A DNA stretch of 64,000 bases from Nocardia iowensis (GTDB taxonomy: Bacteria > Actinomycetota > Actinomycetes > Mycobacteriales > Mycobacteriaceae). The stretch is from contig NZ_CP078145.1 in the NCBI RefSeq assembly GCF_019222765.1, forward strand, positions 2,852,001 to 2,916,000, given 5' to 3'. Below are positions 1 through 64,000 of the stretch, piece after piece (position 1 is the first letter of the stretch; each line of letters starts with the position of its first letter). A model generated the notes under the pieces. The model worked only from the letters and a program-made list of their open reading frames with translations. It was not told where the DNA came from and made no database searches. The position numbers and the translations under genes were made by a program.

Positions 1-1843
<1,843 letters not shown>

Positions 1844-1922
1844 AACAAAGAAGCTACGCGTCCACTGTGCAGTATCTGAAACAACACACACTGATCCGTG
1901 TCCACGGGTTCGAGGTGGGGTT

Positions 1923-1943
1923 TCAGGGGCCGCAGGCCCCTGA
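1923..1943 (+). other. Hairpin in the 23S-5S spacer
   Basis: A perfect 9-bp stem, TCAGGGGCC against GGCCCCTGA with a GCA loop, lies in the 23S-5S spacer and is followed by CATTTTCCC. Spacer stems of this kind are usually processing substrates. It lacks a real T-tract, so termination is unlikely. Confidence 0.6.
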
Positions 1944-1998
1944 GCATTTTCCCTCCCCTGGTGAACCTGGGACACGGAGTGTGGACAGTTTCATAGAG

Positions 1999-2117
1999 TT
2001 ACGGCGGCCATAGCGGCAGGGAAACGCCCGGTCCCATTCCGAACCCGGAAGCTAAGCCTGCCAGCGCCGATGGTACTGCACTCGACAGGGTGTGGGAGAG
2101 TAGGACACCGCCGGAAC
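1999..2117 (+). rRNA. rrf: 5S ribosomal RNA
   Basis: A standard actinobacterial 5S rRNA of about 118 nt starts at TTACGGCGGCCATAGCGGC. It contains the conserved CCCGGTCCCATTCCGAACCCG segment and ends at ACACCGCCGGAA, which pairs with the 5' end. It lies about 155 nt after the 23S end in the same transcript. The ends may be off by one or two bases. Confidence 0.97.
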
Positions 2118-2126
2118 ATCCTTCAC

Positions 2127-2157
2127 GATAGGGGACCCAGATTCTGGGTCCCCTATC
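2127..2157 (+). terminator. rRNA operon terminator
   Basis: A perfect 14-bp stem, GATAGGGGACCCAG against CTGGGTCCCCTATC, with a 3-nt ATT loop starts 10 nt after the 5S end. It is followed by the modestly T-rich GTCGTTTCAG. Position and stability make it the terminator of the rRNA operon. Confidence 0.92.
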
Positions 2158-2275
2158 GTCGTTTCAGCACCTTGCCGTGCCGGACGACATCGCCGTGTCA
2201 GTGCCCCCACCATGACACGTGATTCAATTTGTGGGGCCCCCGACCACCTCTTGCGGACCTCAGAAAGGGATCACC

Positions 2276-4297
2276 GTGTCGGAACAGAACGACGACCGGA
2301 AGTCCTTCCGGCGCGGCGAGGGATCCGATCGCCCCTCTCAGGGCAGCGGTGGAGCCGGCGGAGACGCGTCCAAGAACCGCCCCGACCGCGAAAGCGGCCC
2401 GCGTGGCGGAACCGGCGACCGCGGTGGCTTCAAGCGAAATAACGACTCCGGCGACCGCAGCGCCTCCAGCTCGCGCGGCAGTTCCGGCGACCGCAGCGGA
2501 TCGGATCGTCGCGGCGATTCCGCCGGACGCGGTGGATTCGGCCAGCGCGGCGATTCCGCCCAGCGCGGCAGTTCAGGCGACCGTTCAGGCTCCGGCGAGC
2601 GCGGCGGGTTCAACCGAAGTGGCGATTCCGGCTCACGTGGTAGCACAGGCGACCGTGGCGGATTCAACCGTAGCGGCGGCTCGGGCGACCGTGGCGGATT
2701 CAATCGTGGCGGTGACTCCGGTCAACGTGGCGGTTACAACCGTGGCGGTGACTCCGGCGAGCGCGGCGGTTACAACCGTGGAAGTGGTTCCGGCGAGCGC
2801 GGCGGTGCCGACCGTGGCAGCGATTCGGGTAGCCGTGGCGGTTTCAACCGTACTGGCGACTCGGGTGAGCGCGGTGGCTTCAAACGTGAGGGTGCCTCCG
2901 GCGACCGTGGCGGTTTCAACCGTGGCGGCGATTCGGGTGGACGCAGTGATTCCGGCCGTGGTGGTTTCGACCGTGGTACCGGTTCGAGTGGGCGCAGCGA
3001 CTCCGGCCCGCGCGGAAGTTCCGGTGAGCGTGGCGGTTTCAACCGCAGCGGCGGGTCCGCTGAGCGCGGTGGTAGCTCGGGCGACCGTGGCGGTTTCAAT
3101 CGCGGCGGCTCCGACGACCGCAGTAGCTTCAACCGCGGCGGCAAATCGGACGAGCGTGGTGGCTTCAACCGCGGCGGCGGCTCTGCTGAGCGCGGCGGTT
3201 TCAAACGCGGTGGCGACTCCGGCGGTTCCGGTGAGCGTGGCGGTTTCAACCGCAGCAGCGGTTCCAGTGACCGACGTGGTGGCTCAGGCGAACGTGGCGG
3301 TTTCAACCGCAGCGGTGGCTCCGGTGACCGTGGCGGATTCAATCGCGGTGGTAGTTCGGACGATCGTGGCGGCTTCAATCGCAGCGGCGGGTCCGCCGAG
3401 CGCGGCGGTTTCAAACGCGGTGGCGACTCGGGTGGTTCCGGTGATCGCGGCGGTTTCAACCGGGGCGGCTCGGGTGATCGCGGCGGCGATTCCGGCCGTG
3501 GTGGGTTCGATCGCAACGATTCGCGTGGCAACGGGCCGGACGATCGGCGTCGTGGCGGCGAAGGGGCGCGTAGCGGTGCCGGTGGCGATCGGTCGCAGGA
3601 CCGGCGTCCGCCGCGTCCCGAGGAACCCGACCTCCCCGATGACGTGCAGCCCGCCGACTTGGAACCCGCTGTCCGGCGTGACCTGCTGAGCCTGGACAAG
3701 TCCAACGCCGAAGCGGTGGCCCGCCATCTGGTGATGGCGGCCAAACTGATCGACGACGACCCACGTCTGGCCCTCGCCCACGCGCGCGCCGCGCGGCAAC
3801 GTGCGGGCCGCATCGCGGTGGTTCGCGAAACCGCAGGCGTCACCGCCTACCACGCGGGCGAATGGGCGGAAGCGCTGTCCGAGCTGCGCACCGCCCGCCG
3901 CATGTCCGGCGGCTCCGGTCTGCTCGCCGTGATGGCGGACTGCGAACGCGGCCTCGGCCGCCCCGAACGCGCCATCGAACTCGGCCGCAGCGACGAGGCC
4001 CGCGCCCTGACCGGTGACGAGGCCACCGAGCTGCGCATCGTCGTCGCCGGTGCCCGGATGGACCTCGGCGAATACGATCAGGCCGTAGTCACCCTGCAAA
4101 CCTCCGAACTCGACCCCTCCCGCACCGGCTCCGCCGCGGCCCGCCTCTTCTACGCCTACGCCGACGCTCTGGTCGCCGCAGGCCGCACCGCCGAGGGCCT
4201 CACCTGGTTCCTCAACGCCGCTGCCGCCGACGTCGACGGCGAAACCGACGCAGAGGACCGCGCCGAAGAACTCACCGGCGACAACCTCGAACTGTAG
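2276..4297 (+). CDS. TPR-like protein with long RGG-repeat N-terminal region (Rv1691-type)
   Basis: The product is about 673 aa. Residues about 35-440 are low-complexity Gly/Arg/Ser with roughly 21 copies of an RGG[FY][NKD]R unit, mostly as GERGGFNR or GDRGGFNR. The last 230 residues form a helical, TPR-like domain (for example YADALVAAGRTAEGLTWFL) that matches the position and style of the M. tuberculosis Rv1691 product, which is only about the size of this C-terminal part. I chose GTG 2276 because AGAAAGGGA sits 5 nt upstream; an in-frame start at 2219 has no ribosome site. RGG repeats in other proteins bind RNA and drive condensation; a similar role here is inference. No catalytic motif is visible. 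It lies directly after the rRNA operon. Confidence 0.85.
   Translation: MSEQNDDRKSFRRGEGSDRPSQGSGGAGGDASKNRPDRESGPRGGTGDRGGFKRNNDSGDRSASSSRGSSGDRSGSDRRGDSAGRGGFGQRGDSAQRGSSGDRSGSGERGGFNRSGDSGSRGSTGDRGGFNRSGGSGDRGGFNRGGDSGQRGGYNRGGDSGERGGYNRGSGSGERGGADRGSDSGSRGGFNRTGDSGERGGFKREGASGDRGGFNRGGDSGGRSDSGRGGFDRGTGSSGRSDSGPRGSSGERGGFNRSGGSAERGGSSGDRGGFNRGGSDDRSSFNRGGKSDERGGFNRGGGSAERGGFKRGGDSGGSGERGGFNRSSGSSDRRGGSGERGGFNRSGGSGDRGGFNRGGSSDDRGGFNRSGGSAERGGFKRGGDSGGSGDRGGFNRGGSGDRGGDSGRGGFDRNDSRGNGPDDRRRGGEGARSGAGGDRSQDRRPPRPEEPDLPDDVQPADLEPAVRRDLLSLDKSNAEAVARHLVMAAKLIDDDPRLALAHARAARQRAGRIAVVRETAGVTAYHAGEWAEALSELRTARRMSGGSGLLAVMADCERGLGRPERAIELGRSDEARALTGDEATELRIVVAGARMDLGEYDQAVVTLQTSELDPSRTGSAAARLFYAYADALVAAGRTAEGLTWFLNAAAADVDGETDAEDRAEELTGDNLEL
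2405..3530 (+). repeat. Coding repeat array for RGGFNR units
   Basis: The DNA encoding the Gly/Arg-rich half of the preceding protein is a degenerate array of units such as CGTGGCGGTTTCAACCG and CGCGGTGGCTTCAA, repeated about 21 times at irregular 30-60 nt spacing. The repeats keep long false open frames on both strands. Such arrays can gain or lose units by slippage, so copy number may vary between strains. Confidence 0.9.
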
Positions 4298-4762
4298 CCC
4301 AACAGCCCGGCATCCCGTCTGAACAGCGAACCGGCAACCAGGCGCGGATCGTTGCGCCCCCGCTCAGCGCCCGCGCCGTTGTCGCGGTCCTCGGACGGCC
4401 TGAACCTGTAGTCGAACTGGCGGCTCCCGACTATGGACGAACCGCCGACGCGGCACGAACCGATGCGCTCCGCCCATCGCCCGCGCCGTCGTGGCGGACC
4501 GTGACCGTCACCTGCACCTCGTGGGTGCATCGGGGACTTCGGGCGGGCATCGTCTTCCTCGATGTCCCTCAGAGGGCTGCTCGGGGTACGGAGTAACGAC
4601 CCGCCGTGTGAAGCTCGGTGGTGCATCGAGCATGCCAGCCGGATGGTTCGGAATGTCGGGTCGCGTCGACGTGGACCGCGTACTGTTCTCGTGGCGAAAT
4701 CGCTACGGGTGTGCCGACTTTCAGCGGCATGTCGCAGGGCGGTCTGATGTGAAGGAGATTCG
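4298..4762. other. Intergenic, no gene supported
   Basis: This gap of about 465 bp holds open frames on both strands, but none has a convincing ribosome site or a family-like protein. A small stem TGCACC/GGTGCA lies near 4510-4530. The promoter of the secreted-peptide gene that follows must lie here, but no clear -35/-10 pair could be assigned. Confidence 0.5.
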
Positions 4763-5074
4763 ATGAGTTGTGTCCGGGTCACTGCGTTCGTTGGCTTGGC
4801 TGCCGCGGCGTTGACCGCGTTGAGCACCGTTTCGGCCAATGCGGAGCCGTACGATTACGGGCAGGAGGTCAAGCGGGCGTGCGAGCAGCAGGGCCTCGAG
4901 CCCACTGAAAGCATCTACCTTCCGGGAACTCTGCCCGCCACGGCGACCTGCCACGAGCCCGGCCAGGACACCGTCCGCTTCGTCCCCCTCCCGAAGGACA
5001 CGTACTGCACCGTGCCCGGCGTCTTCCAAACCCCCGGCAAAGCCGACGGCGAAGGCAACTGCATCACCGCCTGA
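4763..5074 (+). CDS. Small secreted protein, function unknown
   Basis: The product is 103 aa with an N-terminal signal peptide: hydrophobic VTAFVGLAAAALTALSTV, then a likely cleavage after SANA near residue 27. The mature part of about 76 aa contains four cysteines (RACEQ, ATCHE, TYCTV, GNCIT), which suggests two disulfides outside the cell. There is no lipobox. The start is well supported by GAAGGAGATTCG immediately before ATG. The M. tuberculosis synteny block has the lipoprotein gene lprJ near this place, but I see no clear sequence resemblance. A strong hairpin follows the stop, so it is probably monocistronic. Confidence 0.85.
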   Translation: MSCVRVTAFVGLAAAALTALSTVSANAEPYDYGQEVKRACEQQGLEPTESIYLPGTLPATATCHEPGQDTVRFVPLPKDTYCTVPGVFQTPGKADGEGNCITA

Positions 5075-5081
5075 GGCCAAC

Positions 5082-5135
5082 GAGCGGGACATGACGGTGA
5101 CCAATCGCGAGAGAACCCACCGTCATGTCCCGCTC
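5082..5135 (+). terminator. Long stem-loop after the secreted-protein gene
   Basis: A perfect 18-bp inverted repeat, GAGCGGGACATGACGGTG (5082-5099) and its complement (5118-5135) around an 18-nt loop, begins 7 nt after the stop codon. There is no T-run, as is common for actinobacterial terminators. An upstream in-frame ATG of the next gene (5125) lies inside the 3' arm, which argues against using that ATG as the start. Confidence 0.85.
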
Positions 5136-5193
5136 GCCGCACAGTAGGGTTCGGGTGTTCGGCACGGTGCCGATCGGTGACACGGAGAGTGGT

Positions 5194-6102
5194 GTGGAGC
5201 GGCTACGAGATCGCTACGAAGCCTTGCTGCTGGATTTGGACGGGACCCTGTATCGCGGGCACGCGGTGATCGAGGGTGCGCCGGAGGCGTTGGCCGAGGG
5301 AGGGTCCGCACAGCGGCTGATGTATGTCACGAACAACGCCAGCCGTGGGCCGGAGACGGTCGCGGGGCACTTGGCGGAGCTCGGCTACCCCGCGACAACC
5401 GATGACGTGGTGACGAGTGCGCAGGCGGCCGCACGGCTGCTCGCCGAACGGCTGGCGCCGGGCGCGACAGTACTGGTCGTCGGCACCGACGACCTCGCCG
5501 CCGAAGTGACCGCGGTGGGCTTGCGCCCGATCCGCCGCTTCGACGACACCGCACCCGCCGCTGTCGTGCAAGGACATTCACCGCACACCTGCTGGGCCGA
5601 CCTCGCCGAAGCGGCCTACGCGCTGCGCGCGGACGCGCTGTGGGTCGCGGCCAACACCGACAGAACGCTGCCGAACGAGCGCGGCCTCGCGCCGGGCAAC
5701 GGTTCGATGGTGGCGGCCTTGCGAACCGCGTCCGACCGCGAACCCATCGTGGCGGGCAAACCCTACGCACCCCTGCTGGAAGACGCGCTCGTGCGCGCCG
5801 GAACCCGCAGCGCCCTGGTGGTGGGGGACCGGCTGGACACCGACATCGAAGGTGCGAACACTGTCGGCCTGGAATCGCTGCTGGTGCTGACCGGCGTCAG
5901 CACCCTCGACGAGCTGAAAGGCGCGTCCGCCGAGTTCATCCCCACCTACGTCGCCGACTCACTGGACGCATTGAACCACCCGCCGGTACCCGCCGAATCG
6001 GACAGCGACGCGAGCGACCTCGCCGCAGACCTGGCCGATCGGTTGCGGCGCAACCCGGGACGAGCCGTGACGGTACGCGCGTCTGGTACGGAAATCCGAT
6101 AG
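5194..6102 (+). CDS. HAD-IIA family phosphatase (Rv1692-type)
   Basis: This is a HAD hydrolase of the NagD/phosphoglycolate phosphatase subfamily. Motif I is DLDGTLYRG near residue 14, motif II is TNNAS, the motif III lysine is in AGKPYAPL, and motif IV is VGDRLDTDIEGA. The M. tuberculosis counterpart in the same gene order, Rv1692, is described as a glycerol-3-phosphate phosphatase for lipid polar-head recycling, so this activity is likely by synteny. I chose GTG 5194: it has GGAGA 5 nt upstream and puts motif I at the usual distance, whereas ATG 5125 sits inside the preceding terminator stem. The product is about 302 aa, a little short at the C-terminus compared with the mycobacterial protein. 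Confidence 0.88.
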   Translation: MERLRDRYEALLLDLDGTLYRGHAVIEGAPEALAEGGSAQRLMYVTNNASRGPETVAGHLAELGYPATTDDVVTSAQAAARLLAERLAPGATVLVVGTDDLAAEVTAVGLRPIRRFDDTAPAAVVQGHSPHTCWADLAEAAYALRADALWVAANTDRTLPNERGLAPGNGSMVAALRTASDREPIVAGKPYAPLLEDALVRAGTRSALVVGDRLDTDIEGANTVGLESLLVLTGVSTLDELKGASAEFIPTYVADSLDALNHPPVPAESDSDASDLAADLADRLRRNPGRAVTVRASGTEIR

Positions 6103-6115
6103 CGTTGACGCCACG

Positions 6116-6427
6116 ATGACTACTCCCATGCCCCGCCCGACCGGCCCCGGCACGCACCCCGGCGCGAACGGCCCCCGCCCAGGGGCCCCGCTGCCCGGCC
6201 AGCATCTGCCGGGCGCACCAGGGCGTCCGGAGCCGGCCGACCCGGAGCGCATTCGCGGCGAGATCGACGGCCTGCTCACCGAACTCACCACCCGCACCGA
6301 CTGGCCGGGCGTGAACCCGACGGCCGATGGCGCCGAAACCGGCACCGACATCACCCGCCGCGCGCGCATCCTCGAGCAGGCACATGACGTCCTCGTGCAG
6401 GCACTGGCCACGGTGGACAAGATCTGA
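6116..6427 (+). CDS. Small conserved protein, function unknown (Rv1693 position)
   Basis: The product is 103 aa: a Pro/Gly-rich N-terminal half without predicted structure, then a helical C-terminal half with ARILEQAHDVLVQALATVDK. It lies between the HAD phosphatase and tlyA, as Rv1693 does in M. tuberculosis, and its stop is one base before the tlyA GTG. This tight spacing supports co-translation. The ATG lacks a good ribosome site and a second ATG four codons later is possible. No function can be assigned. Confidence 0.75.
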   Translation: MTTPMPRPTGPGTHPGANGPRPGAPLPGQHLPGAPGRPEPADPERIRGEIDGLLTELTTRTDWPGVNPTADGAETGTDITRRARILEQAHDVLVQALATVDKI

Positions 6428-6428
6428 G

Positions 6429-7250
6429 GTGGCCAGACGCGCGCGCGTGGACGCCGAACTGGTTCGCCGCGGATTGGCGAGATCGCGGGAACACGCGGTC
6501 GAGCTGATCGGCGCCGGTCGCGTCCTGATAGCTGGAACGGTCGCGGTGAAACCGGCGACCGCGGTCGAGGCCGGCACGCCGCTGCTGGTGCGCGACCAAC
6601 CCGACGAGGTGTCCTGGGCCTCGCGCGGCGCGCACAAGCTGCTCGGCGCACTGGCGGCCTTCGAACCCGCCGGGCTCACCATCGCGGGCAAACGCTGCCT
6701 CGACGCGGGCGCGTCGACCGGCGGCTTCACCGACGTGCTGCTCTCGCGCGACGCCCGTGAGGTGATCGCGGTCGATGTCGGCTACGGCCAGCTGATCTGG
6801 CGGCTGCAGAACGACGACCGGGTGCGCGTTGTCGATCGCACCAATGTGCGCAACCTCACCACGGAAACGATCGGCGGCACAGTCGAATTGGTGGTCGGTG
6901 ACCTGTCGTTCATCTCGCTCGGCCTGGTGCTGCCCGCGCTGGCCGCGTGCACCGCGCCGGGTGGTGACCTGCTGCCGATGGTGAAACCCCAGTTCGAGGT
7001 CGGTAAGGAACGCGTGGGTTCCGGCGGCGTGGTGCGTGACCCGGCGCTGCGCGCCGAGGCGGTCCGCGATGTCGCTACCGCGGCCGCGGCGCTCGGCCTG
7101 CGGACCGAGGCCGTCGTGGCGAGCCCGTTGCCCGGTCCGTCGGGCAATGTCGAATACTTCGTGTGGCTGCGCAAGGACGGGCAGCCGGAAGACGACGGTG
7201 AGCGAGTCGCGACTCTCGTCGAGCGTGCGGTTGAGGAGGGTCCACAGTGA
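6429..7250 (+). CDS. tlyA: TlyA family rRNA (cytidine-2'-O)-methyltransferase
   Basis: The product is 273 aa, close to mycobacterial TlyA. The N-terminal S4 RNA-binding domain (residues 1-60: [22 protein letters not shown]) is followed by an FtsJ-like Rossmann methyltransferase with the SAM motif [16 protein letters not shown] and the catalytic-region segment [10 protein letters not shown]. TlyA 2'-O-methylates cytidines of 16S and 23S rRNA in mycobacteria, and loss gives capreomycin resistance. Start GTG 6429 directly follows the upstream stop. The stop overlaps the nadK start (GTGA). The gene is in the conserved tlyA-nadK-recN order. Confidence 0.96.
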
Positions 7251-8206
7251 ACGCCCCGACGAGGTCCGGTGGCCGGGAGATCTTGCTGGTCTCGCATCCG
7301 GGCCGGGCGGAGATCATCGAGACCGCCCACCGGGTGGCGAAGATCTTCGCGGACGCGGGCATCTGCCTGCGGGTGCTCGCCGACGAGGCGGACAGCACCC
7401 GATTCGAGACCGAGCCGGGCGGCTATCCGGTGCGGGTCGTCGAACACGCACCGGACGCGGCTCTCGGCTGCGAGATGGTGCTTGTCCTCGGTGGCGACGG
7501 CACCTTCCTGCGCGCCGCCGAACTGGCCCGCCAAGCCGGGGTGCCGGTGCTGGGAATCAACCTGGGCCGCATCGGTTTCCTGACCGAGGCCGAGGCGGAG
7601 CATCTGGACGAGGCACTGGCGCACGTGGTTCGGGGCGACTACCGCATCGAGCACCGGATGACCATCGACGTCACCGTCCGGGTGGAGGACGAGGTGGTGC
7701 AGACCGGCTGGGCGCTCAACGAGGCGAGCATCGAAAATGCCTCGCGGATGGGCGTACTGGAGTTGGTGCTGGAGGTGGACGGGCGGCCGGTGTCGGCGTT
7801 CGGCTGCGACGGCATCCTGATCTCCACCCCCACCGGTTCGACCGCCTACGCGTTCTCCGCGGGCGGTCCGGTGGTGTGGCCGGAACTCGAAGCGCTGCTG
7901 GTGATTCCGAGCAATGCCCATGCCCTGTTCGCGCGACCGCTGGTGACCAGTCCGGAGTCAAGGATCGCCGTGGAATGCGTGGCGACCGGCCATGATGCGA
8001 TAGTTTTCCTGGATGGCAGGCGCACCCTAGAGCTACCGCGCGGCGGCAGGCTGGAAGCGGTTCGCGGCGCCCAACCGGTGCGTTGGGTGCGGTTGGATTC
8101 CGCGCCGTTCGCGGACCGGATGGTGCGCAAGTTCCAATTGCCCGTGACAGGCTGGCGGGGCCGACGGGGAACGGAGGGCACAAATGCTGACAGAGATCAG
8201 GATTGA
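7247..8206 (+). CDS. nadK: NAD kinase
   Basis: ATP- or polyphosphate-dependent NAD kinase (also called ppnK), making NADP. The 319-aa protein has the hallmark [11 protein letters not shown] motif, the following [12 protein letters not shown], and the substrate-binding segments ALNEASIE and [15 protein letters not shown]. The start GTG overlaps the tlyA stop by 4 nt, with GAGGAGGG about 9 nt upstream. The 3' end overlaps recN by 23 nt. Compared with the M. tuberculosis enzyme, a short variable tail is added at the C-terminus. Confidence 0.97.
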
Positions 8207-9959
8207 CGGCCTTGGCGTCATTTCCACGGCTACCGCGCAATTCCATGAAGGTCTCACTGTTCTTACCGGTGAGACCGGCGCTGGCAAGACCATGGTGGTC
8301 ACCAGCCTGCACCTGCTGAGCGGTGCGCGGGCCGATGCGGGTCGGGTCCGGCTCGGCGCCGCACGCGCGGTGGTGGAGGGCCGGTTCACCGTCGACGACG
8401 TGAACGCGGCGGCCCGCGCGGACGTGGCGCAGGTGCTGGAAGCGGCTGCGGCCGAACAGGATGACGACGGCAGCATCATCGCGATCCGCACGGTCGGCAG
8501 CGACGGGCGGTCCCGCGCGCATCTTGGTGGGCGCGGCGTGCCTGCCTCGGTGCTCGCCGATTTCACCGCGCCGCTGCTGACGGTGCACGGCCAGAACGAT
8601 CAGCTGCGATTGCAGCGCCCTGATCAGCAATTGTCCGCGCTGGACCAGTTCGCCGCCGACACGGTCGGCCCGCTGCTGCGCAAATACGGTGTGCAGCGCC
8701 GATCCTGGCTGGACGCCCGCACCGAACTGCTCGAACGGACCGCGCGCAGCAGGGAATTGGCGCAGGAGGCGGACCGGCTGCAGCATTCGCTGTCCGAAAT
8801 CGACGCCATCGCACCGGAACCCGGCGAGGACGTGCGGATCGTGGACGAGGTCCGCAGGCTCAGCGACCTCGACTCGTTGCGCGAGGCCGCGGCGACCGCG
8901 CACGACGCGCTCGCCGGTCCCGTCGATTCGCCCGAAGAAGGTTCCGGCGCACTGGAATTGCTCGGTACCGCCCGTGCCCGCATCGACTCGGCCGACGATC
9001 CCGCGCTGACCGCCCTCGGGCCCCGGCTCGGTGAGGCCATCGCGGTGGTGGTGGACCTGACCACCGAACTCAGTGGCTACCTTTCGGATCTGCCGTCGGA
9101 TCCCGGCGCGCTGGACTCGCTGCTCACCCGGCAGGCCGAGCTCAAGTCGCTGACCCGCAAGTACGCGCCGGACATCGACGGCGTGATCGCCTGGGCCGAC
9201 GATGCGCGCAACCGGCTCGGCTCGCTCGATGTCTCGGAGGAAACATTGGCGGCCTTGGCGGCCGAGGTCGACATCGCGGCCGAGCGGGTGCGGGAGGCGG
9301 CGCGCAAACTGAGTGCCGCGCGCAAGAAGGCGGCGGGCAAGCTCGCCTCGGCGGTGAGTGCCGAATTGGGGGGTTTGGCCATGGGTAAGGCCAGGCTCGA
9401 GGTCGAGGTGCGGCCGATGCCCGCGGGACCGCAGGACTCGGCGCCGCTGAATATCGACGGAAAAGATGTGCACGCCGGGTCATCCGGCATCGACGAGGTG
9501 GAATTCCGGTTGTCCGCGCACTCGGGGGCGCAGTCACTTCCGTTGAGCAAGAGCGCGTCCGGCGGTGAACTCTCCAGGGTGATGCTTGCCCTGGAGGTAG
9601 TGCTCGCCAGCTCCGATCACGGCGCGACCATGGTGTTCGACGAGGTCGACGCCGGCGTCGGCGGGCGCGCCGCGGTGGAGATCGGCCGCAGGCTGGCCCG
9701 GCTCGCGCGCACCCACCAAGTGATCGTCGTGACCCACCTGCCGCAGGTCGCGGCCTTCGCCGACACCCACCTGGTGGTCGACAAGTCCGATGACGGCAAG
9801 GGCAAGGTCAACAGCGGCGTCCGCGCGCTGACCAAGGACGAGCGGGTCATCGAACTGGCTCGCATGCTGGCCGGTCTCGACGACACCGAGACCGGCCGGG
9901 CGCACGCGGAGGAACTGCTGGACACCGCGCGTGCCGAGAAATCCGGAGCGACCGTTTAA
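8184..9959 (+). CDS. recN: DNA repair ATPase RecN
   Basis: RecN is an SMC-like ATPase that acts at DNA double-strand breaks. The 591-aa protein has Walker A GETGAGKT near residue 30, a central helical coiled-coil region (about 170-370), the ABC signature [15 protein letters not shown] and Walker [14 protein letters not shown]. The ATG start lies inside the 3' end of nadK, so translation is probably coupled. The TAA stop overlaps the stop of a convergent gene on the other strand. Confidence 0.97.
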
Positions 9960-10375
9960 CGCACGGCCTGCTGCGCGGCCTTGATGAACTGGGTGATCAG
10001 GTTCTTCAAGCCGAACTCCAGCACCTTGCCGGGCACGGGCAGACTCGGCTCGGACTCCATCGTGTAGGAGACCAGCGTGCCGTTGTCGGCATCGGTGAAG
10101 GTGACGACGCCGACGTGCCGCTTCACCGGCGCGCCTTTGACGATCTTGTATTCCATCCGCTCACCCGGCACCAGCTTGGTGATCTCCTCGGTGACGCCGA
10201 CCGGACCCACCCCGAGCAGATGCTGTGCGCCGACCCCTTCCCGCTCGGTCAGTCCCGGCTTCGTCAGCTTGACCTGGATCGGCAGGTACGGGCTGATGCT
10301 CTCGCGATCGGCGAAGAGCCGATAGACGACCTCGCGCGGGGCGGCGATGACGGCGTCGACAGTGGTGCTGGCCAT
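9956..10375 (-). CDS. SRPBCC (START-like) family protein
   Basis: The product is 139 aa with the polyketide cyclase/START-like fold pattern: VDAVIAAPREVVYRLFADRESISPYLP at the start and a C-terminal amphipathic helix (LEFGLKNLITQFIKAA). Proteins of this class bind hydrophobic ligands in a helix-grip cavity; the ligand is unknown. ATG 10375 has GAGGAG 6 nt upstream. An in-frame extension beyond this ATG is Arg-rich and not credible. Its TAA stop shares bases with the recN TAA, so the two convergent genes overlap by 4 nt with no room for a terminator. Confidence 0.85.
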   Translation of the reverse strand: MASTTVDAVIAAPREVVYRLFADRESISPYLPIQVKLTKPGLTEREGVGAQHLLGVGPVGVTEEITKLVPGERMEYKIVKGAPVKRHVGVVTFTDADNGTLVSYTMESEPSLPVPGKVLEFGLKNLITQFIKAAQQAVR

Positions 10376-10491
10376 GGGGTCTCCTCTTCGAGTTACCTGT
10401 GACCGGCAGCATATAGGTATCACCTGTGTGCACTGTGCCCGTGTGTTATGGGCGTCACAGACAGTTCGATCGAGGCATGGGAAGTTGCGTC

Positions 10492-11343
10492 TCAGTCGCG
10501 TTCGGGGCCGAGGGCGATGCCGCGGGTGGCCAGCCAGGGCAGCGGGTCGATGCGGTCGGTGCCGTTGAGCCAGACCTCGAAGTGGCAGTGCGGTCCGGTG
10601 GTTTCGCCGCGGTTGCCGACGGTGGCGATCTCGTCGCCCGCGGTGACGTGCTGCCCGATGGAGACCAGCGCGGTGTTGATGTGGCCGTACACGGTGATCG
10701 TGCCGTCGTCGCCGAGCAAGCGCACCCACATGCCGAATCCGCTGGCCGGGCCCGCGCTGATGACGGTGCCGTCCTCGACGGCGACGATCGGGGTGCCGAT
10801 GGGCGCGGCCACGTCCACGCCGGCATGTAATGCGCCCCAGCGCATCCCGTAGCCGGAGGTGAAGGTGCCGGAGGTGAACTTGACGAACAGCGGGCGCAGC
10901 TTCGACGCGGCTGCCGCGGACAGTTCGTCGGCGACCTTGCTGCCGTTGTGCAGCATGTCGCTGAATTGCCCGAGGTCGGCCGGTTTCTCGGGGAGTAGCC
11001 CTGGTTCGACCGTGGTCGGCGCGGTGTCCACCGCCTGTCGCTGGTCGAGCGCCATGGGTTCGACCGTGGGGGACGGCGGATGGCCACTGCTGGAGGCGAG
11101 GGTCTGCCCGGCGGCAACGAAGGCGCCCGCGGCGACCGCGACGATGGCGGCGCGGCCCTTCAGTGCGGTCGGTGGTGGGGGCATCCGATGCTTGCCCCCG
11201 CGGCGTTTGCGTGGAGCCGGACTATCGGTCAGCGGCCACGGCCCGGCACTTGTTGAGTAGCCGTAACTTTGCTGAGATTTGTCTGAATTGTGGCGATCGG
11301 GCATGAATCGCAGTGCGTCGCCGCGCAAGGGGTGTGTGCTCAT
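10492..11343 (-). CDS. M23 family peptidase, membrane anchored
   Basis: A LytM-type zinc metallopeptidase expected to cut peptidoglycan cross-bridges outside the cell. The 283-aa protein has a basic cytoplasmic N-terminus, one hydrophobic segment near residues 65-85 (AAIVAVAAGAFVAAG) and a periplasmic C-terminal domain with the metal motifs HAGVDVAAP (HxxxD) and PHCHFEVW (HxH). ATG 11343 is chosen over GTG 11355; neither has a strong ribosome site. It is divergent from steA, whose product works in cell separation, so the two may be functionally linked. Confidence 0.9.
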   Translation of the reverse strand: MSTHPLRGDALRFMPDRHNSDKSQQSYGYSTSAGPWPLTDSPAPRKRRGGKHRMPPPPTALKGRAAIVAVAAGAFVAAGQTLASSSGHPPSPTVEPMALDQRQAVDTAPTTVEPGLLPEKPADLGQFSDMLHNGSKVADELSAAAASKLRPLFVKFTSGTFTSGYGMRWGALHAGVDVAAPIGTPIVAVEDGTVISAGPASGFGMWVRLLGDDGTITVYGHINTALVSIGQHVTAGDEIATVGNRGETTGPHCHFEVWLNGTDRIDPLPWLATRGIALGPERD

Positions 11344-11730
11344 CGAGGTGCCCACCGCAAAGCCGGAAGGTGTCCGGAATGCCCTGAACGTGAATCAACA
11401 GGCGATATGTCGGCTTTTCGGCACACTGGCCCGGTGTATACAGTTGCCTCGAAGCACATCACGCTGTTGTTCTCCGTTTGCGTCCCGCTGAAATGTCGAT
11501 AGTTCGATAGACGGTAACGAAACGGTAGCGGTCTCGCTCGTTAGACGCGCGAATAAGTGGTCATGATGTGACGCCCGCCACGTTTGGCGGCTCGGCGTCG
11601 ATTGCTCGAAGGTTCAACAATGTTGTCCAGCGTGTCGCAAGTCGTGTCGTTGTGGTCACAGTGACGAATGTGGTAGGTGATACGGCGCGCCTCCACCAAC
11701 GGTTGAGGGTTTGCGTGCAGCATCGGGGCC
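11344..11730. promoter_or_regulatory. Divergent control region of M23 peptidase and steA, with MtrA-like repeat
   Basis: This 387-bp gap serves two divergent genes. At 11511-11531 there is a direct repeat, ACGGTAACGA then ACGGTAGCGG, offset by 11 bp (one helical turn). This is the layout reported for MtrA boxes in actinobacteria, which control cell-wall peptidases including M23 genes. A second short direct repeat, TCGATAG twice, lies just before it. Promoter elements could not be assigned with confidence. Confidence 0.45.
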
Positions 11731-12945
11731 ATGAAGATGCTGGCGTTGTTGTCGAGGAACACCGAAACGCTGCCCGGCCGCACCGGGATAGCCCGGGTCG
11801 ATCGCAACACCCGGCGCCTGCTGAAACGTGTGGGACCGGGGGATGTCGTCGTGCTCGACGAGATGGACCTGGACCGGCTCACCGCGGACCGACTGGTCGA
11901 GGCGGGCGTGGTCGCGGTGATCAACACCTCGCCGTCGATTTCCGGCCGCTACCCAAATCTGGGCCCGGAAGTGCTGGTGGCGAACGGCATCCTGCTGCTG
12001 GACACGGTGAGCTCGGACGCGTTCAGCAAGATCAAGGACGGCGTCAAGGTCCGCATCGACGAGGGCGTCGTCTATGCCGACAAGGTGATCAAGAAGGAGC
12101 CCGAGGTCCTGGTCAAGGGCATCGAGCTGACCGACTCCGATATCGCCGAGCGAATGATCGAGGCGCGCAACGGACTGGCCGATCATCTGGAAGCGTTCGC
12201 GGGCAACACGATCGAGTTCATCCGCACCGAGAGCGCGCTGCTCATCGACGGCATCGGGGTGCCCGAGCTGGAACTGTCGATGAAGCACCGGCATGTGGTC
12301 GTCGTGGCCGACGGCCCGGACCACGCCGACGATCTGAAGCGGCTCAAGCCGTTCATCAAGGAGTACGTGCCGATCATGGTCGGCGTTGGCCGCGGCGCGG
12401 ACACGCTGATGAAGCAAGGCTACCGCCCCGACCTCATCGTCGGCGATCCCGACGAGATCACCAGCGGCACCCTGAAATGCGGCGCCGAGGTGATCCTGCC
12501 CGCCGACACCGACGGCCACGCCAAGGGCCTGGAACGCATCCAGGACCTCGGCATCGGGGCGACCACCTTCCCGTCCACCGGCTCGCCCGCCGACCTGGCG
12601 CTGCTGCTGGCCCACCACCACGGCGCGTCGCTGATCGTCACCGCGGGCGCCGCCGCCACGCTCGACGATTTCTTCGATCGCAGCCGCCGGGAGAGCAACC
12701 CGGCCACCTTCCTGACCCGGCTCAAGCTCGGCACCAAGCTGATGGACGCCAAAGCGGTCGCCACGCTGTACCGAAATCGGGTGTCCGGCATCGGCATCGC
12801 GCTGGTGGTGCTGGCCGCGTTGATCGCGGTGATCGTGGTGCTGCTCGCCTCGAACAGCGGCACCGATGCCATGACGTGGGCCGCCGACACCTGGAACCGA
12901 TTCGCGCTGTGGGCGCAGGGCTTAGTCGGCGCCGGCCCTAAATGA
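11731..12945 (+). CDS. steA: Cell-separation protein SteA (Rv1697-type)
   Basis: The product is 404 aa. Residues 1-340 resemble a thiamin-pyrophosphokinase-like fold (VVVVADGPDHADDL, IMVGVGRGADTLMKQGY, LIVGDPDEI), followed by one transmembrane helix near 350-375 (GIGIALVVLAALIAVIVVLL) and a short tail. In corynebacteria SteA and SteB form a complex that activates cell-wall hydrolysis for daughter-cell separation. The next gene is the SteB partner, 13 nt away. The start ATG has only a weak GGGG upstream; ATG 11737 is an alternative. Confidence 0.93.
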   Translation: MKMLALLSRNTETLPGRTGIARVDRNTRRLLKRVGPGDVVVLDEMDLDRLTADRLVEAGVVAVINTSPSISGRYPNLGPEVLVANGILLLDTVSSDAFSKIKDGVKVRIDEGVVYADKVIKKEPEVLVKGIELTDSDIAERMIEARNGLADHLEAFAGNTIEFIRTESALLIDGIGVPELELSMKHRHVVVVADGPDHADDLKRLKPFIKEYVPIMVGVGRGADTLMKQGYRPDLIVGDPDEITSGTLKCGAEVILPADTDGHAKGLERIQDLGIGATTFPSTGSPADLALLLAHHHGASLIVTAGAAATLDDFFDRSRRESNPATFLTRLKLGTKLMDAKAVATLYRNRVSGIGIALVVLAALIAVIVVLLASNSGTDAMTWAADTWNRFALWAQGLVGAGPK

Positions 12946-12958
12946 CCAAGGGAGAACG

Positions 12959-13903
12959 ATGATTTCGCTACGCCAGCACGCCATCTCGATTGTGGCGATC
13001 TTTCTGGCCCTCGCCATCGGCGTGGTGCTCGGCTCACAGACGCTGGCGGCGGATCTGCTATCGGGTTTACGTGCGGACAAGACCGACCTGCGCCAGCAGG
13101 TCGACACGGTGTCGGAGCAGAACCGGCGCCTCACCGATCAACTGAACTCCGCCGACCGCTTCATCGCCGGAAACGCTGGACGCATCCTCGGCGGCACCCT
13201 GGCCGACCGCAGCGTCGCGGTATTCACCACCCCCGACGCCGACCCCGCCGACATCGAAGGCGTGACCAAGTCGCTGGAAACCGCGGGCGCCACGATCACC
13301 GGACGGATCGCGCTCACCGACGCGTTCGTCGATGCCACCGAGGGCGACCGGATGCGCACCACGGTCACCAACGTCATCCCCGCGGGCGCCCAATTGCGCA
13401 CCGGCGCAGTCGATCAGGGCAGCATGGCCGGTGACCTGCTCGGGCTCGTCATGCTGCTCGATCCGGGCAACGGGCAAATCCGCGGCACCCCGCAGGAACT
13501 GGGCCTGGTCCTGGAGACCATGCGCGGCGGCGGCTTCCTCGCCTACGGCGACACCCCGGTGCACCCGGCCCAGTCGGCGGTCGTGATCACCGGCAACGGC
13601 GCCAAGTCCGCGGAGAACAGTCAGGGGGCGAACATCGCCCGCTTCGCCGGCGCCCTGCGCGGGCGCGGCGCGGGCGTCGTGCTGGCCGGCCGCTCAGGTG
13701 CGGCCGAGAATCCGGGGCCGCTCGCCGTCGTCCGCTCCGACGGTGCCCTGGCCACCGCGGTCAGCACCGTCGACAACCTCGATCGGGAAATCGGCCGCGT
13801 CACCACCGTGCTCGCGCTGGGCGAGCAGCTGAACGGCGGCACGGGCCGCTATGGCACCGGCGCCAAGGCGACCTCGCTGACCCTCGCCGCCATGCCACGC
13901 TGA
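12959..13903 (+). CDS. mctB: SteB / MctB (Rv1698-type) membrane-anchored protein
   Basis: The product is 314 aa with one N-terminal membrane helix (residues 8-27, ISIVAIFLALAIGVVLGS), a short coiled coil (about 35-65, DKTDLRQQVDTVSEQNRRLTDQL) and a periplasmic alpha/beta domain. The M. tuberculosis orthologue was described as the copper-related outer membrane protein MctB, and the corynebacterial one as SteB, the partner of SteA. The adjacent steA supports the cell-separation role here. The ribosome site AAGGGAGAACG precedes ATG. Confidence 0.92.
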   Translation: MISLRQHAISIVAIFLALAIGVVLGSQTLAADLLSGLRADKTDLRQQVDTVSEQNRRLTDQLNSADRFIAGNAGRILGGTLADRSVAVFTTPDADPADIEGVTKSLETAGATITGRIALTDAFVDATEGDRMRTTVTNVIPAGAQLRTGAVDQGSMAGDLLGLVMLLDPGNGQIRGTPQELGLVLETMRGGGFLAYGDTPVHPAQSAVVITGNGAKSAENSQGANIARFAGALRGRGAGVVLAGRSGAAENPGPLAVVRSDGALATAVSTVDNLDREIGRVTTVLALGEQLNGGTGRYGTGAKATSLTLAAMPR

Positions 13904-13943
13904 CAAGCACTACCGGCCACCACGCGCGAGTTCTGCGAGCGCC

Positions 13944-14046
13944 GTTCGCGGCCCGTCTCGCGTCCGAGTGGACGAAGCGCACGCGACGAAGTCGCAAGTC
14001 TCGTCCGCTCGGACGCGAGACTTCCAGGGGCCGCGAACACGCCGCG
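13944..14046. repeat. Large cruciform-type inverted repeat, copy 1
   Basis: Between mctB and pyrG, 13944-13975 and 14001-14038 form a stem of 11 bp (GTTCGCGGCCC/GGGCCGCGAAC) and 21 bp (GTCTCGCGTCCGAGTGGACGA against its complement, one mismatch) with a 6-nt bulge. The inner loop has its own small GCGAC/GTCGC stem. The outer arm and 17 following bases (GCCGCGAACACGCCGCG, 14030-14046) recur at 17663-17698. It may end the steA-mctB transcript, but the shared sequence suggests a dispersed palindromic element. Confidence 0.75.
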
Positions 14047-14114
14047 GCCACGCGGCCAACTAACAGCAAACGTGCGTGGCGTTAGTTCCTGACGGCTGAT
14101 CCGTGTTACCGTGA

Positions 14115-15842
<1,728 letters not shown>

Positions 15843-15846
15843 GGCG

Positions 15847-16509
15847 ATGACGCAGGACAGTGGCACTGCCGAACCGGGCAGCCACGATTTCGAGACGGTA
15901 TCCAGCAAGACCGTCTACAGCGGCGCGATCCTCGCGTTGCGGCTGGACCAGGTGCGGATGCCAGGCGGGCAGGTCGTCGAACGGGAAGTGATCGAGCATC
16001 ACGGCGCCGTTGCCGTCGCCGCGATCGATGACGACGACAACGTGGTGCTGATCAACCAGTACCGGCACCCGATCGGCAGGCGGCTGCTCGAGCTGCCCGC
16101 CGGTCTGCTCGATCTACCCGGCGAGGATCCGCTCGTCGCCGCGCGGCGCGAGCTCGCCGAGGAGACCGGGCTGGCCGCCAGGGACTGGGCCGTGCTGGTG
16201 GATGTGGCACTTTCGCCGGGGTTCACCGACGAGGCGTTGCGGGTGTACTGCGCCAGCGGACTGTACGAAACCGACCAGCCGGAGCCGGAATTCGAGGAGG
16301 CCGACCTCGAGATCGTGCGGATGCCGGTCGAGCAGGCCGTGCGCGCGGCACTCGCGGGGGAGATCGTCAACGCGACCGCCGTCGCCGGTGTCCTCGCGCT
16401 CGCCGCGGCCCGTGCGGGCAATGCCGAGCTACGGCCCGCCGATGCGCCGTGGCCCGGTATGTCCACCTCTTTTCTGCGCCGCCAGGCGGCCGAGAAGTCC
16501 ACGGGCTGA
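15847..16509 (+). CDS. NUDIX hydrolase, ADP-ribose pyrophosphatase type (Rv1700)
   Basis: The 220-aa protein has a complete Nudix box at residues 86-108, with REL then EET in [11 protein letters not shown], preceded by ELPAG. The overall pattern [19 protein letters not shown] is typical of ADP-ribose diphosphatases, and the M. tuberculosis homologue Rv1700 is characterised as one. It follows pyrG by 4 nt and precedes xerD by 11 nt, as in mycobacteria. Confidence 0.93.
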
Positions 16510-16520
16510 CGGGCGGCGGG

Positions 16521-17474
16521 GTGCTCGCCCGGCAATTGGACGCCTACCTCGACCATCTCGCGGTCGAGCGCGGCGTCGCGCGCAACACCCTCGGCGCGTA
16601 CCGGCGTGATCTCGGCCGGTATCTGGACTTCCTGACCGGGCGTGGCATCACCGCGCTCGATCAGGTGGCCGAGGCCGACGTCGCCGAGTTCACCATGGCG
16701 TTGCGGACAGGTGGCACCGAACATCCGCCGCTGGCCGCGAGTTCGGTGGCCCGCGCGCTCATCGCGGTGCGCGGGCTGCACCGCTTCGCCGCGGCCGAGG
16801 GCATGACCACCACCGACGTCGCGCACGCGGTGAAACCGCCCGCACCGGGCCGCAGGCTGCCCAAGGCGCTGCCCTACGACAAGGTGCTGAAGTTGCTGGA
16901 AGCCGCGGGCGGTGGCTCGGCCGACCATCCCGAAGCCGCGCCGGGCACCGATGGCGGGCCGCGTGGCCTGCGCGACCGCGCGCTGCTGGAACTGCTGTAT
17001 TCCACGGGCGCACGGATTTCCGAGATGGTCGGCTTGGACGTCGACGATCTGGACACCGAAGAACGCGCCGTGGTGCTGCACGGCAAGGGCGGCAAACAGC
17101 GCATGGTGCCGATCGGCAGGCCCGCGCTGGCCGCGGTCGACGCGTACCTGGTGCGCGGGCGGCCGCTGCTCGCCGCGAGCGGAAAAGGCAACGCCGGAGC
17201 GCTGTTTCTGAACGCCCGCGGCGGGCGGCTGTCCCGGCAGAGCGCCTGGCAGGTGCTGCAGACCGCCGCCGAACGCGCCGGTATCGGCGCTGCCGTCTCG
17301 CCGCACACGCTGCGCCACTCGTTCGCCACGCATCTGCTGGACGGTGGCGCGGATGTGCGTGTGGTCCAAGAACTCCTGGGCCACGCGTCGGTGACGACCA
17401 CGCAGATCTACACGCTGGTCACCGTGAGCACGCTGCGTGAAGTCTGGGCCACCGCCCATCCCCGCGCCCGCTGA
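16521..17474 (+). CDS. xerD: Tyrosine recombinase XerD
   Basis: XerD resolves chromosome dimers at dif together with XerC. The 317-aa protein has the N-terminal SAM-like DNA-binding domain ([24 protein letters not shown]) and the catalytic residues: Arg in YSTGARISE, Lys in LHGKGGKQR, the [12 protein letters not shown] box, [12 protein letters not shown], and the nucleophile Tyr in that last motif. I chose GTG 16521 rather than the ATG 72 nt upstream, which would overlap the NUDIX gene by 61 nt. Synteny with Rv1701 distinguishes XerD from XerC. Confidence 0.95.
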
Positions 17475-17834
17475 AGCGGATTGTCGGAGTTTTTTAGCCG
17501 TGCTGACACCGGGTATCGTCCGGTTCGAGTACTTCTGGCAACTCGGGCGATCGCCCGCGGCGAGGCGGAATGGGTCAGCATGGATGAGTTGCACGACCGC
17601 TTCGACGTGCGTTTCGATGGTGACCCGGAGTGGCGCTGACGGATACGAGGTAGCGTTTTGCTGTTCGCGGCCCGGTGTGGTGCCGCGAACACGCCGCGCG
17701 CGTCGCGGCACTTGCACGCTCGCAAGCGGTAGCGTCTAACGAGAGTCGGACCGTACGAAAGCGAGGGTCGGGCCTGATCCGCCTCGCTACGCTCGGCGAG
17801 GCAACGGGCAGGAACGTATAAGGAGCAGCGGATC
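17475..17834. other. Intergenic gap before parA, with repeat element
   Basis: This 360-bp gap contains repeat copy 2 (17663-17698) and a 19-codon frame at 17580-17639 (MDELHDRFDV...) with no good ribosome site. In M. tuberculosis several genes lie between the xerD and parA counterparts; here they are absent. The parA promoter should lie in the last 100 bp, but it is not obvious. Confidence 0.6.
17663..17698. repeat. Palindromic repeat element, copy 2
   Basis: GTTCGCGGCCC at 17663-17673 and GCCGCGAACACGCCGCG at 17682-17698 are identical to the outer arms of the element at 13944-14046. Here the arms are separated by only 8 nt, giving a 9-bp hairpin, and the inner 21-bp stem is missing. This looks like a shortened copy of the same family. 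Confidence 0.65.
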
Positions 17835-18809
17835 GTGACATCAGCCGGAGCGGCAGAGCCGCCGATGGGTGCTGGGGCGGAGCCGCTTACGGGTGCGCGC
17901 TCGGGTCCGTACTCGGAGGCCGCGGCCGAAACCCTGTGGGGCACCGGGGCCGAACCCGTCCCCGAGGACGCAGCACTCGGACCGACCGGGCGCCCACTGC
18001 GCCTGGTACCGGATCCGCCGCCGCTCGACCGGCACGGCGACGCCCTCATCGTCGCCATGTGCAACCAGAAGGGCGGCGTCGGCAAGACGACCTCCACCAT
18101 CAACCTCGGTGCCGCACTGGCCGAATACGGGCGCAAGGTGCTGCTGGTCGACCTGGACCCGCAGGGCGCGCTGTCGGCGGGATTGGGTGTGGCACACCAT
18201 GATCTCGACCTGACCGTGCACAACCTGCTCGTCGGCTCCAAGGGCTCGATCGACGACGTGCTGATGCCGACCCGTGTCGAGAACATGGATCTGCTGCCGA
18301 GCAATATCGATCTGTCGGCGGCGGAGATCCAGTTGGTCAACGAGGTCGGCCGGGAACAGTCGCTCGGCAGGGCGCTCGAGCCCATCCGCGACCGGTACGA
18401 CTACATCATCATCGACTGCCAGCCCTCGCTCGGTTTACTCACCGTCAATGCGCTGGCGTGCTCGGACGGTGTGATCATTCCGATGGAATGCGAGTACTTC
18501 TCGCTGCGCGGGCTCGCGCTGCTCAACGACACCGTGGAGAAGGTGCGCGACCGGCTGAACCCACGGTTGAGCCTGTACGGGATAGTGGTCACCATGTTCG
18601 ACGCGCGACTACTGCATTCGCGCCAGGTGATGGCACGGGTCGTCGAGGTATTCGGCGACCTGGTCTACGACGCGGCGATCTCGCGGACCGTCCGGTTCCC
18701 GGACGCCAGCGTGGCCGGCGAGCCGATCACCACGTGGGCGCCGAAATCCGGTGGGGCCGAAGCATATCGGGCGATGGCGCGGGAAGTCATCCACCGGTCC
18801 GGCCGGTGA
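17835..18809 (+). CDS. parA: ParA/Soj-like ATPase (Rv1708 type)
   Basis: A MinD/ParA-family ATPase with the deviant Walker A NQKGGVGKTT at residues 77-86, Walker A' VDLDPQGALS and Walker B IIDCQPSLG. Its first 65 residues are an Ala/Gly/Pro/Glu-rich extension not needed for the fold. The position directly before scpA and scpB matches Rv1708-Rv1710, so a role in chromosome organisation alongside condensin is likely. It is separate from the oriC-linked parAB pair, which is not in this window. AAGGAG precedes GTG 17835 by 9 nt. The TGA overlaps the scpA start. Confidence 0.9.
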   Translation: MTSAGAAEPPMGAGAEPLTGARSGPYSEAAAETLWGTGAEPVPEDAALGPTGRPLRLVPDPPPLDRHGDALIVAMCNQKGGVGKTTSTINLGAALAEYGRKVLLVDLDPQGALSAGLGVAHHDLDLTVHNLLVGSKGSIDDVLMPTRVENMDLLPSNIDLSAAEIQLVNEVGREQSLGRALEPIRDRYDYIIIDCQPSLGLLTVNALACSDGVIIPMECEYFSLRGLALLNDTVEKVRDRLNPRLSLYGIVVTMFDARLLHSRQVMARVVEVFGDLVYDAAISRTVRFPDASVAGEPITTWAPKSGGAEAYRAMAREVIHRSGR

Positions 18810-19966
18810 TCGGCAGTAACGACCCCGCGCCACCCGCAACCACCCATCCATCCGGCCCGGGGTCTGCCATCGGCGGCTCCGCACCGGGTGATCTCCTCGA
18901 GCGGGCCGACGCAGGCCCGGACGATCCCGACGAACAGGCCGACAGGTTGACTTCGAGCGATGGTGCGTCGGAGGAAGCGGCGGCGTCTGAAGACGACACC
19001 GCGGCGGGTGGCGATACCGCGCCAGCGCCTGAAGACCTCGCGGCAGCGACCGGAGATCCCGCGCCAGCGACCGGAGATCCCGCGCCAGCGACCGAAAACC
19101 CAGCGCCGAAGGAAGAGAAGTCCGGATTCCATCTGCGCCTGAGCAACTTCCAAGGGCCGTTCGACCTGCTGCTGACGCTGATCAGTTCGCGCAAGCTCGA
19201 CGTCACCGAGGTGGCGTTGCACCAGGTGACCGACGAGTTCATCGCCTACACCAAGGCGTTGACGGCCGCGCTGTCCGACGGCACCTACCCCGATGGCGCG
19301 GCGAATACCCTGCGGGCGGACAAGATTCTCGACCAGACCACCGAATTCCTGGTCGTCGCCGCCACCTTGCTCGACCTCAAGGCGGCGCGGTTGCTGCCAT
19401 CGGGGGAGATGACCGACGCCGAGGACCTCGAACTGCTGGAGGCGCGCGACCTGCTGTTCGCACGGCTGCTGCAGTACCGGGCGTTCAAGCAGGTGGCAGA
19501 GCTGCTCGGCGAACTGGAGGCGGTCGCGCTGCGGCGTTACCCGCGCGCCGTCGGCCTGGAGGACCGCTTCGCCGACCTGCTGCCCGAGGTTACGCTGGGA
19601 GTAGACGCGCACGAGTTCGCCGCGATCGCCGCGGCGGCCTTCCGGCCCCGCCCGGTACCCAAGGTCGGCCTCGACCACCTGCACGCGCACGCCATCTCGG
19701 TCGCCGAACAGGCCGCGCTCGTGCTCGAACGGCTCAAACTGCGCGGCAAGGGCGGCTGGACGACCTTCAGCGAACTGGTCGTCGACTGTGACGTGCCGAT
19801 CGAGATCGTCGCGCGCTTCTTGGCGCTGCTCGAGCTGTACCGAGGCAAGACGATCGAGTTCGACCAGCCGGACCCGCTCGGCCAGCTGTCGGTCAGCTGG
19901 ATCGGCGACGACGCTCAGGACGGCGAGCCGACGGACACCGTGACTATCGAGGAGGACTACGGGTGA
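18806..19966 (+). CDS. scpA: Segregation and condensation protein A
   Basis: The kleisin subunit of the SMC-ScpAB condensin. Residues about 108-386 are the conserved domain (FHLRLSNFQGPFDLLLTLIS at its start, then KAARLLPSGEMTDAEDLELLEARDLLFARL). The first 105 residues are acidic, Pro/Ala-rich and contain direct repeats of ATGDPAP; M. tuberculosis ScpA lacks most of this. GTG 18806 overlaps the parA stop (GTGA) and the stop overlaps the scpB start the same way, which supports this long form. Confidence 0.95.
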   Translation: MIGSNDPAPPATTHPSGPGSAIGGSAPGDLLERADAGPDDPDEQADRLTSSDGASEEAAASEDDTAAGGDTAPAPEDLAAATGDPAPATGDPAPATENPAPKEEKSGFHLRLSNFQGPFDLLLTLISSRKLDVTEVALHQVTDEFIAYTKALTAALSDGTYPDGAANTLRADKILDQTTEFLVVAATLLDLKAARLLPSGEMTDAEDLELLEARDLLFARLLQYRAFKQVAELLGELEAVALRRYPRAVGLEDRFADLLPEVTLGVDAHEFAAIAAAAFRPRPVPKVGLDHLHAHAISVAEQAALVLERLKLRGKGGWTTFSELVVDCDVPIEIVARFLALLELYRGKTIEFDQPDPLGQLSVSWIGDDAQDGEPTDTVTIEEDYG

Positions 19967-20862
19967 GAGACATCGCTGATACCGCGGTCTCGGATACGAC
20001 GGTGGGCGAGCACCCCGAGGACGCGCCACTTCCGAGCGCCGCGCCAGCCCCCGACCAGCCCGAGTGCCCCGAAGCCTCGGCATCGTCGCTCACGGCGGAT
20101 GTCGACGACCTGAGCGCAGATGCCGACGCCCCGACCTCGAGCGCTGACGCCCCGACTCCAGGAACCGACGCTCCCAACCCCACCACCTACGACGCGACAC
20201 CAGTTGCCGACAACACAGTGTCGGAGTTCACCCCGGAGCCCCTGGATGACGACGAATTCCGCTCCGCGTTGGAAGCGATGCTGCTCGTTGTCGACGCTCC
20301 GGCCCCGGTAGAGCAGCTGGCGGCGGCGCTGGACGACACCACCGAGCGGGTGGACGAGGTGCTGCGTCAGTTGTCCGCGGAACTGTCCGCGCGCGGTAGC
20401 GGGATCGATCTGCGTTTCGTCGGGGACGGCTGGCGCTTCTATACTCGCAGCGAGTACGCGCCATATGTGGAACGGGTGCTGCTCGATGGCGCTCGCACCA
20501 AATTGACGCGGGCGGCTTTGGAAACTCTGGCGGTGGTGGCATACCGTCAGCCGGTGACCCGGACCAGGGTCAGCGCGGTGCGCGGCGTGAATGTCGATGG
20601 GGTGATGCGCACGCTGCTGGCCCGGGGCTTGATCGCCGAGGCAGGCGTCGACCCGGAAACCAACGGGACGATGTATTGCACGACCGAGCTGTTCCTGGAA
20701 CGGATCGGACTCGCGTCGCTGACCGACTTGCCGCCACTGGCGCCCCTGCTCCCGGGCGTCGACCTGATCGATGAGATCAACGAGAGCCTGGATACGGACC
20801 CCCGTTACACCAGGCTGAAAAAACCCGCTGAGGCCGACTTGGACCTCGGCAGCGAGGATTGA
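19963..20862 (+). CDS. scpB: Segregation and condensation protein B
   Basis: ScpB is the winged-helix dimer that binds ScpA in condensin. The conserved part is residues about 90-285 (FRSALEAMLLVVDAPAPVEQ, then LETLAVVAYRQPVTRTRVSAVRGVN). The N-terminal 85 residues are low complexity with repeated ADAPT-type units, again longer than in M. tuberculosis. GTG start overlaps the scpA stop by 4 nt. rluB follows after 9 nt. Confidence 0.95.
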   Translation: MRDIADTAVSDTTVGEHPEDAPLPSAAPAPDQPECPEASASSLTADVDDLSADADAPTSSADAPTPGTDAPNPTTYDATPVADNTVSEFTPEPLDDDEFRSALEAMLLVVDAPAPVEQLAAALDDTTERVDEVLRQLSAELSARGSGIDLRFVGDGWRFYTRSEYAPYVERVLLDGARTKLTRAALETLAVVAYRQPVTRTRVSAVRGVNVDGVMRTLLARGLIAEAGVDPETNGTMYCTTELFLERIGLASLTDLPPLAPLLPGVDLIDEINESLDTDPRYTRLKKPAEADLDLGSED

Positions 20863-20871
20863 CAGGACAAA

Positions 20872-22440
20872 ATGAATACTTCCGCTCGCCGAGATGGCAC
20901 ACCGGATCGCAGGAAACGCAGCGACCAGCCCCCGACCAGGGGCGGAGCAGCCCGAGACGCGGATCGACGGGGGACCGCGCGCGGCGCTTCGCGTGGTGAA
21001 GGCGGCTACCGCGGCACCGCACAATCAGACAACCAGCGCGGACCCGCCCAGCGCGGAAATGCCCAGGGCGGCAACGCGTATCGCGGCAGCGCTGGACAGG
21101 GCGGCGGCTATCGCGACCGCACCGAGGGCGGCAGCGCGTATCGCGGCCGTAGCGACAGTGGCTCCGCGCAGGGTGGTAGCTCCTATCGTGGCCGCTCGGA
21201 AAGCGGCTCCGCGCAGAGCGGCAACAGCTATCGCCCTCGTAGTGAAGCCGGTACCGGTGGCAACGCGTATCGCGGCCGTACCGAAGGCGGCTCCGCCCAG
21301 GGCGGCAACAGCTATCGCAGCCGTAGTGAAGCCGGTACCGGTGGCAACGCGTATCGCGGGCGTACCGAGGGCGGATCCGCGCAGGGCGGAAACTCATACC
21401 GCGGCGGCGGCAGCCAAGGCAGCAACGAATACCGCGGTAACCCGCAGGGCGGCAGCGCATCTCGGGCGGGCTCGCCAGGCGGCACCACCGGGCGCGGTCC
21501 CGCGCAGGGCGGCTCCACCGGCCGCGGGCCCGCCCAAGGCGGCATCCCGGTGCGCCGGGCGACCCAGTCCGCGCCGACCGGCAAGAAGAAGAACCCCAAG
21601 CCGCAGCGTCAGACGCATTCGGCCCCGCAGCTCAGCAACGCCAAGCCCGCCAAGCGTCAGCACGTCGAACCGCCCGCCGCCGCGGGCCACGTCAAGATGC
21701 CGTGGGGCGAGGGCGAGCGTTTGCAGAAGGTCCTCGCCAAGGCCGGTGTCGCGTCGCGGCGCGCCGCCGAGGAGATGATCGCGCAGGGCCGCGTCGAGGT
21801 CGATGGCGCCATCGTGGTCGAACAGGGCCTGCGCATCGACCCGCAGACCGCCGTGGTCCGGGTGGACGGTACCCGCGTGATGGTGCGCGAGGAACTGGTG
21901 CACGTGGTGCTGAACAAGCCGAAGGGCTGGCAGTCCACCATGTCCGACGATCTCGGTCGCCCGTGCGTCGGTGACATTGTCGCCGAGCGCATCGCCGCCG
22001 GTCAGCGGCTGTTCCACGTGGGTCGTCTCGACGCGGACACCGAGGGCCTGCTGCTGCTCACCAACGACGGCGACCTGGCGCACCGGCTCATGCACCCGTC
22101 CTACGCGGTCTCCAAGACCTACCTGGCGACGGTCAACGGTGAGGTGCACAAGTCGATCGGCAAGAAGCTCAAGGACGGCATCGAGCTGGAGGACGGCCCC
22201 GCGAAGGTCGACAGCTTCCAGGTGCTCGAACTGGGCCAGGGACGTTCCCTGGTGAAACTGGTGTTGCACGAAGGGCGCAAGCACATCGTGCGCAGGCTGC
22301 TCGACGCGGTCGGCCATCCGGTGACCCGGCTGGTGCGCACCAATATCGGTCCGGTCGCGCTCGGCGACCAACGGCCCGGCACGCTGCGCGTGCTCGGTCG
22401 CGGTGAAATCGGCAAACTCTACGAGGCGGTGTCGTTGTGA
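20872..22440 (+). CDS. rluB: 23S rRNA pseudouridine synthase RluB with repetitive N-terminus
   Basis: A pseudouridine synthase of the RsuA/RluB family. The S4 domain is at residues about 280-330 ([21 protein letters not shown]) and the catalytic Asp is in [19 protein letters not shown] near residue 386. The product is 522 aa because residues 1-270 are a Gly/Ser/Arg/Gln/Asn-rich tract of units like GGNSYRGR and GGSAQGG; the M. tuberculosis homologue is about 254 aa and lacks it. It lies between scpB and cmk as in mycobacteria. The repeat tract is probably disordered and may add RNA contacts (inference). Confidence 0.94.
21238..21405 (+). repeat. 84-bp tandem duplication inside rluB
   Basis: Two adjacent 84-nt copies (21238-21321 and 21322-21405) begin CGTAGTGAAGCCGGTACCGG and encode 28-residue units [20 protein letters not shown] followed by QGGNSYR. 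Differences are mostly silent changes near the 3' end of the second copy, so the duplication is fairly recent and in frame. Confidence 0.85.
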
Positions 22441-23183
22441 TGGGTGTGGAGATTCCGGTCGAGGCCCCGCGCCAGTTGTCGGGAACGAGTCCGCTCGTTG
22501 TCGCCATGGACGGCCCGTCCGGCACCGGAAAGTCCAGCGTCTCGCGTCGCCTTGCCACCCGGCTCGGCGCCCGCTACCTGGACACCGGCGCGATGTACCG
22601 GGTCGCGACGCTGCGCGTGCTCCGTGCGGGCATCGAGCTGACCGACGCCGCCGCCATCGCCGCGGCGGTCAAGGAGCTGCCACTGTCCATCGGCACCGAC
22701 CCGCGCCGTGAGGTGATCCAGCTCGACGGTGAGGACGTGTCGTCGGAGATCCGCGGCGACGCCGTCACCAAGGCCGTTTCCGCGGTCTCCGCGGTGGCGG
22801 AGGTCCGTGACCTGCTCGTCGCGCTGCAACGCGAGATCACCACGGCCGCACAGCGCATCGTGGTCGAGGGACGCGACATCGGCACCGTTGTGCTGCCCGC
22901 CGCGGACGCCAAGATCTATCTGACCGCCTCGGCCGAGGCCCGCGCCCATCGGCGCAATCAGCAGAACATCGCCGAAGGCCGCGGCGACGACTACGAGGCC
23001 GTGCTCGCCGATGTGCAGCGGCGCGACAACCTCGATTCCACCCGCAAGGTGTCCCCACTGCGTCCGGCCGACGACGCGGTGCTGGTCGACACCAGCGACC
23101 TGAACATGGATGAGGTCATCGACGAGCTGTACCGCGTTGTCGCGCAGCAGATTTCGACGACCAGGACGGGAGGTTCCCAGTGA
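22440..23183 (+). CDS. cmk: Cytidylate kinase
   Basis: CMP/dCMP kinase of pyrimidine nucleotide synthesis. The 247-aa protein has the P-loop [17 protein letters not shown], the CMP-binding [28 protein letters not shown], and the lid region REEV-like [17 protein letters not shown] 22440 overlaps the rluB stop (TGATG); the GTG at 22437 is the alternative. The TGA stop overlaps the der start, consistent with a coupled rluB-cmk-der unit. Confidence 0.97.
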
Positions 23184-24598
23184 CGGAAGACGTTATCGCC
23201 GGTGACGGCATCTGGAGTGACGAAACCGATTGGGAGCTCACCGATCTCGACGGCGAGTTCGACGGGGAAGAACACCTCGCCATGCCGACACTGGCGGTCG
23301 TCGGCCGCCCGAACGTCGGCAAGTCGACCCTGGTGAACCGGATCCTCGGCCGCCGCGAGGCCGTCGTCGAGGACGTTCCTGGCGTGACCCGCGACCGGGT
23401 CTCCTACGAGGCCAACTGGGCCGGTCGTCGTTTCCTCGTACAGGACACCGGCGGCTGGGAGCCCGACGCCAAGGGCTTGCAGCAGTCGGTGGCCAGGCAG
23501 GCCGAGCTGGCCATGCAGACCGCCGACGCGATCCTGCTCGTGGTCGACGCCGTCGTCGGCGCCACCGCGACCGACGAGGCCGCGGTGAAAATGCTGCGCC
23601 GCTCCAAGGTTCCGGTCATCCTGGTCGCCAACAAGGTCGACGACCAGCGCGTCGAATCCGAAGCCGCCGCGCTGTGGTCGCTCGGTCTCGGCGAACCGCG
23701 CATGGTCAGCGCCGCACACGGCCGCGGCACCGGCGACCTGCTCGACGACGTGCTCGCCGTGCTGCCGGAGACACCGCGCGAGGGTACCGGCGGCACCGGC
23801 CCGCGTCGCGTCGCACTGGTCGGCAAGCCCAACGTCGGCAAGTCCAGCCTGTTGAACAAGCTGGCCGACGACGAGCGTTCGGTCGTGCACGATGTCGCGG
23901 GCACCACCGTCGACCCGGTCGACTCGCTCGTCGAACTCGGCGGCAAGATCTGGAAATTCGTCGACACCGCCGGTCTGCGCCGCAAGGTGTCCAACGCCAG
24001 CGGCACCGAGTTCTACGCTTCGCTGCGCACCAAGGCGGCGCTGGAGGCCTCCGAGGTCGCGATCATGCTGATCGACGCCTCGCAGCCGATCACCGAACAG
24101 GACTTGCGGGTGATCAGCATGGTCGCCGATTCCGGTCGCGCGCTCGTGCTGGCCTTCAACAAGTGGGACCTGGTCGACGAGGACCGCCGCCTGCAACTCG
24201 ACCGCGAGGTCGATCGCGACCTGGTCCGCGTGCCGTGGGCACAGCGGGTGAACATCTCCGCGCACACCGGCCGCGCGGTGCAGAAGCTGGTGCCCGCGAT
24301 GGAAACGGCACTCGAGTCGTGGGACAAGCGCATCTCGACCGGCCGCCTGAACACCTGGCTCAAGGAAGTGGTCGCGGCCACCCCGCCGCCGATGCGCGGT
24401 GGTCGCCTGCCCCGCATCATGTTCGCCACCCAGGCGACCACCCGACCGCCGACGTTCGTCCTGTTCACCACCGGCTTCCTGGAGGCGAGCTACCGCCGCT
24501 TCCTGGAACGCAGGCTCCGCGAGGAATTCAACTTCGATGGTTCCCCGGTACGCATCTCGGTGCGCGTCCGGGAGAAGCGCGAACGCGGCAAGAAGTAA
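23180..24598 (+). CDS. der: Ribosome biogenesis GTPase Der (EngA)
   Basis: Der has two consecutive GTPase domains and acts in 50S assembly. G1 motifs are [13 protein letters not shown] near residue 40 and [14 protein letters not shown] near 214; the NKVD and NKWD specificity motifs and a C-terminal KH-like domain ([16 protein letters not shown] end) are present. The first 30 residues are an acidic extension. GTG start overlaps the cmk stop. A strong terminator follows, so this closes the long plus-strand block. Confidence 0.97.
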
Positions 24599-24618
24599 CC
24601 CGCTCGGCTGTGCCGTGA

Positions 24619-24660
24619 AGAGCCCCGAGGCTTGCGACCCGTCGCGCCTCGGGGCTTTTC
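24619..24660 (+). terminator. Intrinsic terminator after der
   Basis: AAGAGCCCCGAGGC pairs with GCCTCGGGGCTTTT around a 14-nt loop; the core is a perfect 11-bp stem, 24621-24631 with 24646-24656, followed by TTTTCC. It begins about 20 nt after the der stop. It is the best classical terminator in the window. Confidence 0.93.
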
Positions 24661-24739
24661 CGGTACAGGAGCGTCTGCGCATGCGCCCGAGGGGAGACCG
24701 CGTGCGTCGGGGCCTGGCCTGGGGAGTGACACTTAGGGC

Positions 24740-25669
24740 ATGGCTGGCGACGACGCGGTAGACACGCCCAGGTGGCGAGGCGTTGCCGTGGTGCGACCCA
24801 GTCTGCTGGTGCTGGCGGGGGCGATCGGTACGGCCGAGCTGCACGCACACCACACCGTGCAGGTGCTCGTCGGTCGTAGTGGTGAGGTCGCGCTCGGCGA
24901 TGGTTTCGGGCACGAAGTGGTTTGTCGCGCAGCCGTTATTCCGCCGAACGTGCCGCACGCGGTTGTTCGGGGCGCGGCGGATGGTCTGCTGGTCCACTTC
25001 GATCCCGAGTCGGTCGCCGGGGCTGTTCTCAGCGGCATACCGCGGCCGCGCGATGCGGCCGCCGGATGGGTGGGTGCGGCCGAGGAACTAGGTCTGGATA
25101 CCGAAAGCACGTGGTTGTGCGGCGCTGGTGCATCGTCCGAAACCATTGCGGGGGAATGGTTTCGAGACGACGACGGTGCGGATCCGAGCCGAGTGCAGGA
25201 CAGGGTACGCGCCTGGGTGCGCGCGACCCTGGCGCTCGACCCGGACGCGTGGTTGCACGATGCGTCACCGTCCGAAAGCCCGGACGGCACCGGCCATTCG
25301 GTGACCGCCCGGCTTCATCCCGCAGTCGCACATGTACTCCGGACGGTGCCCGCCCGTCTCGACAACGGCCCCATCCGTCTCCATGACCTGGCTCGCGAAG
25401 TTCATCTCTCGGAAAGTCGCCTGACGCACGTATTCTCGGCGGAACTCGGTCTGCCCTTCCGCGCTTACGTGCGGTGGCTCCGCGTCCAGCGAGCCGTCGA
25501 GTTGCTCGCCGCCGGTCACTCCCTGACCGCGGTCGCCCACCGCGCGGGCTTCGCCGACAGCGCGCACCTGACCCGAGTGTGCCGCCGCATGTTCGGCGCC
25601 CCGCCCTCGCTGTTCAGTGGCATCCGGTGGGAAACCGACCTGCCGCCAGACGTGAGCGCTCGGAGTTAG
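24740..25669 (+). CDS. AraC family transcriptional regulator
   Basis: The 309-aa protein has an N-terminal cupin-like sensor domain (ELHAHHTVQVLVGRSGEVAL, then AVIPPNVPHAVV) and a C-terminal AraC DNA-binding domain with two helix-turn-helix units (LAREVHLSESRLTHVFSAEL and LTAVAHRAGFADSAHLTRVCRR). The ligand is unknown. The gene stands alone after the der terminator. Its stop overlaps by 4 nt the stop of the convergent gene. No target site could be recognised. Confidence 0.9.
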   Translation: MAGDDAVDTPRWRGVAVVRPSLLVLAGAIGTAELHAHHTVQVLVGRSGEVALGDGFGHEVVCRAAVIPPNVPHAVVRGAADGLLVHFDPESVAGAVLSGIPRPRDAAAGWVGAAEELGLDTESTWLCGAGASSETIAGEWFRDDDGADPSRVQDRVRAWVRATLALDPDAWLHDASPSESPDGTGHSVTARLHPAVAHVLRTVPARLDNGPIRLHDLAREVHLSESRLTHVFSAELGLPFRAYVRWLRVQRAVELLAAGHSLTAVAHRAGFADSAHLTRVCRRMFGAPPSLFSGIRWETDLPPDVSARS

Positions 25670-26550
25670 GCTTCCAGCGCGGCACGGAGTCGGTCGTAAC
25701 CGGGGGCGAGCCGGTTCAGCCCGGCGATCAGCGCCGCGTCGTCTCCGGTAACGAGTGGATACTGCAAACCGCCGATCATGCGGGATTGCTCGGCGGCGAC
25801 GGCGGCGGCCTCGGTGCGGCCGAGCATGGTCAGATTCGCCGCGGCGTCGATCAAGCGGCGGCTGCCGAGCCGAATACCGAAGATGGCCAATAAGTTCCGG
25901 GCCGCCGGATCGAGTCCCCGCCCGGCCATCTCGGCGAGCTCGCCGATGGCGGCGGAAGCGCCGCTCAGCCAGCGAATGGCTTGCGGCATCGACGATTCCA
26001 GTGCGTCGACCGGGGCGACGACGCGGTCGCGCACGAACGCCGAACGCATGACGAACGGTGTATCGATGTAGCTGACCTCCTCGGCGCGCCAGGAGTCGGC
26101 GAAGGCCGCCGTCGGCAGCGTCGCGAAGGGATACCCCTGCGGATCGTGCAGCAGCACCGTGTCGTCCTCGACGCCGAGCACGACGACGTAATGATCTGCG
26201 CCGACGGCCTTTCCGGCACTCGGGCGATATAGCATCAGCCCCAACTCCACCGGCCCGGCCAACACCGGCCCCTGCGCGCAGGCGGTGCGCAACCGGTCGA
26301 GCGCTTCGGTCGCGGACCCGCCCTCGGTGCGCGTGCACGACCATCCGATCAGGTCGATGGCGGCGTCCAGGCCGATCTCGGGATGCCACCCGACGGGATC
26401 GAAGAACGGCAGTGTGTCGTCTTCCACCTGCGCGCCGAACGGTGCGCCGGTCAACGTTTCGATCACCCCCACCGGGGGTGCCTGATCACCCAAGATCATG
26501 GCTAGCGAATTGCTGTAGCAGTACGGGACGGAACCGATGTATGCGTGCAT
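25666..26550 (-). CDS. Papain-fold (C39/BtrH-N-like) protein, function unknown
   Basis: The product is 294 aa. Its N-terminal half has a pattern typical of papain-like folds: Cys11 in PYCYSNSLAMIL, then His120 in GADHYVVVLG and Asp136 in LLHDPQGYP, in the order of a Cys-His-Asp triad. Similar domains occur in C39 peptidases and in the N-terminal domain of butirosin BtrH, an acyl transferase from an acyl carrier protein. The C-terminal half is helical. It may be a peptidase or acyltransferase; I cannot decide. ATG 26550 is preferred to TTG 26562. A divergent neighbour is an acyl-ACP thioesterase homologue, and a 15-bp palindrome lies 17 bp upstream. Confidence 0.75.
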   Translation of the reverse strand: MHAYIGSVPYCYSNSLAMILGDQAPPVGVIETLTGAPFGAQVEDDTLPFFDPVGWHPEIGLDAAIDLIGWSCTRTEGGSATEALDRLRTACAQGPVLAGPVELGLMLYRPSAGKAVGADHYVVVLGVEDDTVLLHDPQGYPFATLPTAAFADSWRAEEVSYIDTPFVMRSAFVRDRVVAPVDALESSMPQAIRWLSGASAAIGELAEMAGRGLDPAARNLLAIFGIRLGSRRLIDAAANLTMLGRTEAAAVAAEQSRMIGGLQYPLVTGDDAALIAGLNRLAPGYDRLRAALEA

Positions 26551-26566
26551 GGCTTCAGCCAATGCC

Positions 26567-26581
26567 CTGACACGGTGTCAG
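26567..26581. promoter_or_regulatory. 15-bp palindrome, candidate operator
   Basis: CTGACAC G GTGTCAG is a perfect 7-1-7 inverted repeat located 17 bp before the ATG of the papain-fold gene on the minus strand. The shape suits a dimeric repressor such as a TetR-type protein. The regulator is not identified; the AraC gene next door would normally prefer direct repeats. Confidence 0.5.
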
Positions 26582-26770
26582 AGTCAACCGCAAGTACGTC
26601 GGGTGCCTAGCGCAGCAGGTTTGTTCAAGCCCGCCCACCGTCCGCGCCGCCTTCGGGGCCGAATTGGCCTCGACCGAGTGGCGGGATGAACTGGACCCTC
26701 CTGTGCGATGCGCGACACTCCGAGCGTGCCGACGCGCGAGCAGTGATCATGACCTGGCAGTATCCGAGGC

Positions 26771-27529
26771 ATGGTCATTCCCAGCGTGCTGCCGGAACGT
26801 CCGACCGCCGGAACCCCGTTCGAAACGGGGTGGCCGGTACGTCTCGCCGACACCGACGGCGACCAACGCCTTCGGCTCGACGCCATCGCCCGCTACCTGC
26901 AAGATATCGGGTTCGAGCACTTGGACGCCGTCGAGGACGGCGACAGCCACCGTGGCTGGGTGGTGCGCCGCACGGTGATCGACGTGCTGAAGCCGATCCA
27001 GTTCGGTGAGCGGGTCACCCTGCGCCGCTGGTGCTCCGGACTGTCCAACCGCTGGTGCAATATGCGCGTCCAGATCAGCGGCAGCAGCGGCGGGCTGGTG
27101 GAGACCGAGGCCTTCCTGATCCATTTCGGCACCGAATCCGGCGTACCCGCGCGGATGAGCGACCGCTTCATGGAGCCGATGCTGGCCAGCACCACCGAAC
27201 ACCGGCTCCGCTGGAAGGCCGCCCTCACCGACCCGGCACCGTCCATCGACTCGCCCGAAGTCCACGTGCGCCCCTTCCCGCTGCGCGTCACCGATATCGA
27301 TCTGCTGGACCACGTCAACAACGCCGTCTATCTGAGCGGCGTCGAGGAAGTCCTCGCCGACCACGACGACCTGAAGTCGGGCGCGCATCGGGCCGTCATC
27401 GAGTACGCCAAGCCGCTGAAGTCCGGCGATCAGGTCGAGCTGGTCGCCCACCGGGCGGGCTCGGCCCTCGATATCTGGTTCACCGTCGCCGAGGAAACGC
27501 GCGCGGTCACCCGGGTCATGCCTCTTTAG
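26771..27529 (+). CDS. Acyl-ACP thioesterase family protein
   Basis: The 252-aa protein has two successive hotdog domains, as in the acyl-ACP thioesterase family. The first has RLADTDGDQRLRLDAIARYLQDIG and the second has RVTDIDLLDHVNNAVYLSGVEE, the latter carrying the conserved D-x-x-x-H-x-N pattern. The family releases fatty acids from acyl-ACP. It is divergent from the papain-fold gene, with about 220 bp between the starts. No clear ribosome site is seen at ATG 26771. Substrate chain length cannot be told from sequence by eye. Confidence 0.85.
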   Translation: MVIPSVLPERPTAGTPFETGWPVRLADTDGDQRLRLDAIARYLQDIGFEHLDAVEDGDSHRGWVVRRTVIDVLKPIQFGERVTLRRWCSGLSNRWCNMRVQISGSSGGLVETEAFLIHFGTESGVPARMSDRFMEPMLASTTEHRLRWKAALTDPAPSIDSPEVHVRPFPLRVTDIDLLDHVNNAVYLSGVEEVLADHDDLKSGAHRAVIEYAKPLKSGDQVELVAHRAGSALDIWFTVAEETRAVTRVMPL

Positions 27530-27575
27530 GCTCCGCACTCGGCGGATTCGACGCCACCGCGAGCAGGGCTCCGGT

Positions 27576-29063
27576 CTACCCCGCCAGGTCCGCGACGGTG
27601 GCGCGGGCACCCTTGGCGTACAACGAATCCAGCGCAGCGACATAGGCGCTCACGAACCGTGGCTCATCGATCAGGTCACCGAAAACCGAACGCTCACTGA
27701 GGAATGCGGTGCGGTCGTCGCGTTGCCGGCGGGCCAGCGGGACCAGCCGGTCGCGCAGCCGGTCCACGACCTCGATCGGCTCACCCTGTTCATCGATGCC
27801 ATCGGCGTAGCGCGCCCAGCTCGCGACAACCGCTGCCGCGCAGGTGGTCTCACCGTCTTCGGCCAGCCGTTGCCGGATCACCGGCAGCACCCATTTCGGT
27901 ATTCGATCCGAGGTGTCCGCGCACAGCCGCGCCACGGTGTCGCCGATCGCCGGGTTGGCGAACCGCTCGATCAGCGTGTGCTTGTACTGCTCGAGATCGA
28001 CGCCGGGCACCGGTCGCAAGGTCGGCGTCGCCTCGATGTCCATGTACCGCAACAGGAATCGGCGGAACACCGGATCCTTAGCCGCGTCGTGCACGAGCCG
28101 ATAGCCGCTGAGGTACCCGAAGTACGCCAGTGCCTGGTGGCTCGCGTTCAGCAGGCGCAGCTTCATCAGTTCGTAGGGCGCGACATCATCGACCAGCTGG
28201 ACACCGACCGCGCCGTAATCCGGTCGGCCGAGGGTGAACGAATCCTCCAGCACCCACTGTGCGAACGGTTCCGTCACCACCGGCCACCGGTCGGTCACGC
28301 CGTACCGCCGCGCGACCTCGGCCGTCGCCTCGGGCGGTGTCACCGGCGTGATCCGGTCCACCATCGAGTTCGGGAACCGCACCTCCCGAGCTATCCAGTC
28401 GCCGAGTTCGCGGTCGCGCAGCCGGGCGAACGCGCTGAACGTCGCGTGCGCGACGTGTCCGTTGCCCTCGATGTTGTCGCACGACAGCACGGTGAACGGC
28501 GCGACACCGCGCGCCCGTCGCCGCGCCAGCGCCTCGGTGATCAGGCCGAAAATGGTGGCGGGCACCGCATTCGGCGCGAGATCGGCCCGGATGTCCGGAT
28601 CGTCGGCGTCGAATGTGCCGGTGGTCGCCGAGAAGTGGTAGCCGCCCTCGGTGACGGTGAGCGAGACGATCCGGGTGCCCGGATCGGCCAGCTTCGCCAG
28701 CACCGCCTCGGGGTCGTCCGGTGCGTACAGGTATTCGACGATCGAGCCGATCACGCGGGTGGTCCAGCTGCCGTCCGATGCCAGCACCGACAAGGTGTAC
28801 AGCCCGTCCTGCGCCCTCAGCACATCGCGCATCCGCTGGTCGCCGGGCAGCACGCCGACCCCGCAGATGCCCCACTCGCGGGCGCCGCCGAGCTCGAGCA
28901 GTTGATCGATATACATTGCCTGATGCGCGCGGTGAAACCCGCCGACACCGAAATGCACTATGCCGGTGGCGATTCCAGACCGGTCATAGCTCGGCGTGGC
29001 AAGGTGGGAGCCGAGTTCCCGCAGGGTCTCGGCCCGCAGCGGCACGCTTTCGGCCCAACTCAT
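27576..29063 (-). CDS. Mannitol dehydrogenase family protein
   Basis: A polyol-specific long-chain dehydrogenase, 495 aa. The Rossmann motif is GIVHFGVGGFHRAHQA near residue 35 and the catalytic pattern is MKLRLLNASHQALAYFGYL, which carries the K-x5-N-x2-H signature. Members oxidise mannitol, arabinitol or hexuronates with NAD(P); the substrate here is unknown. ATG 29063 is chosen because AGGACGG lies just upstream; an 8-codon longer in-frame start at 29087 has no such site. No sugar transporter or kinase is adjacent. Confidence 0.92.
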   Translation of the reverse strand: MSWAESVPLRAETLRELGSHLATPSYDRSGIATGIVHFGVGGFHRAHQAMYIDQLLELGGAREWGICGVGVLPGDQRMRDVLRAQDGLYTLSVLASDGSWTTRVIGSIVEYLYAPDDPEAVLAKLADPGTRIVSLTVTEGGYHFSATTGTFDADDPDIRADLAPNAVPATIFGLITEALARRRARGVAPFTVLSCDNIEGNGHVAHATFSAFARLRDRELGDWIAREVRFPNSMVDRITPVTPPEATAEVARRYGVTDRWPVVTEPFAQWVLEDSFTLGRPDYGAVGVQLVDDVAPYELMKLRLLNASHQALAYFGYLSGYRLVHDAAKDPVFRRFLLRYMDIEATPTLRPVPGVDLEQYKHTLIERFANPAIGDTVARLCADTSDRIPKWVLPVIRQRLAEDGETTCAAAVVASWARYADGIDEQGEPIEVVDRLRDRLVPLARRQRDDRTAFLSERSVFGDLIDEPRFVSAYVAALDSLYAKGARATVADLAG

Positions 29064-29400
29064 AACTACCCGTCCTGTGCATGTCATACTCCGGATGGTG
29101 CCCTCTCAGCAGTAGATCACACGCCGAGCACGCATCGAAAAGTCCTGCGACCGGAGTCACAGTCGAGTCCGAAGGTGTGCTGTGCCGCCGCACCGGCCAC
29201 CGGGGGACGGCGAGCGCGTGCCCGTTCCTCGGCGGCAAACCTCTCCGCACGCACCGAGTCAATCAACCGTAGGTCACGAATCCAGGCGCAGTGCATCTGT
29301 TCCGTCCTGTGACGGGTGCCCGGATCGCTGGAAGGGGCTAACGTGCACTAGCGGGGCGGCGGCGCCCCGCTTCGGCATGACAACCGCACCGGAGGTTTGC
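29064..29400. promoter_or_regulatory. Divergent control region with a leader hairpin
   Basis: The gap of 337 bp separates the divergent polyol dehydrogenase and amidohydrolase genes. A stable 9-bp stem, AGCGGGGCG and CGCCCCGCT with a GCGG loop (29350-29371), lies 30 nt before the amidohydrolase GTG. It has no T-run and is probably a leader structure. No gene is supported in this gap. Confidence 0.5.
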
Positions 29401-30483
29401 GTGACTGTCGATTCCCCAGCAGCCGGTAAGACCGCCCTGCACAACGTTCGCGTCTTCGACGGCAACGGCCTCACCGATCCGACGACGGTGGTGATCGACG
29501 GGGCGGTGCTCGGTACCGATCCCGGCGGCGCCGACAACACCATCGACGGCCACGGCGCGGTCCTGCTGCCCGGCCTCATCGACGCCCACGTGCACCTGCA
29601 CGGCCCGGAATCGCTGGACCAACTCGCCGCGCACGGCGTCACCACCGCGCTCGACATGACCATCTGGCCGCCCGAAAAACTCGCCGCGCTGCGAAACCAG
29701 CTGGGCACCACCGACATTCGTAGCGCGGGCACGCCGATCATCGGTGCGGGCGGTATGCACGCGCAGATTCCCGGCATGGCCGAACACGCCATCATCCGCG
29801 GCCCGGAGGAGGCCGAGGCAATGGTCGCCGAGCGCGCCGCGGCAGGCTCGGATTACATCAAGATCATGCTGGAAGCGCCCGGCAAGGGCGGGCCCGATGC
29901 CGCCGCCGCCAAAGCGGTGGTCGCGGCGGCGCACGCGCGCGGGCTCCGAACCGTCGCCCACGCGGCCTCGCTTGGCGCGTACGCGCTCGCCTCGGACGTT
30001 GGCGCCGATGTCGTCACGCACGTGCCGATGGATGGGCAGCTACCGGCCGAAGAGGTGCGCCGGATGGCCGCCGAGGGCCGCGTCGCCGCACCCACCCTCG
30101 TCATGATGCAGGGCACAGCAACGGCTTTGGGTGTTCTGGGGTTCGCCGATTGTCTGGCCACCGTCGCCGCGCTACAGGCCGCCGGTGTCGAAATCCTGGC
30201 GGGCACCGACGCCAACGCCACACCGGGTATCCCGTGCCAGCCGCCGCACGGCGAGTCACTGCACCGCGAGTTGGAACTGCTCGTCACCGCGGGCCTGCCG
30301 CCGGTGGACGCCCTACGCGCCGCAACATCATTGCCCGCCAAGCACTTCGGCCTGTCCGACCGCGGCGCGATCGCGCCAGGCAGGCGCGCCGACCTCGTCC
30401 TGCTCGACGGCGACCCGCTGGCCGACATCCGCGCCACCCGCGCCATCGCCCGAATCTGGTGCGGCGGCATCCCGCGCTCCTGA
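29401..30483 (+). CDS. Amidohydrolase family protein
   Basis: A 360-aa metal-dependent amidohydrolase of the imidazolonepropionase/prolidase-like branch. It has HVH in LIDAHVHLHG near residue 63, the Lys in DYIKIMLEA, His in RTVAHAAS and VVTHVPMD, and the catalytic Asp in LAGTDANAT. The C-terminal small domain (GAIAPGRRADLVLLDGDPLADI) is typical. GTG 29401 is preceded by GGAGG at the right distance; the open frame extends upstream without a ribosome site. Likely cytoplasmic. The substrate is unknown. The convergent gene downstream is an IclR regulator. Confidence 0.92.
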   Translation: MTVDSPAAGKTALHNVRVFDGNGLTDPTTVVIDGAVLGTDPGGADNTIDGHGAVLLPGLIDAHVHLHGPESLDQLAAHGVTTALDMTIWPPEKLAALRNQLGTTDIRSAGTPIIGAGGMHAQIPGMAEHAIIRGPEEAEAMVAERAAAGSDYIKIMLEAPGKGGPDAAAAKAVVAAAHARGLRTVAHAASLGAYALASDVGADVVTHVPMDGQLPAEEVRRMAAEGRVAAPTLVMMQGTATALGVLGFADCLATVAALQAAGVEILAGTDANATPGIPCQPPHGESLHRELELLVTAGLPPVDALRAATSLPAKHFGLSDRGAIAPGRRADLVLLDGDPLADIRATRAIARIWCGGIPRS

Positions 30484-30523
30484 TCAGACGCCGAGGCCGC
30501 CCGCGAGTACCGAGTACCGGGCA

Positions 30524-30569
30524 AGCCGTCGGGGTGTCGTCCCACTGCCTGGACGACACCCTGACGGCT
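30524..30569. terminator. Bidirectional terminator between convergent genes
   Basis: A 19-bp stem with a single G-U pair (30524-30542 with 30551-30569; AGCCGTCGGGGTGTCGTCC on the left) closes an 8-nt CACTGCCT loop. It lies exactly between the convergent amidohydrolase and iclR genes and has no T-run on either side. Confidence 0.85.
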
Positions 30570-30574
30570 CCCCG

Positions 30575-31324
30575 TTAGAGCGAGATCACTCCCTGTGACC
30601 GCAAGATCCTGGTGAGATTGGCGCTCACCAAGCCCGCCGCCCGCAGTACCGCCTCGGCCACCGCCGGGACCCGCGGCAACTCGACCACCGTTGCCGCCAG
30701 CGCGGCCACGACCTCACCGGCGGGCCCGCGCACCGGCGCCGCGACACAGGCCAGGCCGAATCGGCTCAGGTCGGTGTCGTAAGCGAGTCCCCTTTCCCGC
30801 GTCACGGCGAGTCGGCGGTTCCACTCTCGGGCCGAAAACCCCTCGGGTGGGGTGGGATCGGCCCGGCCGACGGCCAGGGCCTGCTCGGCGGCGGTACCGG
30901 GCGGCAGCAGCACCCCGGCCCGCAGCGGAAAGATCTCATCGATCTCGCGCCCGATACCGCCGATCAGCATCGTGTGCCCCCGATCGGTCACCGACAGGCT
31001 GAAACCACCCCGATCCGTCGCCGCCGTCAGCTGCCCCAGCGGTCGGGCCGAGGCGGCCCGCAACAACCGCGCGGGTTGCCACGTCTGCCCGAGCCGGAAC
31101 ACCCGGGGTCCGATCTGATAGCGGCCGCTGCGGCGTTGCACCGCTCCCTCCACGACCAACTGATTGAGCAGCCGGTAGGCCGTGGCCTTCGGCAACCCTG
31201 CGTCCGACGCCAGCTGGGTCAAACCCAGTTCGTCACCGTGCGCGAGCACCTCCAACAGGGCAAATGCCCCCTCGAGCACGCCGCGGCCCCCCATGGCCGC
31301 TCTTTCGATCGTCGCTTCGCTCAC
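30575..31324 (-). CDS. IclR family transcriptional regulator
   Basis: The 249-aa protein has an N-terminal winged helix (LAHGDELGLTQLASDAGLPKATAYRLLNQL, residues about 20-55) and the IclR effector-binding domain with GIGREIDEIFPLRAGVLLPPG and RERGLAYDTDLSRFGLACVAAPV. GTG 31324 is chosen because GGGAGGA precedes it; the longer open frame is not supported. Targets are unknown. CGTGGTCC occurs twice with a 16-bp offset at 31364 and 31380 upstream of the start, a possible autoregulatory site. Confidence 0.9.
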   Translation of the reverse strand: MSEATIERAAMGGRGVLEGAFALLEVLAHGDELGLTQLASDAGLPKATAYRLLNQLVVEGAVQRRSGRYQIGPRVFRLGQTWQPARLLRAASARPLGQLTAATDRGGFSLSVTDRGHTMLIGGIGREIDEIFPLRAGVLLPPGTAAEQALAVGRADPTPPEGFSAREWNRRLAVTRERGLAYDTDLSRFGLACVAAPVRGPAGEVVAALAATVVELPRVPAVAEAVLRAAGLVSANLTRILRSQGVISL

Positions 31325-31628
31325 TCTCTGTCCTCCCATGCAGATAACGCAACGAACCGAGCACGTGGTCCTTATCGCTCGTGGTCCGACAAATGGAACG
31401 CCCGGTTCGCTGATCAGACCGGCGCCTTCCGCGGCGGGCCGGTCGGCCACAGCATTGATCCGTCGCGCTGAACGGGCGCCGGACGTTTCTCGCTTACCGC
31501 GAAGAGTCTCCGGCCCCCGCCCTTCACCCGCGTTTCACCGACGTCTCACGGCGTCGAGTCGACGGGGACCGGGGAGGGCGTCGACGACTCGGGGGATATT
31601 TCGGGCAGACGAAATCGAGGGAGATCAC
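31325..31628. promoter_or_regulatory. Divergent region between iclR and the lysin gene
   Basis: A gap of 304 bp with the direct repeat CGTGGTCC at 31364-31371 and 31380-31387. No gene is supported. Promoters for both divergent genes should lie here but are not obvious. Confidence 0.4.
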
Positions 31629-32465
31629 ATGGTCGACAGTCTTTTCGCAGACGTGTCATATTTTCAATCGCCGGTCGACGATTCCTATCCGTTCGGAATC
31701 TTGAGCTTCCGCTCCAACGACGGCACGTTTCGCGATCCGAACTTCGCCGCGAACTACGAATGGGCTTGCCGGGCAGTCGATTCCGGCCGTTTGGCGTGCT
31801 TCATCGTCTACTTCTACTGGCGGCCGAACTGGCTGGAGACGGTGGACACGCACCGCGAGATGGTCGCGCGGATGGGTGGTCCGCACCCGCGGATGATCAC
31901 GATGATCGACGTCGAATCGGGCGGAAATCCCGGCGGCGATCAATCCGGCGGCATCAACGCGGCGTACTGGAATGTGGCCGAATGGCTCGGTGACCGGCGG
32001 CGCGTAATCGCCTACGCCAACCGAGGCGATTTCTTCACCATGTGGCCCGACCGCCCGGAGGGCCTGCGAATGGTGGGCGCCGGCTACGGCAGCGACCCGA
32101 ACTTGCCCGGCCAGATCGCGCATCAGTACACCGACGGTCAGGGCTGGGGTGGCGGCCTGCCCGAGGGCTGCCCGCCGTTCGGCAATTGCGACATGAACGC
32201 CGCCAACGGCCTGTCGCCCCAGGATTTCGCCGCGGCATGCGGCGTCGCAATAGAGGAGGAATTCATGTCCGCATTGAATGAAATGGAACAGCGCGAGCTG
32301 CTGGACAAGACTCGCGAAATCTGGATCCAGCTGCACGGCATCCACGGCAACGGCTGGCCGCAGCTGGGACAGAACAGTCAGGGGCAGAATCGCACCCCCG
32401 TCGACGCCATCGCCGCGATCGAAGAGGCGCTGGAACGCTCGAACACCGCTGCGGCAAAAGGCTGA
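31629..32465 (+). CDS. Phage-type lysin, GH25-like domain
   Basis: The product is 278 aa. Residues 1-205 look like the GH25-like domain of actinobacteriophage lysins: FADVSYFQ at the start, ITMIDVESGGNPGG carrying the D-x-E pair, and IAHQYTDGQGWGGG near the end. Residues 210-278 are a helical region (ALNEMEQRELLDKTREIW) as found in lysins of Rhodococcus and Nocardia phages. There is no signal peptide. GGGAG precedes ATG 31629 by 7 nt. No other phage genes are adjacent, so it is an orphan or domesticated gene. A small two-helix membrane protein lies convergently 136 bp away. Confidence 0.8.
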   Translation: MVDSLFADVSYFQSPVDDSYPFGILSFRSNDGTFRDPNFAANYEWACRAVDSGRLACFIVYFYWRPNWLETVDTHREMVARMGGPHPRMITMIDVESGGNPGGDQSGGINAAYWNVAEWLGDRRRVIAYANRGDFFTMWPDRPEGLRMVGAGYGSDPNLPGQIAHQYTDGQGWGGGLPEGCPPFGNCDMNAANGLSPQDFAAACGVAIEEEFMSALNEMEQRELLDKTREIWIQLHGIHGNGWPQLGQNSQGQNRTPVDAIAAIEEALERSNTAAAKG

Positions 32466-32601
32466 TATTCCCTGATCGAGTGCTGGTGCGACCGGAAATC
32501 CGGAGGGCACGCAATGTCAGGTGACTTCAATGGTGAATGTTGCCTGCGTGTTCGGCCGCAACGGTGCGGCTCGCAACAGGCTCGTCAGGCCGCGCAGTGC
32601 A

Positions 32602-32793
32602 TCAGGTCTGGCGCGGCAAGATGATCAGCACGATTACCAGTCCCGCCACAATGCTGGCGCAGGCGGCGACGGTCGCGGCGACCGACTGCGTCAGGGCGGC
32701 TACGCCGATGGTCAATGCCAGGCACGTGGCCGAGGCCAGCACCGCGGTGCCCGGCTCGATCCCGGCGATTCTGGTCGGTCGATGATCCGTCAC
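32602..32793 (-). CDS. Small membrane protein with two transmembrane helices
   Basis: The product is 63 aa. After a polar 17-residue start it has two hydrophobic segments (VLASATCLALTIGVAALT and AATVAACASIVAGLVIVLII) and a short polar end. The start is GTG with TAGGACA upstream. The size and topology resemble holins or generic actinobacterial small membrane proteins; sequence alone does not decide. It lies between the lysin and the csbD-like gene. Confidence 0.6.
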   Translation of the reverse strand: MTDHRPTRIAGIEPGTAVLASATCLALTIGVAALTQSVAATVAACASIVAGLVIVLIILPRQT

Positions 32794-32860
32794 TGTCCTA
32801 CCCCTGTTCGAGCCGGGCGGCGTGCGGCCGAGTCAGCGGCCGCACGCCGCGCGGAACGGG

Positions 32861-33067
32861 CTACTTGCCCAGTGCGCCCTTGGCCTTATCCACCGCGTCA
32901 CCGATGGCGTCCTTGACGTTGTCCACCGCGCCCTTGACTGCGGACTCGACCTGGTCCGCCTTGCCCTCGGCGCGCAGGTCGTCGTCACCGGTCGCGTTGC
33001 CCGCGGCCTCCTTGGCCTTGCCGCCGAACTCGTCGACCTTGTTGCCGATCTTGTCGCTCAGAGACAT
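32861..33067 (-). CDS. CsbD-like stress protein
   Basis: A 68-aa hydrophilic, Lys/Asp/Ala-rich helical protein with the CsbD pattern (MSLSDKIGNKVDEFGGKAKEA, then GDDDLRAEGKADQ). CsbD-type proteins are induced by general stress; their biochemical role is unknown. ATG 33067 is preceded by GGAGG. It is divergent from the ECF sigma gene of the Asp23 operon with 167 bp between starts, so both may answer to the same stress signal (inference). Confidence 0.88.
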   Translation of the reverse strand: MSLSDKIGNKVDEFGGKAKEAAGNATGDDDLRAEGKADQVESAVKGAVDNVKDAIGDAVDKAKGALGK

Positions 33068-33234
33068 CGAATCCTCCGCTGTGTTGAGGCGCATCCGGGT
33101 CGGATGTGCATGTCGTAAGGACACGTGGCTGCACCGGAGCGCACGCAGCAACCACTGAGACAACGATCACGTCATACTGGCAGTGACGCTTTCCGATCCA
33201 CGGTGTCTACGTGATGAGCGGTGGAGGAGGTGCT

Positions 33235-33801
33235 GTGACCACGACAGAAACGGTTGCCGAGACCGCGCCGGACGATGCGACCCTGGTGAGCAGGGCTCGG
33301 GACGGCGACGTAAGGGCCTACGAGCAGCTAGTACTGCGCTATCAGGCGCAGATGTTTCGTCTCGCGGTCAAGATGCTCGCCGACCGCTCGGACGCCGAGG
33401 ACGTCGTCCAGGAAGTATTTCTCGGCGCCTGGCGCCGTCTCCCACAGCTCAACGAGGACGGCGCCTTTGTCGGCTGGCTCTATCGCATGACAACCAACCG
33501 CTGTTTGAACATGATCCGGGCCCGTCGGCCCACGGCCGAGGTCGACCCGGACACCAAAGAATCGTCCCGCTCGGACCTCCAGCCCGAGCATGCGGTGCAG
33601 GTGAGCACGCAATTGGAGGCGCTCAACGCGGCGCTGCAGCTGCTCACGCCCGAACAGCGCGCCTGCTGGCTGCTGCGCGAGGTGCACGGGCTGTCCTACG
33701 AGGAGATCGGTGACATCGTCGAAGTGAATGCGACGGCGGTGCGCGGCCGCATAGCCCGGGCGCGAGCCCACTTGTCCGAGGTGATGAAACCATGGCGGTG
33801 A
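33235..33801 (+). CDS. ECF-type RNA polymerase sigma factor
   Basis: A 188-aa sigma-70 family protein of the ECF group: region 2 (YEQLVLRYQAQMFRLAVKML and DAEDVVQEVFLGAWRRLP) and region 4 (LLTPEQRACWLLREVHGLSYEEIG with VNATAVRGRIARARAHL). GTG 33235 has GGAGGAGGT immediately upstream. The downstream gene overlaps by 10 nt and carries a zinc anti-sigma motif, which makes it the probable partner. It heads an operon of Asp23-family genes, so it probably controls envelope stress (inference). Confidence 0.93.
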   Translation: MTTTETVAETAPDDATLVSRARDGDVRAYEQLVLRYQAQMFRLAVKMLADRSDAEDVVQEVFLGAWRRLPQLNEDGAFVGWLYRMTTNRCLNMIRARRPTAEVDPDTKESSRSDLQPEHAVQVSTQLEALNAALQLLTPEQRACWLLREVHGLSYEEIGDIVEVNATAVRGRIARARAHLSEVMKPWR

Positions 33802-34388
33802 ACGGAACGACAGAACAGGACTACCGGCTGCCCTGCGGCCGCGAGATCGAACATGTCTGGGATCGGCTCGACGCGGTCGAGGCGGGGCTCGGCGACGAAC
33901 ACGAGAAGACCTGCCCGCACTGCCGGTCCGCCCGCGACAGCCTGCATGCGCTGCGCGCGGCGACCAAGGAGCTGATCGACGAGCCGGAACCGGCGCCCCC
34001 CGATCTGACCATGCGCATCATGTCCGCGGTGCGCGCCGAGGCACGCCGCGGCCGGACGCTGAGCCTGCCGACGCCGTTGCCGGGCACGGTCGAGGTGAGC
34101 GAGCAGGCCGTCGCGACGGTGTTGCGCTACGCCGCCGATTCGGTGCCCGGCGTGCGGGCCAGGAACTGCCGGGTGCGCAGCGTCGGGCTGGGCCAGGACG
34201 GGGCGGCCCAGGTCGAGGTGGAGCTGGCGGTCGCTATCCGGTTCGGGCACACCACGATCGGCGATGCGTTGCCCATCGTGCGTGAACGGGTCACCGCCGC
34301 AGTCGATGCCCAGATCGGACTCACGCTGGTGGCGCTGGATCTGATCGTCGCCGATATCTACCACGAAACGGGAGAAGCGCCACGATGA
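33792..34388 (+). CDS. Anti-sigma-type zinc motif fused to Asp23/Gls24-like domain
   Basis: The product is 198 aa. Residues about 1-70 carry H-x3-C-x2-C in DEHEKTCPHCRSARD, the signature of zinc-binding anti-sigma domains, plus the helix LHALRAATKEL. Residues about 95-195 resemble Asp23/Gls24 proteins (VEVSEQAVATVLRYAADSVPGVRARN, ending in VALDLIVADIY). There is no membrane helix. The gene overlaps the sigma gene by 10 nt, so translation is probably coupled. I infer a soluble redox- or zinc-sensing anti-sigma factor that also joins the Asp23 network. The fusion is unusual. Confidence 0.8.
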   Translation: MAVNGTTEQDYRLPCGREIEHVWDRLDAVEAGLGDEHEKTCPHCRSARDSLHALRAATKELIDEPEPAPPDLTMRIMSAVRAEARRGRTLSLPTPLPGTVEVSEQAVATVLRYAADSVPGVRARNCRVRSVGLGQDGAAQVEVELAVAIRFGHTTIGDALPIVRERVTAAVDAQIGLTLVALDLIVADIYHETGEAPR

Positions 34389-34762
34389 CGACCGATGCTG
34401 TCTCCGATGTGGTGATCGAAACCCCCGTCGTCGCCGCGGTCGCCGCACAGGCAGCGTGCGCGACGCCGGGCGTGGTGCGGCTGGAACCCGGTGTGCGCGG
34501 GCTGGTCTCGGCCTTGGTGCGGGTGGGCAAGCAGCGGCTGACGGTTGCCGACCCCGCGCCGTCGGAGGGCGTGCGAGTGCGCAGAAGCGCCTCGGGCGCG
34601 CTGAGTGTGCAAGTGGACGTGGTTATTTCGGCCGACCGCGTGGCAGCGGCGGTCGGTCACGCAGTGCAAGAGGAGGTTTCGCGGGTGGTGTTCGAACAGA
34701 CCGGGCAGACGGTCGACGAGGTGTCGGTGTCCATTCTCGATATCGAACCGGAGCGAACGTGA
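34385..34762 (+). CDS. Asp23/Gls24 family protein
   Basis: A 125-aa Asp23-like protein: IETPVVAAVAAQAACATPGVVRLEPG at the start and VSRVVFEQTGQTVDEVSVSILDIE at the end, the pattern of this family in which a helix is followed by a beta strand ending in V-x-V-x-D. ATG overlaps the preceding stop (ATGA). It is the second of a set of divergent paralogues in the operon. Confidence 0.85.
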   Translation: MTTDAVSDVVIETPVVAAVAAQAACATPGVVRLEPGVRGLVSALVRVGKQRLTVADPAPSEGVRVRRSASGALSVQVDVVISADRVAAAVGHAVQEEVSRVVFEQTGQTVDEVSVSILDIEPERT

Positions 34763-35073
34763 GTTCTGAGGTCATCGCTTTGATTCTCGGGGCGCTGGAC
34801 ACGATCGACGGCATCCGCCCCGCGACGCCGCTCGGCGCGGAGAGCCCGGCCTGGTGGCCGTGGGACCCACGGGGTTTCTCGGTCGATCTCGGGCACGGCC
34901 GGGTCGAGGTGCGGGTCGCGGCGGGCCAGCTGCCGTTGGCGCCGCTGCTGGAGAAGGCCACGGCGGCCGTGCGTACCGCGTTGACCGGCACCGATTGGTC
35001 CGATGCCCGCCTGCGCCTGGTCGTCGCCGAACTCGACTCAGCGGCCTTCGGCAAGGAGGAAGGAGTTACCTAG
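34759..35073 (+). CDS. Small conserved operon protein, possibly Asp23-related
   Basis: A 104-aa protein that overlaps the previous gene by GTGA. It begins SSEVIALILGALDTIDGIRPATP and ends with TDWSDARLRLVVAELDS. The helix-strand layout resembles the Asp23 proteins around it but lacks their clear motifs. Its conserved-looking WWPWDPRG segment is distinctive. Function unknown. Confidence 0.75.
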   Translation: MSSEVIALILGALDTIDGIRPATPLGAESPAWWPWDPRGFSVDLGHGRVEVRVAAGQLPLAPLLEKATAAVRTALTGTDWSDARLRLVVAELDSAAFGKEEGVT

Positions 35074-35169
35074 CTCACACCCTGTGGCCCGTGACGATCG
35101 GGCCGGACTCGGTGTCGATCTGTATGAAGCCCGATATCCGCTGTACCCCAAGGGAAAACAGGAGGAGCA

Positions 35170-35658
35170 ATGAGCGCGACGACCACCGAGAAGACAACCG
35201 ACAACAAGGCTCAGCCGAGTAGGACATCCTCGGCATCGGAGAAGCCGTCCGAGAAGGACAGCAAGCTGGTCAGCGAGCAGGGCACCACCACGATCGCCGA
35301 TATCGTCGTGCAGAAGGTGGCCGGTCTCGCGGCGCGCGAGGTGCGCGGCGTGCACGATCTCGGCGGCGGCGCGGCGCGGGCGTTCGGCGCCATCCGCGAC
35401 CGCATCCCCGGCGCGTCCGCCAGTATCGGCCAGGGGGTTTCGGTCGAGGTGGGCGAGACCCAGGCCGCCGTCGATCTCGAGCTCGTCGTCGAATACGGCG
35501 TCGCCATCGCCGAATTGGCGCGGGCGGTGCGGCGCAATGTGATCAACGCGATCGAGCAGATGACCGGGTTGTCCGTCGTCGAGGTGAACATCAACGTCAA
35601 CGACGTGTACATCCCCGGCGACGACGACGAACCCGCGCCGAGCAGCCGGGTGCAGTAG
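35170..35658 (+). CDS. Asp23/Gls24 family envelope stress protein (canonical)
   Basis: The most typical Asp23 member here, 162 aa: GTTTIADIVVQKVAGLAAREVRGV, then VDLELVVEYGVAIAELARAVRRNV and MTGLSVVEVNINVNDVYIP. The first 35 residues are a Lys/Ser-rich flexible lead. In staphylococci Asp23 coats the inner face of the membrane through the anchor AmaP and affects cell-wall stress responses. CAGGAGGAGCA precedes ATG. The 96-nt gap before it is the widest in the operon and might hold an internal promoter. Confidence 0.93.
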   Translation: MSATTTEKTTDNKAQPSRTSSASEKPSEKDSKLVSEQGTTTIADIVVQKVAGLAAREVRGVHDLGGGAARAFGAIRDRIPGASASIGQGVSVEVGETQAAVDLELVVEYGVAIAELARAVRRNVINAIEQMTGLSVVEVNINVNDVYIPGDDDEPAPSSRVQ

Positions 35659-35847
35659 ATGAGTGCCACAGCGATCTGCCTCGCGGTCGGGCTCGCACTC
35701 GGATTCGCCGGTGCGTTCGGCGGATTCGGCGCCTTCACCATCGTGCTGCTGTTCGCCGTGCTCGGCCTGCTGGTCGGCCGTTGGTTGGACGGCGAGCTCG
35801 ATCTGGCCGGACTGCTCCAATCGGCACAGCGCAAGGGCAGGCGATGA
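35659..35847 (+). CDS. Small membrane protein of the Asp23 operon
   Basis: A 62-aa protein starting immediately after the asp23 stop. Residues 3-43 form one long or two short membrane helices (AICLAVGLALGFAGAFGGFGAF, TIVLLFAVLGLLVGRW) followed by an acidic then basic tail. Comparable small membrane proteins accompany asp23 genes in Gram-positive bacteria and probably help anchor them. The stop overlaps the next start (ATGA). Confidence 0.8.
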   Translation: MSATAICLAVGLALGFAGAFGGFGAFTIVLLFAVLGLLVGRWLDGELDLAGLLQSAQRKGRR

Positions 35848-36170
35848 CCACCGCCGTGATCGCCGACGAGTACCCCGGCGTCACCACCTTCGCGCCGCGC
35901 GCGGTCCGGCGGATCGTCGCGCAGGCCGCCCGTGAAGTGGCCGGCGTTGGTGCCGATGTGCAGGTGGACGCCGAGGTCTTCGCGGACCGGACCGCACTGG
36001 ATGTCCGGCTGCCGATCCGGTACCCCGCACCGGTCGGCCGGGTGACCGAGGCGTGCCGCGCGCACCTGGCCCGTCGGACCCGCGAGCTGACCGGCCTGGC
36101 GGTGACCGGGATCGACATCGTGGTGGCCGCGTTGACCACCGACACCGAAACCGGAAGGAGGGTGCGGTGA
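35844..36170 (+). CDS. Asp23/Gls24 family protein
   Basis: A 108-aa Asp23-type protein with FAPRAVRRIVAQAAREVAGVGA and LTGLAVTGIDIVVAALTTDT, matching the helix and final strand of the family. ATG 35844 overlaps the preceding stop; the frame upstream of it is not credible. Likely a cytoplasmic partner of the canonical Asp23 two genes upstream. Confidence 0.85.
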   Translation: MTTAVIADEYPGVTTFAPRAVRRIVAQAAREVAGVGADVQVDAEVFADRTALDVRLPIRYPAPVGRVTEACRAHLARRTRELTGLAVTGIDIVVAALTTDTETGRRVR

Positions 36171-36706
36171 TTCGCCGACCGCGCCGGGCGATCCCGGCGA
36201 TCGTGGTCGCCGTGCTGGTGCTCGCCGTCTGCGTGGCGGTGGCGGTGTCGCTGATCCAGCGTCTGGTCGGTGCGCGGGAGTACCTCTCCTATGACACCGT
36301 CGCCACCAACCTGCACGGGCTGACCTGGCACGACATGCCGGTGCTCGTCGTTGGTGTGGCCGCCGCGGCGCTCGGGTTCGTACTGCTGGCGTTGGCGCTG
36401 TGGCCGGGCCGGGCGGCGGTGTTGCCGCTCGCCGCCGACGACGGAATATCGGCGGGCGTGACGCGCGGCGGGCTGCGCTCGGCGCTGCGCAGCACCGCGG
36501 GCACGGTGGACGGCGTCAGCGCGGCGCGAATCAAGGTGCGCCGCAAAGCGGTCAAGGTATCCGCTCGGACCGACCGGGCCGGATCCGACGGCCTGCCCGA
36601 AGCCATCTGCGAGACGCTCACCCGCCGGGTCCAGGAGATCGGCCCGCAGCCGGTGCGCCGGGTTCGAGCCAAGTTGCGCGGACCGAAGACAGGAGAGACA
36701 GGATGA
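36167..36706 (+). CDS. DUF6286-type membrane protein of the Asp23 operon
   Basis: A 179-aa protein with a basic start (IRRPRRAIPAIVV), two membrane helices (about 9-30 and 60-82, VLVVGVAAAALGFVLLALALW) and a C-terminal soluble domain with DGISAGVTRGGLRSALRSTA and ETLTRRVQEIGPQPVRRVRAKL. Proteins of this type accompany asp23 genes in actinobacteria; their function is unknown. GTG overlaps the previous stop, with GGAAGGAGGG upstream. Confidence 0.8.
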   Translation: MIRRPRRAIPAIVVAVLVLAVCVAVAVSLIQRLVGAREYLSYDTVATNLHGLTWHDMPVLVVGVAAAALGFVLLALALWPGRAAVLPLAADDGISAGVTRGGLRSALRSTAGTVDGVSAARIKVRRKAVKVSARTDRAGSDGLPEAICETLTRRVQEIGPQPVRRVRAKLRGPKTGETG

Positions 36707-37278
36707 GCCGAACCAACCGCCCGGCCGCATTGAACCGGACCATGCTCGGGCTCACCGGACTGCTGCTGCTCGCCGCGGGCGTCCTGGCCATCGCCGCGCA
36801 TTACGGGCGGCTGCGCTGGGTGCGGTCGGACGACACCCTCGTCCCCGGCACCGCCGCCCCGCCCACCTGGGTGCTGTGGGCCGCGGTCGCCGTCGCCGTG
36901 CTGCTCGGCCTGCTGTGCCTTCGCTGGTTGCTGGCGCAGGTGTTCCGGATGCCCAAGTCGGTGACCTGGCGTACCGGCGGCACCGAATGGGCGGGGACCA
37001 CCATTCTGGAATCGTCGACGGCCGCGGACCCGGTCGCCACCGATATCGAAAGTTACGAGGGCGTACGGACGGCGTCCGCCTGGTTGTCCGGCGAGCGCAC
37101 CGCGCCCGAACTGCACCTGGTGGTCACCGCGGAACCCACCGCCGACATAGCCCAATTGCGGCGCAGAATTCTCGGCCACGCGGTGACCCGGCTGCGCGAG
37201 GCGCTCGAGGTCGATGTCATCCCCGTCACGCTCGAGCTCGACTTCGCCGAGGATCGACGGCCCGCCCGAGTGCGCTGA
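36703..37278 (+). CDS. AmaP-like membrane anchor
   Basis: A 191-aa protein with two membrane helices (residues about 13-33, MLGLTGLLLLAAGVLAIAA, and 57-80, VLWAAVAVAVLLGLLCLRWLL) and a cytoplasmic C-terminal domain (ELHLVVTAEPTADIAQLRRRI). The layout matches AmaP, the alkaline shock response membrane anchor that holds Asp23 at the membrane. It is last in the operon; a weak 8-bp hairpin (GATCGGTT/AACCGATC, 37277-37306) follows the stop. Confidence 0.85.
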   Translation: MSRTNRPAALNRTMLGLTGLLLLAAGVLAIAAHYGRLRWVRSDDTLVPGTAAPPTWVLWAAVAVAVLLGLLCLRWLLAQVFRMPKSVTWRTGGTEWAGTTILESSTAADPVATDIESYEGVRTASAWLSGERTAPELHLVVTAEPTADIAQLRRRILGHAVTRLREALEVDVIPVTLELDFAEDRRPARVR

Positions 37279-37627
37279 TCGGTTGCTGCCATCCTTGAAA
37301 CCGATCTCGGCGACCCGTGCGTGGCGTATTGCCGGACGAGTCTGCCCAGGTGCGCCCCATGATCGCCGCGACAGATGACCGCTTAGTCCTGTTCGCCGCG
37401 AAATTCTCAGTCGCGCCGCTAGCCGAGGCGGGCGCGGCATCGGGGGTCGGCCTACGGTAGTTTTACGCGATGGATCATCTCCGGCCCGTGCTCAGGCGGG
37501 CGGAGGGTCGACGCGTCGGAGGTAGCGAAGTGGCGATGCCAGGCAACCGGTTTGGTGGAGCGAGCTCGGGTCGGTCGAGCCGAGAGGACGTAGTGCTCGG
37601 CGGCGTGGGTATTCGGGTGGGTGCCCG
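37279..37627. other. Intergenic, promoter region of the STAS gene
   Basis: A 349-bp gap. It begins with the weak hairpin after the amaP-like gene. I find no gene in it. A sigma-F/B-like GGGTAT at about 37608 lies close to the STAS start, but no matching GTTT element is at the usual distance, so no promoter is claimed. Confidence 0.4.
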
Positions 37628-37996
37628 ATGAGCGCCGACGGGAAGGCCAGGGAACTGGAAGCCGAAGTGCGGTCGGTAGATTCGATCCGAATTCTTTCCA
37701 TCACCGGCGAGATCGACATGGCCTCCGCGCCGCGATTCCAGTCGGCGGTGGACGAGGCGCTGCTCGATCGGCCCGCGACGCTCGTGGTGGATCTGTCCCA
37801 GGTGGAGTTCTTCGGCTCCGCCGGGCTGAGCGTCCTGCTCGTCGCCGCCGAGGCGGTGCCGCAGGGCCAGCTGCGGGTGGTGGCGTCGACCCCGGTGCGT
37901 CGGCCGATCGAGGTGACCGGGCTGGACAAGCTGCTCAGCGTGTTCAACAGCGTGGACGACGCGCTCGCCGTGGAGCAACCGCGCCGCCCGGCCTGA
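37628..37996 (+). CDS. STAS-domain anti-sigma factor antagonist
   Basis: A 122-aa single STAS domain: LSITGEIDMASAPRFQSAV, then LVVDLSQVEFFGSAGLSVLL, where the Ser in GSAG is the conserved phosphorylation site of the SpoIIAA/RsbV type. Such proteins release a sigma factor when dephosphorylated. It converges on a receiver gene with only 15 bp between stops; a PP2C phosphatase that could dephosphorylate it is encoded 2.2 kb away. No RsbW-type kinase is in the window. The ribosome site is weak. Confidence 0.9.
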   Translation: MSADGKARELEAEVRSVDSIRILSITGEIDMASAPRFQSAVDEALLDRPATLVVDLSQVEFFGSAGLSVLLVAAEAVPQGQLRVVASTPVRRPIEVTGLDKLLSVFNSVDDALAVEQPRRPA

Positions 37997-38011
37997 GGTC
38001 GCGGAGGTAGC

Positions 38012-38455
38012 TCAGCGCTGCCGAGGGAGCCGGACGACCTGGACGAAGAAGTCGTCGATGTGCTTGATGGCCGTGACGAACTGGTCCAGGTCCACCGGCT
38101 TCGTCACATAGGCGTTGGCGTGCAGTTTGTAGCTGCGCAGGATGTCTTCCTCGGCCGCCGAGGTGGTCAGCACGACCACTGGGATGTGCGTTAGCTCCGG
38201 ATCGGCCTTGATCCGCTCGAGAATCTGGCGACCGTCGTATTTCGGTAGGTTCAGGTCGAGCAGGATGAGATCCGGCCGCGGCGCGTCCGCGTAGGCACCC
38301 TGCCGGTAGAGGAAGTCGAGCGCCTCCTGGCCGTCGTGGGCGACGTGCAGGGTGTTGCCGATCTTGTTGTCCTCGAAGGCCTCCCTGGTCATCAGTTCGT
38401 CGCCGGGGTCGTCCTCCACGAGCAGGATGTCGATGGGCTGGCCGGGGGTCGTCAA
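38012..38455 (-). CDS. Single-domain response regulator (Rcp1-like)
   Basis: A 147-aa receiver with no output domain: acidic pair in LLVEDDPGDE (Asp15/16), phospho-acceptor Asp67 in LILLDLNLP, Thr97/98 and Lys119 in YVTKPVD. The start is TTG 38455, preceded by GGAGA at 6 nt; a longer frame upstream is Pro/Arg-rich and unlikely. It is downstream of the histidine kinase on the same strand and is its likely phosphate acceptor. It resembles the receivers that partner cyanobacterial and actinobacterial CHASE3 or phytochrome kinases. Confidence 0.9.
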   Translation of the reverse strand: MTTPGQPIDILLVEDDPGDELMTREAFEDNKIGNTLHVAHDGQEALDFLYRQGAYADAPRPDLILLDLNLPKYDGRQILERIKADPELTHIPVVVLTTSAAEEDILRSYKLHANAYVTKPVDLDQFVTAIKHIDDFFVQVVRLPRQR

Positions 38456-38525
38456 GAGGGATCTCCTTGCGCGGGTCGGTGCTGTGTCAGGGGCGAGACA
38501 GGCTGGGTCAGGGGGACAGACTGGA

Positions 38526-40241
38526 TCAGGGGGAGACAGGCTGGCTCGACGGGCTGATTTCGCCCGGCAGGATAGTTTCGCCGGAAGGGGCGGATTCGCC
38601 AAGCGGGCCGGTTTCGTCCGAGGAACTGCTCTCGCCCAGGGAGCTGGTTTCGTCCGGCGCGCTGGTTTTCTCCGGAACGACGGGGGAGTTCAAGGTGAAC
38701 CAGAAGCGGGTGCCCTCGGTGTACTCGGTATCGAGCCAGATCTTGCCGCCATGGTGTTCGACGATCTTCTTGCACAGCGCGAGCCCGATGCCGGTGCCGG
38801 TGTATTCCTCCCGGCTGTGCAGCCGTTGGAAGATCACGAACACCTTCTCGGCGAACTCCGGCGGAATGCCGATCCCATTGTCGGACACCGAGAATCGCCA
38901 GCCACCGGTGTCGCCGTCCGGGGCACAATCGAGCCGGACCACCGGCGACCGGTCGGGTGCGCGGAACTTGATCGCGTTGCCGATCAGGTTCTGCCACAGC
39001 ATGGTCAGCAGCGTCGGGTCGCCGGTGATCTCGGGCAGCTCATCGGGACGTTCCAGCCGCAGATCGGTGTCCTCGGCCGCCGCCGCGAGGTTGGTCATCG
39101 CCTTGTCCAGGGTCTGATCAAGACCGATCGGTATGTTGCCGTCGATGACGCGACCGACCCGGGAGAAGGTGAGCAGGTCGTTGATCAGCACCTGCATGCG
39201 CTTGGCGCCGTCCACCGCGTAGGCGATGTATTGGATCGCGCGCTCGTCGAGTTGGTCGCCGTAACGCTTTTCCAGCAGCTGACAAAACGCTGCGACCTTG
39301 CGCAGCGGCTCCTGTAGATCGTGTGAGGCCACGTAGGCGAACTGCTCGAGTTCGGCATTGGAGCGGCGCAGCTCCACCGTCTGCGCGTCCAGCTCGGTGG
39401 TCTGCTCGGCCAGCGCCGCCTCCTGGACCCGGGAGGACGCCAGCTCGGCGACGACCCGGCGGCGCATGCCCTCCACCGCCTCCGCGACGGTGGCGAGATC
39501 GGCGGGTCCGCGCGCGGTGATGTGATGGTCGAAGTCGCCGTTGGCGACGCGCAGGGATGCCGCCTCCAGATCGTCGAGCGGGCGGGCCACCAGCTTGCGC
39601 ACCAGGATGGTCAGCGCCACCGCGGCCAGCAGGAAGGCGGCGACCATAGCGCCCAACGCCGTATCGCGAACGTTCCTGGTACGTGCCAACTCCGCGCTGT
39701 CCCGGTCGACGGCGGCGGTGAGGTCGGCGTTCTGCGTGGCGAACAGCGCGCGGATATGGTCGAACGTCGTTTTACCGCGCGTCGACGAGGCGGCGTCGAC
39801 CGCGCTGCCAATGGAGACCCTGGCGACCAGCGGTTCGGCGTAACCGGTGCGCCATTCGTCGGCGGCACGCTCGACCGCGTCGAGATCGGCGAGCAGTTGT
39901 GGACGGTCGGCGAGCAGCTCGCGGATCCGGCCCGCGGCTCGGGCCTCGTCCTGCTTTCCGTCGAAATACGGGGCGAGGAACTGGGCATCGGCGCCGATCG
40001 CGTAGCCGCGAATGCCGGTTTCCTGGCTGAGCAGCGCACTTTGCAGCCGGTAGGTCTCCGCGGCGGCGGGATGTAGCCGGTCCACCAGTCGGTCGGCGAC
40101 GTTGTTGGTCTTCGTGAGCAGCTGCGCCCCGATCACGGCGCCGGCGATCACCAAGATCACCATGAGCGCCAAGACCAGCATGAACCAGCCCTGCACGGTC
40201 AGCCGACCGGCCAGCGACCGGTTTCTGGAAGACGTCGTCAT
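38526..40241 (-). CDS. Membrane histidine kinase with CHASE3 and HAMP domains
   Basis: The product is 571 aa. It has TM1 at residues 18-42, a CHASE3-type extracellular domain to about 190 (with SQETGIRGYAIG), TM2 near 197-215, a HAMP domain, a short coiled coil, then HisKA with His307 in VASHDLQEPLRK and HATPase with NLIGNAIKF, DNGIGIP and TGTGIGLAL. A 50-residue Ser/Glu/Thr/Pro-rich tail (residues 522-571) with LGES and DET repeats follows the kinase domain and is unusual. AGGACAA precedes ATG, which overlaps the phosphatase stop (ATGA). The signal is unknown. Confidence 0.93.
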   Translation of the reverse strand: MTTSSRNRSLAGRLTVQGWFMLVLALMVILVIAGAVIGAQLLTKTNNVADRLVDRLHPAAAETYRLQSALLSQETGIRGYAIGADAQFLAPYFDGKQDEARAAGRIRELLADRPQLLADLDAVERAADEWRTGYAEPLVARVSIGSAVDAASSTRGKTTFDHIRALFATQNADLTAAVDRDSAELARTRNVRDTALGAMVAAFLLAAVALTILVRKLVARPLDDLEAASLRVANGDFDHHITARGPADLATVAEAVEGMRRRVVAELASSRVQEAALAEQTTELDAQTVELRRSNAELEQFAYVASHDLQEPLRKVAAFCQLLEKRYGDQLDERAIQYIAYAVDGAKRMQVLINDLLTFSRVGRVIDGNIPIGLDQTLDKAMTNLAAAAEDTDLRLERPDELPEITGDPTLLTMLWQNLIGNAIKFRAPDRSPVVRLDCAPDGDTGGWRFSVSDNGIGIPPEFAEKVFVIFQRLHSREEYTGTGIGLALCKKIVEHHGGKIWLDTEYTEGTRFWFTLNSPVVPEKTSAPDETSSLGESSSSDETGPLGESAPSGETILPGEISPSSQPVSP

Positions 40242-41497
40242 CGATTGTCCTGATTCAGGTTTCGGTGATTCCACTGCAAGTACATGACCGCCACGTCGTC
40301 GGCCAAACCGCCGTGTGCCTCGGCGAGCTCCTCCGCGCGCCGGATCAACTCGTCGACGAACACGGCGGGCTCGGCAGCGGTGACCGTGCGAGCCAACTCC
40401 AGCAGGCCCTCCTCGCCGAGCCGGTCCTGACCCGCGTCGGTGTGGCCCTCGAACAGGCCGTCGGTGAACAGCATCAGGCCCGAGTCGACGGGCAGCGCGA
40501 TCTCGTGGCTGCACCAGTTGGCGCGGCCCGGCAGGAAGCCGAGTGCCGGACCGCCCGGCACCTCGACCCAGTCCACCGCCGAGCCGGTGCGCAGCAGCAT
40601 GCCGGGATGCCCGGCCCGGGTGACCAGGACGCTGTGATCGTGCGGTCGCAGGGTCAGGCTGGTCAGGGTGGCGAAGGTCTGTTTGCCGGTGCGCTCGGCC
40701 AGCAGCACCTCCTCCAGCAGATGCAACTGCCGAAGACCGAAGATGTCGCTGAGCACCAGGGTGCGCCAGGCCAGGCGCAGGGCCACCCCGGTCGCGGCCT
40801 CGTCGGGGCCGTGCCCCGCGACGTCGCCGATCAGCACGTGCACGGTGCCGTCGGCCTGTTGCACCACGTCGTAGAAGTCGCCGCCGAGCAGTGCATTGGC
40901 CCGGCCGGGGCGATAGCGCGCGACGATGTCGACGGAGCGCTCGCCGCGCAGCAGCGGGGTCGGCAGCAGGCCGCGTTCGAGCCTGGCGTTCTCCTGCGCG
41001 CGCATCTGGCTGGCCCGCAGCGCCGCGGCGGCGCGCTCGGCCTGTTTTCGCTGGATCGCGTAACGCACCGCGCGGCTGAACAACTCGGGTTCGATGCGGC
41101 CCTTCACCAGATAGTCCTGGGCACCTTCGGCGACTGCGGCCAAGCCGATCTGCTCCTGATCGAGGCCGGTCAGCACTACCACCGCGACCTGGTCGGTGTA
41201 CTCGCGCACCCTGGCCAGTGCCTCGAGTCCTTGGGCGTCGGGCAGGTGCAGGTCGAGCAGCACGCAGTCGGGTAGACCGGCGGCCAGTCGCTCCCTGGCC
41301 TCGGCGACCGACCGCACCCACCGCACCGGTAGACCCGGCGCGCCGTCGGCGATCAGCTCCTCGACCAGCAGGGCATCGGCCTCATCGTCCTCGACCAGCA
41401 GCACCGATAGGTCCTGCCAGTTCCAGACCGCGGCGTCGAGGGGCTTGCTACCGCCCCCGCCAAGGAGGCTCGTGCGCCCGCTTTGCCCGGAAAGCAT
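40238..41497 (-). CDS. Receiver/PP2C-type serine phosphatase (RsbU/RsbP-like)
   Basis: A 419-aa fusion of a receiver domain (residues 28-150, phospho-acceptor Asp82 in VLLDLHLP, Lys132 in LVKGR) and a PPM-type phosphatase (190-419) with metal ligands in GGDFYD (205-210), GDVAGHG (224-230) and LFTDGLFEGH, and a final DDVAVM. Such enzymes dephosphorylate STAS anti-anti-sigma factors when activated. I chose ATG 41497 with AAAGGAGA upstream; ATG 41530 or so is possible. It is first of a three-gene unit with the kinase and the single receiver, and the likely substrate STAS protein is encoded next to that unit. Confidence 0.92.
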   Translation of the reverse strand: MLSGQSGRTSLLGGGGSKPLDAAVWNWQDLSVLLVEDDEADALLVEELIADGAPGLPVRWVRSVAEARERLAAGLPDCVLLDLHLPDAQGLEALARVREYTDQVAVVVLTGLDQEQIGLAAVAEGAQDYLVKGRIEPELFSRAVRYAIQRKQAERAAAALRASQMRAQENARLERGLLPTPLLRGERSVDIVARYRPGRANALLGGDFYDVVQQADGTVHVLIGDVAGHGPDEAATGVALRLAWRTLVLSDIFGLRQLHLLEEVLLAERTGKQTFATLTSLTLRPHDHSVLVTRAGHPGMLLRTGSAVDWVEVPGGPALGFLPGRANWCSHEIALPVDSGLMLFTDGLFEGHTDAGQDRLGEEGLLELARTVTAAEPAVFVDELIRRAEELAEAHGGLADDVAVMYLQWNHRNLNQDNR

Positions 41498-41711
41498 CGA
41501 CTCCGGTCTCCTTTCATCCGCGTTGCTACTCATCGTCGCTGGACACGACTTACGCGGAATACCCAGAATTCCGGCGAGCACCCTTGACACCTTGCAGGTC
41601 ACGATGCCACATCGGGGTCGACTGCCTCGCCAACACGCGGGCAGTGTGTGAACCTGGCCACTGAATCCGGCCGAGGACCGGGCGATCTCGACCTGGTGCG
41701 CCGGGCACGGC

Positions 41712-42314
41712 CTACCCGGTGCGCCAGGTGGTGAAGTCGAATTCGAGGTATTGCTCACCGGCAGAAGGGATATGGGTGAGCGTGAGGTCGGCGACATTGC
41801 CCTGATCGGTCTGTACGCAGAGGTGACTGCCGGCAGGCAGGTGGTACATGTTGTCGAGGGTTTTGGTCCAAGCGGCCGGTGGGATCGCCGTGCAGCGGTC
41901 GCGGCCGCTGCCCGCGTCGTCTCGCGGGATGGCGAAACGCGCAGCGCCATGGGTCATGGCATTGAGGGAGTCGGCAGTTCTGGACGGGCTCATGTCCACG
42001 CCGAGCACGTTCTGATCGTGGACTTGCCCGGTGTCCAAGTCGATACCCTCGACATTGGCCAGCTTCAGGTTCTGCCGGTAGGCGAGGGGCGGCGGTGCGG
42101 TGGTAGTCGGCAGCACGGAGGGACCGGGGCCAGGGGAGTTGATCGATGAGGTCGGCGAGGTCGACGGCGAGTCCGAACTCGTGCACTGGGCGACGACGCC
42201 GAAGATCACCGCGACCACGACGCCGACCACCCCCGCGGCCCCGCCGACCTTTGTCCAGAAGTGGGTGGAGTCAGCCGACCCGCCACCGCTCGGTGCGGGA
42301 CTGTTCTGTGACAT
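41712..42314 (-). CDS. Membrane-anchored secreted protein, function unknown
   Basis: A 200-aa protein with a short cytoplasmic start, one hydrophobic segment at residues about 23-43 (VGGAAGVVGVVVAVIFGVVA), a Ser/Pro/Thr-rich linker (to about 75) and a C-terminal extracellular domain of about 120 residues with two cysteines (RDRCTAI and SHLCVQT), probably disulfide linked. The domain ends in beta-rich VADLTLTHIP and LEFDFTTW. GGGGGAAG precedes ATG. Family unknown. Confidence 0.75.
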   Translation of the reverse strand: MSQNSPAPSGGGSADSTHFWTKVGGAAGVVGVVVAVIFGVVAQCTSSDSPSTSPTSSINSPGPGPSVLPTTTAPPPLAYRQNLKLANVEGIDLDTGQVHDQNVLGVDMSPSRTADSLNAMTHGAARFAIPRDDAGSGRDRCTAIPPAAWTKTLDNMYHLPAGSHLCVQTDQGNVADLTLTHIPSAGEQYLEFDFTTWRTG

Positions 42315-42672
42315 CCGTTGCTTCCCCCTGTCGCCGGATCGGTGCCTGCGACCGTCGAGCCGCAGCCCGCGCCGCAGAACCGCCTCGCATGGGGCGAGGC
42401 ACGAAAGACCTTACATAGCAAGCGGCTATCTCGGCGTGGGTTTTCGCGAACCCCACCCGCGGTGGCATCCGCTCGACGCGGCTCTGTATTGTTTGCAATA
42501 GCAACTAGTTGCGCAGGTCAAGCAGTCTGCTGGTGAAAATGGTGCGGCCCCTTGCCCGCTGGCCGGTCCGCCGCGCACCGGTAGGCTCGCCGACCTGTTG
42601 CACGCTGAGATCAGTTGGCAGAGCAGTTCGCTTGTGGCACATGGCAGACAGCCGACCAGAATAAGGGCGCAC
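42315..42672. promoter_or_regulatory. Divergent control region of the MFS gene, with a MarR-type palindrome
   Basis: The 358-bp gap between divergent genes holds a perfect 12-bp palindrome, GCAACTAGTTGC, at 42501-42512. It overlaps a second TTGC-4-GCAA dyad just upstream (42494-42505). GCAAC/GTTGC half sites are typical of MarR-type operators in front of drug efflux genes. No MarR gene is in the window. No gene is supported in this gap. Confidence 0.5.
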
Positions 42673-45255
42673 ATGACGAATTCCACCACCCAGGCAGCGC
42701 CGCCGGGGGACGCGGTCGAGGGCACCGCACTGTCGCACCGGCAGATCATGACCATCCTGTCCGGCCTGCTACTCGGCATGTTCCTGGCCGCCCTCGACCA
42801 GAACATCGTGAGCGTGGCGATCGTGAAGATCTCCAACAGCTTGCACGGATTCGATGAACAGGCATGGGCCACAACGGCGTACCTGATCACCGCGACGATC
42901 ACCACGCCGCTGTACGGCAAGCTCGCCGATATCTACGGGCGTAAACCGTTCTACCTGACGGCGATCGGGCTGTTCATCATCGGCTCGGTCGCCTGTACCT
43001 TCGCCACCTCGATGTATCAGCTGGCCGGCTTCCGGGCGTTCCAGGGCCTCGGGGCTGGTGGCTTGATGTCGTTGGCGTTCACCATCATCGGCGATATCGT
43101 GCCCGCCCGCGAACGGGTGCGCTACCAGGGCTATTTCATGATGGTCTTCGGCACGGCCACCGTGCTCGGCCCGGTGCTCGGCGGCTTCTTCTCCGACTAC
43201 GACACCCTCGGCGGCATCGACGGCTGGCGCTGGGTGTTCCTGGTGAACGTGCCGGTCGGGGCGCTCGCCCTCACCGTGGTCGCCAAGGTGCTCAATGTGC
43301 CGCACCAGCGCCAGCATCATCGCATCGACTGGTTCGGCGCGGTGGCGCTGGCGGTCTGTGTGGTGCCGCTGCTCGTCGTCGCCGAGCAAGGCAGACACTG
43401 GGGTTGGACCTCGCGCCGGGCGTTGATCTGCTACGGCATCGGTGTGCTCGGCTTGCTGCTGTTCGTGCTCGTCGAGTACCTGATGAAGGACGCGGCGCTG
43501 ATTCCGTTGCGGCTGTTCAAGAGTTCGACCTTCAGCGTCACCATCGCGGGCGGCTTCATCGTCGGCATCGCCATGTTCGGCGCCATCACCATGGTTCCGC
43601 AGTACTTCCAAGTGGTGCGCGGGTTTTCGCCGACGAAGGCGGGCCTGCTGATGTTGCCGCTGGTGCTCGGCATCACCATCGGCTCGCAACTCGCGGGCCG
43701 GATCACCAAGAAGACCGGACGCTACAAGATCCTGCCGGTGGCAGGCACGTTCATCATCGCGGTGGGCGCGGCGCTGTACGCGCAGGTGCACTACGACAGC
43801 CCGCTGTGGCAGCCGCTGGCCTACGGCGCGGTGATCGGGCTCGGCCTCGGTGGCTGCATGCAGACGTTGATCATCGCGGCGCAGAACGCTGGCCCGCGGT
43901 CGGACATGGGCGTGTCCACCGCGTCGGCGACGTTCTTCCGGCAGATGGGCGGCACCCTCGGTGTCGCCGTGTTCTTGACAATTCTGTTCAACCTGTTGCC
44001 GCACAAGATCATCGACGCGTTCGGCGGCGAATTGCCGCCCGGCTTCGGCCCCGAGCAACTCAGTGCCATGCAGAGCAACACCAGCGGCATCGCGGACCTG
44101 CCCGAGCAGTTGCAGGTGCCGATCCTGACCGGCTTCACCGATGCCATGCACGGCGTGTTCTACGCCGCCGCCGGGGTGGCGCTGCTGGCCTGCCTGGTGC
44201 TGATGTTGATGAAAGAGATTCCGCTGCAGGATGATCCGGTACCCGCGGCTGCGCGGAAAACCCCGCCGGTGGTGGCGTCGAGCTGGGACGAGGATCAGGT
44301 CTGGGAGGGTGCCGCGCAGGTGCTCTCGGAACCGGAACCGGTGCTGGCAGGCGCCGTCGGCAGGCCCGCCCCGGTCGAGCACCACAGCAACGGCTCGCAC
44401 CAGTTCGCCACGGCGGCAGCCAGTTCCACGGTGACCGTGCTCGACTCGTCGGATGGCTTCGGCGAGTACGGCGAACGCGCGATCGGCGGGCACATCCGTC
44501 GCGAAGACGGTCGTCCGGTGCCCGGCGCCGCGCTCACGCTGATCGACCAGCGCGGGCATCAGGTGTCCCGGGCGACCGGAAATGTCGAGGGCCGCTACCT
44601 GATCGGCGTGCCAGAGACCGGCAGCTACGTGCTGATCGTCTCGGCGAATGGTCACCAACCCGCGGCCGTCACGGTCGCGGTCGGGCACGAGGCGCAGCAC
44701 ATCGAGCTCACCCTGCTCGGTTCCGGCGAGCTGTCGGGGGTGGTCCGGTCGGCCGGTCGCGGCACGCCGCTGCCCGGCGCGACCGTCACCCTGACCGACC
44801 CGCGCGGCGAAGTGGTCGGCACGGCCATCAGCGCCGCCGACGGCGCGTACACCTGCCACGGCATCGTCTCCGGCACCTACACAGTGGTCGCGATGGCCGA
44901 GCACATGCGACCCAGCGCAACCACGCTCACCGTCCCCGACACCGGTCTGCTCCGCCACGACATCGAGCTGGCCCCGATGGCCGTACTCACCGGCTCGGCC
45001 GTGACCGACGACGGCCGAGTGGTCCCGGACGCTCAGATCAGCATCCTGGACGCGACCGGCGACCTCACCGCGACGGCACGCACCGACGAGAACGGCCGCT
45101 ACGTCGTCAGTGATCTTTCCGAGGGGCGGTACACGGTCGTCGCCCGCGGTTACCCACCGGCCACCAGTCAGGTCACCGTCGCGGGCGGCGAGGTCGAGCA
45201 CGATGTGAAACTCGGCTACCAGCCCGACGATTCGCCGGATCAGACTCGGCCGTGA
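42673..45255 (+). CDS. DHA2-family MFS efflux pump with C-terminal carboxypeptidase-regulatory-like domains
   Basis: The product is 860 aa. Residues about 25-525 are a 14-helix drug:proton antiporter of the EmrB/QacA type (FLAALDQNIVSVAI, GKLADIYGRKPFYL, GWRWVFLVNVPVG). Residues about 600-850 are three consecutive beta-sandwich repeats of the carboxypeptidase-regulatory type, each with a G-x-V-x-D/S...P-x-P-G-A pattern and a terminal G-x-Y (DGAYTCHGIVSGTYTVVA, NGRYVVSDLSEGRYTVVA). Such domains usually lie outside the cell, whereas a 14-helix pump has its C-terminus inside. ATG 42673 has AAGGG upstream. Probably exports toxic hydrophobic compounds. Confidence 0.92.
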   Translation: MTNSTTQAAPPGDAVEGTALSHRQIMTILSGLLLGMFLAALDQNIVSVAIVKISNSLHGFDEQAWATTAYLITATITTPLYGKLADIYGRKPFYLTAIGLFIIGSVACTFATSMYQLAGFRAFQGLGAGGLMSLAFTIIGDIVPARERVRYQGYFMMVFGTATVLGPVLGGFFSDYDTLGGIDGWRWVFLVNVPVGALALTVVAKVLNVPHQRQHHRIDWFGAVALAVCVVPLLVVAEQGRHWGWTSRRALICYGIGVLGLLLFVLVEYLMKDAALIPLRLFKSSTFSVTIAGGFIVGIAMFGAITMVPQYFQVVRGFSPTKAGLLMLPLVLGITIGSQLAGRITKKTGRYKILPVAGTFIIAVGAALYAQVHYDSPLWQPLAYGAVIGLGLGGCMQTLIIAAQNAGPRSDMGVSTASATFFRQMGGTLGVAVFLTILFNLLPHKIIDAFGGELPPGFGPEQLSAMQSNTSGIADLPEQLQVPILTGFTDAMHGVFYAAAGVALLACLVLMLMKEIPLQDDPVPAAARKTPPVVASSWDEDQVWEGAAQVLSEPEPVLAGAVGRPAPVEHHSNGSHQFATAAASSTVTVLDSSDGFGEYGERAIGGHIRREDGRPVPGAALTLIDQRGHQVSRATGNVEGRYLIGVPETGSYVLIVSANGHQPAAVTVAVGHEAQHIELTLLGSGELSGVVRSAGRGTPLPGATVTLTDPRGEVVGTAISAADGAYTCHGIVSGTYTVVAMAEHMRPSATTLTVPDTGLLRHDIELAPMAVLTGSAVTDDGRVVPDAQISILDATGDLTATARTDENGRYVVSDLSEGRYTVVARGYPPATSQVTVAGGEVEHDVKLGYQPDDSPDQTRP

Positions 45256-45282
45256 TCGCTGCCTCGTCGTCGCGGGCATCGA

Positions 45283-45316
45283 CGCCCCTGCCGAATTGTG
45301 CTGCCCGGCAGGGGCG
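45283..45316. terminator. Bidirectional terminator
   Basis: A perfect 11-bp stem, CGCCCCTGCCG (45283-45293) and CGGCAGGGGCG (45306-45316), with a 12-nt loop lies between the convergent MFS and cyclotransferase-like genes. It has no T-run. Confidence 0.85.
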
Positions 45317-45322
45317 ATCGCG

Positions 45323-45964
45323 TCAGCCGGTGAGCAGGGCGGTGAGGGTGTCCGGGGTCCAGCCGAGATCGGCGCCTGGGCGGGTCGCCAGGTAGGTGGC
45401 GGTGACTTCGACGGTCCAGCCGTGCGATTCGATCAGACCGGCGGCCAGGTGGCGTAGATAGGTGGCCGACGGTGAGTTACCCGGAAGGTCGGTGTGCTGC
45501 CATGGCGCGGTGCAGGTGATGATCGGGTGGCCGTCGAATGTCCCAGCGCACGAGAGCGTTTCGTATCGACCCGGCCCGAGCGGCGCGCGGCCGCGGGTGA
45601 TCGCTTCGGTCAGATCCAGGTCAGTGCCGGGCAGTCGGTACATCTCCTGGGCGGCGATATCGGAGAACTGCGCCGTGGTGAGGAGATAGGCGCGGGCGGC
45701 GGTCCGGCCGGGCCCGTCCGGATCATAGAACGCCCGCCCGCCGGTCCACACCAGCGATTCGGTGGCGAAATACAGCACGCCCGGCAGCATGATCGGCACC
45801 GAGCGCGCGGGCTCGGCCGGATCGCGGCAGCCGGGCACCGCACGCGCGCCACCCTCGGGTGTGCCGCCCGCGAGGTAGCACCGCAGCCGGCTGAGGTGCA
45901 TGTTCGACCCGTACGCCGCGTACCAGACCAGGCCCGTTGCCCGGCCATCGCCGTTATCGGTCAC
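45323..45964 (-). CDS. Gamma-glutamylcyclotransferase-fold protein
   Basis: A 213-aa protein that begins with the family hallmark YAAYGSNMHLSRL (substrate-binding YGS loop). The region ITRGRAPLGPGRYETLSCAGTFDG follows, but the usual catalytic Glu is not obvious by eye. GGCT-fold enzymes split gamma-glutamyl amines or related amides. Some actinobacterial members are annotated as histone deacetylases by error. GTG start 45964. The next gene upstream on the same strand is a methyltransferase, 24 bp away. Confidence 0.75.
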   Translation of the reverse strand: MTDNGDGRATGLVWYAAYGSNMHLSRLRCYLAGGTPEGGARAVPGCRDPAEPARSVPIMLPGVLYFATESLVWTGGRAFYDPDGPGRTAARAYLLTTAQFSDIAAQEMYRLPGTDLDLTEAITRGRAPLGPGRYETLSCAGTFDGHPIITCTAPWQHTDLPGNSPSATYLRHLAAGLIESHGWTVEVTATYLATRPGADLGWTPDTLTALLTG

Positions 45965-45988
45965 CCCACCATCTTGCCGCCGGAGACG

Positions 45989-46654
45989 TCAACTCCGCTG
46001 GAACACCGCCCGCCACCGCGGATAGCCGGGCTGTCCGGCGGGGGCTACCTGCTCGACGCGGATCGGCTGGAGACCGTCGCGGGCGAACGCGTCGATCTCG
46101 GCTCGGGTGAGTGGCCACGGCGGGCCGTCGATCTGCTCGCCGTCCGCGCGGATACCGGCGATGACCAGCAGATCGCCACCGGGGGCCACCAGCCGCGCGA
46201 CGTTCGCGGTCGCGTCGGCGCGCAACGACACCGGCAGTGCCTGCACGGTGATCGACTCCACGACCAGGTCGAACGCGCCGAGCCACGCGGCGGGCGGATC
46301 GAGCAGATCGGCCACCACGTAATTCACGCTGGACGACGGAAAACGTTCTCGCGCAACCTTTATCGCGGTCTCGGCGATATCGAACGCGGTCGTGTCGAAG
46401 CCGAGCCCGGCAAGATGCTCGGCATCGCGCCCCAACCCGCAGCCGACCACCATCGCCCGCATCCCGCCGCCCACCCGTTCATGCCGCTCCAGCCAATCGA
46501 CCAGCAATGGATTCGGCTCGGCGGCATCCCACGGCACCACCGCCGCGCCGTCGGCCGCCGCCACGTACAACCGCTCGAACCAGCCGGTCGGATCACCTTG
46601 CGCCAGCGAATCAGCGGCAAGCTGGTTCGCATCCGCATTACGAGAATTGGTCAC
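45989..46654 (-). CDS. Class I SAM-dependent methyltransferase, TPMT-like
   Basis: A 221-aa methyltransferase of the thiopurine/thiol type: the WFERLYVAA start resembles the W-x-x-R segment of that family, followed by motif I AMVVGCGLGRDAEHLAGLGFDTTAFDI and a motif II-like FDLVVESITVQAL. Homologues methylate small thiols or halides; the substrate is unknown. It may be co-transcribed with the downstream cyclotransferase-like gene (24 bp gap). Confidence 0.85.
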   Translation of the reverse strand: MTNSRNADANQLAADSLAQGDPTGWFERLYVAAADGAAVVPWDAAEPNPLLVDWLERHERVGGGMRAMVVGCGLGRDAEHLAGLGFDTTAFDIAETAIKVARERFPSSSVNYVVADLLDPPAAWLGAFDLVVESITVQALPVSLRADATANVARLVAPGGDLLVIAGIRADGEQIDGPPWPLTRAEIDAFARDGLQPIRVEQVAPAGQPGYPRWRAVFQRS

Positions 46655-46705
46655 CGCGCGAGTCTGTCAGGCGCCTCCGGCGACCGCACGACGAGGATCA
46701 GCAGG

Positions 46706-47497
46706 TCATGGTTTGCGTGCGACGGCGCCGTATGAGTACACCGACGTGGTCGCGCCAACAAAGATGTCGGCGCGCCACTCGGTGATCTCCACGAAGCCGG
46801 GCTCGACCATTTCCAGGCCCTCGAACGCCGCCTTGATCTGCGTGGCCGGGCGCGGGTTGTAAGGCACGGCGCCGGTCTTCGCGTACTCCTCACAGAGTTT
46901 CACGAATGCCTTGTTCTCATCCGAGGTGTCCCACAGGGTGAGGTAGCTGCCGGACGGCACCGCGTCCAGCACCGTGCGCACGATGCGCTGGGACTCTTCG
47001 AACGAATCGGCATGGCCGAGCACGCCCATGAACATGACGCCGACCGGCAGATCGAAGTTCAAGATGTTCTCGGCGTCGGCGATGATCTGCTCCGGCCGGT
47101 GGATATCGGAATCGACGTAGGTCGTGACGCCCTCGCGGGTGGTGCTGGTCAGCAGCGCACGAGCGTGGGTGAGCACGAGCGGGTCGTTGTCGACGTAGAC
47201 GACCTTGGCGTCCGGTGTGATTTCCTGAGCGACCTGGTGCGTGTTCTGCATTGTCGGCAAGCCGGTGCCGATATCGAGGAACTGTTTGATGCCTTGGTGG
47301 GCAACGAAACCCACGGTGCGGATCAGGAACTGCCGCGACTGCACAGCCATCGTCCGAATGTCGGGATAGATCTCCAAACTTTTGTCGCCGACGATCTGGT
47401 CGATCTCGTAATAGTCCTTGCCGCCCATCCAGTAATTCCAGATGCGGGCCGAATGTGGAACGTCGGTGCGGATCAATGTGCCGCGCTCTTCGGACAT
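46706..47497 (-). CDS. SAM-dependent methyltransferase, DUF574 (PF04672) type
   Basis: A 263-aa protein of a family expanded in Streptomyces and Nocardia: VPHSARIWNYWMGGKDYYEIDQ at the start, SAM motif QFLDIGTGLPTMQNTHQVAQ and VVYVDNDPLVLTHARALL. Substrates are mostly unknown. ATG 47497 is chosen because GAGGAG precedes it; the longer frame is Arg/Cys-rich and not credible. It is divergent from the HxlR gene; the shared operator 47672-47692 lies 175 bp upstream of this start, so co-control is possible. Confidence 0.9.
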   Translation of the reverse strand: MSEERGTLIRTDVPHSARIWNYWMGGKDYYEIDQIVGDKSLEIYPDIRTMAVQSRQFLIRTVGFVAHQGIKQFLDIGTGLPTMQNTHQVAQEITPDAKVVYVDNDPLVLTHARALLTSTTREGVTTYVDSDIHRPEQIIADAENILNFDLPVGVMFMGVLGHADSFEESQRIVRTVLDAVPSGSYLTLWDTSDENKAFVKLCEEYAKTGAVPYNPRPATQIKAAFEGLEMVEPGFVEITEWRADIFVGATTSVYSYGAVARKP

Positions 47498-47671
47498 GAT
47501 GTGGACTCCTCGGCAGTAATCGGGTCTATGACGAGTCCGCAGCACGCACCCACATCGCACCGCGTCCAGGGTCAGCTATCTGGTCCCCGACGGTACAAGG
47601 TTCAACCCGGTCAGGAGGGTGGGATGGCGAGGAAATACCGTGTCGATCGACGGGGTATCAGTCGGGCAGGT

Positions 47672-47692
47672 TCCACTACAGTTAATGAAGTG
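47672..47692 (-). promoter_or_regulatory. HxlR-type operator, copy 1
   Basis: This 21-bp sequence is exactly the reverse complement of 48723-48743. It starts TCCACTACAGTTAATGAAGT. It is an imperfect dyad of the form CACTnCAnTnAnTGnAGTG and lies 37 bp before the ATG of the tandem HxlR gene. Its presence on both sides of that gene makes it the probable autoregulatory site. Confidence 0.75.
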
Positions 47693-47729
47693 CTACTAGA
47701 TGACCGAAGAGCTGGAGGGGTGCGAGCGA

Positions 47730-48677
47730 ATGGCAACTGAGTCGACCGGCACCGGGCAACCCGCCACGCACCCCGTCGCGGCCACTTTCGACCTGCTCGG
47801 CGACCGCCTGACGCTGACCATCCTTCGGCACGCTTTCGTGAACCGCACCCGCCGGTTCAACCAGTGGATCGAACGCACCGGCGCTCCGCCCGCCGTGCTC
47901 ACCGCGCGCCTCGCCGCCCTGGTCGACGCGGGCGTGCTGGTCCGGACGCCGCAGCCGGGATCGCCGGACCGCTTCGACTACCTGCTGACCGAGCTGGGCC
48001 TGGCGACCTGGGAAATCCTGGTTTCCGTGTGGGGCTGGCAGCGTGCGTGGACCGCCGAGGGCGCGCTGCATCCGGACCTGGTGCACGGCGCGTGCGGACA
48101 TCGGGGACCGCCGGTGCTGATGTGCCGCGGCTGCGGCCGCACGGTGACTGCCCGCGATACCGAGGTCGACCTCGGCGACGATGCGTTGTGGCGCTTCACG
48201 TCCAGTGGCCGGCGCCGCGCCCGTGCCGCCGTTTCCGCGCATACCGATATGCAGTTCGATGAGGTGATGGCCGCGATCGGGGACCGCTGGAGCGCCACCG
48301 TGACGGGTCTCGCGCTGGCCGGTGTGCGGCGGTTCAGCGCGTTCCGCGCGGCCATGGACATGTCACCGACCACCCTGACCGAGCGACTGTCCCGCCTCTG
48401 CGACGCCGAGATCCTGCGCCGGTCCGGTACTGGATCCGGCCGCGAATACCGGTTGACGCCGCGCGGGCGGGCGCTGTTCGCGATATTCGCTTTCCTACTC
48501 GCCTGGTCGGAGCTGGCGCATCCAGGAGCGCCCGAACCGGGCCTGCGCATCCGGCATCGCGAATGTGGTGCGGTGCTGGTGCCCGCGTTGCGTTGTCGTG
48601 GCTGCGATGCCCGGCTCGAGCGCACCGATGTCCGGTTCGAACCGGTGTCGCGGGCCGTACTCGACCGCCTCGCCTGA
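47730..48677 (+). CDS. Tandem-duplicated HxlR-type transcriptional regulator with two zinc ribbons
   Basis: The product is 315 aa, built of two copies of the same module. Module 1 has an HxlR winged helix at residues 15-105 (FDLLGDRLTLTILRHAFVNRTRRFNQW) and a ribbon with His119, Cys122, Cys132, Cys135. Module 2 has an HxlR domain at 175-265 (AAIGDRWSATVTGLALAGVRRFSAFRAAM) and His276, Cys279, Cys289, Cys292. Normal HxlR proteins are about 110-150 aa and dimerise; this chain is a covalent pseudo-dimer. ATG 47730 has GGAGGGG about 10 nt upstream. Identical operators flank it, so it probably represses itself and the oxygenase operon until a ligand binds (inference). Confidence 0.9.
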   Translation: MATESTGTGQPATHPVAATFDLLGDRLTLTILRHAFVNRTRRFNQWIERTGAPPAVLTARLAALVDAGVLVRTPQPGSPDRFDYLLTELGLATWEILVSVWGWQRAWTAEGALHPDLVHGACGHRGPPVLMCRGCGRTVTARDTEVDLGDDALWRFTSSGRRRARAAVSAHTDMQFDEVMAAIGDRWSATVTGLALAGVRRFSAFRAAMDMSPTTLTERLSRLCDAEILRRSGTGSGREYRLTPRGRALFAIFAFLLAWSELAHPGAPEPGLRIRHRECGAVLVPALRCRGCDARLERTDVRFEPVSRAVLDRLA

Positions 48678-48696
48678 GGCGTCCCACCAGGCATCC

Positions 48697-48743
48697 TTGA
48701 CACTTCTGGCTGAGACGCGTATCACTTCATTAACTGTAGTGGA
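48697..48743 (+). promoter_or_regulatory. Promoter and operator copy 2 of the carotenoid oxygenase operon
   Basis: A consensus -35 TTGACA (48697-48702), 17-bp spacer, and TATCAC (48720-48725) form a sigma-70-type promoter. The 21-bp operator CACTTCATTAACTGTAGTGG plus A (48723-48743) covers the end of the -10 element and the expected start point near 48732. A protein bound there would block initiation. The ribosome site GGAGG begins at the operator edge, 10 nt before the GTG. Confidence 0.85.
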
Positions 48744-48754
48744 GGTGGTAAGAC

Positions 48755-50215
48755 GTGACGCTCAAGGAAGAACTCATCGCACCGGCCGCGCAAGCGCTGA
48801 CCAACCCGTATCTGGCGGGCCCGTACGCCCCCACCGCCGCGGAGGTCACCGCGACCGACCTCGCCGTGCTACACGGCGAACTGCCCGCCGATCTCGATGG
48901 CGTCTATGTGCGCAACGGCCCGAACCCGCAATTCGCGCCGATCGGTCGCTACCACTGGTTCGACGGTGACGGCATGCTGCACGCGGTGCATTTCGAGAAC
49001 GGCAAGGCCACTTACCGCAACCGCTTCATTCGTACCACCGAGTTCGCGGCCGAGCGCGCCGCCGGAACGGCGTTGTGGCGCGGTGTGATCGAGCCGTGGG
49101 ACGACAACCCGCCGGGCGATCGCCGGGAACGCAACTCCGCCAACACCGACGTCGTCTTCCACCATGGCAACCTGCTGGCACTGTGGTATCGCGCGGGCAA
49201 ACCGTATGCGCTGGACCCGATCAGCCTGGAGACCCGCGGTGTCGACACCTTCGGCGGCACACTGCCCGGTGAGGTCTCCGCACATGCCAAAGTCGATGAG
49301 CGCACCGAGGAATTCATCTTCTTCGACTACGGCATCCATGCGCCGTACCTGCGCTACGGCGTCGCCGACCCGTCCGGCAAGGTCACCCATTACACGGGGC
49401 TCGAGTTGCCCGGTCCGCGGTTGCCACACGACATGGCGATCACCGAGAACTACTCCATCCTGATGGATCTGCCGCTGTACAACGACCCGAAAGCCGCTGC
49501 GGCGGGCCGGTTCAAGCTGTTCTTCGACCGCACGCTGCCGAGCCGTTTCGCGGTGTTGCCCCGGCTCGGCGACGGCGCGCAGGCGCGCTGGTTCGAGGCC
49601 GCGCCCGGCTACATCTATCACACGGTCAATTCCTGGGAGGACGGCGACGAGATCGTCATGGTGGTCTGCCGGGTGTCGAAGCCGAGCCCGGTGTCGGACC
49701 GCACCAACCCGCTTGCGCAATTGCTCGCCTACCTCCGTCCCGAGGCGACACTGCACAGGTACCGCTTCAATATGCGGACCGGCGCCACCATCGAAGAGGC
49801 CATGGATGACGTCAATACCGAGTTCCCGGCCATCGATCAGGGCACAACCGGACAGCGCGGCCGCTGGTCGTATCAGATGCGGCTGTCGGTGGACAGCACC
49901 ATGCTCTTCGACGCGGTGATCAAGTACGACCTGCACACCGGCGCCAAGCAGACCCAGCCGTTCGGCGACGGATTCTTCGGTAGCGAACTCACCGTAGTGC
50001 CACGGCCGGATCCGCGCGACGAGGACGACGCCTGGCTGACCATGTTCGCGTTCAACAGCCACACCCAACTGTCCGAGGTCTGGATCTACGACGCCGCCGA
50101 CCTGGCCGCAGGACCCGTCTGCCGGCTCGGCCTGCCGGTCCGCGTGCCGCTCGGTTTCCACGCCACCTGGGTCAGCGGAGACCGGATGCGCGCGGCCGCA
50201 GAGCCGGTCGAGTGA
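48755..50215 (+). CDS. Carotenoid oxygenase family protein
   Basis: A 486-aa non-haem iron(II) dioxygenase of the carotenoid/lignostilbene cleavage family. The four iron-binding histidines are His177 (VSAHAKV), His225 (RLPHDMAI), His289 (YIYHTVN) and His469 (GFHATWV); VRNGPNPQF and HWFDGDGMLHAVHF are typical N-terminal blades of the propeller. It cleaves a conjugated double bond to two carbonyl products. Whether the substrate is an apocarotenoid, stilbene or phenylpropene cannot be told. GTG 48755 follows GGAGG. It is first in an operon with an LLM oxidoreductase, two thiolases and an acyl-CoA synthetase. Confidence 0.95.
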   Translation: MTLKEELIAPAAQALTNPYLAGPYAPTAAEVTATDLAVLHGELPADLDGVYVRNGPNPQFAPIGRYHWFDGDGMLHAVHFENGKATYRNRFIRTTEFAAERAAGTALWRGVIEPWDDNPPGDRRERNSANTDVVFHHGNLLALWYRAGKPYALDPISLETRGVDTFGGTLPGEVSAHAKVDERTEEFIFFDYGIHAPYLRYGVADPSGKVTHYTGLELPGPRLPHDMAITENYSILMDLPLYNDPKAAAAGRFKLFFDRTLPSRFAVLPRLGDGAQARWFEAAPGYIYHTVNSWEDGDEIVMVVCRVSKPSPVSDRTNPLAQLLAYLRPEATLHRYRFNMRTGATIEEAMDDVNTEFPAIDQGTTGQRGRWSYQMRLSVDSTMLFDAVIKYDLHTGAKQTQPFGDGFFGSELTVVPRPDPRDEDDAWLTMFAFNSHTQLSEVWIYDAADLAAGPVCRLGLPVRVPLGFHATWVSGDRMRAAAEPVE

Positions 50216-51219
50216 GCGCCCCTGCGCAGATGGGTACGACAGATCACCTGCTGAGCGTCAGCCTGCCCTATTGGCAGGACCGGGATCCGTTGGATGCCCT
50301 CGCTGTCGCCGAAGCGGCCGAGAAGCTCGGCTATCACCGGCTGTGGGTCGGGGAGATGGCGACGTTCGACGCCTTCGCCGTGGCCACCGCGATCGGCCTG
50401 GCCCCGGGGCGAATTCCGTTGTGCGTAGGGCCACTGGCCGTCGATGTTCGCACTCCGGCCACCATCGCCATGGGGGTCGCGAGTGTGGCCGCGCTCACCG
50501 GCCGGTCCGTCGATGTCGCCATCGGCAGCTCGAGCACCGTCGTGGTGAGCGGCTGGCACGGTCGGGAAAGGCGCAGCACCGCAGTGCATCTGGCGGAGTC
50601 GGCCCGCATCCTGCGCGGCCTGCTCGCGGGCGAGAAGGTCGAATTCGAAGGTGCGGTGGAGCGCACCGCCGGCTACCGCCTCCGGCTGGCGCCGCCGCAC
50701 TCATCGATCACCGTCGCCGCCTTCGGTGCCCGCGCCTTGGCCGCGGCCGCCCGGACCGCTGATCGTGTGGTGCTGAACTTGGTTACCCCAGAACAGGTTT
50801 CGCGGTGCGCCACATTGGTGCGCGAGGCGGCCGATCGGGCGAACCGTCCGACTCCCGCGATCGCGGTCTGGGTCACTGCCGCCGCCGACCCGACAGCCGA
50901 CCTGCTCGCCAGTGTTCGCCGCGGCGCCGTGGGATACCTGCGCGCACCCGGCTACGACGCCATGTTCGAGGAGGCGGGATTCGGCGAGGTGGTGCGGCTG
51001 GCGCGCAGCGGCGCACATCCGCGCGAAGTCCTGGTTGCGGTGCCCGACGAATTACCTGCGGCCGTAGGCATGTTCGGCGACGAAGCGGCACTGGCCCGCC
51101 GACTGGACGCGTATCGCCGGGCGGGTACCGACGAAATCGTCGTCGTGCCCGCCACTTCGGCCGAGGACCCGGCGGGCCACCACACACTCGATACCCTCGC
51201 GCGGCTCGACCATGCCTGA
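50212..51219 (+). CDS. LLM-class (luciferase-like) flavin or F420-dependent oxidoreductase
   Basis: A 335-aa TIM-barrel protein of the luciferase-like monooxygenase superfamily: LAVAEAAEKLGYHRLWVGEM near the start, GRSVDVAIGSSSTVVVSGWHG in the middle and RAGTDEIVVVPATS at the end. Members use FMN or F420; in Nocardia both are available. It may oxidise a cleavage product of the oxygenase (inference). Start GTG overlaps the oxygenase stop (GTGA) and the stop overlaps the thiolase start by 8 nt. Confidence 0.88.
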   Translation: MSAPAQMGTTDHLLSVSLPYWQDRDPLDALAVAEAAEKLGYHRLWVGEMATFDAFAVATAIGLAPGRIPLCVGPLAVDVRTPATIAMGVASVAALTGRSVDVAIGSSSTVVVSGWHGRERRSTAVHLAESARILRGLLAGEKVEFEGAVERTAGYRLRLAPPHSSITVAAFGARALAAAARTADRVVLNLVTPEQVSRCATLVREAADRANRPTPAIAVWVTAAADPTADLLASVRRGAVGYLRAPGYDAMFEEAGFGEVVRLARSGAHPREVLVAVPDELPAAVGMFGDEAALARRLDAYRRAGTDEIVVVPATSAEDPAGHHTLDTLARLDHA

Positions 51220-52396
51220 CGCCTACATCTACGACGCGATCCGGCTGCCCCGCGCCCGGGTCCGCAAGGCTGGGGGCACCCTCGCCGAGATCGCACCCTA
51301 CGAGTTGTTCGGGCAACTGCTCCTCGCCCTCGAAAGCCATTCGATCAGTGCGGATTCCATCGACGACATCCTCGTCGGCATCAGCACCACGGTGGGGGAG
51401 CAGGGCGGGAACCTTGCCCGCGCGGCGGCGCTGTGGGCGGGCTGGCCGGACCGGGTCCCCGGTGGCGTGGTGTCCCGGTTGTGCTGTTCCGGCCTCGACG
51501 CGGTCGAGAGCGCCGCCGCCAGAGTCGCCGCGGGCTACGCGGACGTGATCGTGGCGGGCGGGGTGGAGTCGATGTCCCGGGTGCCGATGCTCTCGGACCG
51601 GCCCGCCATCGCCACCGACGCCGATCTCGGCGAACGCACCGGGTTCGTCACGATCGGCGTATCCGCCGATCTCACCGCGGCGTCGTCCGGCATCACCCGT
51701 GCCGAACTCGACGCCTACGCCGTGCGCTCCCACCAGAAGGCCACCGCCGCACCGACTTCGGCGTCCGTGGTGCCGTTCCGCAAGGGCGGCACGGTGCTGC
51801 TCGACGCCGATGAGGGCGCCCGCGCGGACGCGAGCAGCGCCGCCTTCGCCGCGCTGCCCGCCCTGTTCGGCGACGATCCCGCATGGCAACGGGTGGCCCG
51901 CCGCCTGCCCGGCGCACCGCGCCCGGCGGACGGGCTGCACACGATCGCGACCGCGCCGCAGCTCGCCGACGGCGCCGCTGCCGTGGTCGTCGGCGGCCGC
52001 CGTGCGCAGGGGGTGCTCGGACGGCAGCCGATCGCCAGGATCGTCGGCACCGCACAGGCCGCGGTCCGCTCGCCGCTGCTCACCGCCCCGGCCGCCGCGG
52101 CGCGGCTGGCACTCGACCGCGCGGGCCTCGCCGCCGCCGACCTCGACGTGGTGGAAGCCAACGAATCCTTCGCTGTCACACCGATTCTGCTCGCCAGGCA
52201 GCTCGGCATCGATCCGGAGCTGGTCAACCCGTCCGGCGGCGCCCTCGCGGTCGGCCACCCCCTCGGGGCGACCGGCGGCAACCTGATCGTCCAAGCGCTC
52301 GACGCACTCGAGCGCACGGGCGGCGAACACGCGCTGGTCACCATTCCCGCGGCCCTCGGGCTCGGGTCTGCGGTGGTGCTGCGGCGCTTGAACTGA
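51212..52396 (+). CDS. Thiolase family protein with altered second active-site cysteine
   Basis: A 394-aa protein with the fold of thiolase I/II. The acylated Cys is in VSRLCCSGLDAV near residue 90, NESFAV and GGALAVGHPLGATGG (active-site His) are present. The final C-x-G-x-G motif is replaced by PAALG (about residues 379-383 in VTIPAALGLGSAV), so the general-base Cys is lost. Normal thiolysis or condensation may be impaired or changed. It overlaps the LLM gene by 8 nt and precedes the acyl-CoA synthetase by 10 nt. Confidence 0.9.
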   Translation: MPDAYIYDAIRLPRARVRKAGGTLAEIAPYELFGQLLLALESHSISADSIDDILVGISTTVGEQGGNLARAAALWAGWPDRVPGGVVSRLCCSGLDAVESAAARVAAGYADVIVAGGVESMSRVPMLSDRPAIATDADLGERTGFVTIGVSADLTAASSGITRAELDAYAVRSHQKATAAPTSASVVPFRKGGTVLLDADEGARADASSAAFAALPALFGDDPAWQRVARRLPGAPRPADGLHTIATAPQLADGAAAVVVGGRRAQGVLGRQPIARIVGTAQAAVRSPLLTAPAAAARLALDRAGLAAADLDVVEANESFAVTPILLARQLGIDPELVNPSGGALAVGHPLGATGGNLIVQALDALERTGGEHALVTIPAALGLGSAVVLRRLN

Positions 52397-52406
52397 AGGA
52401 ACGCGT

Positions 52407-54155
52407 ATGCCCGAGTCCCCGACCCCCGCAGGTGTTTCCCCTTCTGAAGAGCGGGCGTCTGTGTACGTTTGTCATCCTGCCGAGAAAGTGCGCGAGTACC
52501 TCGAGCGCGGTTGGTGGCAACCCGACACACTGACGGAGCTCTTCCAGCGCCGAGTCGACGCCGCGCCGGACGCGCCCGCCATCTCGGACCCCGCCAACCT
52601 TGCCGCGTTGACCCGAGCCGAACCCCAGACCATGTCCTGGCGTGAGCTCGACGAGTACAGCGGCGGCCTCGCGGCAGCCCTGTACCGCAACGGGATCCGC
52701 CAAGGCGATACCGTCGCAATCCTGCTACCGAATTCGATCGCGTTGACCGCCACCTACTTCGCGCTGTGGCGACTCGGCGCGGTCGCGACGCCCATGCCCG
52801 CCTCCTACCGCAGGCATGAGCTGTCCGGCATCGTCACCGCCGCCGAGGCGACAGCGATCGTCACCACTGGCGAGCTGTCGGGACGTGAACTCGCCCGCGA
52901 AGCGCTGGCCGTGGCGGGCAACGAAGGCACCGTGTTCGCTTTCGGTCCTGGAGTGCCGGATGACGCTGTCCCGCTGGACGACTCGGTATCCGCCGCCGAC
53001 CGGGAGCGGCTGCGGACCTACGTTCGAGGACTGACCGTTTCGGTGAACGACCGCGTCACCATCTGCTGGACCAGCGGGACAGAGGCCGCACCCAAGGGAA
53101 TTCCGCGGTGTCACGGGGACTGGGTGGCGATGGGGTGGGGCGTGCAGGACGGCCTGCACATCACCCCGGAGTCGGTGCTGCTCAACCCATTTCCGATGGT
53201 GAACATGGCAGGCTTCGCGGCGTCGTTCCTGCCGTGGCTGCTCGTCGGCGGGCATCTCGTGCAACACCAGCCGCTGGATCTCCCCGTGTTCCTCGCTCAG
53301 ATCGCGCGCCACCGGGTGACGCACACCAGCATGCCGCCCGCGCTGCTGACGATGCTGCTGCACAACGAGGCATTGCGCGCTTCGGTGGAGCTGTCCTCGC
53401 TCCGGCGCGTCGGTTCCGGTGGTGCGCCGCTGCCGCCGAGCGTGGTTCGTGGCTGGCAGGAAGAGCTCGGCATCGAGGTGCTCAACTTCTTCGGCTCCAA
53501 CGAGGGCGTGTGCCTGCTCGGGGCGCCAATAGATTTCCCCGATCCGGTCATCCGCGCGCAATACCTGCCGCGATATGGCGCGCCGGGCGTCCGCTGGTCC
53601 ACCCGCCTGGCCGAGAGCACCAGGGTCAAGCTCGTCGATGTCGGCACCGGTGTGACGGTGACCGAGGTCGGCGGGACCGGCGAACTGCGGCTGGCGGGGC
53701 CCGCGGTGTTCGGCGGCTATCTGCCGGGAACCGCGACGTCCGAACCGTTCGACGAGGAGGGTTTCCTGTGCAGTGGAGACGTTTTCGAGCTGTGTGGCGT
53801 GGATGGCCGGTATCTGCGTTTCGTCGACCGGATCAAAGAGATCATCATCCGCGGCGGCATGAACATCGCCCCGGCCGAGATCGAGGGGCTGCTTGCCGAT
53901 CACCCCGGCGTCGCCGACGTGGCGGTGGTCGGCTACCCGGATCCGGTGCTCGGCGAAAAGTGTTGTGCCTTCGTGGTTCCCGCACCCGGCCAGGCAGTGA
54001 CATTGGCGGACCTGATCGAGCATCTGCGCGCTCGCGAGGTGGCGTCCTTCAAATTGCCGGAGCGGCTGGAGATCGTCGAGACGCTGCCCCGTAATCCGGT
54101 CGGCAAGCTGTTGCGCCGCGAATTGCGGGCGACATTGCGCACCGACGAGATCTGA
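52407..54155 (+). CDS. Acyl-CoA synthetase (AMP-forming)
   Basis: A 582-aa ANL-superfamily adenylating enzyme. The A3 P-loop-like motif is ICWTSGTEAAPKGIP, A5 is NFFGSNEG, A7 has FLCSGDVFE, A8 RFVDRIKEIIIRGGMNIAPAEIE and A10 NPVGKLLRREL with the catalytic Lys. It activates a carboxylic acid to its CoA thioester, probably the acid derived from the oxygenase product. The relaxed A3 (TEAAPKG rather than TGxPKG) is uncommon. AAGGAA precedes ATG by 6 nt. Confidence 0.93.
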   Translation: MPESPTPAGVSPSEERASVYVCHPAEKVREYLERGWWQPDTLTELFQRRVDAAPDAPAISDPANLAALTRAEPQTMSWRELDEYSGGLAAALYRNGIRQGDTVAILLPNSIALTATYFALWRLGAVATPMPASYRRHELSGIVTAAEATAIVTTGELSGRELAREALAVAGNEGTVFAFGPGVPDDAVPLDDSVSAADRERLRTYVRGLTVSVNDRVTICWTSGTEAAPKGIPRCHGDWVAMGWGVQDGLHITPESVLLNPFPMVNMAGFAASFLPWLLVGGHLVQHQPLDLPVFLAQIARHRVTHTSMPPALLTMLLHNEALRASVELSSLRRVGSGGAPLPPSVVRGWQEELGIEVLNFFGSNEGVCLLGAPIDFPDPVIRAQYLPRYGAPGVRWSTRLAESTRVKLVDVGTGVTVTEVGGTGELRLAGPAVFGGYLPGTATSEPFDEEGFLCSGDVFELCGVDGRYLRFVDRIKEIIIRGGMNIAPAEIEGLLADHPGVADVAVVGYPDPVLGEKCCAFVVPAPGQAVTLADLIEHLRAREVASFKLPERLEIVETLPRNPVGKLLRRELRATLRTDEI

Positions 54156-54187
54156 CGAACCGACACCGACGACATGCAGGAGTGCTG

Positions 54188-55423
54188 ATGTCCCCCACCA
54201 CCATTCACCTACTCGGCGGCAGCCAGACCGATTTCGCCGTCAACTGGCACCGAGACGGCAAGGGCTTCGACGCCCTCATCGAGGTGGTAGTCGCGCAGAC
54301 CCTCGCGGCCACCGGTATCGCTCCGGACGAGATCGGCGTGATCCACCTCGGAAACGCGTTCGGCCAGTTGTTCACCGGCCAGGCGCAGCTCGGCGGCATG
54401 CCCGCCACGGTCGTGCCCGCGCTGTCGGGTGTCCCGGCGGGCAGGCACGAAGCTGCCTGCGCCTCCGGCAGTACCGCGCTGCTCGCCGCGATGGCCGACC
54501 TGGAATCCGGCCGCTACGACTGCGCGCTGGTGATCGGCGCGGAGTTGGAGAAGACCGTGCCCGGTGCGGTGGCCGCGGAATACCTCGGTGCCGCCGCCTG
54601 GGTCGGTCACGAGGCGGTGGACACGAAGTTCGTGTGGCCCAGCATGTTCGCCGCGGTCGCCGACGAATACGACCGGCGCTACGGCCTCGACGACGCGCAC
54701 CTGCGCGCGATCAGCGAGCTGAACATCACCAATGCGCGCACCAACCCGCTTGCGCAGACCAGAAATTGGACATATGGCCCGGACAGCTTCGGTGCCGACG
54801 ACACCGCGAACCCGCCGGTGGTCGGTCGGCTGCGCCGCCAGGATTGCAGTCAGATGACCGACGGTGCCGCCGCCCTGATTGTCGCATCCGACCGATTCTT
54901 GGCGCGGCGCACCGACTTACGACCCGATACACGGGCGGTGATCACCGGCTGGGGTCATCGCACCGCGGGCCTGCCGTTGGCGCAGAAGCTGCGCGCCTCC
55001 GCCGATGAACCGTATGTGTTTCCGCACGTGCGACAGACGATGCTGGACGCGCTGGGCCGGGCCGGGCTGCCCGATATCGACGCGGTGGACGGCGTTGAGG
55101 TGCACGACTGCTTCTCCATGTCCGAGTACATGACAATCGACCACCTCGGCATCACCGGACCCGGCGAAAGCTGGAAGGCGGTGGAAGGCGGTGACATTGC
55201 GCGTGACGGCCGCCTGCCGCTCAATCCCGGCGGCGGACTGATCGGCGGTGGCCATCCCGTTGGCGCGACCGGCGTACGCATGGTGCTCGACGCCTACAAA
55301 CAGGTCACTGGGCAAGCGGGAGCCTACCAAGTGCCGGGGGCACATCGATTCGGCACCCTCAACATCGGCGGGAGCGCCACGACCACAGTGAGTTTCATCG
55401 TGCAGAGCGCGACAGGCCCGTGA
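54188..55423 (+). CDS. SCP-x-type thiolase
   Basis: A 411-aa thiolase-like protein of the sterol-carrier (SCP-x/lipid-transfer) branch. The nucleophile is in EAACASGSTALLAAM, VEVHDCFSMSEY is the branch-specific motif, and GGGHPVGATGVRM holds the active-site His. The C-terminus NIGGSATTTVSFIV lacks the second Cys, as is usual in this branch. ATG 54188 has AGGAG 6 nt upstream. It is last in the operon and differs in class from the thiolase two genes before, so the pathway probably has two separate C-C cleavage steps (inference). Confidence 0.9.
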   Translation: MSPTTIHLLGGSQTDFAVNWHRDGKGFDALIEVVVAQTLAATGIAPDEIGVIHLGNAFGQLFTGQAQLGGMPATVVPALSGVPAGRHEAACASGSTALLAAMADLESGRYDCALVIGAELEKTVPGAVAAEYLGAAAWVGHEAVDTKFVWPSMFAAVADEYDRRYGLDDAHLRAISELNITNARTNPLAQTRNWTYGPDSFGADDTANPPVVGRLRRQDCSQMTDGAAALIVASDRFLARRTDLRPDTRAVITGWGHRTAGLPLAQKLRASADEPYVFPHVRQTMLDALGRAGLPDIDAVDGVEVHDCFSMSEYMTIDHLGITGPGESWKAVEGGDIARDGRLPLNPGGGLIGGGHPVGATGVRMVLDAYKQVTGQAGAYQVPGAHRFGTLNIGGSATTTVSFIVQSATGP

Positions 55424-55641
55424 TAGTGAAGGCATAACGTTCCTGATTTCGTGTTTCCGCTACCTCGCCGCGACAGACCGTGCGGCCTGTTCGAAGACCT
55501 GCTTGTGGACATGCCGCAACGCGCCGCATTCACCCGGCAAATCGACACTTTTCGCTGGCAACGGTGCGTCGATGGGGAATGCGATGTAGCCTTCCCACGC
55601 GTGATCACTTGTCTGCCATCGAATCTCCTCCTGGAGCCGAA

Positions 55642-57312
55642 ATGACCATCCAGCATCCCATTGAGGACGAGGTCACACAGCTGGCTAGGCGGGTCGAGAA
55701 GGCCCGCGGCCGGCTGGCATACCAATTCGATCCCGCGTTGACCGAAGCGCTCTCCGAGGACGAGCTGCTAGCCGAACGTGAGCTCGCCGAGAAGATTCGC
55801 GGGCAAGACCGTGGTCAGCGCTGGAAAGAGGCCCAAGCCGCCGCTGCGGCGGCCGACCGCGCCAGGCAGACCACCGAAGCGATCGAGAAGGCCGACATGC
55901 GAGATCTACTGGTGGCACGCAAGGCAATTGCCGCTCAGCGCCGTGAGTCGAGCCCGCATGCCAAATTGGCCTCGCTATATCGGCACCGGGCCTGGTCGCT
56001 GCGCGCGCTGGCCGGTGTCGTCGGCGCGGGCATGCTGTGGTCCGCGGTCAATGTTCAGCACAACATCGCGCCCGGTGGGCCGAGTGATCCGCTGTACTGG
56101 TTCAGCTACCTGCTGGAGGGGATGATCAGCGTCTGCCTGATCATCATCATGATCGGCACGAACAAGGTTGCCGAATGGGGTGTCGTCGACAACCGCAAGC
56201 AGGTGGTCGCCGCCGAGGTCGCGCTGCTTTCGCTGACCGTCACCCTCAACACCTACCCGTATCTGCGGGCCGAGCATTGGTACGACGCCGCCGTGCATGC
56301 CGTCGCGCCGGTGATGATCGGTGTCGCGCTGCTCATCCACGACGCCGCCAGCGCGCGCTACGGCCTCGCCATTCACCGCGCCACCGAGCAGGTCCGCGAC
56401 CTGCCCGATCCGGCCGAGCAGATTCGCCGCACGCTGCCCGCGATCGCCAGCTATCGGCTGCGCCGCTCGGCCGCCGAGGTGATGGCGTCCAGTTCGATTG
56501 CCGAACTGACCGTCGAGGCCGAACCGGACCCGCTCGCGGAATTGGACGCGGGACCGACCAACGAGCCCGTGGTGGACCCCGAGATCGAACCGGCGGTGGT
56601 GCTGCCCGAAGACGAGGACGCCGCGTCCGAAAGTCCTCGGGTTCGGTCCGCTTTCCGTTCCGCCGCGCCGGTGGCGCCGCCGAAGGCCGCGGCGACGGTG
56701 AGCTCGGTGAACGGTGCCGCCGATGTCAAGGCCGAGGCGGGGCCCTTGGTAAAGACCGAAAAAGACACTGCGCCCAGCACTTCCGAGCGCAAGGCCGCGA
56801 CACCGGTGCCCGCCGATGAGCCCGTCACGGCCACCGTCGCGAAGAGCGCGCCGATTGTGGCGAAGACCAAGTCCGGCGCTCCCGCGAACGCCGAAAAGCG
56901 CAGCACGCCTGCCGATGTCGACGGGAAGAAGCCTGTTTCGGCGAGCACCGCCAGCGCACCGGCAAAGCCCGTCACCGAGGCGGCCACCAAGGTCACCTCG
57001 ACCAAGGTCGCTGCTGAGCCAGCCGCACCCGCGAAGACCAGCAAGCCCGCCGCCCCGGCACCCGCCGACAAGCTCACCGTGCCGTCGGCGGAACGGCAGA
57101 CCGCATCCGCGCCGACCGCTGCCGTCAAGCGACCGGCCGTGACCGAGGAAAAGGCGGAAGCCCCGGTCATCCCGACTCCGGAAATCCACGACACCGGCCA
57201 GTTCCGCATCGCCGAAATCCTGGAACAGGAACTCGCCGAACTCCAGGCGGCACGGCGACGCGCCCGCACCAGCCGCAAGACGTCCACTCCCGCGGCGAGC
57301 CGCGACCGGTAG
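55642..57312 (+). CDS. Multi-pass membrane protein with long Ala/Pro/Lys-rich tail, unknown
   Basis: A 556-aa protein. Residues 1-105 are charged and helical (a likely coiled coil with ERELAEKIRGQDRGQRWKEAQ). About four membrane segments follow at 119-139, 151-172, 188-206 and 216-234, with polar loops between. Residues 270-520 are a low-complexity Ala/Pro/Lys/Thr/Val tail and residues 525-556 form a basic helix (ELAELQAARRRARTSRK). The membrane part reminds me of proteins on actinobacterial conjugative elements (SpdB/DUF2637 style), but no transfer gene is near, so this is weak. CCTGGAG precedes ATG. Function unknown. Confidence 0.75.
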   Translation: MTIQHPIEDEVTQLARRVEKARGRLAYQFDPALTEALSEDELLAERELAEKIRGQDRGQRWKEAQAAAAAADRARQTTEAIEKADMRDLLVARKAIAAQRRESSPHAKLASLYRHRAWSLRALAGVVGAGMLWSAVNVQHNIAPGGPSDPLYWFSYLLEGMISVCLIIIMIGTNKVAEWGVVDNRKQVVAAEVALLSLTVTLNTYPYLRAEHWYDAAVHAVAPVMIGVALLIHDAASARYGLAIHRATEQVRDLPDPAEQIRRTLPAIASYRLRRSAAEVMASSSIAELTVEAEPDPLAELDAGPTNEPVVDPEIEPAVVLPEDEDAASESPRVRSAFRSAAPVAPPKAAATVSSVNGAADVKAEAGPLVKTEKDTAPSTSERKAATPVPADEPVTATVAKSAPIVAKTKSGAPANAEKRSTPADVDGKKPVSASTASAPAKPVTEAATKVTSTKVAAEPAAPAKTSKPAAPAPADKLTVPSAERQTASAPTAAVKRPAVTEEKAEAPVIPTPEIHDTGQFRIAEILEQELAELQAARRRARTSRKTSTPAASRDR

Positions 57313-57324
57313 CGCCACCGCGGT

Positions 57325-58239
57325 CTAGACTGTTTGCCGCAGTGCGTCGAGCAGCCAGTAGTGCATCGCGCCCACTGTTTCCTCGGTGCCGGTGATTTCG
57401 GCGGTCAGGCGCCAGTAGTGCCGTAGGCGGGGATCGGTGTCTGTTGCGCCGGTCAGTAGTTCGCGGCGGAACCCCGGCGTGTCCCGCTGGTGCCGAGCTG
57501 CGGCGTGGGCATGCACGAAGCGGTCGAGTTCGGCGCCCGGACGCGGCTTTTCGCGGGCGGCGACGAGCGGTGCCGCTGCCTCGCACGCCTCGGCGAGTGC
57601 GGTCACGAATTGTCGTCGGTCACCGACCTGATCGCGGTCCGATCGCCAGATCTGTTGTGCCATCGCCTTTTTGACGCGAGGATCGGCGGCGAGGCTGGTG
57701 AGCTCGGCATAGGCGACGATCTGACCTGACCCGGGTTCGCTCGGTAACGGCGGCACGTGCATGTCGATAAACGAATCGAACTCCGGCCGCGGCAGTGGGG
57801 TGAGTATCGGCCGCCAGAAAGCGACGATGGTGTCGATGATCGCGCTCCGGTCATGCACTGACGCAAGCAGTTCCAGCCGGTCGGCGCGCTCGGTGGGCGG
57901 TGCGGTCTCGAGAGCGAACAGTGCCGCCCGACGCCACCGGAGCGTGTCGAGTTCGGTATCGAGCGCGGCGCGTTCGGCGGCGGCAACCGCGCCGATGGAT
58001 GCGGACCCGTCGAGAACGCGCATGATCGCGGGCAGCGCTAAACCCAGGGCGCGCAGCCTGCGCACGAGCAGCAGCCGGTCGACCGCGGCGGGGGAGTCGA
58101 AACTCCGATGACCGCCGCTGGTCCGCCGAGCATCCAGAATCCCGCTGTCGCAATAGAACCGGATTGTCCGGACGGGCACACCGGTCCGGCGCGACAGCTC
58201 CCCGATACTCACGACAGCGGGATGTGTGTCCTCGGTCAC
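57325..58239 (-). CDS. MerR family regulator
   Basis: A 304-aa MerR-type protein. The winged helix is at residues 8-75 (SIGELSRRTGVPVRTIRFYCDSGIL with GGHRSFDSPAAVDRLLLVRRLRAL), followed by a long helical C-terminal region (about 110-304) that probably binds a ligand. GTG 58239 is preferred; GTG 58212 is possible. It is divergent from a mycothiol-type enzyme gene, and the intergenic promoter has the lengthened spacer typical of MerR control. Its stop is 12 bp from the stop of the convergent membrane protein gene. Confidence 0.88.
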   Translation of the reverse strand: MTEDTHPAVVSIGELSRRTGVPVRTIRFYCDSGILDARRTSGGHRSFDSPAAVDRLLLVRRLRALGLALPAIMRVLDGSASIGAVAAAERAALDTELDTLRWRRAALFALETAPPTERADRLELLASVHDRSAIIDTIVAFWRPILTPLPRPEFDSFIDMHVPPLPSEPGSGQIVAYAELTSLAADPRVKKAMAQQIWRSDRDQVGDRRQFVTALAEACEAAAPLVAAREKPRPGAELDRFVHAHAAARHQRDTPGFRRELLTGATDTDPRLRHYWRLTAEITGTEETVGAMHYWLLDALRQTV

Positions 58240-58245
58240 AGGAAC

Positions 58246-58277
58246 TTGAACCTCCACTCGGGTGGAGTTCCTACCGT
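58246..58277 (+). promoter_or_regulatory. MerR-type promoter with 20-bp spacer and central dyad
   Basis: TTGAAC (58246-58251) and TACCGT (58272-58277) are separated by 20 bp, longer than the normal 17. The spacer holds the dyad CTCCAC-TCGG-GTGGAG (58252-58267). Over-long spacers with a central dyad are the signature of MerR activation, in which the bound protein twists the DNA. It faces the mycothiol-type gene at 58307 and overlaps the merR start. Confidence 0.75.
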
Positions 58278-58306
58278 AGTGGAACTCGAGCGAGAGAGGT
58301 CTCCCT

Positions 58307-58966
58307 GTGAACCACACCGAATCCATGACGACCGAACAGATCTGGCGCGCGGTCGCCACCGAGCGAACGAGCCTGGCCGACTTGCTCGCCGAGCTCACCG
58401 AGTCCGACTGGGACCGGCAGTCCCTCTGCGCGGACTGGCGGATCCGTGATGTCGTCGCGCACGTGGTGCAGTGCACGCGGGCGAACCTCGGCTGGATCCT
58501 GGTCAACCTGATCCGCGCCCGCGGCAACGTGCACGGTGCCCTGCGGGACGCGGCCATTCGCCACGCCGACCGGGTCACCACCCATCAGCTGCTCGCGGAT
58601 CTGCGCGCGGGCGCGGCCTCCCGGTTCACTCCGGTCGGCACGGTGCCCGCGGACCGATTGATGGACGTGCTCGTGCACGGGCAAGACATCGCGATCCCGC
58701 TCGGCGTCGTCCGCGAAATGCCTGCCGAGGCAGCACGATCGGCGCTGGACCGGGTGTGGGCGACGGGTAGTCGGTTTCACATCGAGGAGCGGCTGGCAGG
58801 CTATTGCCTTACCGCGACCGACATCGAGTGGTCCGCCGGCGATGGCCTGCTCGTCGAGGGGACCGCGGGCGCGTTGCTTCTGCTGGCGACGGGCCGTCCC
58901 GCGGCTGCGCCGTTACTGACCGGACCGGGCGCAGCCGCCTTGGCCGAGCGGCTCAGGATGGTTTGA
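58307..58966 (+). CDS. Maleylpyruvate isomerase family mycothiol-dependent enzyme (DinB-like)
   Basis: A 219-aa DinB/MDMPI-type four-helix metalloenzyme: WDRQSLCADWRIRDVVAHVVQ with His52, and LMDVLVHGQDIAIPLG with His124 and Asp127, the family metal ligands. Members use mycothiol, as cofactor or substrate, to handle electrophiles. GTG 58307 follows GAGAGGTCTCCCT. Its promoter looks MerR controlled, so it may be induced by a toxic compound (inference). The 3' end overlaps the convergent methyltransferase gene by 14 bp. Confidence 0.85.
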   Translation: MNHTESMTTEQIWRAVATERTSLADLLAELTESDWDRQSLCADWRIRDVVAHVVQCTRANLGWILVNLIRARGNVHGALRDAAIRHADRVTTHQLLADLRAGAASRFTPVGTVPADRLMDVLVHGQDIAIPLGVVREMPAEAARSALDRVWATGSRFHIEERLAGYCLTATDIEWSAGDGLLVEGTAGALLLLATGRPAAAPLLTGPGAAALAERLRMV

Positions 58967-59843
58967 CGGCGGTCAGGTAGCTCATGGTGTTGAACATTTG
59001 CGCGAAGGGTTCGGCGGTCGCCGTGAGTGGCCGGTCATAGCGCTCGGTCAGTTCCATCGATGGCAGGCTGGTCGTGGTCCAGCCCTGCGCGGTCAGCCAT
59101 TCCGCTGGGTCCGCGCGTTCGTCGGTATACAACAGCGCGGCGAGGTCGATCTTGCCCAAGGGCGTGCCCTGTAACTGTTCCGCCTGGCGGTCGATGATCT
59201 GCTGGACATCGACGCTGTTGTCCGGGGTCTCGGCGGCCAGTCTGCTGCCGGGGGCCGAAAGTTGATCTATCCGGGCGAACAGCGCGTCCTGCGCGGGGCC
59301 CGGCAGATAGGGGAGCAGACCCTCGGCCGACCACACCGTGGGCAGGGTCGGGTCGAAGCCTGCCTCGATGAGCGCGGCGGGCCAGTCGTCGCGCAGGTCG
59401 ACGGCCACGGCGCGGCGGTCCGCCTTGGGGGTGGCGCCGGCTTCGTCGAGCACCTGCCGTTTGAACTCCAGCACCTTGGGCTGGTCGATCTCGTACACGA
59501 TCGAGCCTTGCGGCCAGTCCAGGCGGTAGGCGCGGGCGTCCAACCCGGCCGCGAGGATCACCGCCTGCGTCACTCCCGCCGCGGCCGCGGTCAGGAATAA
59601 ATCGTCGAAGAATTTGCTACGCAGTCCGATGAAGCTGGTGAGCGGATTGTCCGCCCACCGGGTCGGATCGGTCACCAGCAGATTGGTGTCGGGATCGCCC
59701 GCCGCCGCCACGAAAAGGGCGGCAAATTCGTCCCGGACCAGGGCATCCGGCTCTTGCGTCGCGACCGCGCGTGCGGCCGCGACCTGCAGTGCGGTCATTC
59801 CGACGCTGCTCACGATGTCCCAGGTGTCGCCTTCAGTACGCAT
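58953..59843 (-). CDS. TIGR00027-type SAM-dependent methyltransferase
   Basis: A 296-aa member of the actinobacterial family related to leucine carboxyl methyltransferases, with many paralogues in M. tuberculosis. Typical segments are GMTALQVAAARAVATQEPDALV at the N-terminus, QAVILAAGLDARAYRLDWP as SAM motif I, YEIDQPKVLEFKRQVL and TVWSAEGLLPYLP. These are often linked to O-methylation of lipids, but the target is unknown. CGAGGAGCATC precedes ATG. Confidence 0.93.
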   Translation of the reverse strand: MRTEGDTWDIVSSVGMTALQVAAARAVATQEPDALVRDEFAALFVAAAGDPDTNLLVTDPTRWADNPLTSFIGLRSKFFDDLFLTAAAAGVTQAVILAAGLDARAYRLDWPQGSIVYEIDQPKVLEFKRQVLDEAGATPKADRRAVAVDLRDDWPAALIEAGFDPTLPTVWSAEGLLPYLPGPAQDALFARIDQLSAPGSRLAAETPDNSVDVQQIIDRQAEQLQGTPLGKIDLAALLYTDERADPAEWLTAQGWTTTSLPSMELTERYDRPLTATAEPFAQMFNTMSYLTAVKPS

Positions 59844-60052
59844 GATGCTCCTCGGAGTCCTTGAACGACCTGCGCGACAAGCCGTTCCGGAGGCAGGAGC
59901 GCCACCCGATGTTCGAACTCCCGGCCGTCGACAGGCCTGGCAATACGAACCGAACCCGCATGTCGGCGTGGCAATTACGCTGCTGTCGATAGGGGTAGAG
60001 CGGTAACCGAGTTGATCATACGACCGGGGCGCCGAGGCTGCAGACTACCTGG

Positions 60053-60424
60053 TCAGCCGGTGATCTCGGGGCCCTCACCGGTGGGTTGCCGTCCGTGAGC
60101 TCGGCGCAGTTCCGAGTTGATGCGCTCGGCCTCGGCGAGTTGGTCCTCGAGGATGACGATGCGGCACGCGGCGTCGAGTGCGGTGCCCTGATCGACCAGT
60201 TCTCTGACTCTGGCGGCGATGCGCAGTTGGTAGCGGGAGTAGCGGCGGTGGCCGCCGTCGGAGCGTTGGGGTGTCAGCAGTTCGGCGGCGTCGAGGGCGC
60301 GGAGGAAGGCTTGGGTGACGCCGAGCGCATCGGCGGCACTGCCCATGCTGTAGGCGGGGTAGTCGTCGTCATCTAGCTTGTCACCGGGGTTGGCGGTGGC
60401 CGGGTCGGCATGGGTCTGTTCCAT
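60053..60424 (-). CDS. Small MerR-family regulator
   Basis: A 123-aa protein: an acidic start, a MerR winged helix at residues about 28-75 (SMGSAADALGVTQAFLRALDAAELLTP, then GGHRRYSRYQLRIAARV) and a short helical dimer segment (ILEDQLAEAERINSELRR). There is no ligand domain, so it resembles HspR-like or short MerR proteins. ATG 60424 with AGGTG upstream; a GTG two codons earlier is possible. The region upstream is unusually rich in repeats and hairpins. Confidence 0.88.
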   Translation of the reverse strand: MEQTHADPATANPGDKLDDDDYPAYSMGSAADALGVTQAFLRALDAAELLTPQRSDGGHRRYSRYQLRIAARVRELVDQGTALDAACRIVILEDQLAEAERINSELRRAHGRQPTGEGPEITG

Positions 60425-60451
60425 GAACACCTATCTGGGAAACAAGAATCG

Positions 60452-60475
60452 GGCCCCGGCGCTAGCGCCGGGGCC
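60452..60475. promoter_or_regulatory. 24-bp perfect palindrome upstream of the small merR gene
   Basis: GGCCCCGGCGCT and AGCGCCGGGGCC form an unbroken 12-bp inverted repeat 27 bp before the merR ATG. Read on the minus strand it is a GC-rich hairpin followed by CGATTCTTGTTT, which fits a terminator or attenuator in the merR leader. It could also be an operator. Confidence 0.6.
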
Positions 60476-60598
60476 GTGAGGGGGCTTTATTCCACATGTC
60501 GGTCAGAGCGACCGGCTTCGTCGTCCCACATCCCATGCTGCAGGTGGGTCTGTGGGGATCGCATCTTCAGGACTGTCGACCACCTCCTGTTCATGGAG

Positions 60599-60662
60599 CC
60601 GCGATGCCGGTACGCGCTGCGATATCCACTACTGCTGCGATATCGAACAACACTGCGATTTC
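60599..60662. repeat. Four 10-bp repeats at exact 18-bp spacing
   Basis: CCGCGATGCC (60599), CTGCGATATC (60617), CTGCGATATC (60635) and CTGCGATTTC (60653) start exactly 18 bp apart. The spacers differ in sequence. This iteron-like array is not in a supported gene. It may bind a regulator such as the neighbouring MerR or GntR proteins. Confidence 0.7.
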
Positions 60663-60869
60663 CGAATGCCGAGAGCGCTTCGGAATCGGGCACCGCTCCC
60701 TGCCTTTCCTGGTCTGTCTCCCTCCCCTCCGGTGGCGCTGTCTTCAGCCGTCCGGAGGGGAGGGTCCTTCAGTCACTTCATCTCATTCCGGGAAGTTCGT
60801 CCCCTACCCGGCCCATGCGACTTTCTTCTCTACTGACGAGATGAACTTTATAACAGCTGTGCGCGAATG

Positions 60870-60893
60870 TCTACAGTCGCCACTGTAGATTTT
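60870..60893 (+). terminator. Hairpin with short T-run
   Basis: TCTACAGT-CGCC-ACTGTAGA followed by TTTTC on the plus strand is a small terminator-like structure 60 bp downstream of the gntR stop (gntR is on the minus strand). On the plus strand it could end a short transcript from the preceding structured region. Confidence 0.5.
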
Positions 60894-60948
60894 CTCCGCG
60901 TGTCAGCCCGGTCCAGCCCGGCGCCGACCCACTCGATGGGTGAGAGGT

Positions 60949-61656
60949 TTAGGCGACGACGCTGACGTATGCCGCGCCGATATGGGATTCCGCGTCGGTG
61001 AGGTAGTCGGCGAGCATCTGCTCGGCCTCGGCGCACCGTCCGGCGATCAGTGCCTCGTAGATCTCGTGGTTGCGAGCCAGATAGGGCTCGTGGAACGTGA
61101 GCGGGTCGGCCATCACATGGAAGACGAGGCGCAGCTCGTTCCATACGCTCGACATCATCTGGTCCAGGCGCCTGCTGCGGTTGAGGGCGGCGATCGCCTT
61201 GTGGAAGTCGATGTCGGCGGTGCCGACGCCGGTCCAATCCTGTTTCGCGGCACAGGCATCGGCCCGCGCGAGGGCGGCGGCGAGTTCGGCCGGGTCCTGG
61301 GTCGCCCGGTCGAAGCCGTGGACGGCCGCGCACTCGACGATCCGGCGGCACTGGTAGAGCTCCCCGACGTCCTCCGAACTGGGGATGCGGACGAACGCGC
61401 CGCGGTTGAGTTCGTGCGTCACCAGGCGTTCCTCGATCAGCGAGCGGAACGCTTCCCGGAGGGTGTTGCGGGAAACGCCCAGTGCCGCACAGATATCCGG
61501 CTCGGACAGCCGGGTGCCGGGGCGCAACGATCCGTCCAGGATGCTCGCGCGCACGATGTCGGCGGTTTGCGAGCTGCGGCTGGAGCGGGCGAGCAGGCCT
61601 TTGTGTTCGGACAGTGCCGCGTAGACGGGATCGGGCCGATCTACCGGTGTCGTCAT
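60949..61656 (-). CDS. GntR family regulator, FadR/FCD type
   Basis: A 235-aa protein with a GntR winged helix (residues 20-90: ADIVRASILDGSLRPGTRLSEPDICAALGVSRNTLREAFRSL) and an FCD ligand domain whose metal ligands can be seen as Asp in DIDFHKAIA and later His residues (MADPLTFHEPY, RNHEIYEAL). GGAGG precedes ATG 61656. It is divergent from an MFS/pxpB/pxpC operon and probably represses it in response to an organic acid such as 5-oxoproline (inference). Confidence 0.92.
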   Translation of the reverse strand: MTTPVDRPDPVYAALSEHKGLLARSSRSSQTADIVRASILDGSLRPGTRLSEPDICAALGVSRNTLREAFRSLIEERLVTHELNRGAFVRIPSSEDVGELYQCRRIVECAAVHGFDRATQDPAELAAALARADACAAKQDWTGVGTADIDFHKAIAALNRSRRLDQMMSSVWNELRLVFHVMADPLTFHEPYLARNHEIYEALIAGRCAEAEQMLADYLTDAESHIGAAYVSVVA

Positions 61657-61744
61657 CCAAACCTCCGCGGACCAGTGGCTTCGCCATTCGAGCATAGACC
61701 ACCGATCGAACTGCCAGCCGACGATCCCACTCGAGGATTGCAGA

Positions 61745-61757
61745 ATCGTTCTACGAT
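61745..61757. promoter_or_regulatory. Candidate GntR operator
   Basis: ATCGT-TCT-ACGAT is a 13-bp inverted repeat in the divergent gntR/MFS gap. It fits the T-x-G-T...A-C-x-A pattern of FadR-subfamily operators. A second palindrome, GACGTACGTC at 61772-61781, lies 15 bp further on. Confidence 0.5.
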
Positions 61758-61813
61758 CCGTACTCTACTGTGACGTACGTCGCTCTACCGAGCTCGAGCA
61801 TTGCGAGGCAGCC

Positions 61814-63091
61814 ATGAGCCTTTCCACGGACATACCGGCAGAACCGGCCGAGACGTCGCAGCCCTTCGACTGGTTCCGCACGATGAGCGCCAAAGGCAAG
61901 CGCGCCTTCATCGGCGCGTTCGGCGGATTCGGCTTGGATTCCTTCGATTTCCAGGTTCTGCCCCTGGCGCTCGGCGCCATCTCGTCGTACTTCATGATCA
62001 GCTCCGGCCAGGCCGGACTGCTGACGACGGTCACGCTGCTGGTTTCCGCGCTCGGCGGCGCGCTGGCCGGTGTGCTCGCCGACAAGATCGGTCGGGTCCG
62101 CACCCTCCAGCTCACCGTCGCCACCTACACGCTGTTCACCGTGCTGTGCGGCTTCGCGCCGAACTTCGAAACCCTGTTGGTATTCCGGGCATTACAAGGT
62201 CTCGGCTTCGGCGGCGAGTGGGCCGCGGGCGCGATTCTGGTCGCCGAATACGCCCAGACCAAGTACCGGGGCCGGGCGGTCGCCTATGTGCAGAGCTCCT
62301 GGGCGGTCGGCTGGGGCTTGGCGGTGCTGGTCTACACGTTGGTCTTCCAATTCGTCAGCGAGGACCTGGCCTGGCGGGTGCTGTTCTGGACCGGTGCGCT
62401 GCCCGCTCTGCTCATCGTCTGGGTCCGCCGCAATCTGACCGATTCCGAGACGGTCACCCAGCGACGCGAGTCGGCGGGCAAGCGGGCCGGATCGTTCCTG
62501 ACGATCTTCCGGGGAGACCTGATCCGGACGACGCTGTTCGCCTCGCTGCTGGCCACCGGCGTCCAAGGCGGCTACTACACCCTCGCCACCTGGCTGCCCA
62601 CCTTCCTGAAGAAGAGCAGGCACCTGAATGTCGTTGGCACCGGCGGTTATCTGTTCCTGCTGATCGGCGGCGCGTTCCTCGGCTACGTCACCGGTGGCAT
62701 CCTCGCCGACCGGCTCGGCCGCAAACGCACCATCCAACTGTTCGCCGTGTTGTCGATGATCTTCATGGTCGGCTATATCCAGGTTCCGGAGGGGGCGAAC
62801 ACCTTGGTGCTGTTCCTCGGCTTCCCGCTCGGCTTCTGCACCTCGGCCATCTTCTCCAGCTTCGGCTCGTTCCTCTCCGAGCTGTACCCGACCGCCTCGC
62901 GCGGCACCGGGCAGGGCTTCACCTACAACTTCGGCCGCGCGGTCGGCGCGATATTTCCCACTGCTGTCGGCTTTTTGGCATCCACCACGCTGGGCCTGAC
63001 GGGGGCCATGATGTTCGGCGCGCTCGGCTATCTGATCGCGGTGATCGCGCTGTTCGGTCTGCCGGAAACCCGCGGTCGCGAACTAGCCTGA
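61814..63091 (+). CDS. MFS transporter, aromatic acid/metabolite:H+ symporter type
   Basis: A 425-aa, 12-helix MFS protein: GLDSFDFQVLPLALG in helix 1, GVLADKIGRVRTLQL as the family motif, GGEWAAGAILVAEY in helix 5, and the duplicate GGILADRLGRKRTIQL in the second half. The sequence style is that of sialate/aromatic acid importers. Downstream pxpB and pxpC suggest it imports 5-oxoproline or a related acid (inference). Start ATG follows GCGAGGCAGCC. pxpB begins 10 nt after the stop. Confidence 0.9.
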   Translation: MSLSTDIPAEPAETSQPFDWFRTMSAKGKRAFIGAFGGFGLDSFDFQVLPLALGAISSYFMISSGQAGLLTTVTLLVSALGGALAGVLADKIGRVRTLQLTVATYTLFTVLCGFAPNFETLLVFRALQGLGFGGEWAAGAILVAEYAQTKYRGRAVAYVQSSWAVGWGLAVLVYTLVFQFVSEDLAWRVLFWTGALPALLIVWVRRNLTDSETVTQRRESAGKRAGSFLTIFRGDLIRTTLFASLLATGVQGGYYTLATWLPTFLKKSRHLNVVGTGGYLFLLIGGAFLGYVTGGILADRLGRKRTIQLFAVLSMIFMVGYIQVPEGANTLVLFLGFPLGFCTSAIFSSFGSFLSELYPTASRGTGQGFTYNFGRAVGAIFPTAVGFLASTTLGLTGAMMFGALGYLIAVIALFGLPETRGRELA

Positions 63092-63101
63092 AGGAGAACG
63101 G

Positions 63102-63767
63102 ATGTCCGCCATCACCGTGCCGACGGCGCCGCCGCGGATCCTGCCCGCGGGGGATCGGTCGGTGCTCGTCGCCACCGATGACGACGCCGACTTGGTGGCG
63201 TTCATCGACCTGCTTCGCCACGAGTTGCCTTCGGGTGTAGACGATTTCCTGCCCGCCGCGCAGACGGTTCTGATCACGATGACCGACACGGCGGACTGTC
63301 GGGTGGTCGAGCAGCGACTGCGAGAGCTGTTCCGCAGCGCGCAGGCGTCCGGTGGGATCGGGACGGCTGCGCAACCGGACGAGATCCGCACGATTCCGGT
63401 TCGTTACGACGGTCCGGATCTGGAAAGTGTTGCGGCACAGTTGGGTATCACGGTCCGCGAGGTAATCACCGCCCACACCCGCGCGTTGTGGCGATGCGCC
63501 TTCATCGGCTTCGCGCCTGGTTTCGGCTATCTCGAAACCGCCGAACCCGGCCTGGCCGTACCGCGCCGAGCGGAAGCACGGACCTCGGTGCCCGCGGGGG
63601 CGGTCGCGTTGGCCGACGGGTACAGCGCTGTCTACCCGCGGCGATCACCCGGCGGGTGGCAGCTCATCGGCACCACGGACGTCCGCATGTGGGATCTCGG
63701 CCGAGCCGAACCGTCCCTGCTGCGGCCGGGCACCCGAGTCCGTTTCACCGAGGCGGCGCTCGAATGA
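63102..63767 (+). CDS. pxpB: 5-oxoprolinase subunit PxpB
   Basis: The 221-aa protein is the KipI/PxpB subunit of the ATP-dependent 5-oxoprolinase PxpABC, which opens pyroglutamate to glutamate. Typical segments are ILPAGDRSVLVA, the RALWRCAFIGFAPGFGYLE box with its PGF-x-YL core, AVPRRAEARTSVPAGAVALA and YPRRSPGGWQLIGTT. AAGGAGAACGG precedes ATG. It overlaps the next gene by 4 nt. The PxpA (LamB/YcsF) subunit is not in the window and should lie downstream. Confidence 0.93.
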   Translation: MSAITVPTAPPRILPAGDRSVLVATDDDADLVAFIDLLRHELPSGVDDFLPAAQTVLITMTDTADCRVVEQRLRELFRSAQASGGIGTAAQPDEIRTIPVRYDGPDLESVAAQLGITVREVITAHTRALWRCAFIGFAPGFGYLETAEPGLAVPRRAEARTSVPAGAVALADGYSAVYPRRSPGGWQLIGTTDVRMWDLGRAEPSLLRPGTRVRFTEAALE

Positions 63768-64000
63768 GCCGTGCCGCGCTACGCATCCTCGATCCCGGGC
63801 CGTTGAGCACCATTCAGGACCTCGGCAGGCCCGGCTGGTTCTCGATCGGTGTCGGGGTATCCGGTGCGGCCGATCGGCGTTCACTGAAACTGGCGAATCG
63901 ACTCCTCGGCAATCCCGAGGATGCTGCGGGCATCGAAATTTTGCTCGGCGGACTGGAACTCGTGGCCGAAGGGCCGGTGCTGCTCGCGGTGACCGGTGCC
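63764..64000 (+). CDS. pxpC: 5-oxoprolinase subunit PxpC (biotin-dependent carboxylase-like), partial
   Basis: Only the first 79 codons are inside the window. They start SRAALRILDPGPLSTIQDLG, then RPGWFSIGVGVSGAADRRS and NPEDAAGIEILLGG, which is the conserved N-terminus of KipA/PxpC proteins. ATG 63764 overlaps the pxpB stop (ATGA). The remaining two thirds or more lie beyond base 64000. Confidence 0.93.
   Translation, partial: MSRAALRILDPGPLSTIQDLGRPGWFSIGVGVSGAADRRSLKLANRLLGNPEDAAGIEILLGGLELVAEGPVLLAVTGA

Follow-up and report, generated by a model that had tools for sequence, protein, structure and literature searches.

We found that the gene for a fused, double-HxlR regulator in Nocardia iowensis stands between two oppositely oriented copies of one 21-bp sequence. 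Comparison with related genomes suggested that this regulator, predicted to be a built-in dimer, probably represses both a carotenoid-oxygenase operon and its own gene through these two oppositely oriented, asymmetric operators of 19-21 bp. The DNA analyzed, hereafter the window, is a stretch of 64,000 nucleotides (contig NZ_CP078145.1), and all positions refer to it. The presence of two sites flanking a tandem regulator, observed in an earlier note on this DNA, was confirmed, and the interpretation that the note gave to the regulator and its motif was supported by the sequence comparisons described below. The sites and the regulator gene are arranged as follows.

47672-47692, + strand: operator 1 (predicted), 21 bp, upstream of the regulator gene; read along that gene it is CACTACAG...TGAAGTG; proposed from its sequence and its conservation beside orthologues
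47677-47682, + strand: TACAGT within operator 1, predicted -10 element of the regulator promoter; unchanged in all 26 Nocardia-type site-1 sequences
47730-48677, + strand: tandem-HxlR regulator, 315 aa when read from the ATG at 47730; the open frame begins at the ATG at 47700
47757-48179, + strand: N-terminal HxlR winged-helix and ribbon module, approximately residues 10-150; ribbon residues H119, C122, C132 and C135
48243-48647, + strand: C-terminal HxlR winged-helix and ribbon module, approximately residues 172-306; ribbon residues H276, C279, C289 and C292
48723-48743, - strand: operator 2 (predicted), exact inverted copy of operator 1, over the -10 element and predicted start of the enzyme operon

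The sequence at 47672-47692 is TCCACTACAGTTAATGAAGTG, and when read directly, that at 48723-48743 proved to be its exact reverse complement, as had been claimed; the match between the copies does not extend beyond the 21 bp on either side. Across the genome (8,948,074 bases in a single contig), the 20-mer CCACTACAGTTAATGAAGTG was detected within 3 mismatches at just these two places, and the same 20-mer read backwards, which served as a control, gave 0 matches. Written as a dyad, CACTnCAnTnAnTGnAGTG, the site showed 0 mismatches to both copies and, within 3 mismatches, no other match in the window. At least two matches to this loose 3-mismatch dyad occurred in 18 of 100 shuffles of the window, a weak chance test; the count alone is therefore not improbable, and the weight rests on the exact identity of the copies. 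Such identity is found in the window and is not general, relatives mostly having the core in common. An inverted-repeat operator near the controlled promoter is a mark of the HxlR family, and the predicted operator agrees with it, being a conserved imperfect dyad over the -10 element and start.

That the regulator carries two HxlR-plus-ribbon modules in one chain was borne out by Pfam, a predicted structure model and a module tree. The HxlR profile (PF01638) scored 77.5 bits against a cut-off of 20.8 and matched two stretches of the chain, which places the protein in this family. Typical members are single-domain, homodimerizing chains; here two modules share one 315-aa chain and the fusion is conserved, so we filed the protein as a fused variant and not as a typical HxlR member. 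No MarR model of Pfam or NCBIfam scored above its cut-off, HxlR alone passing its own; the MarR-named model RrpB reached 40 bits of the 175 needed, and the fold is common to MarR proteins. Behind each winged helix comes an H-x2-C...C-x2-C ribbon of the type seen in PA1607 and PA1374. All eight ribbon residues were invariant in an alignment of 37 sequences extending down to 31% identity, and in a wider alignment one row (L084) deviated in the first ribbon. The ribbons are expected to bind zinc. The single-chain structure model had a mean pLDDT of 90.2 and was weakest at residues 151-180; since structure searches compare single chains, its pTM of 0.88 is the one figure that bears on the predicted geometry of the built-in dimer. 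The nearest solved structures were those of the single-module proteins PA1607 (2f2e) and PA1374 (4gcv), with matches running through the ribbon, and the closest regulator in the protein database was from Nocardia brasiliensis (97% identity). In a tree of modules from the window protein, 19 loci and 5 single-module proteins of the same genome, the 20 N-terminal modules fell on one side of a branch and the 20 C-terminal modules on one side of another (support of 100/99 each). The simplest reading is that one old duplication and fusion took place and that both modules were kept and diverged.

In HxlR (Cys11) and in YodB, the sensor cysteine lies near the start of the winged-helix domain. Neither module of the window protein has a cysteine before the helix-turn-helix, and it is the ribbons that hold the invariant cysteines; the protein thus lacks the feature that defines the redox-sensing DUF24/YodB subgroup, a sensor cysteine near the start of the winged helix. 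The absence of this cysteine of the family speaks against redox sensing, and we lowered that reading. As a separate observation, in Prescottella defluvii SampleD3_15 (L079:8001-8885) the regulator gene appeared to be frame-broken in its first half, and both operator sites were present.

The earlier note had proposed a search for the motif near orthologues of the regulator, and in most close orthologues the motif was found in both expected places. Orientation was counted in 43 of 76 loci, those with at least 58% identity (L040-L081 and L085; 670,930 bases, both strands searched). With up to 2 mismatches there were 78 matches: 37 upstream of the regulator, all in the + orientation, 39 downstream, all in the - orientation, and 2 elsewhere, in L072 and L075. 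The reversed pattern and three mononucleotide shuffles each gave 0 matches at this threshold, and with up to 3 mismatches they gave 2 and 5, respectively, versus 87 true matches. Two loci, L072 (Rhodococcus qingshengii) and L075 (Rhodococcus sp. 1168), had neither site at the expected places, and gene order was changed there. In these rearranged clusters, one site was found about 4.9 kb beyond the start of the regulator gene; that of L072 was about 0.1 kb past the acyl-CoA ligase gene. For the analyses of site sequences and promoters, the window was added to the 43 loci (44 sequences), and only sites that had the expected orientation and no more than 3 mismatches were accepted. Site 1 was thus found in 42 of 44 sequences and site 2 in 41, the latter being missing from L059 (contig end), L072 and L075. 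In L064, site 2 was ahead of an aldehyde dehydrogenase gene. A second arrangement characterized the Rhodococcus-type loci (Rhodococcus, Prescottella, Gordonia and some Nocardia): in 14 of 18, about 1.3 kb separated site 1 from the regulator downstream of it, and the site was on the side of a divergent acyl-CoA ligase gene and the thiolase gene that precedes the regulator.

Thirty-three tandem-HxlR loci were more distant (L082-L084 and L086-L115), and 24 of them had no 19-mer within 2 mismatches of the site. This is as expected if their operators diverged, a point followed in Amycolatopsis only. The other nine loci, all from Amycolatopsis (L086, L087, L090, L093, L094, L099, L103, L108 and L111), had a 19-mer with up to 2 mismatches 2.3-2.6 kb downstream of the regulator start. 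This similar site, CACTTCnGTCACTGTGGTG, is at about 10.3-10.6 kb in the coordinates of the loci; two frames beside it in L086 had no Pfam match.

The earlier note described the site as a near-perfect dyad. Seven of nine pairs do match and an imperfect dyad is present, but the term polar, asymmetric operator fits the site better. Of the two non-matching pairs, one (positions 5/15) was conserved as a mismatch: among 83 site sequences (42 of site 1 and, reverse-complemented, 41 of site 2), A was found at position 5 in 83 and at position 15 in 80, counts that are somewhat favorable to asymmetry since the pattern used to pick the sites was itself asymmetric and tolerated 3 mismatches. In a palindrome, one of these positions would have to be T. 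Sites 1 and 2 show the same asymmetry despite facing in opposite directions with respect to regulator and operon, and it is thus not accounted for by promoter elements alone. An alignment of 23 Amycolatopsis loci showed two conserved, partly similar stretches between the divergent oxygenase and regulator genes. The first, ACTATGATT..TGTA followed by GTC in 11 of 23 loci and by CCC in 12, lies within a TTGACA-N17-TAGT promoter towards the oxygenase, whose -35 element was exact in 21 of 22 matched loci. The second, ..CTTC......TGTAG, continued with TC or CC in all 22 matched loci, L086 being outside the pattern. It appears that the TGTAG part of one half was partly kept and that the other half differs more. 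This pattern would fit two separately evolving modules, the stretches themselves being putative operators by their resemblance to the site.

The second copy covers the -10 element and predicted start of the promoter that had been described before the oxygenase operon, TTGACA (48697-48702)-N17-TATCAC (48720-48725), and both elements were found as stated. The promoter and the operon comprise the following features.

48697-48702, + strand: TTGACA, predicted -35 element of the enzyme-operon promoter; TTGAC is conserved before second sites
48720-48725, + strand: TATCAC, predicted -10 element, overlapped by operator 2; TATCAC in 25 of 25 Nocardia-type promoters
48755-50215, + strand: carotenoid-oxygenase (RPE65) family enzyme, first gene of the operon (PF03055, 444.5 bits)
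50212-51219, + strand: F420-dependent LLM-class oxidoreductase (TIGR03841, Rv3093c family)
51212-52396, + strand: thiolase (domain and family profile matches)
52407-54155, + strand: acyl-CoA ligase, AMP-binding (domain and family profile matches)
54182-55423, + strand: second thiolase, PRK06289-type (domain and family profile matches)

The relatives of the oxygenase in the PDB were carotenoid, apocarotenoid and lignostilbene enzymes. Elsewhere in the window, at 42676-45252, an MFS transporter (PF07690) ends in three carboxypeptidase-regulatory-like repeats (PF13620, three stretches).

TTGAC was present 25-27 bp before the site in 41 of the 41 second sites found. In the Nocardia-type promoters (n=25), TGAGACGCGTATCACTTCATTAACTGTAGTG was conserved in 23 to 25 of 25 sequences at each position except one (19 of 25). 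Just before operator 2, at 48711-48722, the sequence TGAGACGCGTAT was kept in 24 or 25 of the 25 Nocardia-type promoters per position; this stretch is more conserved than a spacer should be, and a second factor or an extended -10 element may read it. In the 14 of 18 Rhodococcus-type loci, site 1 was part of the same array towards the ligase gene, with a TTGC-type -35 element, an operator in the same orientation (mostly TACTTCAATAACTGTAG), a purine-rich stretch and the ATG start codon. At these enzyme promoters the operator turns its CACTTCA half to the -10 element and its CTGTAG half to the gene. A protein on such a site would cover the -10 element and start, an arrangement suggestive of repression.

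Repression is not the rule throughout the family, HxlR itself being an activator, and the regulator might instead activate the operon by reshaping or recruiting polymerase at a promoter with a poor -10 element. We consider this unlikely. HxlR of Bacillus subtilis is described as a positive regulator (PMC7835342), and the promoters do combine a strong -35 element with a poor -10 element (TATCAC in Nocardia-type and CTTCAC-like in Rhodococcus-type loci). However, the site overlaps the -10 element and start, and site 1 in 14 of 18 Rhodococcus-type loci stops immediately ahead of the ligase gene's likely ribosome-binding site; a protein bound in such a position would obstruct polymerase. Besides, a repressor of the same family, YodB, works through an inverted repeat, TACT-N7-AGTA (PMC8063818).

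With the regulator acting as a repressor, one chain would occupy each operator, each module reading one half. A chain at site 2 would block polymerase at the -10 element and start and turn the operon off, and a chain at site 1 would limit synthesis of the regulator itself and, in Rhodococcus-type loci, also of the divergent ligase. Release might be brought about by a pathway intermediate, possibly a CoA thioester formed by the acyl-CoA ligase. The model for this step is CouR of Rhodococcus jostii, a local repressor of a CoA-dependent pathway that is released by a CoA thioester (PMC4737184). CouR comes from a related genus and shares local control of such a pathway; it differs in belonging to the MarR family, in being a dimer of chains and in controlling other genes. 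It is quite unlikely that two chains occupy both sites simultaneously, with the regulator gene looped out in between. Most loci do have two sites per cluster, about 1 kb apart in the Nocardia type, but the spacing varies (about 2.3 kb between sites in the Rhodococcus type), and promoter reasons account for both site positions too.

Control of the regulator's own gene was examined through its promoter and start codon. The ATG at 47730 is likelier to be the start than the in-frame ATG at 47700, which is possible; a putative ribosome-binding site, GGAGGGG, is found at 47714-47720. Site 1 ends in a GTG. Of 27 sequences examined, 14 had this GTG in the reading frame of the regulator, the window not being among them, and TACAGT is located 7 bp before the in-frame GTG. 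In nine loci (L046, L048, L049, L052, L053, L055, L056, L062 and L081) there was no other start codon between this GTG and the upstream in-frame stop, and in four of these nine the stop was 18 nt away. Judging from the sequences, most of the nine loci are thus likely to produce a leaderless mRNA, a single stretch of 17 bp combining operator, -10 element, start site and start codon. A later ATG may well be used in L046, and later start codons are possible in some other loci. Leaderless transcripts account for 33% in Corynebacterium glutamicum (PMC5401885). By eye, no conserved -35 element was found before site 1 in Nocardia-type loci, and autoregulation is therefore less sure than control of the operon.

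Many bacterial repressors are symmetric homodimers on palindromes, in which the halves of protein and site cannot evolve apart. For the window regulator we tentatively propose a polar repressor, a reading that is possible but falls short of probable. Its fused, diverged modules would read the operator directionally, the same module always facing the -10 element of the enzyme promoter, and the operator would be flipped at the regulator's own gene (in a Nocardia subclade, one 17-bp sequence serving as operator, -10 element, transcription start and leaderless GTG). The half-sites would then evolve separately, each with its own module.

The site, the regulator and the oxygenase were also compared across genomes of the genus. 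The regulator was found at E 1e-40 or better in 44 of 150 genomes, 41 of them with close orthologues; G024, G102 and G117 had relatives of 34-39% only. The pattern STACAGTTANTGAAGTG, with up to 1 mismatch, was detected in 41 of 148 genomes, including 40 of 41 with a close regulator and 1 of 107 others (G076); in the 41st close-regulator genome (G035), both sites were present at 2 mismatches. At up to 1 mismatch, 72 of 74 matches were at the regulator or oxygenase gene. The two stray matches, that in G076 and a third match in G042, were not near the genes of the window. The same pattern read backwards gave 8 matches in total in these genomes. The second site of G148 was located on a different contig, about 45 bp upstream of the start of the oxygenase gene. 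The oxygenase itself was found in 42 of 148 genomes, the 41 with a close regulator and G024, which had a distant regulator only and no site. Since close regulator, oxygenase and site occur together in this sample, the genomes cannot tell which factor reads the site, nor separate cause from linkage. The genus genomes and the named loci overlap in species, and members of both sets are related by descent; some loci come from one strain (L058 and L074) or one species (L067 and L079), so the samples are not independent.

Another transcription factor, encoded elsewhere, could in principle read the site, given that binding by this regulator is itself a prediction and that the neighborhood comparison covered just 11 window genes and would not reveal other conserved regulators. 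This is very unlikely: of the 107 genus genomes that had no close regulator, 106 were devoid of the site at up to 1 mismatch, and among the 11 proteins around the site that were scanned with Pfam, two of which had no match, this was the sole regulator found. Exact inverted 21-bp repeats around one gene might also suggest the ends of a mobile or invertible element, a reading that we rejected as having almost no probability, because the sites change in sequence yet keep their place, register and orientation across many species, Rhodococcus-type sites flank a thiolase gene as well as the regulator, the genome itself has no second copy of the site pair, and no transposase or recombinase was found among the 11 proteins (42676 to 57309, Pfam; two without a match).

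Repression by the fused regulator, which we prefer, can be compared with several known systems. PA1607 (PDB 2f2e) and PA1374 (PDB 4gcv) of Pseudomonas aeruginosa have one HxlR-plus-ribbon module per chain, whereas here two diverged modules are fused; their PDB entries describe them as putative transcription factors only. The HxlR protein of Bacillus subtilis whose structure with DNA was solved (PDB 7bzg) is a single-domain chain and a formaldehyde sensor acting through Cys11-Lys13, and was crystallized on the palindrome CAGTATCCTCGAGGATACTG (PMC7835342). YodB, a DUF24/HxlR-type repressor, prefers its inverted repeat with one helix-turn-helix per major groove (PMC8063818). It resembles the present case as a repressor with an inverted-repeat site, repression being predicted here, and differs in being a homodimer on a palindrome and a thiol sensor, where the window protein is a fused pair on an asymmetric site with no cysteine at the module starts. 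Among the literature matches listed (open-licence PMC papers), none described a fused, tandem or pseudo-dimeric HxlR regulator, and none an HxlR regulator of such an oxygenase/CoA operon. What appears to be new here is the conserved asymmetry of the dyad, the two separate module groups and, in a Nocardia subclade, the GTG within the operator as a likely leaderless start. A fused, diverged pair with a conserved, asymmetric and oriented site offers a clean system for studying how direction arises in a dimer, how modules and half-sites are matched, and what effect operator orientation has relative to the promoter. The motif is also ready for use in annotating an uncharacterized oxygenase/CoA-pathway cluster and its regulator in many actinobacteria.

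The fusion had been regarded as an unusual arrangement. The two-module chain is real, but tandem HxlR proteins are common in actinobacteria, so the fusion is less unusual than first thought and not unique. A tandem-HxlR match at 1e-40 or better was found in 52 of 301 genomes of the family, representing 10 of 31 genera, and relatives of the regulator were present in Amycolatopsis, Streptomyces, Planotetraspora, Actinomadura and one Chloroflexi bin. One genome had four tandem-HxlR genes (G064:C1:99169-110682 and 250807-251709), two of them less than 2 kb apart.
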